From contig NC_092562.1 of the NCBI RefSeq assembly GCF_037975245.1, forward strand, positions 25,231,054-25,295,053: a stretch of 64,000 bases of DNA, written 5' to 3'. Origin of the DNA: Apostichopus japonicus. Its lineage: Eukaryota; Echinodermata; Holothuroidea; Aspidochirotida; Stichopodidae. A model generated the notes under the pieces. It made no database searches. It was not told the DNA's origin and was given only the letters and a program-made list of their open reading frames with translations. The position numbers and the translations under genes are program-made. This document shows, in pieces, positions 1 to 64,000 of the stretch. The stretch's first letter is position 1. Every line of letters starts with the position of its first letter.

Positions 1-2029
1 AATGTCAAGTAAAATGGTACAGTATGAAACAGGAGCGGACATCGAGTTGCAACAAAACCATTGCAGTATGTCTCGAGCCCTGTATTAGGGGTTAAATATT
101 TCTTTTGGGTAAATTGAGCAAACATGTTTTTTTTCCAGAGTTGTTGCAACAATTTTACGAACAAAAAGTCGACATATCTTCTAGAATAATACTGTTAGTT
201 TTAGGTATTCCATTTTAATTGCTTTCGTTACCCCGCGACAGTCGTAGCATCCAAAATATTGCTTTTCAGAGACGAACAATGATTTCCCTGCGCAGTGCAT
301 TGACTTTTTCAAAGCTGGTAAACGTCGGCTGTATCGGGAAAGTCCCGGTAGAAAATAGTACCTGTGCGCTACTTGGACGATGCACGTGACGAAAAGACTC
401 ACTGCCTAGCTGTCGATTGCTGCTCATATTCTCTGATGGAATAATTTATTACAATTATGTAAGTATATTCTCCGCAAGATCGTGGATTTTCCGTGATGTT
501 TAAGCTTTGTCACGGTTTGTACTAAGAAACATGTTGAACATTTTCGCCGAACTCGTTTAGTCATACAAATACATTAAATGCCTAATACTTTGCCCACACT
601 TGTAATCATTAAACTGGTATTTCAACTAAGTTTTTTTCAACAGATAAGTTAAAAGAACATTCATGGACAGAAATCGGATGCTCTGCTGATCACATTAAAT
701 ACATCCTTAAAACTATGCCGTTTTAATGAACATAAGAACAGTGTCTATAGTGATTATGAGAATATGTTAGTACAAAATAGCGAAGTATTTCCGTGAACCA
801 GGTTGGCACGTCCAAAGGATTACCTATCATTCCGCTATACCTGGAGTTAACTCGTTGAAACGCAGGTTCAAACTGCATCGCTTATCTCCGTTTTAATGTT
901 AGCTCTACCTATATGCATGCTAAAAGCTAGTCTTGGTCAAGTCGTTTGTAATACTCCTTTCCTCGCCTACAAACTGTACATGCCTCAGAGTCCGCTTCTG
1001 CCTACCACGAATGTGCTTGCCCACTGTATTTTACATGCCAGAGGATCTGTCCGATACAATTCCTCAAAACCACAATGACACATGAACAGCAATGGGATAG
1101 CAAAACCCACTATGGCTCACATTCGTTGCAGTTGCACCTACACTAAAATTATAATTAATAATAATAAACTAAATACTACTATGGTTATACAAACTAAGGC
1201 TATATATTATATACCTAACGTTAGGCTTGGTCCGTGCCTGTAACTTGACAACATATATCTCTATTTCTTAGGTTCAAAGACTTTCGTAGGTTCTGCACCG
1301 ATTTTACAGAGATTTCCATCATTTCTGCTTTCATTTTATTCATATAACATGGGCTAGTCGGTCTCTCTCCGTCATTTTAACAAGTTCTGAGGCACTAAAT
1401 TCTTTGAATTTGTATACGTATTTTGACGTCATAACAGTGAACAGCGCCGCTAGCTTCAAATGAGACATTAGCATCAAAGTAGACAACAACTTTGAAGGAG
1501 ACAACAGCATCAGAGGAGACAACAACAACAGCAACAAAGGAGACAACAACATTGAAGGAGACAACAACATTAAATGAGACAACAACATCAATGGAGACAA
1601 CAACATGATAACAGACAGAATGGTAGAAACAACATAATACATTGCCCTTTCGGCGTTCCATGCTCTAGCTGCGACGTCTATCTTCACTTCAGTCAACATG
1701 CTTGTTTGTGCAAGTGACACATCATTATGTTAAGTATGAAAACCAGACGGTAGCCAGCTTATGCGGAAACTGTATATAATGTACTTGCATATAAGCCTGG
1801 CTGTGTGGTGAGCGTCTATGAAGTATGATATATTCCGATAGCATTGTGGATCAGTTGGGAGTCTAATAACGCTATAGGACAGTTATTGCAAACATTCTGA
1901 CAAGAGCTCCGTGGGCGGGAAGTGCTTTTTACAGAAACTCTGTGAAAATACATAGGCGTCCAAGTCTGTGAATGGTTCTGTATATTACTACTACTCAGCT
2001 ATATGAATATATATAGACATCGGGGGGAA
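1..2029. other. upstream flank, no gene recognised
   Basis: No coding sequence that I can support. The stretch is AT-rich with short random open frames. It holds a minisatellite near 1462-1610 (separate entry). TATA-like strings lie at about 1770-1780 and 2004-2014, the latter just upstream of the first coding exon at 2030; either could belong to the promoter of that gene, but no transcription start can be read from the sequence. Confidence 0.4.
1462..1610. repeat. minisatellite built on GGAGACAACAACA
   Basis: About eight imperfect units of roughly 18 bp (GGAGACAACAACATYRAA), some shortened. Open frames on the minus strand through this block give repetitive Leu/Ser/Met or Val-rich products, as expected of a simple repeat, and are not taken as genes. 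Confidence 0.75.
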
Positions 2030-13446
<11,417 letters not shown>

Positions 13447-13449
13447 TGT

Positions 13450-15172
13450 GCTGATGTTTCTGTCCCATGGTATGTTGTGTATATTCATGACAGGGTGGAT
13501 ACTCATAAAGGTATTGTCGGGGGTGTTTTACGGTATGTTAGGGATGATATTGTAAGTGTTGAAAAGTCTCAGTTGCAAGTTTCCTTTGTAAATTCTGTCT
13601 GATGCGAGTCCACAGACAACTCCAAGAGGTCCAGCGGTGTTACAACTTTTGGTGTTTTTTGCCGTTCTCCTAACATCAGCGAAGATGACGATGACTTGCT
13701 GTTTGATTCAATTAGAAAGGCTGAAAAAGATGATTATGTTATAATGTGCGACTTTAATTTCCTGCCATTACTTGCATAGATGGTTCCAATGGTAGGAAGG
13801 GTAGTAACTTTGTAGATGTTGTGCAAGATTGCTGTTAACATCAGCATGTTACTTTCCCTACTAGGTGGCATAACATCCTGGATCTTGTCTTGAGTTCTGA
13901 TCCAAGCAATGTTGTTGTTTTGACGGTCTTAGGAAAACTATGAACTAGCGATCTTGATAAACTAGCTTTAGATGTTGTTTGAAAGGTCGTAAATTCTGTG
14001 AACAAGGAAAAGTCCCTGATTTTTCGAGATCAGATACAGAGGCAATTGAAACTTTACTAAAGGATACGGATTGAATTAATTTGTTTATAGATATGAGTGC
14101 TTCTCAATGGATTTGTTTAGCTGATAAGTTAAAGGTCATTATGGAAAATCATGTTCCGTGGAAAAATTGCAGTATGCCACCTTGGAAAAATAAGAATGTT
14201 AGATGTGCAATTAAGCAAAAACGTAGAATGTGGAAGTTATTTAGGAGGACTAATTCTGAATCTCTTTTGGTCAATTTCACAATGCATCAGCTGAAGGTAG
14301 AAAGCTTAGTGTCTGATGCAAAATTGAATTTCGAAAATAACATTGCCTTGGATATTAAGGATAACCCATTACCTTCTTTTCTTATTTCAGGTTAAAGCAG
14401 AAAGTTAAAGTTTCTCTAAGGGAAATACAGTCAAGATCTTGCAGATCTTTTGAACAAATATTTTGTGTCGGTTTTTACAAGGAAATATATGTGAAGTATT
14501 CCAGATTTTCAGGGGGTGGGGGGGGGGATGAAGTGATGGTCCTAAACTGGATACGGTCTTATTTTCGGATGAGGTTTTCTTAAAGGAGCTGCTTTTTCTA
14601 AATGTTTTTTTAAAGCTTCTGGACCTGATGCAATCCATCCGTATTGACTTTGAACACTATTTCTGCGTTCCACTCTCATTGGTTTTTAGTTAATTTATGA
14701 ACGAATGTCATATTCCTAAGGATTGGAGATGTGCTAATATTACCCCAAATTGCAAGAAGTTTGATAAGTCCAAGCCCTGCAATTATAAGCCCGTTAGTCT
14801 CACTAGTGTTGTTTGTAAGGTCATGGAGTATATTGTTAAAAAGTCTATGGCCATGGACTGCAGTTAACTTAGTGGTCAGTCTTTGATCAGAGAGTCTCAA
14901 CTTTGCTTTTGTCAAAAATGGTCTTGTCTCACTAATGTTCCTGAGTTAATGGAAGATGTAACAAGCTCACTAAATAGGCAGAAGTCTGTAAATGTTGTGT
15001 TACTGGATTTCCAGAAGGCCTTTGATAAAGTTCCCACAAGCGTCTTTTATTTAGGCCGTAGAGTATGTGTGTCAAGGAGAATTTAATGTCTCGGATGGAG
15101 AATTGGCTTGGTTATAGGAAACAGAGGGTGGTAATTAAAGGCTGTGCTTCTTCTTGGCAGGACGTTACTAGT
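13450..15172 (+). mobile_element. decayed CR1/L2-like LINE, 5' part (endonuclease to RT domain A)
   Basis: Starts just after the stop of the NERD gene. Recognisable pieces in order: endonuclease start (about 13490-13560), an endonuclease MCDFNF block near 13745 (family form GDFN), a linker with NVRCAIKQKRRMWKLFRR (14081-14395), RT palm motif LLDFQKAFDKV (about 14997-15030), and ENWLGYRKQRVV to WQDVTS ending at 15172. Many stops and frameshifts, so inactive. A G-run interrupts it near 14513-14527. The next residues expected of this family, GVPQG, appear at 27713, after the inserted element. Confidence 0.85.
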
Positions 15173-15182
15173 GCGTGCGTGA

Positions 15183-15258
15183 ACGGCGCCTATCGGGGAT
15201 AATCGTTAGGATACACACCCGTCAACTGGGGATACTCCGCATAACGGGGATATCCCCG
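15183..15258. repeat. left terminal inverted repeat and subterminal GGGGATA motifs
   Basis: ACGGCGCCTATCGGGG at 15183-15198 is the left terminal inverted repeat. GGGGATA occurs at 15195, 15228 and 15246, the last inside a perfect 14-bp palindrome CGGGGATATCCCCG (15245-15258). The right end has the same motif family. Such clusters are usual binding sites for an element's own protein; that role is inferred here. Confidence 0.7.
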
Positions 15259-15419
15259 ATTTTAGATTCATCAAAATACAGTCAAATGGGGTGTCAATAA
15301 CATGCTCAGGGGTTGTCAGTGAGTTCTGAGCATGTTCCCCACTATCCAGGTTTTAAACGCATTTAGGTGTAAAAAGTGTGTAAGCTTCGCATGGAATTTT
15401 TTTCATACACCGGTGTAAG

Positions 15420-15524
15420 CCTGTTTCACAACATCCGATTGGCGCGCCACATTTCCCGCGCTCTCCGCAGACCGTGTGTACACCGAGTACGAAACTAACG
15501 AAGAAATCGACCTACCAAATGCAA
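15420..15524 (+). promoter_or_regulatory. possible promoter / 5' UTR exon of the element gene
   Basis: A GC-richer patch (GGCGCGCC, CGCGCTCTCC) about 250 bp inside the left end, followed by ATGCAA with a consensus donor GTGAGT after 15524. Spliced to 16960 it would give only a 4-codon upstream frame, so if real it is a non-coding first exon. No RNA evidence; suggestive only. Confidence 0.25.
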
Positions 15525-16959
15525 GTGAGTTTTCGTTCAAATTTAAAAGAAGGAGACGACCTTATTGTAAGAAATCAGCCGACTGGCATATCAATACTAA
15601 AAAAAAGTAGACAAAATAGCGAATCTAACAACTTAGATATGGGTAGCGTCGATGCAGTAACTTAGCCTAAATGTTTACGTTAGGCATATACGGGGCTAGG
15701 CCTAGCTTTAATTTTAACGTTGCGGTACATCGTCGAGTGCCTTTTTAAGTAAGGCTAAAATTGGACCAAGATGGGTTTTCAGGTAGAAATGTAATACTTT
15801 AATTTACAGAAGCTATGGTTATATTAAAATATATAAATTGGTCAACATGTCATTCTTAGATTATACATGTTTCACTTGCGTTTCCAAGGGATGTTTAATT
15901 AACTGCTATGGAATTGTGGACAACCAACGTTACCATCAGTACATCACCTCCCCACATTGAAGATCGTGTTATTACTGCGTAGCTTATGACATACTTTAGA
16001 CCAATTAGTACATGCAATGTCACGCATTGCATTTGTGCAGGCGTAGGCCTACATGTAGCCTAACTTTTGGTCTAGTCCTCAGTCTATGCTTAATTAATAG
16101 TAATAGCTAATACTTAAGATTTTTGTAGGACAAGTATTGGAAAATATGTAGCATTAATTAGTCCTTGAATAGCCGTATCATTTTAAGTGGAAAATGTTCT
16201 ACATTGAAAGGAGTGGGGGGGGGGGGGGGTGGGGGAGTCTACAACTACATGTATGATGTAAGTATGTTATTGTTAACACTATTTGGCATCAACTAAAGTT
16301 GGTAGAAGACAATGATTGAGAAATGTAATTAAAGTTTGCTCTCCATAAATTTTGGTTGACATTGGGAAATTACATGAGATGTTCAGAAAAACTATGGTCC
16401 TCTACATTGCTAAGATGATGATGAAATATATTTGCCTGTAGCAAACATGTGATTGCATGGTATTGGTAATGAAAAAATTCACTGTTATCATTCAACCTCT
16501 TTATTATCTCAAGGGAGGAGAGGTTGATTTCAGTAATATTAGCCCATGTGTTAAAACAAAAATGGTACGGTATGCTGAAATTACAAATTCTCTGAACTGT
16601 GTACAGAGGTTGTCCTGTTATGTGTTTTGTCAATGCCACACCAATTCAGTATGCAATAACTAACAGATAGGCTATTCCCAGTTAACATTGATGTTATGTG
16701 CACTATTGTTGTCTAATAATATTCCATGCATGTTTTATTAAGCTTAATACTGTATGTGGGCTAGGAATAGCAAACTGTCAATTTGCACAATGTTTGATGA
16801 AGAGCTCTGCACAATAATGGTTAAAAACATTTATTTTATTTACATGTTTTAACATATATCTGAAACTTCCAATAGTGCAGGGGGTTAACCTAATATTGCA
16901 ATGAATTTGAATTTAGTCACTTTCTCAATCTATTCTAATCTTATTCCTTTTGATGACAG
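15525..16959. other. element 5' region without coding sequence
   Basis: AT-rich, with a G-run at about 16215-16228. No frame with recognisable similarity. It may be the first intron if the donor after 15524 is used. The acceptor before 16960 is TTCCTTTTGATGACAG. Confidence 0.4.
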
Positions 16960-16967
16960 GCAAAATA

Positions 16968-17073
16968 ATGAGGCCAAAAAGGAGGCGATTAAACCACGAG
17001 GATGTGGCCAAACAATATATCAACCAGAAGAAAGATAGGCAAGGTTTTTCAGTGAAAGAAATACCACAAAAAG
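16968..17073 (+). CDS. SET-recombinase gene, exon 1 (pre-SET)
   Basis: The ATG at 16968 lies 8 bases after the acceptor (exon start 16960). It encodes MRPKRRRLNHEDVAKQYINQ onward to the start of the SET fold (GFSVKEIPQK). The basic start suits a nuclear signal. Donor GTAAGT, phase 1. A further upstream start is not excluded, but the KMT5A-like alignment begins here. Confidence 0.8.
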
Positions 17074-20000
17074 GTAAGTTGAAATACTACAATACTTTTC
17101 AATGTGAGCAGTACATGGCTTGATATACTGTAGGTGTAGTAAGAAAAAGGGAGGGAGAGAATAAAAATATGCATCCTGCCTTTGCAAGTAAAAGTAAGCG
17201 CATGTCAATTATGTCTGTCCTGCAAAACATGTCATGTGCAGTGGCGTCGCCAGACATTTCAAACTTGGGGGCACAGGGGAGGGGGGACAGCACTTAATTA
17301 GAGGGGCACAATGTTTATTTGTGAATGCTGTCCTTTGAAAAATTTCTATTAATTAAGGGTGCTATATTTTGCAACTTGAAGTAACTTTATTTTTAAGAAT
17401 TTGGGGATTAGTCTGTCCGATATTTATGTTTGTAATTGAGGCAGATAAAGTTTTTGTTTGAGTATTTTTTATAAGCACTACAAATCGCATCTGGGGGGCA
17501 CCTGGGAAGGCTCAATTCTTTTTGGGGAGGGCACGTGCACCCCCCCCGGACCAGGCCACCCTGACTGCACCACTAGTGTGACCCCTACCTTTTGAAGTAC
17601 GAGGTGGAGACTACTACTGGAGAGTTGGCCCCTCAACAATAACCATAAACTGATTTTATTTACTGCAGGTAGAGGAGTCGTAACAGATTCCTTCTTTGAA
17701 AAGGGGGAATTTCTCTTACAGTACAGTGGAAAGTGCCTTACAGCTACAGAAGGAGATCAGCTGGAAAATGAAAATTCATCTGGATTCAGATTCTTCATCA
17801 AGTGCAAAGGCAAGGAATATTGGTAAGGCATTTGGTTTTGTGAGAAGTGTATGTACAAGGTCATGTAAAGTTCAAGGTTATTTTTAGTTACTCTATTCCT
17901 AGCAATCCGTTGTTCTTGAAAGAATCTATGCGTTGTTGCCCGTCTTTCTGTGTGCGTTATGTGCGTGACACGATATCATATTTGCATTCAGCTGTGCATG
18001 ATCGATTGGCTTGTCCAATCAAGAGTTATTATTGTTGGTATACTGGAACTGAGTTTGAAATGTATGGCTTACTCTGTATTTGTTATAGCACAGGTATCCA
18101 TTTATTAAACTTAGTTGTGAAAAGAAATTGAGATAAACTGCACCACCCATTGAAATACTGAATCAAGCCTGCATTTGTACTTTCTCTCCCTTCATTTATC
18201 CAGATAAACAATGTGTGATGTATATGACACTACTTGGTTAACCTAGGAGTTATTAAGGCTGCAATTGTTCATAATTATCTTTGTTTTCCTGCTATCTTTA
18301 TTGATCCATTGTTATTAACAAACAAGGCTTTTTCATTTATAGCATTGATGCAACTGAGGAACCAACGTGCGGTCCTAAATTAGGAAGACTTGTTAACCAT
18401 GGAGAAAAAAGAGAAGTGAATGTAAAACTTCATATAATTCAAGTGAGCGGTGAACCAGCATTGTGCCTGTTTGCATCAAGGAATATCGAAAGGGGTGAAG
18501 AACTGCTATATAACTATGGCGTTGGAAACTTACCGTGGAAGAACTGCACCCAGGTTAGACCATTGTTTCTAACATTATTATCAATTTGCTTCTCCAGCAG
18601 GCTTTGACAACCCAAACAAATTATTTCAATCAGTTATCACATGGGCAAGCTTTAGAATCATGTAACTGGGACCATAATCACCAGTATACTACATGGCCCC
18701 AGTTTAGGCTGCATGGTAAGAGTTAGGTTCCATCTTCTTTGTATCGTTTACTGTTGTCAAAGTATATATAATTCAAAGATCTCATAGCCATTCCATAGAC
18801 CAGTCTGCTATACTACAATATATTGAAGCCAAATGTCAAGTTCTTCATGAAATATGAAAATAAAAGTTAATATCTATTAATTTTTTTTCTAACAGACAAA
18901 ACAAGGCAGAGAAAGTCCTCAACCTCCACATTGTGTGGAAGGAGGTGTGTCTTCAAAAGTTTCCAGGAAGTCTACTGATAAAGGTTAGTCAAAAAACTTA
19001 CATTTTATCTTCAACACCTATTGTAAAATTTGAAATTTTTTGTAAATTCACAAAGACAGTATAGGTGACCCCAGTTCCCTTAAGTATAGCTTGGATTTAT
19101 CCCCACTTTCAGTGTACAAGTTCATCAATGAGCATCTATATATATATATGTGTATATATATATGTGTGGCTTAGGCTTACAGAAGGCAAGGCTTAGGCTC
19201 ACAGAAGAGGAAATATATTCTTTTCTTTTACAGTCACAGAGTGCACACAATTGCAACAAATTACCTTGCATGTAAACAAGGAGTGGGGTGAATTGTAATT
19301 TCTAGCTAATTTGTACTGCTAACATATTCAAGATATTTTTTACTCACTTAACTGTATCTTTGTCTTTGCGCATGGAAGAGGATATCCCCTGTTCCATGTA
19401 TAATATGGATTTATCCCTGTTTTCAGTGTACACTTTTTATGTAGGTCTAGTTTACACTGTCGGCATGCAGTATCGCACACACATGCAATACTCACAAGAC
19501 CAGTGTTTCTGTCATCCCAAAGAGCTCAGCTGATAGCCTACTAGTGTGATCTTTAGTCATTGTGCAGCTCAATCTATCTGTCTGTCAACAAATACATACA
19601 ATTGCTATTACTTGTGCATTATTTTGCCGATATGATGCACTTGGTCAAAATGATCACCAAGTAAGGGGGCATCAGTGGTGTTGTTGGGGAATTAGAGGTC
19701 AAAGGTCATAAAGGATTTATATTCAGCTATTTTGTGAAAACACAAGATATTCTCATTCCCCAATTTGAAAGTGATATTGATCAAAATGGTCTTTGACTTT
19801 TCCACATATGGGATGTCAGGAACTTGAGGTCAAAGGCCATGTTGGGTCATTCTCTGCCATTTTAGGAAAACACAATTGTTAGATGTGTAGATTGCACAAA
19901 AACTATGAAACTGCTCAAAAAGGTTTGTTTGCAATCAAAGTTTAATTTTCATTGTCAATGTCATAATTTTGCTAATATGGGTAATTTTTGTCTTCTTCAG

Positions 20001-23000
20001 TGTAACTCAATAAATGGCATACTTCATATGATTTTTTGCAACATTGGTGATGCAGTTTTAAGCTGTCTATTTAGATAAAGCAATGTTAACAAGTGCTTTT
20101 TTTTGTGGCTCTTTTCCTCTTTAAGGTGCTGCTAAAAAGTCACCTGTAAACCTACCTGTAGAGGGTCACACAGATCCAGTGACTGATTCCTCGATGGCCA
20201 GCTGCAATACGAAGAACTTCGTTGACTTGGCAGAAAGCGCCTCACAAGCATCAGGTGCAGACTGCAGTGACCAGATTCCAGCTGTAAACCTACCTGTAGA
20301 GGGTCACACAGATCCAGTGACTGATTCCTCGATGGCCAGCTGCAATACGAAGAACATCATTTACCTGGCAGAAAACGCCTCACAAGCATCAGGTGCAGAC
20401 TGCAGTTACCAGATTCCAGCTGTAAACCTACCTGTAGAGGGTCACACAGATCCAGTGACTGATTCCTCGATGGCCAGCTGCAATACGAAGAACATTTACC
20501 TGGCGGAAAACGCCTCACAAGCATCAGGTGTGAACTTCATATCAGTAGCAGGTTTGCATCCGGCCATAGCAGAAGATGAGCAGTCACTTCCAGATACTGA
20601 GATAATAGGTCCCAGTGACACAGAATCGACAGGAGGTAGATTTCTAGGAGATAGTGGAGCTTTTGAGTCAGCAGAGACAGGTTCAGGGTCAGAGGATGGT
20701 AATCCAGAGTCAGCACAGGGAGATACAGGGTCAATGGATAGCACAGAGTCATTAGATGGTGATCTTGAGTCAGTGGAAGATTGTTCACAACCAAGCAGTG
20801 ACGATTCTGATGTTGAATCATATGTTCCTGATTCAGATGATGAGTGTTCTGTGCATTCAGATGTTATTCCATTGAAAAGATGGGCAAGGTCTGTTCCTAT
20901 CAATGGTCAAGGAAGAAGTCCTACTCAAAGCTGCTCAACTGCAGAAGAAAAAACCAGCCCTAGCACAAGAAAAAATGATTCTAACAGCAATGAAGTTGCA
21001 AGCACATCACATTCATGTACCGAGACGGAAAGCAAGGTCTATGTTATGACAACCCATAATACTGCTAACGGTAGATGTTATGACAAACCCGCGTACTGCT
21101 TCGTTTGCTCCAGGCCACAGAAAAAACTAAATGTTCACATTCTCCAGCATAGCACTACAGCCCAGGTGGCTGAATGGTTGGCCGCAAAGAAAGGACCAGA
21201 AAAAGATAAACTTTGGATAAAAATGAGAAACTATGGAAATCACTTGCATAACTATGAGGTACTAAGCAAAGGAGAGGGTGAATTGATAGTTGTATATCGA
21301 CCACAGAAATGTGGAGACCCCAATGACTATCAGCCTTGCTTGGATTGTCTTGGTTACCTGTCTCGTAATGAATTTTACAGGCACAAATGTAAACTAAGAA
21401 GAGAGCAGGATCATGAGGAGAGTGAAGAACAGAAAAGAAGACATTCTCTCCTCCGAGATGCAAGAATGCTCTTGCCACCACCCTTAGGTGTTCGTGCTGG
21501 CGATGTCATTCACAGACTTTTGAACTCTTTGCTATGTGATGATGTATCGGTTTGTATCAAAGGGGATCCTATGATAGTAGAGTTGGCTAGAAAGTTTTGT
21601 TTCAAACATGGACACGACAAAGAGCAGTTCAAAACCCTAAGGAACAAGCTAAGAGAAATAGCTCGTCTTGTACTTGAATATCGACAAATCAGTGGACAAC
21701 ACAGTGCTACCTTGGCCGACTTAATTGTCCCATCAAGGTTTGAACTTCTCCTCAAATCTGTCAGGAGTGTGTGTGGATTTGACGAAGAGACCCACCAATA
21801 TACTAAACCAAGTTTGGCACTTAAACTTGGGCACAGTCTGAAGAAAGCGGCTATGCTTGTAGTCAGTACGGCTTTGATTGAGGAGAACAAAGAAAAGGAG
21901 AGGCAGGCCCGAGATGTCATCACCTTACTCAATGAAAATTGGGATTGGGAAGTGTCCTCTCATGCTTTGCGGACATTGTATGAAGGCAAAAGAAACAACC
22001 CCAAACTGGTCCCTCTAACAACAGATGTTGTTCTTCTCTCCAAATATCTCAGAGGAGAGGCAGAGAGTAGCTTAGCTGATTTGAAGAAAGCCAAAGCTGT
22101 AGAGGAAATCAAGAAAAGTTGGAGAAACCTTGCTGAAATCACACTGACACAGATACTTTTGTTTAACCGCAAACGGCAGGGCGAGGTTTCAAAGCTGACA
22201 ATGGAAGACTATGCAAAACTAAAGAAAGGAGAATCACATGTTCTAGACATGCAGATATTAAGCAAGTTTGAACAGAACCTGGCAAAAGTCATATGGCGTG
22301 TCGAAATTGTTGGAAAACGCGGCAGATCAGTTCCTGTTCTTATCACAGAGAATGTAAAATGTGCTGTTGATGAGCTTGTAAAGCATAGAGATGCTGTGGG
22401 AATAGAACCCCAAAACCTCTTTGTATTTGCTATCCCAGAAGGGTCAACTCATTATATCCGTGCCTGCGACACATTGCGTAAATTCTCTTGTGCATGTGGT
22501 GCAAAAAAACCAGAGTTGCTTCGATCAACACAGCTAAGGAAGCACATCGCAACCATGTCCCAAGTAATGGCCCTACAAGACAACGAACTTGATGTCCTTG
22601 CCAACTTCTTGGGTCATGACGTAAGGGTTCATCGGGAGTATTACCGCTTACCTGATGCAACTATCCAAGTTGCCAAAGTTTCAAAGCTTCTGATTGCCCT
22701 TGAGGGTGGCAGTGGAGACCCCGGACAGGTTTTGCAAGGAAAGAGTTTGGAACAACTAGATTTGCAGGAAAATGAAGGTAAAGTTTGATATGTTAAAGTT
22801 TTCTCCCCATATAAGCCCACTCATAAATTGTTGTTTAATTACCCATGGGCCCTGACCTCCATTACAATTTTAAACTTGGGGTTTGCCATCAAACACAGTT
22901 CCCATGATTTTGAAAAGTATGGTAAAGTCTGTTTAATCACTAGATTTTGTGCTAGCAACAGTAGTGAAAGTGATTTGCTGTTTACTTACATTACATACCA

Positions 23001-25360
23001 TCTTTAGACACTTCCCTTGAATGCATGGAGTATCATGGTTCCCTCCATTCTCCCTCCATACCCACACCCCGTCACATGGAGCTTTGTAACTAGATAAGTT
23101 GCTATGGGAAAGCTGAGGCCAAGAGGAGAGTTAAGACATTTGGTACTAAGTTTTAAACCAGGAAATTCTGGAAAACTGGTAAATGCTCCACAAACTTAGA
23201 AATACATGTCAGCTAGACCTGGAGGGAGTTTATTTAGTGGGGATACACACTGTTATAAATCCACTAGACAGGGGATGTCTATAATAAAATCAACTATGAT
23301 AGATTGACTACTGTATTTTCAATTGATATACCTATCAGTTGGAAATTGGATAGTAAAGTGGGGATGCACACTATTGTAAAACCAGTAGGCATAACTTAAA
23401 ATATGACAGTTAAGAATTATTGTTTAGAATGACTACCGTATTGTGAATTGAAATGCATGTCAGTTGAAACCTGGGGAATAAAGAGGGAATACACACTGTT
23501 ATAAAACCAATAGACAATGTACATCTACAATTACATCAAATATGACAGTTAAGAGTTATAAATGTTAAGACTACTGTATTGTGAATTGAAAAACATGTCA
23601 GTCGGAGCATACATTGTGAAGAGGGGATACACACTGCTTTAAAACCAATAGACTGGGGATATCAACAATAACATCAAATATGACGTTAAGAGTTATTAAT
23701 GTTCAGAGTAAATGTTGTACTGTCAATGTAACTCTTTCACTTTACCTTTACTTTACAAGTACCATTTCCCTGTAGGACATCTCATGCTACATTGTAGGAA
23801 TTTGCAAGTGATATAAATTGGGTACTTCTCTTAACACAAAGTGCACATTATGACTGAGCTTAAATTGTTGGCCCAAATGTAGCTACACTAGACAAAGTTT
23901 TACTCAAGGGCTCACATGATGCATAGTAAGCATGACATAAGTTATTTATAGCATGCTATAGGTAGGGCCAATACAGCAGATCTTTAAGTGAGAGGTTTGC
24001 TTAGCAAATTAGGTTCTTGATATTGTGAGACGGTTAAAAGTCGGCTTAAACACACTAAATGCTGTGCATTGGCTCAAGTGGTAGAATAGGTCTTGGCAGA
24101 CAGTAAAGGGGTTTGATATCAATTATTGGGCCAAGTTTTAAATCAAATAAATTGCCCAACTTGTTTCCCACTTATCAATCAGTCCTTTGCCAACTTCTGA
24201 TTATAGTAGTATTTGCCTCAATCAGGTAGTTGAAGGGTAACATCCCAAATTTTATCCGTAAGAGCCTGGTAGTCCATATAACTGCATTCACCAGTGACTG
24301 TAATGTGATATCTTTCGCACAGGTTGTGAGTATACAGGTCCTTGGTTCAACTGTTAAGCCAAACTCTAACCTTCCTCAATGCTAGCCATCAAAAGTCTTG
24401 ATCCTTGAGCATACTTATGATGATTTTCTTTTTTCATGTACAGAAGTTGCAACAGAGGGAGACTATGAGCAAGAAGATTCTGATCAAGATGACTCTATTG
24501 AGCAGCCTGTTGATGACAGTGATATCAAGAAAGGACACTCTCTGAATGATGCTCAACAAACAGGTATAGAAAATACTGGATTGAATATCTTTGAGCTCTG
24601 GTTTAAAAAAAAAAGAAATAAAAAGTAAGCTTTAATTGCAAACAAAATTGAATGCCTTTTTTTGCATTGTGGTCGGTTCAATAACTTCACTGCTTTGTAG
24701 ATTACCAGTTGGCATTATATCTAGAAAAGTAGAGCTTTAAAGAACAAATTGGAACAGTATGCTTATAGGGGAGGATAAACAAACATGTTTTGTAAGAAAA
24801 AGAAAACCGTCAATGCTTTGATTTACATTAGTACTCCTTAGTAGTCATGCTGTTTAAAACAAAATACTTAACAAGCTGATATTTTTTATTTGAACATGAA
24901 AATGTAAAAGTGCTCATATTGCTTTTAGATATTGTCTCTCATTGTAATTTTTGGAAAGTTCAGTTTTGATTACATGAATACTATCTGTGTGCGCAGTATA
25001 GTTATTATCTCAGTACATAACATGAAAGGAGACATTGTCACCATAGCCGACCCACTAGAAGTGCAGCTTTAAAATATTTCTGTGTCTTGATCTGTACTAT
25101 CTCTTTCAACTTTTTTAGAGCCAATGCCCAAAGACAGACAGAAGAAAACACCATGGACCACTCAGGAGCAAGCGGCAGTCCATCGGCACTTAGGACAATA
25201 CATTGCAGCATCAAAGTTGCCTGGAAAGTCAGCAATAGTGAACTGCATGAGTCTGGAACCATGTCTTCGTAATCGAAGGTGGACCAATGTTAAAGATTAC
25301 ATCAGAAACAAAATCTGTTCTATAGCACGAAAGGGACAGAAAAACTTTGTAAAAAAGTAA
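16968..25360 (+). CDS. SET methyltransferase - tyrosine recombinase - Myb/SANT-like fusion (seven exons, 1190 aa)
   Basis: Exons 16968-17073, 17669-17822, 18343-18553, 18896-18983, 20126-22777, 24444-24563, 25119-25360; all junctions are GT-AG and the sum (3573 nt) is one open frame. Order: aa ~10-157 a KMT5A/SETD8-type SET domain (KGRGV, RLVNHG, GEELLYNYG); aa ~193-322 three 46-aa repeats; an acidic Ser/Asp/Glu linker; aa ~505-625 Cys/His motifs (CFVC, CLDCLGYL, HKC) within a HNYEVLSKGEGELIVV-type domain; aa ~830-1040 a tyrosine-recombinase-like core with R870, K917, R991, H1017, Y1026; aa ~1125-1190 a Trp-containing Myb/SANT-like tail. KMT5A monomethylates H4K20; similar SET proteins with such tails are multicopy in fish and some invertebrates, as I recall. 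As the element's only gene it is the likely mobility protein, with the SET module perhaps acting on chromatin at donor or target. The box-II His is replaced (TQLRKH). Confidence 0.85.
17239..17575. repeat. hAT-type MITE-like repeat in intron 1
   Basis: Begins CAGTGGCGTCGCCAG and ends GCCACCCTGACTGCACCACTA, roughly an inverted match; it is G-rich with the GGGGGCAC strings common to the other CAGTGGCG repeats in the window. No convincing 8-bp target duplication is visible, so the limits are approximate. Because it lies inside the larger element it inserted after, or travelled with, that element. Confidence 0.5.
17669..17822 (+). CDS. SET-recombinase gene, exon 2 (SET N-terminal half)
   Basis: Encodes GRGVVTDSFFEKGEFLLQYS and on to the split Cys codon after KGKEY. 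GRGV and the F-E/x-KGEF-x-x-x-Y pattern are the AdoMet-binding start of KMT5A-type SET domains. Acceptor TTTATTTACTGCAG, donor GTAAGG, phase 2. Confidence 0.85.
17823..18342. other. intron 2 of the SET-recombinase gene
   Basis: 520 bases between donor GTAAGG and acceptor TTCATTTATAG. No repeat, RNA gene or second coding frame that I can support; open frames crossing it end at random stops. Confidence 0.6.
18343..18553 (+). CDS. SET-recombinase gene, exon 3 (SET catalytic half)
   Basis: Completes Cys87, then 70 codons with GRLVNHG (cofactor-binding NH motif, aa 101-107) and ERGEELLYNYG (catalytic/lysine-channel Tyr143 and Tyr145). No post-SET Cys cluster, in keeping with KMT5A. Donor GTTAGA, phase 0. 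Confidence 0.85.
18896..18983 (+). CDS. SET-recombinase gene, exon 4 (linker)
   Basis: Encodes a short Ser/Lys-rich linker, TKQGRESPQPPHCVEGGVSS and a few residues more. Acceptor TTTTTTTTCTAACAG, donor GTTAGT; phase 0 in, 1 out. It is the only link between the SET exons and the recombinase exon, and its frame fits both. Confidence 0.75.
18984..20125. other. intron 4 of the SET-recombinase gene
   Basis: About 1.1 kb. It contains a short TATATA tract (19138-19165), a GAGGATATCCCC string (about 19379) like the subterminal motif, and a diffuse GAGGTCAAAGGYCAT repeat in two copies (about 19693 and 19827). No coding frame. The acceptor is TTTTCCTCTTTAAG. Confidence 0.5.
20126..22777 (+). CDS. SET-recombinase gene, exon 5 (repeats, zinc-like region, tyrosine recombinase core)
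   Basis: A 2652-base exon. It starts with three 138-bp repeats (46 aa each), then about 150 residues of Ser/Asp/Glu-rich linker ending near PLKRWARS. Then Cys/His pairs CFVC...H...H and CLDC...H..C around a conserved LHNYEVLSKGEGELIVV block. The C-terminal 250 residues match the tyrosine recombinase layout: RQGE (22174-22185), VGKRGRSVPV with Lys (22315), LRKHIAT (22534-22554), LGHD (22609-22620) and REYYR (22630-22644). Donor GTAAAG at 22778, phase 1. Without splicing the frame would stop only four codons later, so the exon end is inferred from the phase match with 24444. Confidence 0.85.
20146..20535 (+). repeat. three in-frame 138-bp tandem repeats
   Basis: Units start at 20146, 20284 and 20422 (each from GTAAACCTACCTGTAGAGGG). 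The first two are nearly identical; the third has lost one codon near AACATTTACC and its last third. Each unit encodes 46 aa with the core HTDPVTDSSMASCNTKN. Near-identity implies recent expansion. Confidence 0.9.
22778..24443. other. intron 5 with a ~125-bp tandem array and SINE-like scrap
   Basis: From about 23195 to 23720 four divergent units of 120-138 bp share GGGGATACACACTGTTATAAAACCA-like cores (abbreviated: GGGGATACACACTG) and GACTACTGTATTGTGAATTG. A tRNA-like A box (TGGCTCAAGTGGTAGA, about 24070) and a B-box-like GGTTTGATATC (about 24112) suggest a SINE remnant. No coding frame. Confidence 0.55.
24444..24563 (+). CDS. SET-recombinase gene, exon 6 (acidic linker)
   Basis: Encodes about 40 residues rich in Asp, Glu and Ser (EVATEGDYEQEDSDQDDSIE onward), an acidic spacer before the C-terminal domain. 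Acceptor TTTTTTCATGTACAG, donor GTATAG; phase 1 on both sides, so it could be skipped without breaking the frame. Confidence 0.7.
25119..25360 (+). CDS. SET-recombinase gene, exon 7 (Myb/SANT-like tail)
   Basis: Encodes PMPKDRQKKTPWTTQEQAAV onward, with KLPGK, EPCLRNRRW and VKDYIRNKI, then TAA at 25358-25360. I recall the same PW-x-x-x-E-x-x-AV...R-x-W/L-x-x-V/I-x-x-x-x-x-N pattern at the ends of multicopy fish proteins that share the exon-5 domain, which supports the join. The fold is probably a Myb/SANT-like DNA-binding helix bundle. A polyadenylation signal AATAAA lies at 25839. Confidence 0.8.
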
Positions 25361-25389
25361 GGAGTTCATATGCAGATCTATTCATTTCA

Positions 25390-26945
25390 GACTACAACCT
25401 GTAAAGAAGTTTTTATCAGTGAATTTGACGCAAGAGTTTTGGACACAAGTTCACCGAAATACACTTAAGAGGGGTATTTCTCATTTTTAATCATTGTTAC
25501 CGAAAGATTAGTTACATTTTGAAACTTTAGGCACCAACCTCACCCATGTATGATTAGTAACTGAATTTCACTGGTAGTTGAATGAACCCGAGGCTCCTTC
25601 TATTGAGCAATGGATCCACTGAACAAAAACTATTAATTGTCACTTGTTTCACATGATAGTTTGCCCAGGGATACATGACTTGTACTGACATCAACTTCTC
25701 TGTGACCTTCTGTTTTTGTTTGAAGTAGTTTAATTCTTGTTCAGATGTAAACTTTTACTTAATTTTCCTTCGGGTTTAAATTTTGTTGCTTTCTAATATG
25801 TTCCCTCAGCTTATGCTTTTTTCTTGTAAACCAGAAGTAATAAAAATGACAGAAGTGTTTTGTAGAAGTTAAGGAGTTTGTTTTAATTTTAGCAAGGTCC
25901 TTCTGGACTTTAACCTACCTGCAAGGAAGAAATTTTGTTGCCTATTTTTGTTGTTTGATGTCATTTAAAACTGTTCAATGGCCTTTGAGTGTTTAACAAG
26001 TTCACTGAAGTAAGCTTAACAAACTGTATTGTTAATTTTAAGGTATTGTTACAGAAGGATTACTTACTTATTGAAAACTGCCTTGGCAGATTACGTAGAA
26101 AGTCACTTAGTTAATAATTGGTGTGGAACAAGTTGGCAGGTTTCGCTGTTCATAGTGGCATATACCTGAAGCTCCTCATATTGAGCAAAGCATTCACTGA
26201 ACAGAAAACAATTGTTTGTTAGGTGATATGTCATGTGAGAGGTTGCCCAAGCAAAAATGACTCTTGCCAATATTGATATGAACTTTTTCTGTTTGTTGTT
26301 TGAAGTAGTTTTATTCTTGTTGAAAGGGAAACGTTTACTTAGTATGCCTTCAGCTTTAAATTTTGTTTTCTTTTCTGTTCTGTCCATACATGCTTTTTCC
26401 TGTACACCAGACATAATATCTGCTCAAATGTACAAAAGTGACTGATGTAGTTAGTGAGAGTTAATTAGTGTTTATGGAGATCAGCAAGATACTTTACACT
26501 GCAAGGAAGAAATCGTGTTCCTTTTTTGTTTGTTTGTTTGTTGTCACTTAAAATCGCTCAATGGCCTTTGAGCTTTTAACAAGTTCACTCAAGTAAGCTT
26601 AAAATGTGGTATATGCCTTTTTTCAGGTATTTTTACTTTTTCAATACGTCTGTCACCGTTGGCAGTTTATGAAAGTACACCCATGTTCGGTTACTTATTG
26701 AATGGTGACAATAATATTGAGTTCACTCAACAGAGAACAACTTTGTCATCAGGTGATATGTCATGTGATATGCTGCTGCTGAAGTGTAAGTGACAGTATG
26801 TGACAAAATAGAAATCATCTTTCTACCCCTTATGTTTTTACTTTCAAGTGGTTTTGTTTTTGTTATACATAAATTCATGCATTTGTCTTTACTGAAAGTT
26901 GCTGTTTTGTTATATGCTCACTTTGTTGTTTAAGTAAAAATAAAG
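25390..26945. repeat. three ~585-bp tandem repeats after the stop codon
   Basis: The landmark CAATGGCCTTTGAG recurs at 25977 and 26560, and blocks such as GAAGTAGTTTTATTCTTGTT, TTCAGCTTTAAATTTTGTT and CACTGAACA recur with the same spacing. The third unit is partial. Each contains T-rich stretches; AATAAA occurs at 25839 and 26939. They form the 3' flank, or 3' UTR, of the element's gene. Confidence 0.7.
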
Positions 26946-27466
26946 TGGGTCAAACTCAGAAAAAGGTGTGAATCTTGTTTATGTGCATATTTTGACTCAA
27001 TGTGAACGCAATAATATCTGAGGTAATATATGGATGTGGACCCCTTTTTTCTCACTCAGATGTTTCAGTGAAAACACAGGTAATGGATTTATAGCAAGAG
27101 AAAGAAATGACATGGTTTATGTGTATATAAACTGACTCCTTGCCTGTTTCCTGCACTGAAATAGCACTCTAACCAACAGTGGTGTCTGTGTTTCTATAAA
27201 TCTGGCACCTTTGGGCAAGTACCACTGGCGTAGATCTCTTGGAAAGCCAAAGTATCCTGTTACATCATCGAAACCACAATGCATTTTTGCATTCTGTTAC
27301 ATTTTTCCCCTGGATGATTGACAGATGCTTTAATAAAAGACTCCCATGTTGCAATGGAACACTGGTACTCTCGTTTTGTGGAATTCAACATTCTCACCCA
27401 ATCAAAGGAAAATAATCTAAGTAAAGTCACCTTGGGATATATCATTTAATTCCTCGCAGTTACATT

Positions 27467-27698
27467 GGGGATATATATGTATATCCCCAGTCCCATGTCA
27501 AAAAAAAAAAATGTGTTATCCCCACTTTGCACGTAAAGGTTCAAACCAAGAAAACAAAGCTTCTCTACCTTCTCAATATGATAACATGCAATGCCAGCCT
27601 GTATTCGTCATAAAACGTGAAAAACATCATTCAAAAGTTACTCAGAACAGAAGTCCCCAGTTTGCATTAATACAACTTGCTTCCCCAATAGGCGCCGT
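27467..27698. repeat. right terminal inverted repeat and subterminal motifs
   Basis: Near-palindrome from GGGG at 27467 to CCCC at 27488 (GGGGATATATATGTATATCC plus two bases), another TATCCCC at 27517-27523, and the inverted terminal repeat CCCCAATAGGCGCCGT at 27683-27698. The motif family mirrors the left end in inverted orientation. Confidence 0.7.
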
Positions 27699-27712
27699 AA
27701 ACGCGTATGTGT

Positions 27713-27802
27713 GGGGTTCCACAAGGGACTGTTTTCGGTCCCTTGTTGTTTGTTGCTTATGTAAATGACATTGACGGAGATATTTTGTGTACATCTAAGA
27801 AG
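27713..27802 (+). mobile_element. continuation of the interrupted LINE (RT GVPQG motif)
   Basis: Reads GVPQGTVFGPLLFVAYVNDI followed by DGDI, the RT motif that follows WQDVTS in CR1/L2-type LINEs. In frame with 15172 once the insert is removed. The RT then ends abruptly before the YADD motif, so the LINE was 3' truncated or rearranged. Confidence 0.8.
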
Positions 27803-27867
27803 TTGGCCCAAGGAAGAAGCTCTTCGAATGTGGCGTGGAGATTTGGACTCCCACGATGCTCTGACGG
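27803..27867 (+). pseudogene. 65-bp fragment paralogous to the NERD/P-loop gene
   Basis: Matches 13224-13288 at about 55 of 65 positions without gaps, including an identical stretch around CTTCGAATGTGGCGTGGAGA. In frame it reads EEALRMWRGDLDSHDALT against DEALRMWRGDLDSYDKLT. Similarity ends on both sides, at the LINE on the left and after CTGACGG on the right. Confidence 0.75.
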
Positions 27868-28049
27868 CAAGTCTAGATTTTCTCACACAAATTTGTTTAC
27901 ACCCATTGTATTATTAGATGCCCGTAATTAGAGAGCCGTGGAAAGTTTTACTGCATGTTCTTATCTTATTCCTTTTCCGGGGAAGGTTTTACTGTATACA
28001 TAGGCTTATATTGTTCTCTGTAGAAGGTGTGAAGACAGCAGGATTAGTT

Positions 28050-28470
28050 TAAGATTGCTGGTCAGTACCCGGGCATGGTTTGTGTATAAAAAGGAATGTA
28101 GTCAGTAGGTCTGTGTTACCAGGGAGTTATTATGGAACAACTCCCTGGTGTTACTGGTGATTTCGTGATTAAATTACATGTGATTTAGTTACTTGTTGCA
28201 TGTTACTGGTGAGATGCTAGTAAAGTTGTGACTTATTCAGTTGTTAGTTGTCAGCTGTTAGTTATTGTTCATTCAGTTTTATTTAGCTTGTTGTTATTTA
28301 GCCGTTTCATTTAGTGTTTCACGTTAATAAATAGAAGACAATTTTAATAGCTGTGTTTCGTGACTTATTTTGGAGCTACTATGTTATTCGTTGAAACATT
28401 AAACGGTTCCGTTAAAATGTCTACAAATTACGTTGGAAAATGTCCGTTTAAACTTTCTACAGTTTGGTGG
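28050..28470. repeat. LTR-like repeat with a perfect 10-bp hairpin
   Basis: GTATAAAAAG (28083) lies about 35 bp before a hairpin, CCAGGGAGTT / AACTCCCTGG with a 10-base loop (28119-28148); AATAAA follows at 28326. TATA box, structured start and poly(A) signal in that spacing look like the U3-R of an LTR. A second copy of the design lies at 60417-60625. No flanking internal domain is seen, so a solo LTR is one reading. Confidence 0.4.
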
Positions 28471-28830
28471 CTACGCTACACTATTATTCTACCACATGTG
28501 ATCTATACTGTGCCTGTCTGGTCTGGAAAGAATAAATGAAGGTTCTTAAATAAACATCAGCTATATTTGAAAAATGTGGGAAATGTACGCTTTTGGTTGT
28601 TTAGTATCGTTACACTCGTTGACAAATTTAAAAAAATGATGGAAATGTTTAAAATTTTTGTGTTGAAAAACATTCAAACACTGCAATTTATGACGCAGAA
28701 TGCACAGAGGATCCATTTTGCGGCGACGTTTAGAGATGATTCTGTGGTTTGCCTAAATTCAATTATGTGATGACAGCAATTCTGGGCCAATCAGGGTGTA
28801 GTTTTTCGTCTGCATAAAATTAATATGATG

Positions 28831-28929
<99 letters not shown>

Positions 28930-30170
28930 CAGACATAGAATTTAATTAACTCTCGCCATAATCCATTGCGGTCACTTTACCAATCTAGAATTTAGACCTA
29001 AATTATAGTCTGAGCTTCTATCCATAGTCAGTCTGGTTCGTGTCTCGATATGCCTACATCAGTCGGTATTTATGAACCCCCTTCCCCTACCATTATTTTG
29101 AAATCCTTTGCATGCCTCTGAAATTAGCTATGCGTTTACCTTCTGGAAAAAGTAGAACGCTTGGATAAGTACCTGAGGTAAAACTATTGAAACGTAAACA
29201 TTCATAATGTCATGGAGCCATTGCACTTCAGGTTTATTGATATACCAACACCTTTTACATCGATTCGTTTGACTTGTTCGCATATGCAACGATGATTTTA
29301 TTTTGAAGACGCTTGAATACAAAAATGCATGCTATACAAATTCATCCTTCCTAGAACAAGACTCCTTAAATTTCTACTATATTATTTAATATTAATTACA
29401 TGGGTCATGTGATTATAGAGCAACATGTTGAGTACTTCTACTCATACCAGTACCTTCGCAAAATGTCCCGAGTACCAAGAAGCGTACAAGACCCTGAGTA
29501 CCAGTACAATAACAAAGCCGTATAAGTACGAAAACATGAAGTTTACTTTGCTGAACCAATAAAATCCTAGACTCGATTACGATTACTGGTTAGGGTACCA
29601 CAATTCTGCTCTCCAATTCTCGGTAGGGTTGTTAAAATGTGTTTTTTGATATGTGTTTGTTATTTTACTTAGAGTGATGCGGAAGACTTACATACGCATA
29701 TGTGAAATATGGATCATAATACATGATATATATTTAAAACGCTACATGTCTACGTTACATTGATTAAACCTATCATAGTTGCCAATGTCAAAATTGGTGT
29801 TTACCAAGTATTGCGTTCCCATTGTATTTCATCTCCAATCGATGGCCTGTGCCTTACTACATCTTTCAAACACGTCATATTTAGATTTACAACTTAATGG
29901 CATTTCGGTTTATCTCCAACTATTAAACTGAAGACTATATCGGTACAAATTTTAAGATCAGATACGCAAAAGTGAAAATACAAACGATACAAGCGATGAG
30001 AAGCAAAGAATAAACATCGATTTTAAGAGCCTAACTTCATGACGTGTTCGATCATGATACTTCCTTCTCTCTTGGAGTTTTGGGTCGGTCTAGAAAGAAG
30101 GCAGACAAGTGCTCGACATTCTCCTTAAACCTTTTTTAAAATATATTTTTATTATAAATGCTAGAGTGAA
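28471..30170. other. intergenic, with a (TA)n microsatellite
   Basis: A TA tract lies at about 28829-28927. The rest is AT-rich sequence without a supportable gene, RNA or repeated family. Confidence 0.5.
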
Positions 30171-30239
30171 AATAGCCCATGAAGATTGACATAAGTCAAG
30201 AGCTAATATAGGCTGTGAGGCACTATAAGAGAAGTCCAC

Positions 30240-32230
30240 ATGGGGCAATCAGTGGTTCACAACAGCTTAGGAACTACTACTGAAATGAAGGGTTCATATA
30301 AGCATCGGGCACATTTAATAAGATGCTCATGAACCCTGCTCTTGAAGGTCTGTGCGCCGTTGCCAGAAATGGCACCAACAACGCTTTCCGGCAGGCTGTT
30401 CGAAACATGTACTGCAGACGTTTGGATGAAGGTCCTGCCTGTGGAGAGAGTTCTGGAAACAGGTACTGTGAGAGCATGACAGGGCATTGATAGGCTGGAG
30501 CGGGTAGCTCTTCTAACTACATAAGGCTGTGGTAGCAACGCTTTAAGGTCCGGTGAGCAAAAGCTGGTGTGAATCATGTAAAGAACAGTAGCCGCTACCA
30601 CCTGGCGTCTTTGATGGAGGGTAGAGATATTCAGCTCTGAATTTGCTTCCTCTTCGCCTGTGCCTATGATACGGAGGGCTTTCCTCTGGATTGAGTCAAG
30701 TAATCCTAGAGTAGTGGGGCTGGCGCTCATCCAGGAGAGTGAGGCGTACTCCATCACACTACGTACATGAGCCTTGTAGACATGTTGCTCTACCTCTAAC
30801 ATCCAGTTTGTTGGTAAATCTCCTCAGGGCACCTAGCTTCTGTCCTGCTCTCGATAAAAGGTTGGAAATATGCTTTGTCCATGTCAGCCTGCTGTCAATA
30901 GTGATTCTTAGAATCTCCAGCTTCTGTTTTGCGGCCAGATTTGTGCTTCCGAACAGTAGATCCAGTTTGGTTGGATTCCTCTTTCTTGTGATGGTGAGTG
31001 CCTTGCATTTCGATGGCTCGATGGCTTTGGTCTGCTCAAAAACCTTATTCTATTTAGGTCTCTGTTTAGGCTTGCAGTTTTGGCGTCAAGGTCATCAGTT
31101 GATTTGATCTCACAGAACGAGGTAGAATCATCTGCATAGAGGTAGAGTGAGTTCTCACATTCCTGCTCCAGATCGTAAATGAAGACAGAGAACAAGAGTA
31201 GGCCCAGGATTGACCCCTGGGGAACTGATGCATTGATGGAAGAGATACTTGATGACTGGCCAGAAAAGACAACTTTGATGGACCGGTCTGACAGGTCGCT
31301 CCTAATCCAAGCAATTAGCTTACCAGATACTCCTTTTGCAACGTTTTGAGCAGAGACCTTTGTGCCAGACCTTGTCAAATGCACATTTGATATCCAGGGC
31401 AATCAGACGAACCTCGTTACCTCTGTTCAGGGTGTTGGACCACTGTTAGGTAAGATTGGTGATGATGTCGACCGTGTTGTGGTGTGATCTAAATCCACAC
31501 TGCCTATCCGATATCAGGTGATTCTTTAAGTGGTACTTCTGAAGTTCATTATGTACAGCTGCCTCCATAACCTTGCTGATGATGCAGAGCAGAGAGATGG
31601 GTCGGTAAATAGAAGGATTGGACTTTGAGTCTCTCTTATGAATTGGGATGACAGATGCAGTCTTCCATTGGCTTGGAAAAACTCCTTGCGAGAAGCAGAG
31701 CTCAAACAGCATGCTGAGTGGTATTGCAAGTTCTGCACTGCACTCCTTCAGGACTCTGGGTGGGATTTCATCTGGACCAGTGGCTTAATCAGGTTGCATG
31801 TTGCTTAGAAGCTTCTTGACATATATAGTCTTGAAGGCTATCCTTTCCTTAGAGCATGTTGTTGTTGATGGACTTCAGGAGCAGGCTCCTCTGCGCCGAT
31901 AAGACGACATTTTTCAGCACAGGTCTTTCAAAATCTTTCGGCCTTCTCTCTTGCTGAGGTGAAGACTTTGTGCTCATCTTTCAACACATGTATATCAGCT
32001 CTGGTGGATTTTCCAGACAGTGCGTTATTTTGACTGAATGTCAAGGTATTAAAGGGACATTCCGTTTGCAGACAATATTTTGCACCAGATGATTGGTTCC
32101 TGACCATTAAAATTGTCATAACTGGAGAACTTGTCGAAACTAGACACCTTTTTTCCAAATGGTCGGACGACCATTTGGGACAATCTGAATAAGGCCTCTT
32201 GAAATTCCTTCATGAACCCTGTGGCATATG
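30240..32230 (-). mobile_element. 5'-truncated, decayed LINE (CR1/jockey-like group) on the minus strand
   Basis: Read on the minus strand from about 32200 to 30257: a leading segment (ALSGKSTRADIHVLKDEHKV), the RT entry QWKTASVIPIHKRDSKSNPS then YRPISLLCIISKVMEA and QCGFRSHHNTVDI (31446-31712), the RT core VPQGSILGLLLFSVFIYDLE and YADDSTSFCE (about 31115-31230), and the C-terminal segment VYKAHVRSVMEYASLSWMS, then LDSIQRKALRIIG (30257-30802). It is broken by frameshifts near 30805-30910 and 31410-31450 and lacks an endonuclease, as expected of a 5'-truncated copy. Unlike the LINE at 13450, its RT is continuous. Confidence 0.85.
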
Positions 32231-35200
32231 AGTTATATCGTGTTTACGGGATGGGCTTCCGGTAGCTTCGACTTAGTGAGTGTACGGTTAGCTGACTTGT
32301 CCTAGGGGTGATTGACTTGAGTTAGGCTATTAAAGTTATGTATTACGCTGATAGTTGATCACTTCAAATGCACTACAAAGTTCTAGTTGGTTTTCTATTG
32401 GTTAATTCTCTCCTTCTCTCAAACTTGATCACGATGTACAAAAAGGTTGAGTTCAATTATATAAGTGAATAATTATGTTTTTGAACAACGTAGAAAGTAA
32501 AAAGAAAACAGTACCGATTCTTGGTTGCTTCATGGAAACAAAGGAATATGTAGGCAGGTTGAAGTGTTTGTGTGTGCGTCTGTGACACTTGCTTGGGTCC
32601 GCGATGCATGTAACAAGGAAGTGATGAACATTTTCATATACTTGCTACTTAGATGTATTATAGTGAGGTGTGCCCTATCGTTTTTTGGCAGCCAGTTCGG
32701 ATAATTTTATGATGCTAATACCTCTCTAAACTGTACTCCAACATCATGCTCTCAAATTACTGCTATTGACAGTACAAAGAGTTCCTAACCTTGATCTGAT
32801 AGAAACATAGTATTCATACTCCTCATACTGACAATACAATTGCTCTGAAGCGGGACATGATACTACAGTCGAGAAAAAAATATGTCCAAACTGGGTGTCT
32901 TTGGCCCTGACCCTATGAATATTAATGGTGTTATGGGGTCACTTGTAAAAAGCTTTACATTTCAACTTTTGGAGGCCGAATTTGTTGGGCCCAATATGTT
33001 TGGGACGATTTAGGCCCAAATGTTTGGGGATTTAATTTTTGGAGGGTAACAATATGTTTGAGTCACTTTGTTTGCGCAATATATCATTGGGAGTATGTAG
33101 GCGCTAAAGTTGATTGGGCTCATTTGGGGGGGGGGGGGGGAGTGGTTAAAATTAAAAATTGCATTTACTTCACAACTTGACATCAGATTGTATCCAAACT
33201 TGGAATACAGCTGTTGGTAAGTAGCTGGTACATGTGGGCATAAAATATTATGATATTGGCTGTTGACATACTAAACTATTCCAGTAAGTCATGAATCATA
33301 GTTCCCGTTGAGCTCTTGTTTAACAGTAATTGTTGGAGCACTGATTTTACGTCAAACAAGCCTACAACTGCAAAATATTGCAAAAGAATTCCCCCTCAAC
33401 GTGCCATATCCGATCATCACACTTTGGTAATTAACGGTACAACGAAAGTCAATTTTGAAGCCCTTTTTGAAGACCTCACCCTTACCCTTGCCTAACTCGT
33501 GCAAAGTGCCGTGCTTAAGACAATCTAGTCATACCAGTATTAACTAATAAATGTGCATCCAAGTGATAATATCAATTTCATGTTAATAAGAAATTCAAGA
33601 CATGTTAGGTCGTTCCCACGAACGCAGGCTTGCTTCACTCTTGATCGACCTATCAAGGGGAGGGCAAATTGCGCCACTCTTTTTCTGCGTGGGATCAGGG
33701 CTAGCCCGAGCTTGATCAAGCCCCTCGTGAGAGGTAGGGTTAGGAGAGATTAGCCCGGGTAAACGTTTACAAATATCAACAATTGCCTTGGGTGTAAAAG
33801 TTACAATGGATTTTATCAGTTGTAGTTTCCGTCGCTTGCTTATTTCAGTATCGACATAAACTGTGTTGTATCATGGAGCTATAAAAAAAATAGCTAAATG
33901 GTTGTATCTTCTTAGTTGCATGTACAATGGACCGATGCAGTGAGAATGAAGGAATTACATAAGACAGAGAGTAGTACATGGTATGTCTGCCCGCATATAT
34001 CCACATACATACAGTATAACGTTTCAGCTGCTTTCTTGAAGACGTCTAGATAATCGGCAAAGCCCATTATTATTTACGATATTTTCCTGTACAACATGTC
34101 GCAGGAGACTAGGCAAAGTATGTGGTCGGACGAGGAGGTATTTCCATTGCTTGGCATTTGTTGCGGCGCAAGTATTATATCGAAACTTGATGGGACATGC
34201 CGCAGAGTTCTCACGTCATTCTGACTATGGTCCGAAATAAAATTAAAAAACACAACAAACAATAATGGTGAACGAAAGATCGATACATTTAAGGTTTCCC
34301 GCAGTCATCGCATTTTGGGTTAGCGCTAATTTCCAATCCATTGTAAGAAATGCATCATAAACGCTGCTTATGAATCATAATGTACCGCTATAATCTTACA
34401 GCTGATCACCAGGGGATATACCAACATACTTTTTCTTCAAATAGTTATGCGTAGGCCTACCAGGTGAGATCAGGGACGAAGCTAAGGCCTGATGATGGGG
34501 GGGGGGGTTAGAAGTCCAACTGGATGGGTTTTTAAGCCAAAAAATTCCGACGGCTGCCTTGTATCCCCCCCCCACCTTCCCCCACACTACTCGTCAACGA
34601 TACCGTCAGTGTCAGTCAGACACACCATCTTTCGCGACTGCACTTTTGTTCCGAACTTTTTTTGATACATTTGTACCCACTGGCCCTCACTTCACAAATG
34701 TATTAATCACTCTGGTTAAACAAGTAAGCAACTGAGTATAAGTTATCTGCTTGAAGGCTACATTGACTACTCCCTAGCGCGCTTAATATTAATTGGGGGG
34801 GGGGGCGGCGGGGCTATTTATCACTCACATGAACAATCTGCCTATCATCTTCGTCAAGGACCAATAGAGTTCTTAGAAATAAAAATAAAATAAAACTGTT
34901 AGCAAACTGCTTATCCGCTAGAGGGCCTGTGTAATAGAATGTATAAAAATAAGTTGGCCTAACGTCAGGCCAACTTACCTTTAAACATTCTTAGAAATGT
35001 ATAAAAATATACTGTAAAAACCGTACAGTTTTCAGTGGTTATATATAAATTCGATATCGCCAAATTCGGTGGCAATATACGCCAACCCGTATTAACTAAT
35101 AACCTGATAGTAAAATCTGCTCTAAGATGAATAGACAAAGTTCGCAGATCAAACAACTACAAATGTGACTAAAACTAGTAATGTTTTCAGTCATATGCAT

Positions 35201-36144
35201 ATAAAATAGCTGTAAAGTGCTCTAATATTCGATTTTAGTCAGTCTGACTCTGCCAATGCAAAATGGTAGCTGGGAAATATCCCTAGGGCGGGGAGGATGC
35301 AATTAAGGAACATACTAAGTATCGCCCACATGTTACATAGGCCTATACAAAATTATTTACCCAATAATTTTTAAAGATAATGCAACCTTCGATGGTGGTA
35401 AAATCGAGAGGTTTCTCAACATCATGGATTTCTCGGCCACTGTACAATTGAGATAATCAGTTGTAACTAGTTAAGCCTAGCCTAGGGCCCAATAGAAGTT
35501 GGAAAAGCAGATACCTTGAAGAATATAATTTGTACAACAAAAAAATGAAGGAAATCATCAAGAAGTTAAATTATAGGCCAATCCCCGAACACTTTTTTTT
35601 CACTGCTCAAACCTTAGTTATTTGATGAAAACCTTATACCTTTTCTGATTTTTTTATGTCATTACTTCTGAGGAAGATTATTGTCTACTCCTTAGCTATA
35701 CATTATTATGTGGGCCCGATTCCGCGAACAAAACTAAGCACTAAACTATTTCTATCAAATATATTCTAGTCTAAATTTGGACAAACTAGTCTTACACCTA
35801 TCTTCTACAACTGTGTAAGATGTAATGGTCTGAACATATAAAATACGAGCCAATTTTGGCAAAGATTCAAGAGTTCGGTGAGACGTACTGTAACGGTTAC
35901 AAATTACAGCTACTACTGACTAGCATTGAGTGTTTTAATTGTATAGGTCTCGCACCACAAATAATTGTTGGCATTGACTTACACACTTTCGACCTGCCAA
36001 AGCATAGATAGAAGTTTTCAACTGGTATATCCTACCCACCACATGATAGCTGAGATCCTGGCCTATCATGGCACTTGCAAACTTGCATATCATGACCGTT
36101 TAGATTTTGAGCTAGAAGAGGAGCAGGTTTAGCATACTGAACCC

Positions 36145-36205
36145 AGTGGCGTAGCCAGCATTCTGTTGTTAGGGGGCAAGATTTTTCTTAAGGGGGCAAC
36201 CCCGT
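36145..36205. repeat. CAGTGGCGTAGCCAG hAT-type terminus
   Basis: CAGTGGCGTAGCCAGCATTC begins the sequence, followed by GGGGGCAAG runs, as in the other CAGTGGCG repeats. The opposite end could not be identified. Similar heads lie near 34477 (GGGACGAAGCTAAGG) and 39439 (GGCGCATAGCCAAGG). Confidence 0.5.
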
Positions 36206-38289
36206 GATGGTTGATGGTAGGAATTACCAAGAAATATATGTATTAATGGGCACCTCGTCTGCACAAAGTGGCTTCAAAAAGTGGCTTCAAATATTTTCTA
36301 AAATGGTTTATAACACCTTCGATCGTCCCTATTTTCACACCATCTGTACTTTAAATTATGATCTTTTATGTAAAGGCAGAACAAACGATGACAGTAACTG
36401 ATAAATTGCTTAAACAAGCTTTACTTTGGGTACTTTTACCCATTTTCTCTGACAATGGTTAACCTTTCGAGTGGATGTATACACTACTCTAATTGTGGTG
36501 CGGTACCCTTCAGCGCTAGGCCGCCATCTATCATGATCGACCACAAACTCCAATAAAGAGGACAGCATTCAAGATCGAATATGTCTTTAAGTCCGACTCG
36601 GAACATCTACGTTCACCAATTCACGATCTGAATTTCATCGAGCAAAATTTAATCGAACGGATGCTTGTTTGTTTCTTGTCGCATTTATCGTTTGTATTTT
36701 AGTGTTTGTGTTTACTGTATGTTTCGTCAAAACTTGTACTGAAAGTAGTGTTCAAATTAATGTTTGGCGATAAATCCGGAAACGCGATTAAATGGTAAAT
36801 CTGATTTGACACATATGAAAGCCGTGGTCACTTTGATATAGGGCATTCAGTAGTGTGTAACTTAGGCATAGGGCCTTCGGGAGTAAATAAAATACCATGG
36901 AACGATAGAATTTGAAAATCAATTGTGCTGGTGGATAAGTTTTCACATGTATATAAAAAAATCAATATCCTACTTTAAAGAGACACAACTGACTCAGCTC
37001 TTAACCCAGCGTTATGGGGTTGGGGGAGGTGGGGGGGGGGGGGTTTGAGGTGATTTGCGGTAACTTCCTCAAATAAAATTCACATGCCCCATTTCCTTCT
37101 CAAGGTTGTGCCTTTCGGTCCAGCTTGGGGAAATGCTTCATTTCTACTTTTCTAAATCTACGGGCCTACTATCAGATTACCAGACCCTTACTAGCTATTT
37201 CACCACTTCTCGATATTTCGGATTATTCACGTTGTCCAAATGTTGACAATATTAACATGCTAACCGTCCAGAGGATCCAGGGAGTTTAGGGTCCAAGAAC
37301 CCCTGCCCTCCTGACCAGGTCTTGCCCCCCCCCGCCCCCTCTCCCCCATACATACACACATTCAATTGAAAAATCTGACAAAACTTAGCTGTAAATAACA
37401 TTTCCCAGGATTACCTATGTATCGCTATTTTTCGGGCAGTTACTTTCGTTTCCCTAATTGTCCGAGTGCGACCAATCCTCCGAATAGTCCTGGATCTGCC
37501 ACTGCTAACAATTGGAGGTGATAATGGCGGGCATTAAGGTTAACTATTAACTGGCCCTCCCATCCATCAGCCAAAGAGGCTTTGAGAAAGAAAACATAAA
37601 TATTTATTAGCTTCTATACCGTTCCTTTTGTCTCTTAATTATCAAATATCCTGCTCGCCACGAAACAGAACAAGACAAAATATTTGTCCTCAAAATAAAA
37701 TTAAAAATTAAAAAAATTAAAACACAACAACACACGGATTTTCATTCTTGTCTGCGATGATTAATTCTCTTTATAATTTATTGCAATTAGTTTTGTATTC
37801 AATAAAAGATATCATTTTAATGGTAGGAATTATAAAACGTCATATTTCTACATAACAGTAATAATGTACAGTGTCATAATAAGTGATTTACTCCACCTTG
37901 AGAAGGGAGGGGATTTTTATTTCCGATAGTTAATGACAGGATCCCAAACAAAGGCATAAAGGGGGAATTCCCCATATGGGAAGCATTTGTGGGAGCAGAT
38001 GGACTGTGACAATTATAACTCAAACACATGCCTAGATTCATACTGTCTATCATAAGTATCGAATACACGTAAGTGTACAAGATTTACAAAACTGGCAAAG
38101 TCTCATCTCAAGGCCTCTCTTCCCATATGTTGTTCATTTGGCATGAATAATGCGTTTGTGTAGGGTTGCCAATCATACAAAACGTCTGTATACATTTCTG
38201 CATTTAAATTCTACCTAATGTGCATTTGTCCCAAATAAGGGATCTACAGTGCTACTAATGTGCTTCTCCATCATAAGAAAAATGTAACA

Positions 38290-38326
<37 letters not shown>

Positions 38327-38400
38327 CTATATATATAGGCTATATATATATAGGCTATATATATATATATATAGGCTATATAAATATATATATATATTTA
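38290..38400. repeat. (TA)n with TAGGCTATA variants
   Basis: A TA microsatellite in which TATATAGGC units recur at about 16-25 base steps. Simple repeat. Confidence 0.8.
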
Positions 38401-39529
38401 ATTTTTTGGGTTGCCATTTCAGCGCTGCTTACACGAAAAAGTCATATTATGCCATAATTTACTTTCTTTTCTTTCAAACAAATTTATAAGAGGTAAATAA
38501 TATATGGTAAAGATTCTTTTCAATAAAAATAAATTGCTCTGTATTGATAACCTATTTCCCTTCCTTTTTTAACTTGTGCTACTTAATTTTAATTAAGCTG
38601 TGTTTAATTTTATATACTTCATAAGGCAAGTTAATTTGTAAGTTTTTTAAAATGTTGATATATGTAACAGATCCTCACCCCTGAGCATATAAGTATTCAA
38701 ATATATATATATAAATGGCATCAATTTTTTTTCTTTATACAACTCTAAACTACCTTGATTATATAAATTAGTCTAATACGATAATAAAGCTATGAGCATA
38801 TGAAGGCTATATATACAAGAATCTATCAGAAAGAAGACTAAAATGATCATATGTAAAATCCTGTTAATATTTTACTCTGGTTATTAAGTGATATCAACGT
38901 TTTAATTGGACTTCATTCAGAGAATAGACAGTCCTAAGCACACACAGCCAAAACCTAAACCAAACCATGGCTGTGATAGCTGCATTCAAAATACAGGCCG
39001 TGTTTATCTGCAGGCAGCCTTCAAAATATACAATACAAGTACACTAGAACCCATGGGCGGGGATCATGAGGGAGATGGGGGGACATGTCCCCCCCATATT
39101 TTAGGTGGGGGATATAGTATCTAATATCCCCCCAATATTTGTTGGCATAGTATTTTTTGTGGCTATAAATAGAAAATAATGTGTGACATTATTTATCCAA
39201 ATCATATTTGGCAGTGGCTAAAACTTCATCCACCACATGCTACATGAAGTAAATGACACTTCGTGGTCGTTTCTGTGACCTGTGATTTTATAGCAAGTTG
39301 TCACTCATGATTATTATCATAATGTCTGTACATCTCTTGTGTATGAGAGTAAGTACGTACAATCATATATATCATCCACATCGATATGGGTTCACTGGGT
39401 TTCCAATTCGTCTGTTTCCTACAAGATTTCTAACCACAGGCGCATAGCCAAGGGGGGGGGGCGAAGGGGGGACCGCCCCCCCTTGAGCATATTTATTGTA
39501 TTTTTATGATATCGATAGTAATTTCAAAA

Positions 39530-39760
39530 TAAAACGCAATCTGATATAACCAAGTAAACTCTTTACAGGCAGCCTGCAACATATGCAACTTAGTATACTA
39601 GAATCTGTGTAATCCCTATTGGTGACTTTCTGAAACGCAATCTGATATTACCAGTAAACTCTTTGCAGGCAGCCTGCAACATATACAACTTAGTACACTA
39701 GAACCTGCGTAATCCCTATTGGTGCCTTTCTTAAACGCAACCTGATATAACCAGTAAACA
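39530..39760. repeat. ~122-bp tandem duplication
   Basis: Two units beginning AAACGCAATCTGATAT (39530 and 39653), with a third start (AAACGCAACCTGATATAACC) at 39734. They share CAGGCAGCCTGCAACATAT and GTAATCCCTATTGGTG. A related block with TGCAGGCAGCC and ACACTAGAACCC lies near 39010-39050. Confidence 0.75.
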
Positions 39761-40895
39761 GTGCTTCGTAAAAGATCAAATATCACGTGCCCGGTAGGGT
39801 ACTACTATGGCAACATATGCGTATGTAACGAGATAGGTACGACATTAGTAAATTATATGATATATCAGATAAAGTTCAACAAAAAGTACTCAAGTTTTTA
39901 CTTTCAGAAACATCTCAAGAACCCCCTGGGATGGACTCACGCACCCCCTGGGGGTTCATGCACCCCAGTTAGGGAACCCCTGGTTTAGTCAACAAAATCA
40001 CGAGTTAGGGACAGAGCAGTGTGGAATATTTCTCTCTTCAATATAAATTTCACATTGTTTGTCACCAAATAATCCTTTCGATAGAAGTACATGTCCATCT
40101 TGGCAAAACGAGAATAAACTTATGCAAAGAAATCATACAAGAGATGACACTATTTCAAATCCACCAGCATAAAATGGTCCAAAAAAAAATTAATCTTTGA
40201 CTTTTCAAGCAAATCTGACGATTTGTTGCTATTTTTGGCATATTTAATTATATGTAAGCTGTGACTTCCTTTTGTTTTTTGTAGTTCGCCTTTTAAAGTC
40301 TGCTTTCAGAACTCTACAATCCTCAGTCTTGACTCTGTTATCTGCAGATCCAAACTTTGTTACGTTGAATGTGCTAATATCTCAATTGAACTGTGAAGAA
40401 TAAAAGAAAATGTAGGTACTTAATTTGTGAATGAAAACAAAAAAACATTGATTGCAAATTTTGAAATAAGATGGAACTTGCTTTGATGAGCCATCACATC
40501 TTATATTAGCCAACCACAAGCCACCGGACATGTTCTGACATATAAACGATTCCTGGTCATCTAGAGAGACCCATTTGTTTCTCCTTACAACAGTAATATG
40601 AGCTGACCTCTAACGCAAAAAGAAAAAAAAACCTTGTCCATGATAAAAAAACACAAACAGAAATGCCTACAACAGGAAGAGAAACTATGAAAGAGCAAAA
40701 TAAAACATCTGCCTAGATGGCTACAGTGATGTGGACAAAATTTGAGAGAGGTGAGGTCGAGGGGATGGGGAACGGAGGATGGGGGAAGTGGTGCAAATCT
40801 AAATTCCACAACTGATTTAGGTAGGGACATGAACCTTTATGGAAGGGCTAGAGGAGAACGAAGGACTTTTATACAGGAGGGGTTGTGGTTCTAGG

Positions 40896-41055
40896 GTCAT
40901 TGAAGCAGACTCACATGATGGGGAGGGGGGGGGTGATTGGGGGTGCTATCCCTGAAGGTCAGAGGGTTGAGACATCTTGGGTCATTGAAGCAGACTCACA
41001 TGATGGGGAGGGGGGTGATGGTGGTGCTATCCCTGAGGGTCAGAGGGTTTATACA
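40896..41055. repeat. ~82-bp tandem duplication
   Basis: GGGTCATTGAAGCAGACTCA at about 40896 recurs at about 40979, each followed by CATGATGGGGAGGGGG and GGTGCTATCCCTGA. Non-coding; the open frame through it is repeat-driven. Confidence 0.8.
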
Positions 41056-43107
41056 TCAACTGGTGCATTCTGTGGCATGATTCAGACTGGGTCTACAATT
41101 AGTTCTTAACACAAGGTTGTGCACTTGAAGTTTTGCAGGAGGTTGACAAACACACAATATTGATGGGGTCACTGTAAAGTCAATGCATACAAAAGTGTTC
41201 TTCTGTATTATTTTCAAAAACATGTTTTATCATTTTTCTAGCCTCTCGGTATTCTCCTTTTGTATGAATATTTCTTTTTGGATTAAAAGTTCTACTGCTA
41301 TGATTTATTGAGGGTGTCCAAACAATGTAATGTTTCTACGCTTGTCTACGAGTTCACACATAAAAGAAATATGTTTTATTTTGTTCCCTGACAGTGAGGT
41401 ATGAAATATCTCATGTTACCCAAAAAGCAAATTTATCTTAATATCTACAAGCAAAAGAAAAGCAAATTGAATTTTCTGCACTAGTAATTAAAACAGAAGA
41501 AGGGGAATAAAAGAAACCTCTTAAAGACAAAACCAAAATATTACCCTACTCTTGAAGATACCATAAATTAATTGTGGAATTTCAAGTAAAAAATTCTTCC
41601 ACAGAGAGGGTCAATTCGAAAGTTTCAAAAGCGAAATGAGAAAAGTTACAAACTACATCTAGGAAAAAGAAAAGTAAAGAAAGACAAAACATGATACCCT
41701 CCAAACACCCATAGAAAATGCTATCATGTTTAGTCCCATGAGAGAGGAAAGAACATATAGAAAACAACACAATATAATAGCAAGAGCTTGTTGAATAAAA
41801 AGAAATGTTCATGATATATTGAATGAATTAAGTAATATTCTCTTGTTTACATGCTACAGTTTATTATCTACAGTATTAAGTGTTTTCATTATTTATGCCG
41901 GTACAGAACAACTCTGACTACTTCTCATCGGCATATCACCTGGACAACCAGAAGATGAATATTCGTAACTCGGGATCAACTGTCAACTTGCTTGACTTTT
42001 CATAAGCAGCAGTAAACACGGATTTCAATTCCTCTCATTCAGGGAAAAGGATAAAATATTTGGTGAAGACGGCATATGCAATCTCTATGTTGATGTTATA
42101 ATGATCTGGTGCATAATGAATATTCTACATATTTCGAGCAAATTGTCCTATCACTCTTTTGCGTACTACTATGGTGGTCTATTTGAGATGGTTTCTCAAT
42201 AATATATAGCGAGATTAATAAATCAACAAATGGAGGAGGATGATTCTACAGTGAAGATGGAAATGCCAGGAGAAAAGGATAACCAGCTATGTATGACCAA
42301 TCACCAGAAAACACAACCCATGCTCTAGAAACAGTGCTTCTCTATCTTAATTTTATTCACTGAACCCCAAATCCCTCCCCCGCCCCCCCCACAAAAAAAG
42401 GAATCATCAAGGACTTTCAGCCCAATCAATGGCTGGGAGCTGAGGATTTCTTTAGCCAAGTTGGCCAGGTACTTTCACATTTGTTCTAAAAGTCTTGACA
42501 GTGTCAATGAGAAATTAAACTCCTGATAGGGCACCCTTCAGCTTTCATGTTCCAATGTCACTGCTATCCCCTTTGTCCTCACAGACCCACCCCCCCCCAA
42601 AGAAAAAAAACTGTCACCATCCCCTCCAGCAAATATATTGCTCTGAGGTCAGGGCATCCCTGACCTCATTTTGAGAAAAGATGGCTCTAAAATAGTCAGT
42701 GATATATAAAGTTTGAGAGATGAAAGCAGTTGCATGCTGTTTTTTTTTTTAAATATTAATTCACATATATATCCTATGGTGAAAAATTTAGAACTATACA
42801 TCATTTCTATTGATAACTGTTTGGTAGCTATGTCGCCAATTGGTGATGCACAACAAAATCCTGCTTTAATTTATATGCCCAGCCAGGTTACTTTTGTTTT
42901 GAGTTACATTTTAAAGTGCAGCAACCAACAAGTTTAAATAATGAAATCATATATAGTTTTAATAGTATAGTCCTATGAGCATATGATTTAGAATATTATA
43001 AGATCTGGTAAACCTTTTGGCATTCCATATTATAAGATGATATAAATTCTTACATGAGAATATATAGCTACATGATGGAGGAGGGTGATAAGATGCAAGT
43101 CTCCTCG

Positions 43108-43280
43108 TCAGAAGTATTCGTGGCCGGTAGGGGTATGGTACACATGATTGCTGGTATCCGGTGCACCCACTGTTACCCCGGTCCGCCTGGGGGTAGGGTT
43201 GTTGGATCCATTGTATACGTAACGGTAGGCGTAGAAGTCGCCCTCATTCCCAGTTGGCGCCGGACGGTTTCTCGTCAAGA
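43108..43280 (-). CDS. PLPPR-like gene, probable C-terminal exon
   Basis: On the minus strand, acceptor CATCCTCGTAG then a frame ending NEGDFYAYRYVYNGSNNPTP, RRTGVTVGAP, and HEYF-stop at 43110-43108. It is GC-richer than its surroundings and coding-like. Phase 2 is needed at its start, while the exon at 46996 ends in phase 0, so one more exon between them is missing from this model. The + strand open frame over the same bases is its shadow. Confidence 0.4.
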
Positions 43281-46200
43281 CTACGAGGATGTTGTTTTAA
43301 ATGAGGAGGATGGGAGGAACAAAGAAGCAGGAGTTACGACACGAAAACAGAAAAACCGGGGTTCGAGGAGCCCAAAGACTAAGCTGGTTGAAAAGTAACA
43401 ATGTAGTAAAAATGAGGGCAATATATATGTATGAAGTAAAAGGGAAAAGAAATACCAAAAAATAAGTGAAAATAAGTAATGGAAACCCACAAAAAGAAAC
43501 AAAGAAGCGACAAAGGCTAAAATGAAAATATAAACCGCTTTCAGTTAGTATTATCTAAACTTGTCTTATGATTGGAGTTACGGTCTGCCGCCCTCAGTTA
43601 GTATTATCTAAACTTGGCTTATGATTGGAGTTACGGTCTGCTGCCCTCAGTTAGTATTATCTAAAATTGTCTTATGAATCGAGTTACAGTCTGCCGCCAA
43701 CAGTTAGTATTACTGTATCTTTGCTGGAACTCTGCAGTCTTAGCAAAAGCCAACATTCCATTGTAGGTTTAATGCACACTTTTAGTTGGTTGGGTAGCTG
43801 GCTTTGGTTCTATTTGCAACAAACAAGCCTTAAAATACTTAGAAAGACCATGCAAGTAGAGTTCATATTTACCTGTCAAGGTTTAACAGGTAGTATATAA
43901 AGAGAAATGAAGATGAGCACAACATGCGGTCGAAATTTCACAAATGCCTAGTTTTACATGCGAATTACATTAAACTGAGGCCTACAGTTAAATGATTGTG
44001 GTACGTACTGGTTAAAGAGCTAAAATAATAGGAAGAACCCAAAAGTTAGTATTTATAGACTGATTCATAATGTTATAGATTTCCACTGACATATGGTTAC
44101 TAAAACCACACCCCGTCCATCCAACCTCCCCAACCACGTACCCACGGATTCTAGAAAGGTGGTAGGTCAAGAAAACAATTAACAGCTGTCAAGCAAATTA
44201 TACATTTTAGGACTAGGTTTTGGCCCTGGTCCACTAGGAGAAATTAACAGAGCTGTTTGCCTTCTTTTCAATATCCCTGAAACTAATGTGTCACACCCAA
44301 ATGTTATTCTCACATTGATCGACTATATATACCAAAAAATCAAGGAAAAGAAAGAGATGTTATTCCTGTTTGGGGGAGGTGGTGGTCGGGGCAAATTTTC
44401 TGGTTGTGTTATTTAATTCTTTTAAAACCCTCATCAATGACAGACCATACTGTGCGGTAACCTAGCTGTTTTGCAGACAATAACTGGTGTTGTTCTGAAT
44501 GAGTATAAGCACATTCAGATTATTATTACCTAGGAAACTGTTGTTGCTAGGAAACATACGTGTGGTTTTTCAGTTGATGAGATCTAATGTAAACATGTAC
44601 ATTATATTAAGCTGAAAGGTTCACATAATTATTCCGAGGATGATTTGGCATGCAACAGTGGAATATTCTTTTGCCATTAAATCTATTACGTATCTTTTTA
44701 CTTAAAACGTATTTGTTGTAACGATTGTTAAGCGCCACGAAAATTATTTCATAGTTCGTTTTGGAGCTCTATAAAATTTATGTACAGTACTATTATTATT
44801 ATTATTATCACTGAAAAAAACGCGATGAAATAAGCAAGCTTGCAGGATCTTTTAAGCAATAAGGGTGACAAAAAAAAGGAGAAGTAAAGATTGATGTAAC
44901 AAATAAAGTAAAATAATATGAAATGGAGAAGTTGTCACCTGCTCTAAATTGCTGAAGATTCCAAAATGAAAGCATTAAAAGAATATGAGAAGAAAAGATA
45001 TTTCTCAACAATCGTAGTGAAAAATGCATAATTGTTATTGCTACATGATTTACCAATTTGTGAAATAAACAGTTTCAAATACTAAACCTTAAAGATCTGC
45101 TTTACCATTACTCTTTAAGTAATCGTGGTAGTTTATATATCCAGTAAGAGAATGTTAAAGGGAATGTTATCTGCAGGCAGAATCAAGTTCTTAAAAAGTC
45201 TTAGTACAACCCCATAATCATTAGGAATCACTACACAACGTTCATTTTTATATTTTGTACACTATTAAACACCAAGTTTATACAGAAAGTCCTGGTTCAG
45301 GTTGTGTATCTACAACAATTTTTTTTAGAAATGACCCTTACACAGCTGAGGTTTATCAGTTAAAGTGACTGGAATATATAGTCTAACATAGCTGAGGTTT
45401 ACAGTTAAAGTGACTGGAATATATAGTCTAATACAGTATACAGGTCATGAGGTCAGTTACTCAGATGTGACACAAATTCAATGACACTTAAAGACAAAAA
45501 TTCTGCCAATAAAGACATCCTTTAACAAAACAATATATTAATAGTAGGAGCTAGGCAGGGCACTGGGGGGGTCCAACCAGATATGATTCATTACTGTTCT
45601 TCTGATATTTGGAAATTTCCCCAAAAACATCTAGTTGTATTATGGATACTAAAATTTAACCTGTGTTGACTTAATTGTACATGACTAAACCAGCAACAGA
45701 AAATTGACAAACTTCACTATAACAAGGTATTGTAGTTTCTGTCTGGCACCCCCATGCCCTCCCCCCATCCCCCCATCCCCCCCCAGTGAAGATACAATTA
45801 TTTAGATATCACCACCAACAATAGGATGGCTAGCCCAGTTGGCCACAAGAAGACTTGTAAACCTAAGATAACTGGTTCAAGTCTCATTCTGGTCAGATGT
45901 TTCTTTTGATGTTAAAATCAATTGTACAAAATTAAGTTTATTGTCAACAGGTAGCCATCCAGCCAACAATTTGAACTGAAACAAAGAGAGCAGTGCATGT
46001 TTGTGTCCAAATGAAGCAGAAATTATGAGGTAAAAAAAAAAGGGAAAAACACCTGACATGAAATGTAAAATCTGGGAAATTGCATGATGAAATGAAAGCC
46101 ACATGGAAATTAAGTAATATGTCAAAATTAAAGGCTTTTATTCAGACAAAATTTGTGCATCTGTTGGAAAGTTGGGATATTCTAAAAAGATGGGGGGGGG

Positions 46201-49200
46201 GGGATCTTTGCATTTGTCATGGTTATGAGATTGTTGGTTCTCCCAGGGAGATTCTAGAAGGTGCTCCCTGGTTCTACAGCATAATGTCCACTGTTAATTT
46301 TGCTAGGACAGCAAACTATGGAACAATAACTCTGCTTGGTTATTTTGGGGTTAAAGAAACTTGACACAATCAATGGGGAGGTTGAAAAGAGGAGAACAAT
46401 GGAAATATAACTTTGCTTGTTAATTAGGCTCATAAGCTAACAGAAACTGGATCCCATCTGTGGGAAGGTTGTAAGACAGTGAGCTTTGGAACATTAGCTT
46501 TGCTAGGTTTATATAAAGCTAATAGAATACAGATCCCGTCTGTGGGGAGGTTGCAAGACAGAAAGCTTTGGAACATTAGCTTTGCTTGATTAAAATAAAG
46601 CTAACAGAAAATGGATCCAGCTGTGGGAAGGTTGTAAGACAGTGAGCTTTGGAATATTAGCTTTGCTTGGTTTAAATAAAGCTAACAACAACTGGTTACC
46701 ATCTGCTGCAACACAACACAGTAACTACAATGTTAATACAAGTAAACAAATCATTCAGATACTAACCGGTATGGCATCCTGATGTTTATACCAATTATCT
46801 AACAAAGAGCCGAACTCTATAACCAGCTCATTGCATGAAAATTACGTGACCACATCGCTGCTCTTTTACAGAGCCTTTAAACATGCATCTTCGTGAACAC
46901 GGCAGGGGATCTGGAGATAACACTAGCAGATTCGTTTTTTTAATTTTTTTTTTAAAGAAAACAAAACTACGTAAGAATGATTCGCTCTTACTCACCTCTT
47001 TAAATGTTTGTTCTGTTTCATCACCCCTTAAACCTCTCATCTCCAGGGTCTTTTCTCGGTGTGGGTTGGTGATAATGGTATCGTTGCTAAATGAGGGCAG
47101 TCTTGATAAACTGCGAGAAACACTGACTGCATCGGCGCCTTTGAATAGGTTTACTATGAAATACACCTAGTGGAAAAGCAAAATTGTGATGAATCTGGAT
47201 GACCAGAGGAAATTCAGGATCATTTCCATCGTTTACTATCACCAGTAGCAAATGACTGTGGCTGGTTTGGGTAATTTTTGAACTTGCATCTTTCAAAATT
47301 TTGTTTTTGATTTTAGATTGCAAGAGTTAGCAGAAGGGATCTATCTTTTTACATGATGGATGCAAAGCAACATGATTTAAATTCAATAACATAAATTATC
47401 TTAGTTTGGTTGTGCAAAGTAACAAAAGGAACAGCTTTGTAATCCACAAATGATCATGGAATAAGTTCTGCCTTAAATCGGGCGTTTGGCGTATCTGTGA
47501 GTTAATATCTGCCAGCAATGGAGCTGCCATGGTTGTACTAACCTTTTTTTATAGATTTATATGCATACTGACAAGAAATATTACTTTTTGGTGTATATTA
47601 ACTTCACAGTTGCTTATGTCAATGTTCTCTTCTAGGTCCTTTCAATTCTTTCACTTCATACCAAATACGGGGCTGGTTTACAGGTATAAATTGATGATCA
47701 ACTTCATACATCGGGAGAAAAGCATGCTGTCTATCTTCAGAAATGTCAGTTTGCCTTTAGATACATTGGTCGGTAGAATTAGGAGGAGAGCAAAAAAAAG
47801 AGGGTAGCAGCCCATTATAGATGAGAGAACATGATCGCTTTATAAATATTGCTTTCCTAGTTGCAAGATGATTACTGTAGACCTAGTTTAAGCTGCTGAT
47901 ATGACAATCATTGCAGATCTTGTCTAGTATGTAAACTTGTCTCACTTTTCTCCTTAATTCCTTTAGTCATACTCCTTTCATCTCAAGAATGATCCCCTAT
48001 AGGGAAGAAGTCTTCAAAACTTGACGAGATAGTTACCATGTACAGAGCAGCCAGGGCTCCGAGAACCCAGCCCGCGATGACGTCAATCCAGTGGGCTTCG
48101 TGGTAGACCACTCTCTCAAGACCTACCATGTACGGGATGGAAAATACGACCAGGCAAAATAGAGGGTGCACTAATCTCACCGTCTTCAATGGTTGTAACA
48201 TCGTGGTCAAGTACAGCTGGAAGAATGGTATCATGGAGAAAGAGAAACAGAACATAGATATTGGGCATGTTGTGATTCTACAAACTAGCATAAAATCTTG
48301 GCACTTGGAGAAATGGACATATATTTATACACTTGTATCAAATGAAACCATGGTGTATGGCACTATTATGACTTTTGTGATCAGGAGGTAGTGTAATAGG
48401 GGAAAAAATTAATATCACATGTAGCATAAAACAGGTTACATGTACATGTGATATCTTTCTTAGAATTCTTACAATTTGTTTATATCAAATATGAATATCA
48501 GGAAATTTTAATCCGTGCAAGTTTAATAACACTTCTGAGACTATACTGTTTTTTCATCATGTCTATGTACTCAAATAAACAGAAATGTTTGATTTTTTAC
48601 TTTATACTACCCAACAGGGGTACCGAATTCAAGGTCAGTGACCCGGCCATGCAAGACATTGTCAACAGCGCCTACTTTTTCAAATTGTCTATTTCCGTAA
48701 GTATATATGTTATATGAATAAAAAAAATGGAGCCCGTCTGACCCTCTATAACTTCAGCCTCCACCTTCACATAATGTGTTGTATTTTTCACTTACTTACC
48801 CATCAATGTAGTGTGTTTTGATGTTTTACTTGCCACTACATACCAAGTATTTCATGTTACATTTACCCCTATACAGATGCAGTGTACGCTAAAGGTGTAC
48901 TTACCCCAACATACAATGATGAATACATTGAGAGAGCTGCATTCGTACTGGGTAATGACTCCCTGCAATGATGAAATTTAAACATATTTCAACAACGGTA
49001 AATTTTACTTTTAAATTACGATCATGGCAGTTGGTAATTTGACATCACATACAAAGTCGTAAGCTGATGCAGAAGAACATAATTAAGGCTTACTGAACAC
49101 ATCGTTATAGGACAAGAATAAATTAATCCAAAATGCAGGTCTGTGGGTAGTACCATTTAACTTTGCAAACAAAAATGTAAGAAAAGCACTGCGAGTTCTG

Positions 49201-52200
49201 TGGAAGCTAAATTGCTTGAAGTTGAAGTTTCTATGGAAATTTCAATAATATGCCGTTAAATAGTAGATCTGGTATGCAAATATAATAGATTGGAAACTAT
49301 GTTTGTATGACCTAGTCAAAATTCCAGTCCTGAAGATTCAAATGTTTTCTCCACTCGATTTAAATAGTTCAGAATGACAACAAAAAACACTGTTTCTACA
49401 AAGCAATGCTTAAGCATCTGTGATTATGAACAAAAACATTTCTGCTAATTAATTAAGAAAGAATACGGCATTTACCTATCAATAATCATAAATATTTGAA
49501 TATAGATCAATACTTGGCAGTTTATTTAATATTGCAACATATTTTGGGATGCACACGAAAGCTTTCACTTTTTTCTCACAGATTATATTAGGAGATATTC
49601 AATAACATTTCGAATGTCAATAGATATTTACAATACAGGTAGTCACTTTTTTGTTATTGTTAAGATATATATTTTCTTTATTAATTTTCCTTAAAAATTT
49701 ATCGATAAATTTAGAGATAAACTCTTTCAGAATTTGGTAGTCAGGAACCAATTTAACCTCAAACTTACACCCGATCAGCAAAATTCAATTTTTATCTTTA
49801 CAGTATTGTCACTGATTGTTGAGGGAAAGGTTTCCTAGTGACATTTTGCTAATGTTGCTGTTGAGAAACTTGTCTATGACTTTCTTTTGCATTTAGATAC
49901 TGAAATAAATCATTGTTCTGTTGACAAGGAAACTCATTTAAAATACTGCAGGTTTGATTAAAAAAAAAATTTAACGTGTGATAACAATAAGAAAAATATT
50001 CCGTTTGATTCTGGTTTCCATCTCTATATTTTTTATTAGTATTATATTTGTTTTGACATGTTTACCAAACCAGTTTTACAGGCTATTAGTATTTATATGG
50101 CTACAAGTATAATATATTGACTACTCTTTAAAATGCAAAGGTCAAGTTTTGTCAGCAATTAAAGAGCTAGAATCATGAGTGTTGTCCAATCATTTATCAG
50201 TCCAATTTTCAGCTGCATTTCAGAAAACACCTAGGGGGCCATATAATTCCTGTAGACTTTTTTAGAGCAATAATTTTTACATGGGGTGGGTGCAACAAGA
50301 GGGCTGGCACTTTCTACGAGATCGACTGAACATTGATTTGATTTCGTTCCCCCCTCCCTCCACCCCCCCCACATCTCCCCAATCTCAAGTCTGTTTGGAT
50401 GCTCAATGCAGAGTACAGCACCTCACTTTAATGCAGTGGCGGGGCTAGGGGTATTGGTCAGGGGGGGCAAGAATGGTCTGTAGGGGCGCTTTCGACACTA
50501 TCTAAGAGTCGCCTCACCACAGGTTGGTGCGGAGCGTACAGTATTTTTTTGAGTAAAGATACTCCTAGAATGCCAGAAATTCCCCTTTCCGGGCCTTGCT
50601 AATTTGTGACAAAAATGTTGATAGGTAGATGAGAGCACAACAAAAAAGTCAATAATCACGAATAAGTAAAAAGTGGTAAAAAGCTGAAAAGGGCGCCAGC
50701 AGTCCATTTGAGTCCGTCAGGGGGGTATCCGCCCCCCTGTCTGTATGGACGCTCCACCACTGCTCTAATGCTTCAAATCAGATCAAAATTTAGCAGATCG
50801 ATCTAGAAAGCCTTCAGAGACCTGACTAACTTCAATCTGATCCTCCTTATATACATATTTTCAGAACAATTCTTTGTAATCTTGGATTCTGCGTATCGTC
50901 CCAGTGAGTGCATCTAAACAAAATTCTAGCTAGAATACCAACATAAGAATCTGACTCATTTTACCTGATGCCATCTTCCTCACAGGTCAACTGTACCAGG
51001 GAATGAGGGTCTGTACAGGTTACAGGACCATCACAGGTGTCAAAGTAGTGAGGCTTAGGTCGGCCAAGAACCAACTGGCCAAACCGGACGAGGATTAACA
51101 AGATGAAAGCACCCAAAGAAAACAAACCTGTAAGACACAAAAGAAATGACTTCTGCAAAATTGTAACATATACATTAGTAGTGGGGAGACAGGTAAGTGA
51201 GGAGTATTGACTGGGTCCTAAGTGAACCCCATGACCAGACATGCTGGTTATCGTTCAGTGGTGCACGTCGAACCCCATGACCAGAAATGCTGGTTATCGT
51301 TCAGTGGTGCACATCAACGTGAACCCCATGACCAGACTACCTGGTTATCGTTCAGTGGTGCACATCAACATGAACCCCATGACCAGACATGCATGCAAGT
51401 TACGACTATATTTGATGCACATATATATATAGAAGATGCAGAACTGCATCTGGCCACAAACGATGTGAGCAAACATGTTGATACAGTGACGTTGATACAG
51501 TGACGTTGTCCATGACAATATAAATTGCATGATCATGCAGAGGTGAATACACATCGTCATGCATGCATGACCAGACACTTGGACACACAGACACAATTCA
51601 TATCCGGCAGACTTTTAAAATGAACACTCTTCGAACATGATATGGCTACACAGTATCTAGCAAATGTAAGGCCATGAATTACATATATTGTAAGCGAAGG
51701 TTGCCTTAGATTTTGCCTAATTAGCTACTTTTAGAGGCCACCTTTCCCTTGAGCTCCTAGAGACAATGTATTTCTAGGGTATGTAGTTTATAGCATGTGC
51801 ATTTTATCTTTGTTGTGGAGAGACCTTGTCCATTACCGTTGTGTACAAAAAATAACCTATGTACACATGTCACTGAACTTTCTAACATGTATACTAGATG
51901 CCAAGCTGGTCGCTTCACTGTATGATTCATTCTATCCCATGCATTAAACCCGAAAACAGTTTGTCAACGATCAGGGGCGTTACCCCAAACCTCAATACCA
52001 ATACACTGTACATGTATATCATATGAATATGAATATATATGAATATGACCTTCCATCTAGTCTCCGGCATAACCAATGTTTAACACATTTTGCTATAACC
52101 GCTGCTGTGTTCCCAATATAACGATTCACTGATATGTATTGATTATTGCCCCAATGCTGTTAAAGTACACAGGTACGTCATACAATTTATAAAGTAAACT

Positions 52201-55200
52201 CCACAGAGCTATGGAGAGCTTCAATTAGTATCTTGTGGCTGGCTATTATTAATGGTAAACAGTGTTTTAGCATAGTACAGTTCTCTCAGAATATTTGTGG
52301 GTATTTTTTCTCTCTCTCAGGAAGGGACATATTGCATGAACAAAAGCAAAGATGGCAATAGCTGTTTGATTTTAACCATAAACATCCCTTTTTTCACTAA
52401 TATAAAAACTGTTGTTTGAGGTTTGGGAGAAACTTATATAACTCACAGGCTGTGCCGACAAATGGCAAATTGAACCTTTAAGAGGGCTGTGTACAGTATG
52501 CATACAGTAAGTTTACGATGGTTGCATGAGACGACTTCCTCTAAACTTGCAGTAAAAACTTCATACATAATCTCAGTATCTAGACTAAGATGCCATACAG
52601 ACAGCTTTCTTCTTGCATAGCTAGCACACAAAACGATTGGTACTCTAAACTTGGCACATTGTCAAGTCCAAACTAAAGGGTAATAAAATATATATACTTG
52701 ATCAGATGAAATTTGTGGGACACAAAATTTGTTCTGTATTGGAATTACAGTTTAATGATTCCATTTAAGTCATGGATCCAGCTAACTGGAAACTATCACA
52801 TCTCTGTAGTACTGAAGGGTATTGATAAAAAAACAATACAAACTTAGCTATTAAATTTGTGGGACAAAAACTTTCTGCATTGGACTACTAAAACAGTGTA
52901 AGACCTGCAGCTTAATTATGAAGAGCAACCAATCAGTTTTATAATCACATATATTTCTCGTTTAGACTGTGGTCCATTACATCCAAATATGTATATATAT
53001 TAAATGGTTTTGTAAGAATGGCACAAAGTTACCACCAGCCACAATTTAAAGTAAAAAGTATCACAGGTAATTTTATCCTAATATTATCCTATTTCGGTTG
53101 GCAATCAGATCTCTTCTTTTTAAATGAACATTTGATTACTATGCTGCAGTCATCAAATTTTAATATTTATAAAATGAGAAATTTCATAACAAAACTGCTG
53201 CACACCTGCAACCCCCCCAAAACCTTTTTTTTAGTGAAATTGATTGTTGGTCACTAAATACACTATATATGAGAAAACTATTCTATGATTGAAAAATTAG
53301 GGGAAAATATTGATTTTTTTTTGTCCAAGACTGTATGCATCTTTCCTCGATTAAGTGGAGAAGAGAGAATATTCATTGAGCTGTGAACTTTGGACTTTTT
53401 CTACTGGCACTGGAATTGCCTTAGCATCGGATAAGATCTCTCCCCTCATCAGTTATCCAGCATCTCTGTAAACATTACAAAGTGTTATAATGGCTTCTAA
53501 AAGACAAATTACTTTTGATGAAGGATGCAAATGCATGGAACTAATTTGTAGAAGTATCTGTGAGGAAAACAAGGAGGCCTGTACTGGTCTGATATATGCC
53601 ATTGAATGGATAGCAACTGTTTTTATGTCCACCTTTAATAAGAACATCAAAGGCTGAAAGTTGCTGCAATTGTTTTTGCTTTCTTAAGCTATTGCTTTCC
53701 TTAGGCATTTCCAGCTATGGTGCAGCTAGATCACGGGGGGGGGGGGGGGGGGGGGGAGGAGGCAAAGCAGAGGTGACACTTTTCGGGAAGAGGATGGGGG
53801 GGGGGGGGGAAGAGGTAAGTGGGAAAAAAGAAGCGATACTAAAGAGATAACATATGCAACAGGAAATAATTTAGTACTGAGATTTCTCATAATTTCAATT
53901 TGTCTTATTTATCTTTCATGGGCATAAACAAAAGAAAGCCTGCTACAGGTATACAGTACAGTACATGTTTACACTTGTGTAGCAATTTAGTTTTATCCTA
54001 GTTTATTATATAGTCATATGCTATATCTTTTTAATCTATACCGGTTAAATTAATTGGGGGGGTGGTGGAGGGCTCCATCACTAATCAGCATTAAAATCAC
54101 AATTTCTGTCTCTATATAGTCTACTATGCTATTTGAGGACATAGCTTATACCACTTTATTCCATTCTTTCAAAATATTCAAGCATACACTTTATTCCATT
54201 CTTTCATGATATTCAAATTTACTGACGCCATACATCAAACATGACGCGAGACAGATGCATCTGTTGCTTACAAATGTCGCAGCTATAGAGACAATTTGTT
54301 GGCTGCCAAAGAAAATGTAAAAAAGTCGTTAAAAATAAGAAGAAAATAAATAAAGAAGAATTACTTCAAGGCTGGAATTATGTGGTATTATATATCTTTT
54401 ATATGATTTGCATGAAAGTTACTAAAACCTTGAAATGGTTGCTATGGCAATTAACAAAACCTTGGTGACGTTTGATTTGGTGTAATCATTTCATCCGTCT
54501 GCCATTATAGAAAGATATGACAATTTACAGTTTCAAATCACCTTGACTTAGAACGAATATTTATCTTAGCAAGCAGGGAAAAAATGAAGGCAAAGATAGA
54601 AAATCATTTTTTCTTTTGCCACTGTTTGACCTGGAGAGAGCAAACTTGACCTATATACAGTTGTTCTTCTTTTCAGCCTTCCATTTACTCATTTACTGTC
54701 AAACTAAAAACAAAAACAACCAAAGCGTATTGACAATATTAAGAAACTGCCATTTATGGAAGCAAATTAAGTCCTTCTTTCGAGCCAAAAAAAGAATCAA
54801 AATGTGTATGAAAAGCAAATGCCAAGTCTGCAAAAGAAGCCAAACTAGAGCTCTCTACATCAAACAAATTAATGTCCATGTTAATCAGGTCAACCTTTAA
54901 TACTGAACTGTTAGGTAAAATCAACCATGTACTGGATAATCTAGAACACCTACTCTACTCTATCATAATGGCACACTGTCATTGTGGCCCTTCATGTTAA
55001 CCATCACAGGTCTATCCTTAGAAACACCAACCACCCTGAAGCCATGTCCAACGACAATTCCAGAAAAAAGGTACGTGTGTGTGTTTTATAAATGTAAGTT
55101 TCTCAAGTTTCTCACCAATATACCGCACACTCCTCCTTAAAAGCGGATGAAATCGGAGTCTACAGACTCGAATCTCCTTCTCGTGAATATCATCGTGTCT

Positions 55201-56867
55201 CCCTCCCTGAAGAAGATAGATGGCCAAGATTGCCTCCCCAAACAGAATCTGCCAATCAGAGAAAGATTCAAACCATAAAATTAACATATATGCAAATTAT
55301 AACAATGAGTGTACAGATAAACCTTGATCCATATTTATAGTTTCACATGGTATGCATCATATCGACATATAGGAGACTACAGTACTTAATCCTTCGAGCA
55401 TAAATTTCCGAAGGCCACTTGGCCAGGAGGATTCTAAAAATCACATTTGGAGCGCTGCAGAAAGTGTGTCAATGTGCCACATCTGGCCTAGTGGATAACA
55501 TATATGAAGTTTCTCGATTGTTTGAAGGCTCAATTCATACTGGTTCTGCAGATCTTAGCTCTTGTCACTAGAACTTTATCCAGAAGATCAGTAAATATCA
55601 CATCACCTTGATCTGCTTCCATTGAATCACAACTAATCTGGGCTTTAAGAATTAAGCAATGGACATTGCATTTTAAAAGTTGAAGTTGGACTATTAATAC
55701 TTCCTGTAATCATATTTAAACCTGTTTTGTTTTGTTCATCTCAGACAAATTATGTCTGCAGAGATTTTGAATGTTCACAATATGCGACTAATTACTTTAA
55801 CATTATTCATTTTTAACATTATTCATTATTCATTATTCATAACATTATTCATTTATTACTTTAACATTATTCATTAACATTAACATTTTGATCAAATTTG
55901 TCAAGTACACTGGGTTAAATCAAAGGACAGTATGACACCTCCCACAAGAGATTTGCTTACTGACACCATAGTGTCCCATTCCACTTTTCAGCCGCTAATT
56001 GAGAGTTTAAGCTGCAAACATAAACAAAGCTGTTTAGTTGTTTACCATCCTTCTACTTCTACTTGTTTGCACAAAACCTGTAAAACAGCCTTAATGGTTT
56101 AATCAACTTAAAACCTATAAAAGCTACCCTAAATAAGCTTAACTTAATACTGTTGATGCGATAGACTAAATTAAACGCAAATGTTTGATCAGAAACTGGA
56201 ATTCCGTCCTGCATACAGACAACAATCCTTGCACTTACCTCGCAATAATTACAAACCAAGATTTTACTGTATGTCTAGCGATAAGTTCACTCAATTATCC
56301 TTGATTGGACTTTTGTAGGATATATACATATGTCACACATACATAGGCTATTTTTGATTTTGCATGCAAGCAAAATTGGATTGTTATTAACTTAGTTTAG
56401 TTTTAAAAAGCAACTACAGTAACACATTTTGTTTAACATTGCTTCCAATAAAACATATCACCCCAGCCCCACCCCCCCCCCTGTCTGTTAGCTTTACTGA
56501 AGGAATGAATATCCTATGAAGTAAGTACTGTTCATTTTAAACATGCATGATGGCAGCCCACAGTTTTGGACAAATTTTACCAGTGAATAAATGAAATACA
56601 TACCACGATTGTAGGTAAGGCAAATCCAAGTACATAAACAATGGTATCCGGCAGGAGGCCATCGTCTGGGTCTTTAGGGTAACTATAGTAAACCTGATCT
56701 TGGCAAGGGATGTAGATTTGACTTGTGCGGAAAACGTCCGTTTTGTCCCAAAAAGTCATAAAGTACCACAGGAGGGCAAGTCCGGCCAAAAGCAGAAAAT
56801 CCAAAGTAAGGACACAGGGGATTAAAAAGTTATTGTTTTTGAATTGTTCTCTTCTCTTTCGTAACAT
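43108..56867 (-). CDS. PLPPR-like lipid phosphate phosphatase-related membrane protein
   Basis: Minus-strand exons 56867-56604, 55248-55116, 51127-50965, 48962-48905, 48216-48037, 47166-46996 join in one frame (323 codons), with a likely C-terminal exon at 43280-43108 reached through an unidentified link. LPP/PLPPR proteins have six transmembrane helices and three motifs on the non-cytosolic face. Seen here: TM1 at aa ~14-38 and TM2 at aa ~75-100; C1 region VRFGQLVLGRPKPHYFDTC (R155, P156; no Lys at the usual place); C2 PSTNA (aa 191-195) instead of PSGHA; C3 ERVVYHEAHWIDVIAGW (R241, H248, D251). The C2 His that serves as acid/base is Asn, so phosphatase activity is unlikely. This resembles PLPPR (plasticity-related) proteins, which also lack key catalytic residues. 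The C-terminal tail is cytosolic and charged. No symbol is assigned because PLPPR1-5 cannot be told apart. Confidence 0.8.
43541..43715. repeat. ~58-bp tandem repeat, three units
   Basis: TCAGTTAGTATTATCTAAAC recurs at about 43541, 43595 and 43648, followed by CTTATGATTGGAGTTACGGT and CTGCCGCC. A fourth partial start lies at about 43700. Confidence 0.85.
45345..45445. repeat. ~46-bp duplication
   Basis: AGCTGAGGTTTAYCAGTTAA and GTGACTGGAATATATAGTCT occur twice in a row. Intronic to the PLPPR-like gene if the C-terminal exon is right. Confidence 0.8.
45829..45900 (+). repeat. possible tRNA-derived SINE head
   Basis: GGCTAGCCCAGTTGGCCAC resembles an A box and CTGGTTCAAGTCTCATT a B box, 45 bases apart, as in a tRNA-like RNA polymerase III promoter. 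The cloverleaf does not close cleanly, so it is not called a tRNA. Confidence 0.35.
46370..46695. repeat. ~93-bp tandem repeat, four divergent units
   Basis: Units share GGGAGGTTG.AAGACAG, GAGCTTTGGAACATTAGCTT and AAAGCTAACAGAAA. Period about 90-95 bp, immediately 3' of the exon ending at 46996. Confidence 0.75.
46996..47166 (-). CDS. PLPPR-like gene, exon 6 (end of TM6 and cytosolic tail)
   Basis: Encodes VYFIVNLFKGADAVSVSRSL and on to QTFKE: the end of the last membrane segment, then a Ser/Arg/Glu-rich cytosolic stretch. Acceptor TTTTCCACTAG, donor GTGAGT. 57 codons, phase 0 on both sides. Confidence 0.75.
48037..48216 (-). CDS. PLPPR-like gene, exon 5 (motif C3)
   Basis: Encodes 60 residues from LYLTTMLQPLKTVRL through FCLVVFSIPYMVGLERVVYH (membrane segment then motif C3) to EAHWIDVIAGWVLGALAALY and M. 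Arg, His and Asp of C3 are kept, though the residue before the His is Ala. Acceptor ACCATTCTTCCAG, donor GTAACT. Confidence 0.8.
48905..48962 (-). CDS. PLPPR-like gene, exon 4 (altered motif C2)
   Basis: A 58-base exon encoding (R)ESLPSTNAALSMYSSLYVG. It completes the Arg codon split from exon 3. In active LPPs this stretch is SFPSGHASFSMY-like; here Gly-His is Thr-Asn. Acceptor CATCATTGCAG, donor GTAAGT, both strong. Confidence 0.8.
48963..50433. other. intron between exons 3 and 4 of the PLPPR-like gene, proximal part
   Basis: AT-rich, no tandem repeat or second gene seen; it ends at the MITE target site (50426-50433). Confidence 0.5.
50434..50762. mobile_element. hAT-type MITE with 8-bp target duplication
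   Basis: Left end CAGTGGCGGGGCTAGGGG, right end (reverse complement) CAGTGGTGGAGCGTCCATAC: terminal inverted repeat CAGTGGYGGRGC. Flanks CTTTAATG (50426-50433) and CTCTAATG (50763-50770) form an 8-bp duplication with one mismatch, the length typical of hAT transposons. No transposase; 329 bp. Confidence 0.8.
50965..51127 (-). CDS. PLPPR-like gene, exon 3 (TM3 and motif C1)
   Basis: Encodes LFSLGAFILLILVRFGQLVL then GRPKPHYFDTC, a Cys-containing loop, and EEDGI(R). Motif C1 normally reads K-x6-RP; RP is present but the Lys position is Phe (Arg one residue earlier). Acceptor CTTACAG, donor GTAAAA. Phase 1 in, 2 out. Confidence 0.8.
51226..51390. repeat. ~54-bp minisatellite, four units
   Basis: GAACCCCATGACCAGACATG followed by CTGGTTATCGTTCAGTGGTG recurs at about 51226, 51270, 51320 and 51372; spacing varies (44-54). 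It lies just upstream of exon 3 (minus strand), in the intron. Confidence 0.85.
55116..55248 (-). CDS. PLPPR-like gene, exon 2 (TM2 end and cytosolic loop)
   Basis: Encodes ILFGEAILAIYLLQGGRHDD and on through the basic loop CRLRFHPLLRRSVRYI, ending with one base of a Gly codon. The GE in the second membrane segment is typical of LPPs (TGE/IGE). Acceptor CTGATTGGCAG, donor GTGAGA. Confidence 0.8.
55780..55890. repeat. ATTATTCATTA simple repeat
   Basis: Short repeats of TTAACATTATTCAT and ATTCATT within intron 1 of the PLPPR-like gene. Confidence 0.75.
56604..56867 (-). CDS. PLPPR-like gene, exon 1 coding part (start, TM1, first loop)
   Basis: The ATG at 56867 starts MLRKRREQFKNNNFLIPCVL; a frame stop lies about 100 bases upstream with no other ATG between, fixing this start unless an upstream exon adds one. 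TM1 covers FLIPCVLTLDFLLLAGLALL. The first loop has Cys and acidic residues. Donor GTATGT after IV. Confidence 0.75.
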
Positions 56868-57009
56868 TTTGAGTCGTTCTTCTTTCCCCGAGCCTCTTCT
56901 CAGCGTCGCTTTATCTGGGTGGAATGGATTGATCAGGTGGATGGATCTGTGGTACAGTACGACTCAGATAATTGGTGACAGCTTTGGTTTCACGCAATTA
57001 GTATAGCCT

Positions 57010-59660
57010 ATTCTGTGGGAAGTAGGAAGAGAATGTTTTCTAGAAAATAACAAATTTACACACCACAAGAAAAGAAAAATTAATATGAAAGACAATTTAA
57101 CAAAAGAGTTCAAACATGTGATAAGATATAATATTGGCGATATCTAAGATTCTCGTACTGATACATCAATACTTTGTTTCCCTGGTTGCCAAACTATGAA
57201 GATATTGCAGTATTTTAAGCAAATTTCCAAAATAAAACTTCTCTAGTTTCAACTGTTTTATGCTTTCACCGTAAAATATTTGGTTCATGAAACTTCAAAG
57301 ATATTAAATTATTAGTGAAGTTATCGTGTATATCAGCTATAAGTTCAACTCTGGTAACATCATTTATGGCCACATTTCCCAAACTACGGGTTGCCATGGT
57401 TTTAATTTTTTTTAAGAAAAACAAAATTTTCACAGGAATAATTTCCACACATGAATGCACGTTGCCAATCTCAGGTGGTATTTTTGCTACAGCCATACGC
57501 AGGTCTGACTCCTGACTCTCCCTACCCCCCGACCCACCCCCCCACCCCTCCTCATTTCAAATCTGTATCCAGATCCAGGACTGTGAATTAGCTAGGTCTA
57601 TATTCAAACTGCTGTATCCATAGGCTTTCTGTTGGCATGCAGTATTATATATATTGCAGTCCTTCTGGTACATTGAACCTTTAAAGGCATTGAAGACTCG
57701 CCCCAAACCGCGTGCCCCGCTCTGAAAAAGTTAACGTTCTGTTGCTTGCAAGTGAAGTTTTCTTCTTGTCGCTACAAAATGCAGACAGTAATGAAACATG
57801 ATACCTTGCTATTTTTTATCTAGACATAAGAAGTCCATAGTTGCTATGTACACTGTGTTGTGGGTATTGACCGTAGCTGTACAGTAGTGTATATTAAATT
57901 ACCAACGGTAGCAAGCTGTGTGTGTATTTTCTGGGATCGATGGTGGTGTCTAACACTTCTGTTACACATCATTCGAAACTAGGTCAGATTACCGGCATGA
58001 GTCCTTTCTTTGTGCGCGAGTCTTCACACCCTTTAAGTATCGGGACTAATATTTTACAATAGCTTCAGTATGACAGATTTGCTGAGAGTTACAATAAAAT
58101 CATAGCAAACAAAAACATTTCCCAATATCTGTAAACAGAATTGTTGAGAAGATAAGCACTCTTGACAAAACATCATTCATCATGACATTCCACATTCTCC
58201 AAGCAGTTCAAGTACAGTGCAGCAGCATCTATATGCATAATTCTCCATGTACAACATGATCGATATCAATGCTCAATGTTACAGGCTGCAGCTCCTGAGC
58301 ATTATTGAAAGCAATAGCTATGACCTTACTTCGAGCAAATAAAACATAAACTTTCAGTCCACATAGACAAGAGAATTATAGTATCTAGTGCTTAGAATTT
58401 TAGCCCTGTGTATTCAGATAATATATAAGATGTTACGTGTAAACATACATAATATTTGGTGATGTGTGTGGACAACATCTATGGGTACACAAAGTTTTGC
58501 GAGGGCAGCTTTTTGCATAAATTTGAATAATTGTTTTAAGACCATTATGAATAGCAGTTTCCCACAAGGTATACATATTGAATTATTGTGTGGATTATTA
58601 AGTGGATTGCATTTTGTGGATTTAACTTTTTTTTCCAAAACTTGGAAATCTTAATCTTTGTCCATAACTCTGTAAAAACTTTGTATTTTCTTTATTTTTT
58701 GTGTGCTTGAAGTTTAACTGTAAGTTAACATTCCTAACTTTATAGCTTAACAAGTCTACAACATTATGGTAGTTACAATTACATCACAACAGTCCATCTG
58801 CAGCATTACTGAACAATTAGTATGCATCGGAACTGTTCCCATCTAAACAATCTTTGCTAAAATTCACCATATTTTGCTGGTAGGGAGACCAGTGACTTTT
58901 GGCAAAACATTGTAACTTTTCCCCTAATTGTCCTGAACAATTAAACTCAAGGGAGGACTTCTGCAGACCCAGGGACTAATTGGTCCACTGTACCAGCATA
59001 CTGACTCACTGAGAACCATATAGGCCTATATGCTGCTGACTTCTCTCCACTGCATGGTTGAGATGCCCAAGGTGCGGATTCTGTTTACGCAATCTCCAAG
59101 CAACGGTCACAACTGCATGGTGTACATTTGTCCCTCCCCGGTCAAAGTACAAGCACAATAAAAACGATGTGCGTGCAAAAGCTTGCACTGTACGTTAGAA
59201 CCAGTTGTGTTCAATTAAATTCCATTATCCATCACTTGAAACCAACTTCAATTTGCTCAAAAGTTTCTCCAGAAATAAATTCCGTTTACAACTCTTTCGC
59301 AAATGTTTGTTTTATAAAGACCTTTGCAGACCTGTATTTATCATTATATTTATTTATAAAGTTTAACCTTTTTTCCCCTTTTTCTTTATTGCAACTTAGG
59401 TGTAATAAAGTAGATGACCATGCAGCTATAAAATAAGAAATACTAATTGTGACCAAGAAAGTAATAAAACTGCCTTGATCTGCTTAATATGATGTACTAA
59501 TATATGGGCATTTGATGTAAGGGCTTCAATAGCACAAACAAAACAGTGCCACTCTCTGTTTATAAACCACAATGATAAAGCTGGAGTCTGCAAGACATTA
59601 TAAATATCCCATAATATGACAATTGATGCATTTAAGCTTTTTGCTCCCTTGTACCAAAAA
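57010..59660. other. upstream intron or intergenic stretch
   Basis: If the 5' UTR exons near 61.7 kb are used, this is intron. A C-rich run at about 57524-57549. No gene, RNA or tandem repeat that I can support. Confidence 0.4.
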
Positions 59661-59669
59661 GGCATTCTT

Positions 59670-60205
59670 CAGACCCGTCAACTCTCCCGATTTTACCAGG
59701 AGACTCCCGGTTTTTACCCGAATCTCCCTGCCTCCCGGTTTCATATTCTATTCTCCCGGTTTTTTCATGTTTCATCACTTGCGAAATTTCTGAAAATAGC
59801 CAACAATAAGTCCTATGCTTAGTAATTCCCCACAGTAATGCTGAACAGGAAAGGCTATTCAGTGTAGTTTGCAAGAACAAGACAGACAGTCGGTCAAGTC
59901 TCAAGCTTGATGGGACTCTATCAAGCATACAAGCCATGAAGTCACAGTACCCAGAGTCTACTGTTCCCTGTTTCAAATGGAAGCCTACTAAAGAAACCCT
60001 GTAGAAAGCGAAGCGAGCTGCTGTAAACTACAACAAGAAACACTGATTGGACGATTCTCTCACTGTATATTGCATTATTTAGGAGTAGTGATATCATTTC
60101 AGTTGAAAATTACCAACCTCCCTATTTTCCCATTATTCTCCCTATTTTTTGGCCCTGAAAAATGTTATTCTCCCTATTTTGGGGTCAAACAGGTTGACAG
60201 GTCTG
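59670..60205 (+). mobile_element. decayed hAT element with a transposase C-terminal fragment
   Basis: Left end CAGACCCGTCAACTCTCCCG and right end (reverse complement) CAGACCTGTCAACCTGTTTG are inverted repeats. Inside, the + strand from about 59825 reads PHSNAEQERLFSVVCKNKTD then LKLDGTLSSIQAMKSQYP, the hallmark of the hAT dimerisation domain, with a stop after KPTKETL. Length 536 bp, so an internally deleted copy. No clear 8-bp target duplication. Confidence 0.8.
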
Positions 60206-60416
60206 ATATTTATTCCTTTCCTTGTAGGTATATTAAATGTGTAGGGTTCCAGCCTATAGCATGTATATCTACTGCTATTTTTTCTTGTAACCTTTACTTA
60301 TTGTACACCTAATATCATAACTACTTGCAAATGGTGTCTCCATGCCCAGATGTTATATGTAATCATCTGCTGACTCTGGTCTCATTTGTATTATATTATT
60401 GTATACTGTAAATCTT

Positions 60417-60625
60417 CCTGTATGTTTGTGATTGGGCAACTAGGTCGATAGGGTGTGGTTATAACCTTGTGAGTATTAGCAGGGAGCTGCTAGAGTAGCA
60501 GCTCCCTGGTATTAGTTACCTAGGGATATGTGTACCTGTCAGTGTAGCCTACTGTGGTATAGTACTATATTGTGATTGTATGTCAATAAACAGAACTACA
60601 CCAAACCCTGGAGTGTACACAGCAT
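60417..60625. repeat. second LTR-like hairpin repeat
   Basis: TTATAACC (60470) precedes a 12-bp perfect hairpin CAGGGAGCTGCT / AGCAGCTCCCTG (60480-60508), with CAATAAACAG about 75 bp later. Same layout and same CAGGGAG...CTCCCTG stem as at 28119-28148, though the loops and stem interiors differ. Confidence 0.4.
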
Positions 60626-61689
60626 GCATATAGCTGTAGAACACAAGATTCTCTGCAGCGGGTAATTCTAAATAAACTTTATGCAAGCCCTTCATTATGA
60701 AATTGTTAAAAAAGACAAAGAATAAATGTAATCTGCTGCCTTGGCCAACTTTGCTGGATATCTAATTATATATATACACACTTGCACAATTGTTTTTTTA
60801 AAAAGAAATGCCTTTGTACAGAACAAACTATACCTACCAATTTATTGTAAAATGTTTGTGAAATTGGGAGAACAATTTTGCCATTTTGCAAAATAATAAT
60901 CACCATGTTAAAAGATTATCCTTCTCTGCAAGTTGCCACCACAGAAAAGTTGTGAAAGAGACTGAACCTTGAAAATTATGAAAGGAGGACTGCTTTCACT
61001 CTGAGCAATCAGGCTCAATGTACTCACTATAATTAGGCTCGCCCTTATTTACTGAGTCTAACAGCCCTTTAATAAAAATTGCAAATGTAGCCAAACATGA
61101 AATAGCCATACTATAGTATAAGTAGGCCATGGCCTTCCCTATTTTCAACAAAATCAGGCTAGACTTTGCCTAGTAATTTAACTTAGCCTAGTAATCTTGC
61201 ATTCAATTAAGCTGAACTTTAAGATGACTTGGGGGTAGCCCAAAACCTAAGATTAAGTGGGTGCCCTGGAAGGGGCAAGATAATGATCTTGCCACAATTA
61301 ATACTGCAGGTTTGGAAACTGTAAAACAATATCCTAACGAGTAACGGCCTACTAACATGATTATAACCTAACGTTATGTTACCGTTAGGCCCCTAAGCCT
61401 AGGGCCAAAAGCCTGCTATAGCAAGTTACGTAAGTTAGCCGTAGCCTAGTAATATAATATTACTTGAATTTCAGAATTCTGATTGACTATTGAGGTCTAG
61501 CAATGGAATGACGATTGATACTCAAAAGCATAGTTGTTACTTCTTGGATGGAAACGTCAGGCCCACTTTCTTTACACATTCTCTAACACATTCTCTTACA
61601 TTTACTATAGTGGATGAGCAGTTTGCAGTAATTAACAGTTTTTATTTAAATTTTCTTAAACTATAAGATCAAAACTAAGGCCGGCTTAC

Positions 61690-61850
61690 CTGAAAATTTT
61701 AGCTCAAGGAGGAACTTTAATCGAACAAGTGGTTTGTCCACCTAAAACGTCTACCAAATGAAGATAACCAACAACACGATCTTCTCAACATGCGACGACG
61801 GACAGCCAGTTAAATATTTGCTATCAACGCAGCCCTTCAAAGAGATATAT
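61690..61850 (-). promoter_or_regulatory. candidate 5' UTR exon(s) and promoter of the PLPPR-like gene
   Basis: On the minus strand TTTTCAG with donor GTAAGC at 61689-61684 and, further upstream, AACTCAAG with donor GTAAGT at about 61960-61955; a possible acceptor CTCTTTGAAG lies near 61836. They could be alternative first exons or two consecutive non-coding exons. No coding role; inferred from splice signals only. Confidence 0.3.
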
Positions 61851-61969
61851 ACACACGATTGTGCAGTAAATGTAAAACCGTTATTTACTGTACGGGAGTA
61901 GTCGTTTACAAGCGTGTAATATCGACCTGTGAATCATTGAGCAATATATTACTTACCTTGAGTTGTGTG

Positions 61970-63285
61970 TTGCCAAAGGACCACACCTACACATAGAACC
62001 GTATTCAATAGACGATCAATCAATATTTTTTTCACATCTGTTAACTATAACATATGATCTTGGTTAGTATATTCCACACAGAAAATTAAATAGTGTACTT
62101 GATCTGAATTGCAATTAACGCACATAACCGCGTAACTGTTGACAATTTGAAGAACGTGTTGACATCGCCTGCAACAATTAATGTCGTATGCCAGGGCCCC
62201 GCCCCCTCCCCACAAGAAGGCTATGTCTGGCCAAGGTTTTCGAAGGATTTTTTTTAAGTAATGTGGTTTTCAGTTGATGCATTTTATTTGTCTTTCTTAA
62301 TTCTGGAATGTATTCGCAGTGATTGCCGATCATTTCATGCTTGATAATGATTTATCCCCTCCCCATCCATTCCCATATCAGATCCAAAAGTGAAATAAGG
62401 CTTTTAGTCAGCTGAAAGTCTGAAACGTACGTAATGTAGACAATTATGCAGCTACATACAGAAAGTTTAAATCTCGATTCATGCTTAGCGACAAATGCCG
62501 GGGGCGCTATCAATCAAAATGTAAATCAAAATGTCAGAGATATGCGCGTTTAAAGAAGCCAACACACTAGCCTAAAGCGTGATATTTCTTCCGTTTAACT
62601 AACCTAGGAACACGCGCTTCCGCGTTTGACTGTATCCAGCAAAGGCCTAGTGACTTCATCACATGTCATGCAAATACACATGTTGAGTCTAGTAATGTAC
62701 ATGGCCACAGACTTAGCGCGTAGCCCTAGTAATACGGTGTTGCTATAGATGACGTCACAGAAGGTATCGCCTTATTAACGACAGCTGATTGGTCTAAAGT
62801 TGACGCACTGGTTGTATGCTAAAAAAACAATGTTATTCCTTCATATATTGCCAACGATATACATAGCAGAGGCACGTAAAATGAAGTTTCTTCATCGAAA
62901 AACATAGATTTACGTAAGTTTTGTATTTAATTCTTTTAAATAAATTGGTACAAAGTTGACTATGTCTGGAATAAACCAAATTTGCACTGTCAAATTAGTA
63001 AAAGCTCAACGGTAGTGGTCGCATGCACGTTTTTGAAGATTTTGGGTATACATGTAGGCCATACCATATCATAGTTTACACGTTACAGAAGGCCGTTTCA
63101 GTGCACGGTGAACCAAATTGCTGATCAATGGCAATGGAATTCACTTAAAAAACGAACACAAGAGATGTCATTGTCATTTCTACTCATTTGTGTAATTCGC
63201 TAACTGTTAAAAGGGGATTCAAAGCTGATGCAGGAGGTGATAAATATAAGCCTTCATAGGCCTACATATTGACACACACACGTTT
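61970..63285. other. upstream flank, no gene recognised
   Basis: AT-rich, with CpG-containing patches at about 62490-62640 and 62700-62800. Nothing coding or repeated is supportable. Confidence 0.4.
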
Positions 63286-63291
63286 ATCAGG

Positions 63292-63860
63292 GGCGTAGCG
63301 AGCGGGGGGGTGTGGGGGGGTGTCACACCCCCCCAATAATTTGGTCGCTGTCGGCAAATTTTGGGTCTGTCGGCAAAAGGAGAAAAGGTGAAGAGAGCGG
63401 AAGGGGAAGAAAGAAGGAAAGCTGAATAGAGAAAAGGAGAACGGGAGCTTCTTCTGTGCCAAATTTGACTTAAAATATGCACCAGATTGCATCTAAGGAC
63501 GTTTTAAAACTAAAAATTTTCCAAAGGGGAGGGGGACACCCCCTCCACTTAGACCCCTTCCCCATTTCAGTCACCACTTCCAGATCAGTCGGCAAATCAA
63601 AATTTGACTTAAAATACACACCAGATTGCATCTAAGGACGTTTCAACACTAAAAATTTTCCAAAGGGGAGGGGGAGACCCCCTCCCCTTAGACCCCTCCC
63701 CCATTTCAGTCACCACTTCCGGATCCGTCGGCAAATCAAATTTGACTTAAAATATGCACCAGATTGCATCTAAGGACGTTTCAAAACTAAAAAATTGCCA
63801 AAGGGGAGGGGGACACCCCCTCCCCTTAGACCCCTCCCCCATTTCAGATTATTATCCTGG
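63292..63860. repeat. hAT-type G-rich repeat with internal ~139-bp tandem array
   Basis: Starts CAGGGGCGTAGCGAGCGGGG, a common invertebrate hAT end, then TGTCGGCAAA repeats. From about 63463 three units (starts about 63463, 63603, 63741) share TTTGACTTAAAATAYRCACC, AGATTGCATCTAAGGACGTT and GGGGAGGGGGACACCCCCTC. The right end of the element is not identified. Confidence 0.65.
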
Positions 63861-64000
63861 ATAAAATGAAATACAAACGTTTTAATTTAAACTTTTTAGT
63901 TCAGTCTCTCATAGAATTATATTAAGCAGTGGTATCTTGAATGTTGACTATTTACACAATTGTATGGAGAATCACAAGAGTAAAGATGCAATGTTGCCCA

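Follow-up and report, generated by a model that had tools for sequence, protein, structure and literature searches.

A LINE-splitting 12.5-kb insert in Apostichopus japonicus as a probable tyrosine recombinase transposon encoding a SET domain

What has separated the two halves of a LINE reverse transcriptase in the Apostichopus japonicus genome by 12,540 bp? In the window, by which we mean the whole analysed stretch of 64,000 nucleotides, the reading frame breaks after DVTS and resumes at GVPQG. We conclude that the insert very probably belongs to a large group of DNA transposons that have been active recently and are moved by a tyrosine recombinase (YR) of their own, and refer to it as a SET-YR element after two of the domains predicted for its gene.

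The split of the LINE had been recognised in a sequence-only reading, and both junctions lie where that reading placed them: ...GACGTTACTAGT|GCGTGCGTGAACGGCGCCTATCGGGG at 15172/15173 on the left and ...CCCCAATAGGCGCCGTAAACGCGTATGTGT|GGGGTTCCACAAGGG at 27712/27713 on the right. Taken separately, the two pieces match the Pfam profile RVT_1 with 29.8 bits (left) and 13.7 bits (right), and when joined they give one match of 48.6 bits (profile positions 5-141). The joined flanks (93+87 nt = 180 nt) have at least 40 genomic matches with 92-94% identity, a lower bound as 40 out of 401 candidates were scored; the span is exactly 180 bp in 31 of the 40 and 174-181 bp in the remainder. All six LINE copies that were fetched are uninterrupted at the site, with GACGTTACTAGTGGGGTTCC exact in four and one change in each of the other two. 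Uninterrupted copies, which had been suggested as a check, thus exist, and the insertion has added 12,540 bp; the bases common to both of its sides are at most GTG. Seven of the 40 matches are located on a single contig (C9, 30.4-31.5 Mb).

Table 1. Features of the window, with positions counted from its first base
Feature	Position	Strand	Remarks
LINE reverse transcriptase, left piece	14694..15172	+	ends ...SSWQDVTS; decayed, frame broken; RVT_1 profile 5-84
Outer left arm GCGTGCGTGA	15173..15182	+	between crossover and inverted repeat; identical in 7/7 paired copies
Left terminal block	15179..15270	+	kept in 65% subfamily copy at C5, 77% over 93 columns
Left terminal inverted repeat ACGGCGCCTATCGGGG	15183..15198	+	
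GGGGA motif, [AT]A[ACT][CT]GGGGA, in left terminal block	15191, 15224, 15242; reversed at 15253		
Exon A, basic region preceding SET, first Met MRPKRRRLNHEDV	16960..17073	+	splice sites, frame; weak C5 match
Exon B, N-terminal half of SET domain	17669..17822	+	splice sites, copies, C5
Exon C, C-terminal half of SET domain (GRLVNHG, GEELLYNYG)	18343..18553	+	
Exon D: repeats, two zinc-finger-like CCHH/CCHC motifs, YR core-binding and catalytic domains	20126..22777	+	
138-bp coding tandem repeat, start of exon D	20141..20554	+	
YR catalytic residues	22168..22644	+	R390 (22168), K439 (22315), TxxR513 (22537), H539 (22615), Y548 (22642)
138-bp tandem repeats outside exons, with GGGGATAC	23236..23707	+	
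Exon E, acidic linker	24444..24563	+	no match seen in C5
Exon F, C-terminal Myb/HTH-like domain and stop	25119..25360	+	name by eye
Right terminal inverted repeat ACGGCGCCTATTGGGG	27683..27698	-	motif copies at 27654, 27682
Outer right arm AAACGCG-TATGTGT	27699..27712	+	TATG at same place in 65% and 44% subfamilies
LINE reverse transcriptase, right piece	27713..27799	+	begins GVPQG; RVT_1 profile 118-142

Inverted ACGGCGCCTATYGGGG repeats had been taken as the bounds of the insert, and they exceed chance, as the pair gives 2 matches in the window at 3 mismatches or fewer, versus 0.08 expected from shuffles. The GCGT that had been noted just outside these repeats is not target sequence: GCGTGCGTGA on the left and AAACGCG on the right are identical in all seven paired copies of the genome and are therefore part of the element. 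The GGGGA motif was picked after inspecting the ends of the window element, so its counts are descriptive: 7 within the 12.5 kb of this element versus 2 in the 51.5 kb outside (single-base shuffles of the element: mean 0.9, maximum 6), 10 inside versus 0 in 3.4 kb outside for the element on contig C5, and 49 inside, mostly in one tandem array, versus 0 in 10.2 kb outside for that on C21. Its distances from the left end are nearly the same in all three, being 18, 51, 69 and 80 (reversed) in the window element, 52, 70 and 81 (reversed) on C21, and 17 and 79 (reversed) on C5. Two copies of one subfamily (44%; L052/L054, on C21 and C16) carry an array of a ~199-bp unit containing the motif, with ~18 units on C16 and more motif copies in the C21 element; it is a possible binding array.

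In the genome (671,581,487 bases in 35 contigs), the end motif ACGGCGCCTATYGGGG occurs at 21 sites with at most one mismatch, while the reversed control pattern gave none. These sites form seven inverted pairs, 4.3-12.5 kb apart, and seven singles. The pairs comprise the window copy (C2, 12.5 kb), C15 (12.35 kb), two on C16 (12.46 and 4.3 kb), C11 (5.8 kb), C17 (4.5 kb) and C19 (8.1 kb). Three full copies, those on C2, C15 and C16 (12.35-12.52 kb), are pairwise 98.6, 98.8 and 99.0% identical; their homology starts 12 bp (left) and ~15 bp (right) outside ACGG, and in the 1.5 kb beyond they have nothing in common except TG or AT tracts. At their left ends, the four shorter paired copies share 80-84% identity with the window copy and 91-94% with one another. 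Near-identical copies with the same ends and unrelated flanks, which the sequence-only reading had named as the sign of mobility, mean that the element has moved: the SET-YR element is mobile.

The earlier expectation of one gene in the element stands, except that this gene is spliced. The only sense open reading frame of at least 120 aa inside the window element is 20125-22788, the YR exon, and with it six exons in all can be predicted (Table 1). Together they point to a single gene whose product would combine a SET domain of the KMT5A type with zinc fingers, a YR and, at its C-terminus, a Myb-like domain. Exons A to C are in frame with each other, as are exons D to F, and the splice sites are consensus-like and identical in all three near-identical copies. 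Exons C and D are out of phase, so that one exon is probably missing from the gene model. The length of exon C in the window, C15 and C16 copies is 211, 212 and 210 bases, varying at an A-run, and in two copies (L067, L070) this represents either a frameshift or a homopolymer misassembly. In the frame read, exon D of the C15 copy shows a single stop, which occupies its last codon. This copy also has a 138-bp gap at the coding tandem repeat.

The SET domain encoded by exons A-C matches PF00856 (4.6e-17, 62.8 bits) and is closest to KMT5A/SETD8 (6e-21), to which all of the best 14 PDB matches belong. It has the NH motif (in GRLVNHG) and an ELxYxYG-type motif (in GEELLYNYG) of this type. For the domain of exon F there was no Pfam match, and the Myb-like label was given by eye.

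The recombinase was compared in an alignment of 17 copies (A1), and the frame at 21001 was used to place its residues on the window. The catalytic residues follow one another as R, K, (H)xxR, H/W and Y, with T510 in place of the first H of HxxR. R390/R392, K439 and R513 are invariant among the 17 YRs, and H539 and Y548, the latter the presumed nucleophile, are present in all except one truncated copy (L047). The structure predicted from the 17-row alignment resembles the YR catalytic fold; a single-sequence model (pLDDT 34.3) was useless. A sequence profile of the 17 YRs gave no match against PDB.

How large the group is can be judged from the YR, which as a query identified at least 79 genomic stretches, some of them fragments of one copy, with identities from 99% (besides the window copy itself) down to 30%; this is a lower bound, as 74 of 200 candidates were scored. 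Among them are several sets of near-identical open copies, with copies 98.4-99.8% identical across 4.7 kb in two subfamilies (L031-L034 and L041-L044). SET exons are present in the subfamilies with 65% (C5), 51% (L028) and 44% (C21, C16) identity. The Myb-like exon adjoins the YR in the window element and in the 65% and 42-46% subfamilies; in the 51% and 39-40% subfamilies it was not seen in the 1.5 kb surrounding the YR, an uninformative absence given that for most subfamilies only this 1.5 kb was covered. Between the window and C5 elements the alignable DNA is confined to the left-terminal 93 columns, exon B and the YR exon, while at the protein level exons A, C and F also match and exon E does not.

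For the YR part, 10 of the 12 within-subfamily pairs with dS above 0 have a dN/dS of 0.08-0.34, the other two being 0.72 and 0.55 (3 changes); a 13th pair is identical, several pairs have few changes, and dS is saturated between subfamilies. These ratios argue for selection acting on the protein. No relative was confirmed among IMG/VR contigs (2 pattern stretches with the single sequence, 9 with the alignment), in prokaryote genomes (31 pattern stretches) or in phages.

Both ends could be reached in the subfamily of the window element and in the 65% and 44% subfamilies. Their elements, of up to 21.5 kb, share similar inverted ends and are usually found within (TG)n tracts that keep to one strand. 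The C5 element (65% subfamily; ~1340799-1354364, 13.6 kb) runs from (GT)n...ACGGCGTCTATTGGGG to ...CCCCGTTTGGAGCCCTAAACAGGTATG(TG)n. In the 44% subfamily the right end, read inward, is (CA)n...TACATGTAACAGGCTCCAATCGGGGAC in four of four copies and the left end ...TGTGCGTGTGTAACAGCTTCCAATTGAGGAC in both copies examined, these elements being ~21.5 and ~19.1 kb long. A search with ACAGGCTCCWATYGGGG gave 7 sites with at most one mismatch, and the 4 exact matches among them mark the right ends of the four copies of the 44% subfamily. The three sites with one mismatch are not trusted, as the reversed control also gave 4 (2+2).

In the subfamily of the window element and the 65% subfamily, GT runs of at least 10 occur in 11 of 21 end flanks versus 4 of 1428 overlapping windows further out, and runs of at least 8 in 13 of 21 versus 12 of 1428, whereas AC runs of at least 10 are found in 1 of 21 flanks and 2 of 1428 windows; as some end flanks share one repeat family, these sites are not all independent. 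With GT runs so far in excess of AC runs, the orientation to the TG strand looks fixed, as would be expected for site-specific recombination. Members of two subfamilies (L004, L005, L016, L018, L053, L055, L056) are inserted in the (GT)n of an apparent repeat family, (GT)nGACGC...GCTTGTATGCACGATAAC or similar, and the right flanks of the first four are homologous up to the insertion. A pattern search for a paralogous empty site in the (GT)nGACGC repeat found none.

As the window copy lies outside a TG tract, its crossover is readable. Beside the left arm, the seven paired copies have TGTGTGT (four copies), CGTGTGT, TATGGGT or TACTAGT, and beside the right arm TATGTGT (five of seven), TATGGGT or AATGTGC (one each). 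A YR crossover spanning a few bases, with the neighbours of the left arm following the target and the element bringing its own core, is consistent with this pattern, although TATG may just belong to the right end itself. At the termini, where Cryptons have direct repeats of 4-6 bp, GTG alone is repeated in the window copy and TATGGGT stands on both sides of the C17 copy; the other copies lie within TG tracts.

Several known systems resemble the SET-YR element in part. Starships are large fungal elements moved by a YR, some with short inverted ends, but their captain YR belongs to DUF3435, which is absent from the Pfam matches of the YRs described here, and no cargo gene was seen in the SET-YR element. 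DIRS and Ngaro elements also integrate by a YR without target duplication; they have a reverse transcriptase, whereas the LINE reverse transcriptase pieces lie outside the ends of the SET-YR element, and with no sense open reading frame of at least 120 aa besides the YR exon there is no room for a single-exon one inside. Tn916 and Tn1549 are bacterial conjugative integrative elements with other genes. In SETMAR, a SET domain (matched at 7.9e-8) is likewise joined to a transposase, but to the DDE transposase of mariner and in a host gene, not to a YR inside mobile elements; the nearest SET sequence is that of KMT5A/SETD8. An element joining SET and YR was not found in the open literature, with Repbase, most subscription papers and preprints outside PMC beyond reach, and the available parts of PMC5240408 and PMC9406493 describe none. 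Within this scope, the earlier statement that no described superfamily combines such a gene with such ends has held.

Of several possible explanations for these data, we favour a DNA transposon that is moved by its own YR. An unlikely but serious alternative is a derived animal Crypton that has gained the SET and Myb-like domains and inverted ends. In animals, the YR-only DNA transposons known so far are Cryptons, and most CryptonS termini are TATGG (PMC3212892), comparable with TATG in the right ends of the SET-YR element; as in CryptonA and CryptonI, the YR is the sole recognisable recombinase, and a circle has been proposed. The same paper, however, describes Cryptons as lacking terminal inverted repeats and animal ones as lacking terminal repeats as well as a C-terminal domain, whereas the SET-YR element has inverted ends and, in the subfamily of the window element and the 65% and 42-46% subfamilies, exon F. 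It also states that Crypton YRs match DUF3504, which Pfam did not list for the 17 YRs at E up to 1. With its SET and Myb-like domains, introns, length of up to 21.5 kb and TG preference, the SET-YR element differs from the published description of Cryptons.

A cut-and-paste (DDE) transposon with 3-bp GTG duplications and a transposase elsewhere, on which SET-YR would be cargo or would resolve intermediates as proposed for Tec, would account for terminal inverted repeats and for exactly GTG being common to both sides of the window copy. Tec1 and Tec2 carry both DDE and YR genes (PMC3212892). In CACTA-like elements, duplications of 3 bp occur. This explanation is improbable, as the YR exon is the sole long sense frame of the window element, the YR gene and the type of end go together across subfamilies with 44-65% identical YRs, and in the C17 copy a left GTG faces a right GTC, yet the 7 bp TATGGGT are identical on both sides. 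Very improbable is an endogenous large DNA virus integrating by a YR, as reported for nimaviruses: large YR-carrying viral sequences are reported from crustacean genomes (PMC10871703), but the 12.5 kb have no other sense open reading frame of at least 120 aa and viral contigs gave no relative. A host SET-YR gene family spread by segmental duplication, with ends arising by chance, would fit a conserved multi-exon gene with mostly low dN/dS but is hardly credible, as near-identical copies are homologous end to end with only TG tracts common in the 1.5 kb outside, the LINE insertion is precise and uninterrupted LINE sites exist.

The YR transposon that we favour probably moves by site-specific recombination through a circle. 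YR subunits would bind the inverted ends and adjacent motif arrays, and the ends would be joined as a circle, by analogy with known YR elements. The circle junction would be expected to read CCGTAAACGCGTAT...GCGTGCGTGAACGG with a short TG-type core; a gapped pattern for it, run over the assembly, found 0 occurrences. Conservative strand exchange spanning a few bases would recombine such a junction with a TG tract in a chromosome, resulting in one orientation to the TG strand and no real target duplication. We infer both the crossover length and the YR as the acting enzyme. The SET domain may mark chromatin at the element or its target, or modify another protein of the complex; its retention in subfamilies whose YRs are 44-65% identical indicates that it is of importance to the element.

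More tentatively, and with rather more doubt than confidence, we suggest a separate superfamily in which recombinase and histone methyltransferase form one protein: its SET domain would write an H4K20-like mark at the element's own ends or TG targets, so that excision and insertion would be tied to chromatin state or S phase. An element writing marks at its ends or targets would have its own epigenetic control. Fish and invertebrates have large sets of 'KMT5A-like' genes, which would then be largely copies of the element; if the group is widespread, annotations of KMT5A-like genes may often represent transposons. For a group of YR DNA transposons present in many copies in this genome, the present data define the ends exactly, reveal a target preference and supply an empty site; its members conserve a histone-methyltransferase domain, so that the transposon may itself write chromatin marks. 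With its insertion into short TG tracts, the YR could also be useful as a recombinase.

Two further features of the window lie outside the element. At 30911-31402 (-) there is a second LINE reverse transcriptase fragment (RVT_1 1.5e-7), with SVPQGS near 31225. At 11060-13446 (+), two overlapping open reading frames of 417 and 389 aa are perhaps one gene in two frames; the first shows weak P-loop matches and, below the cut-off of 22.1 bits, a NERD-like one (19.4 bits, E 0.0015).
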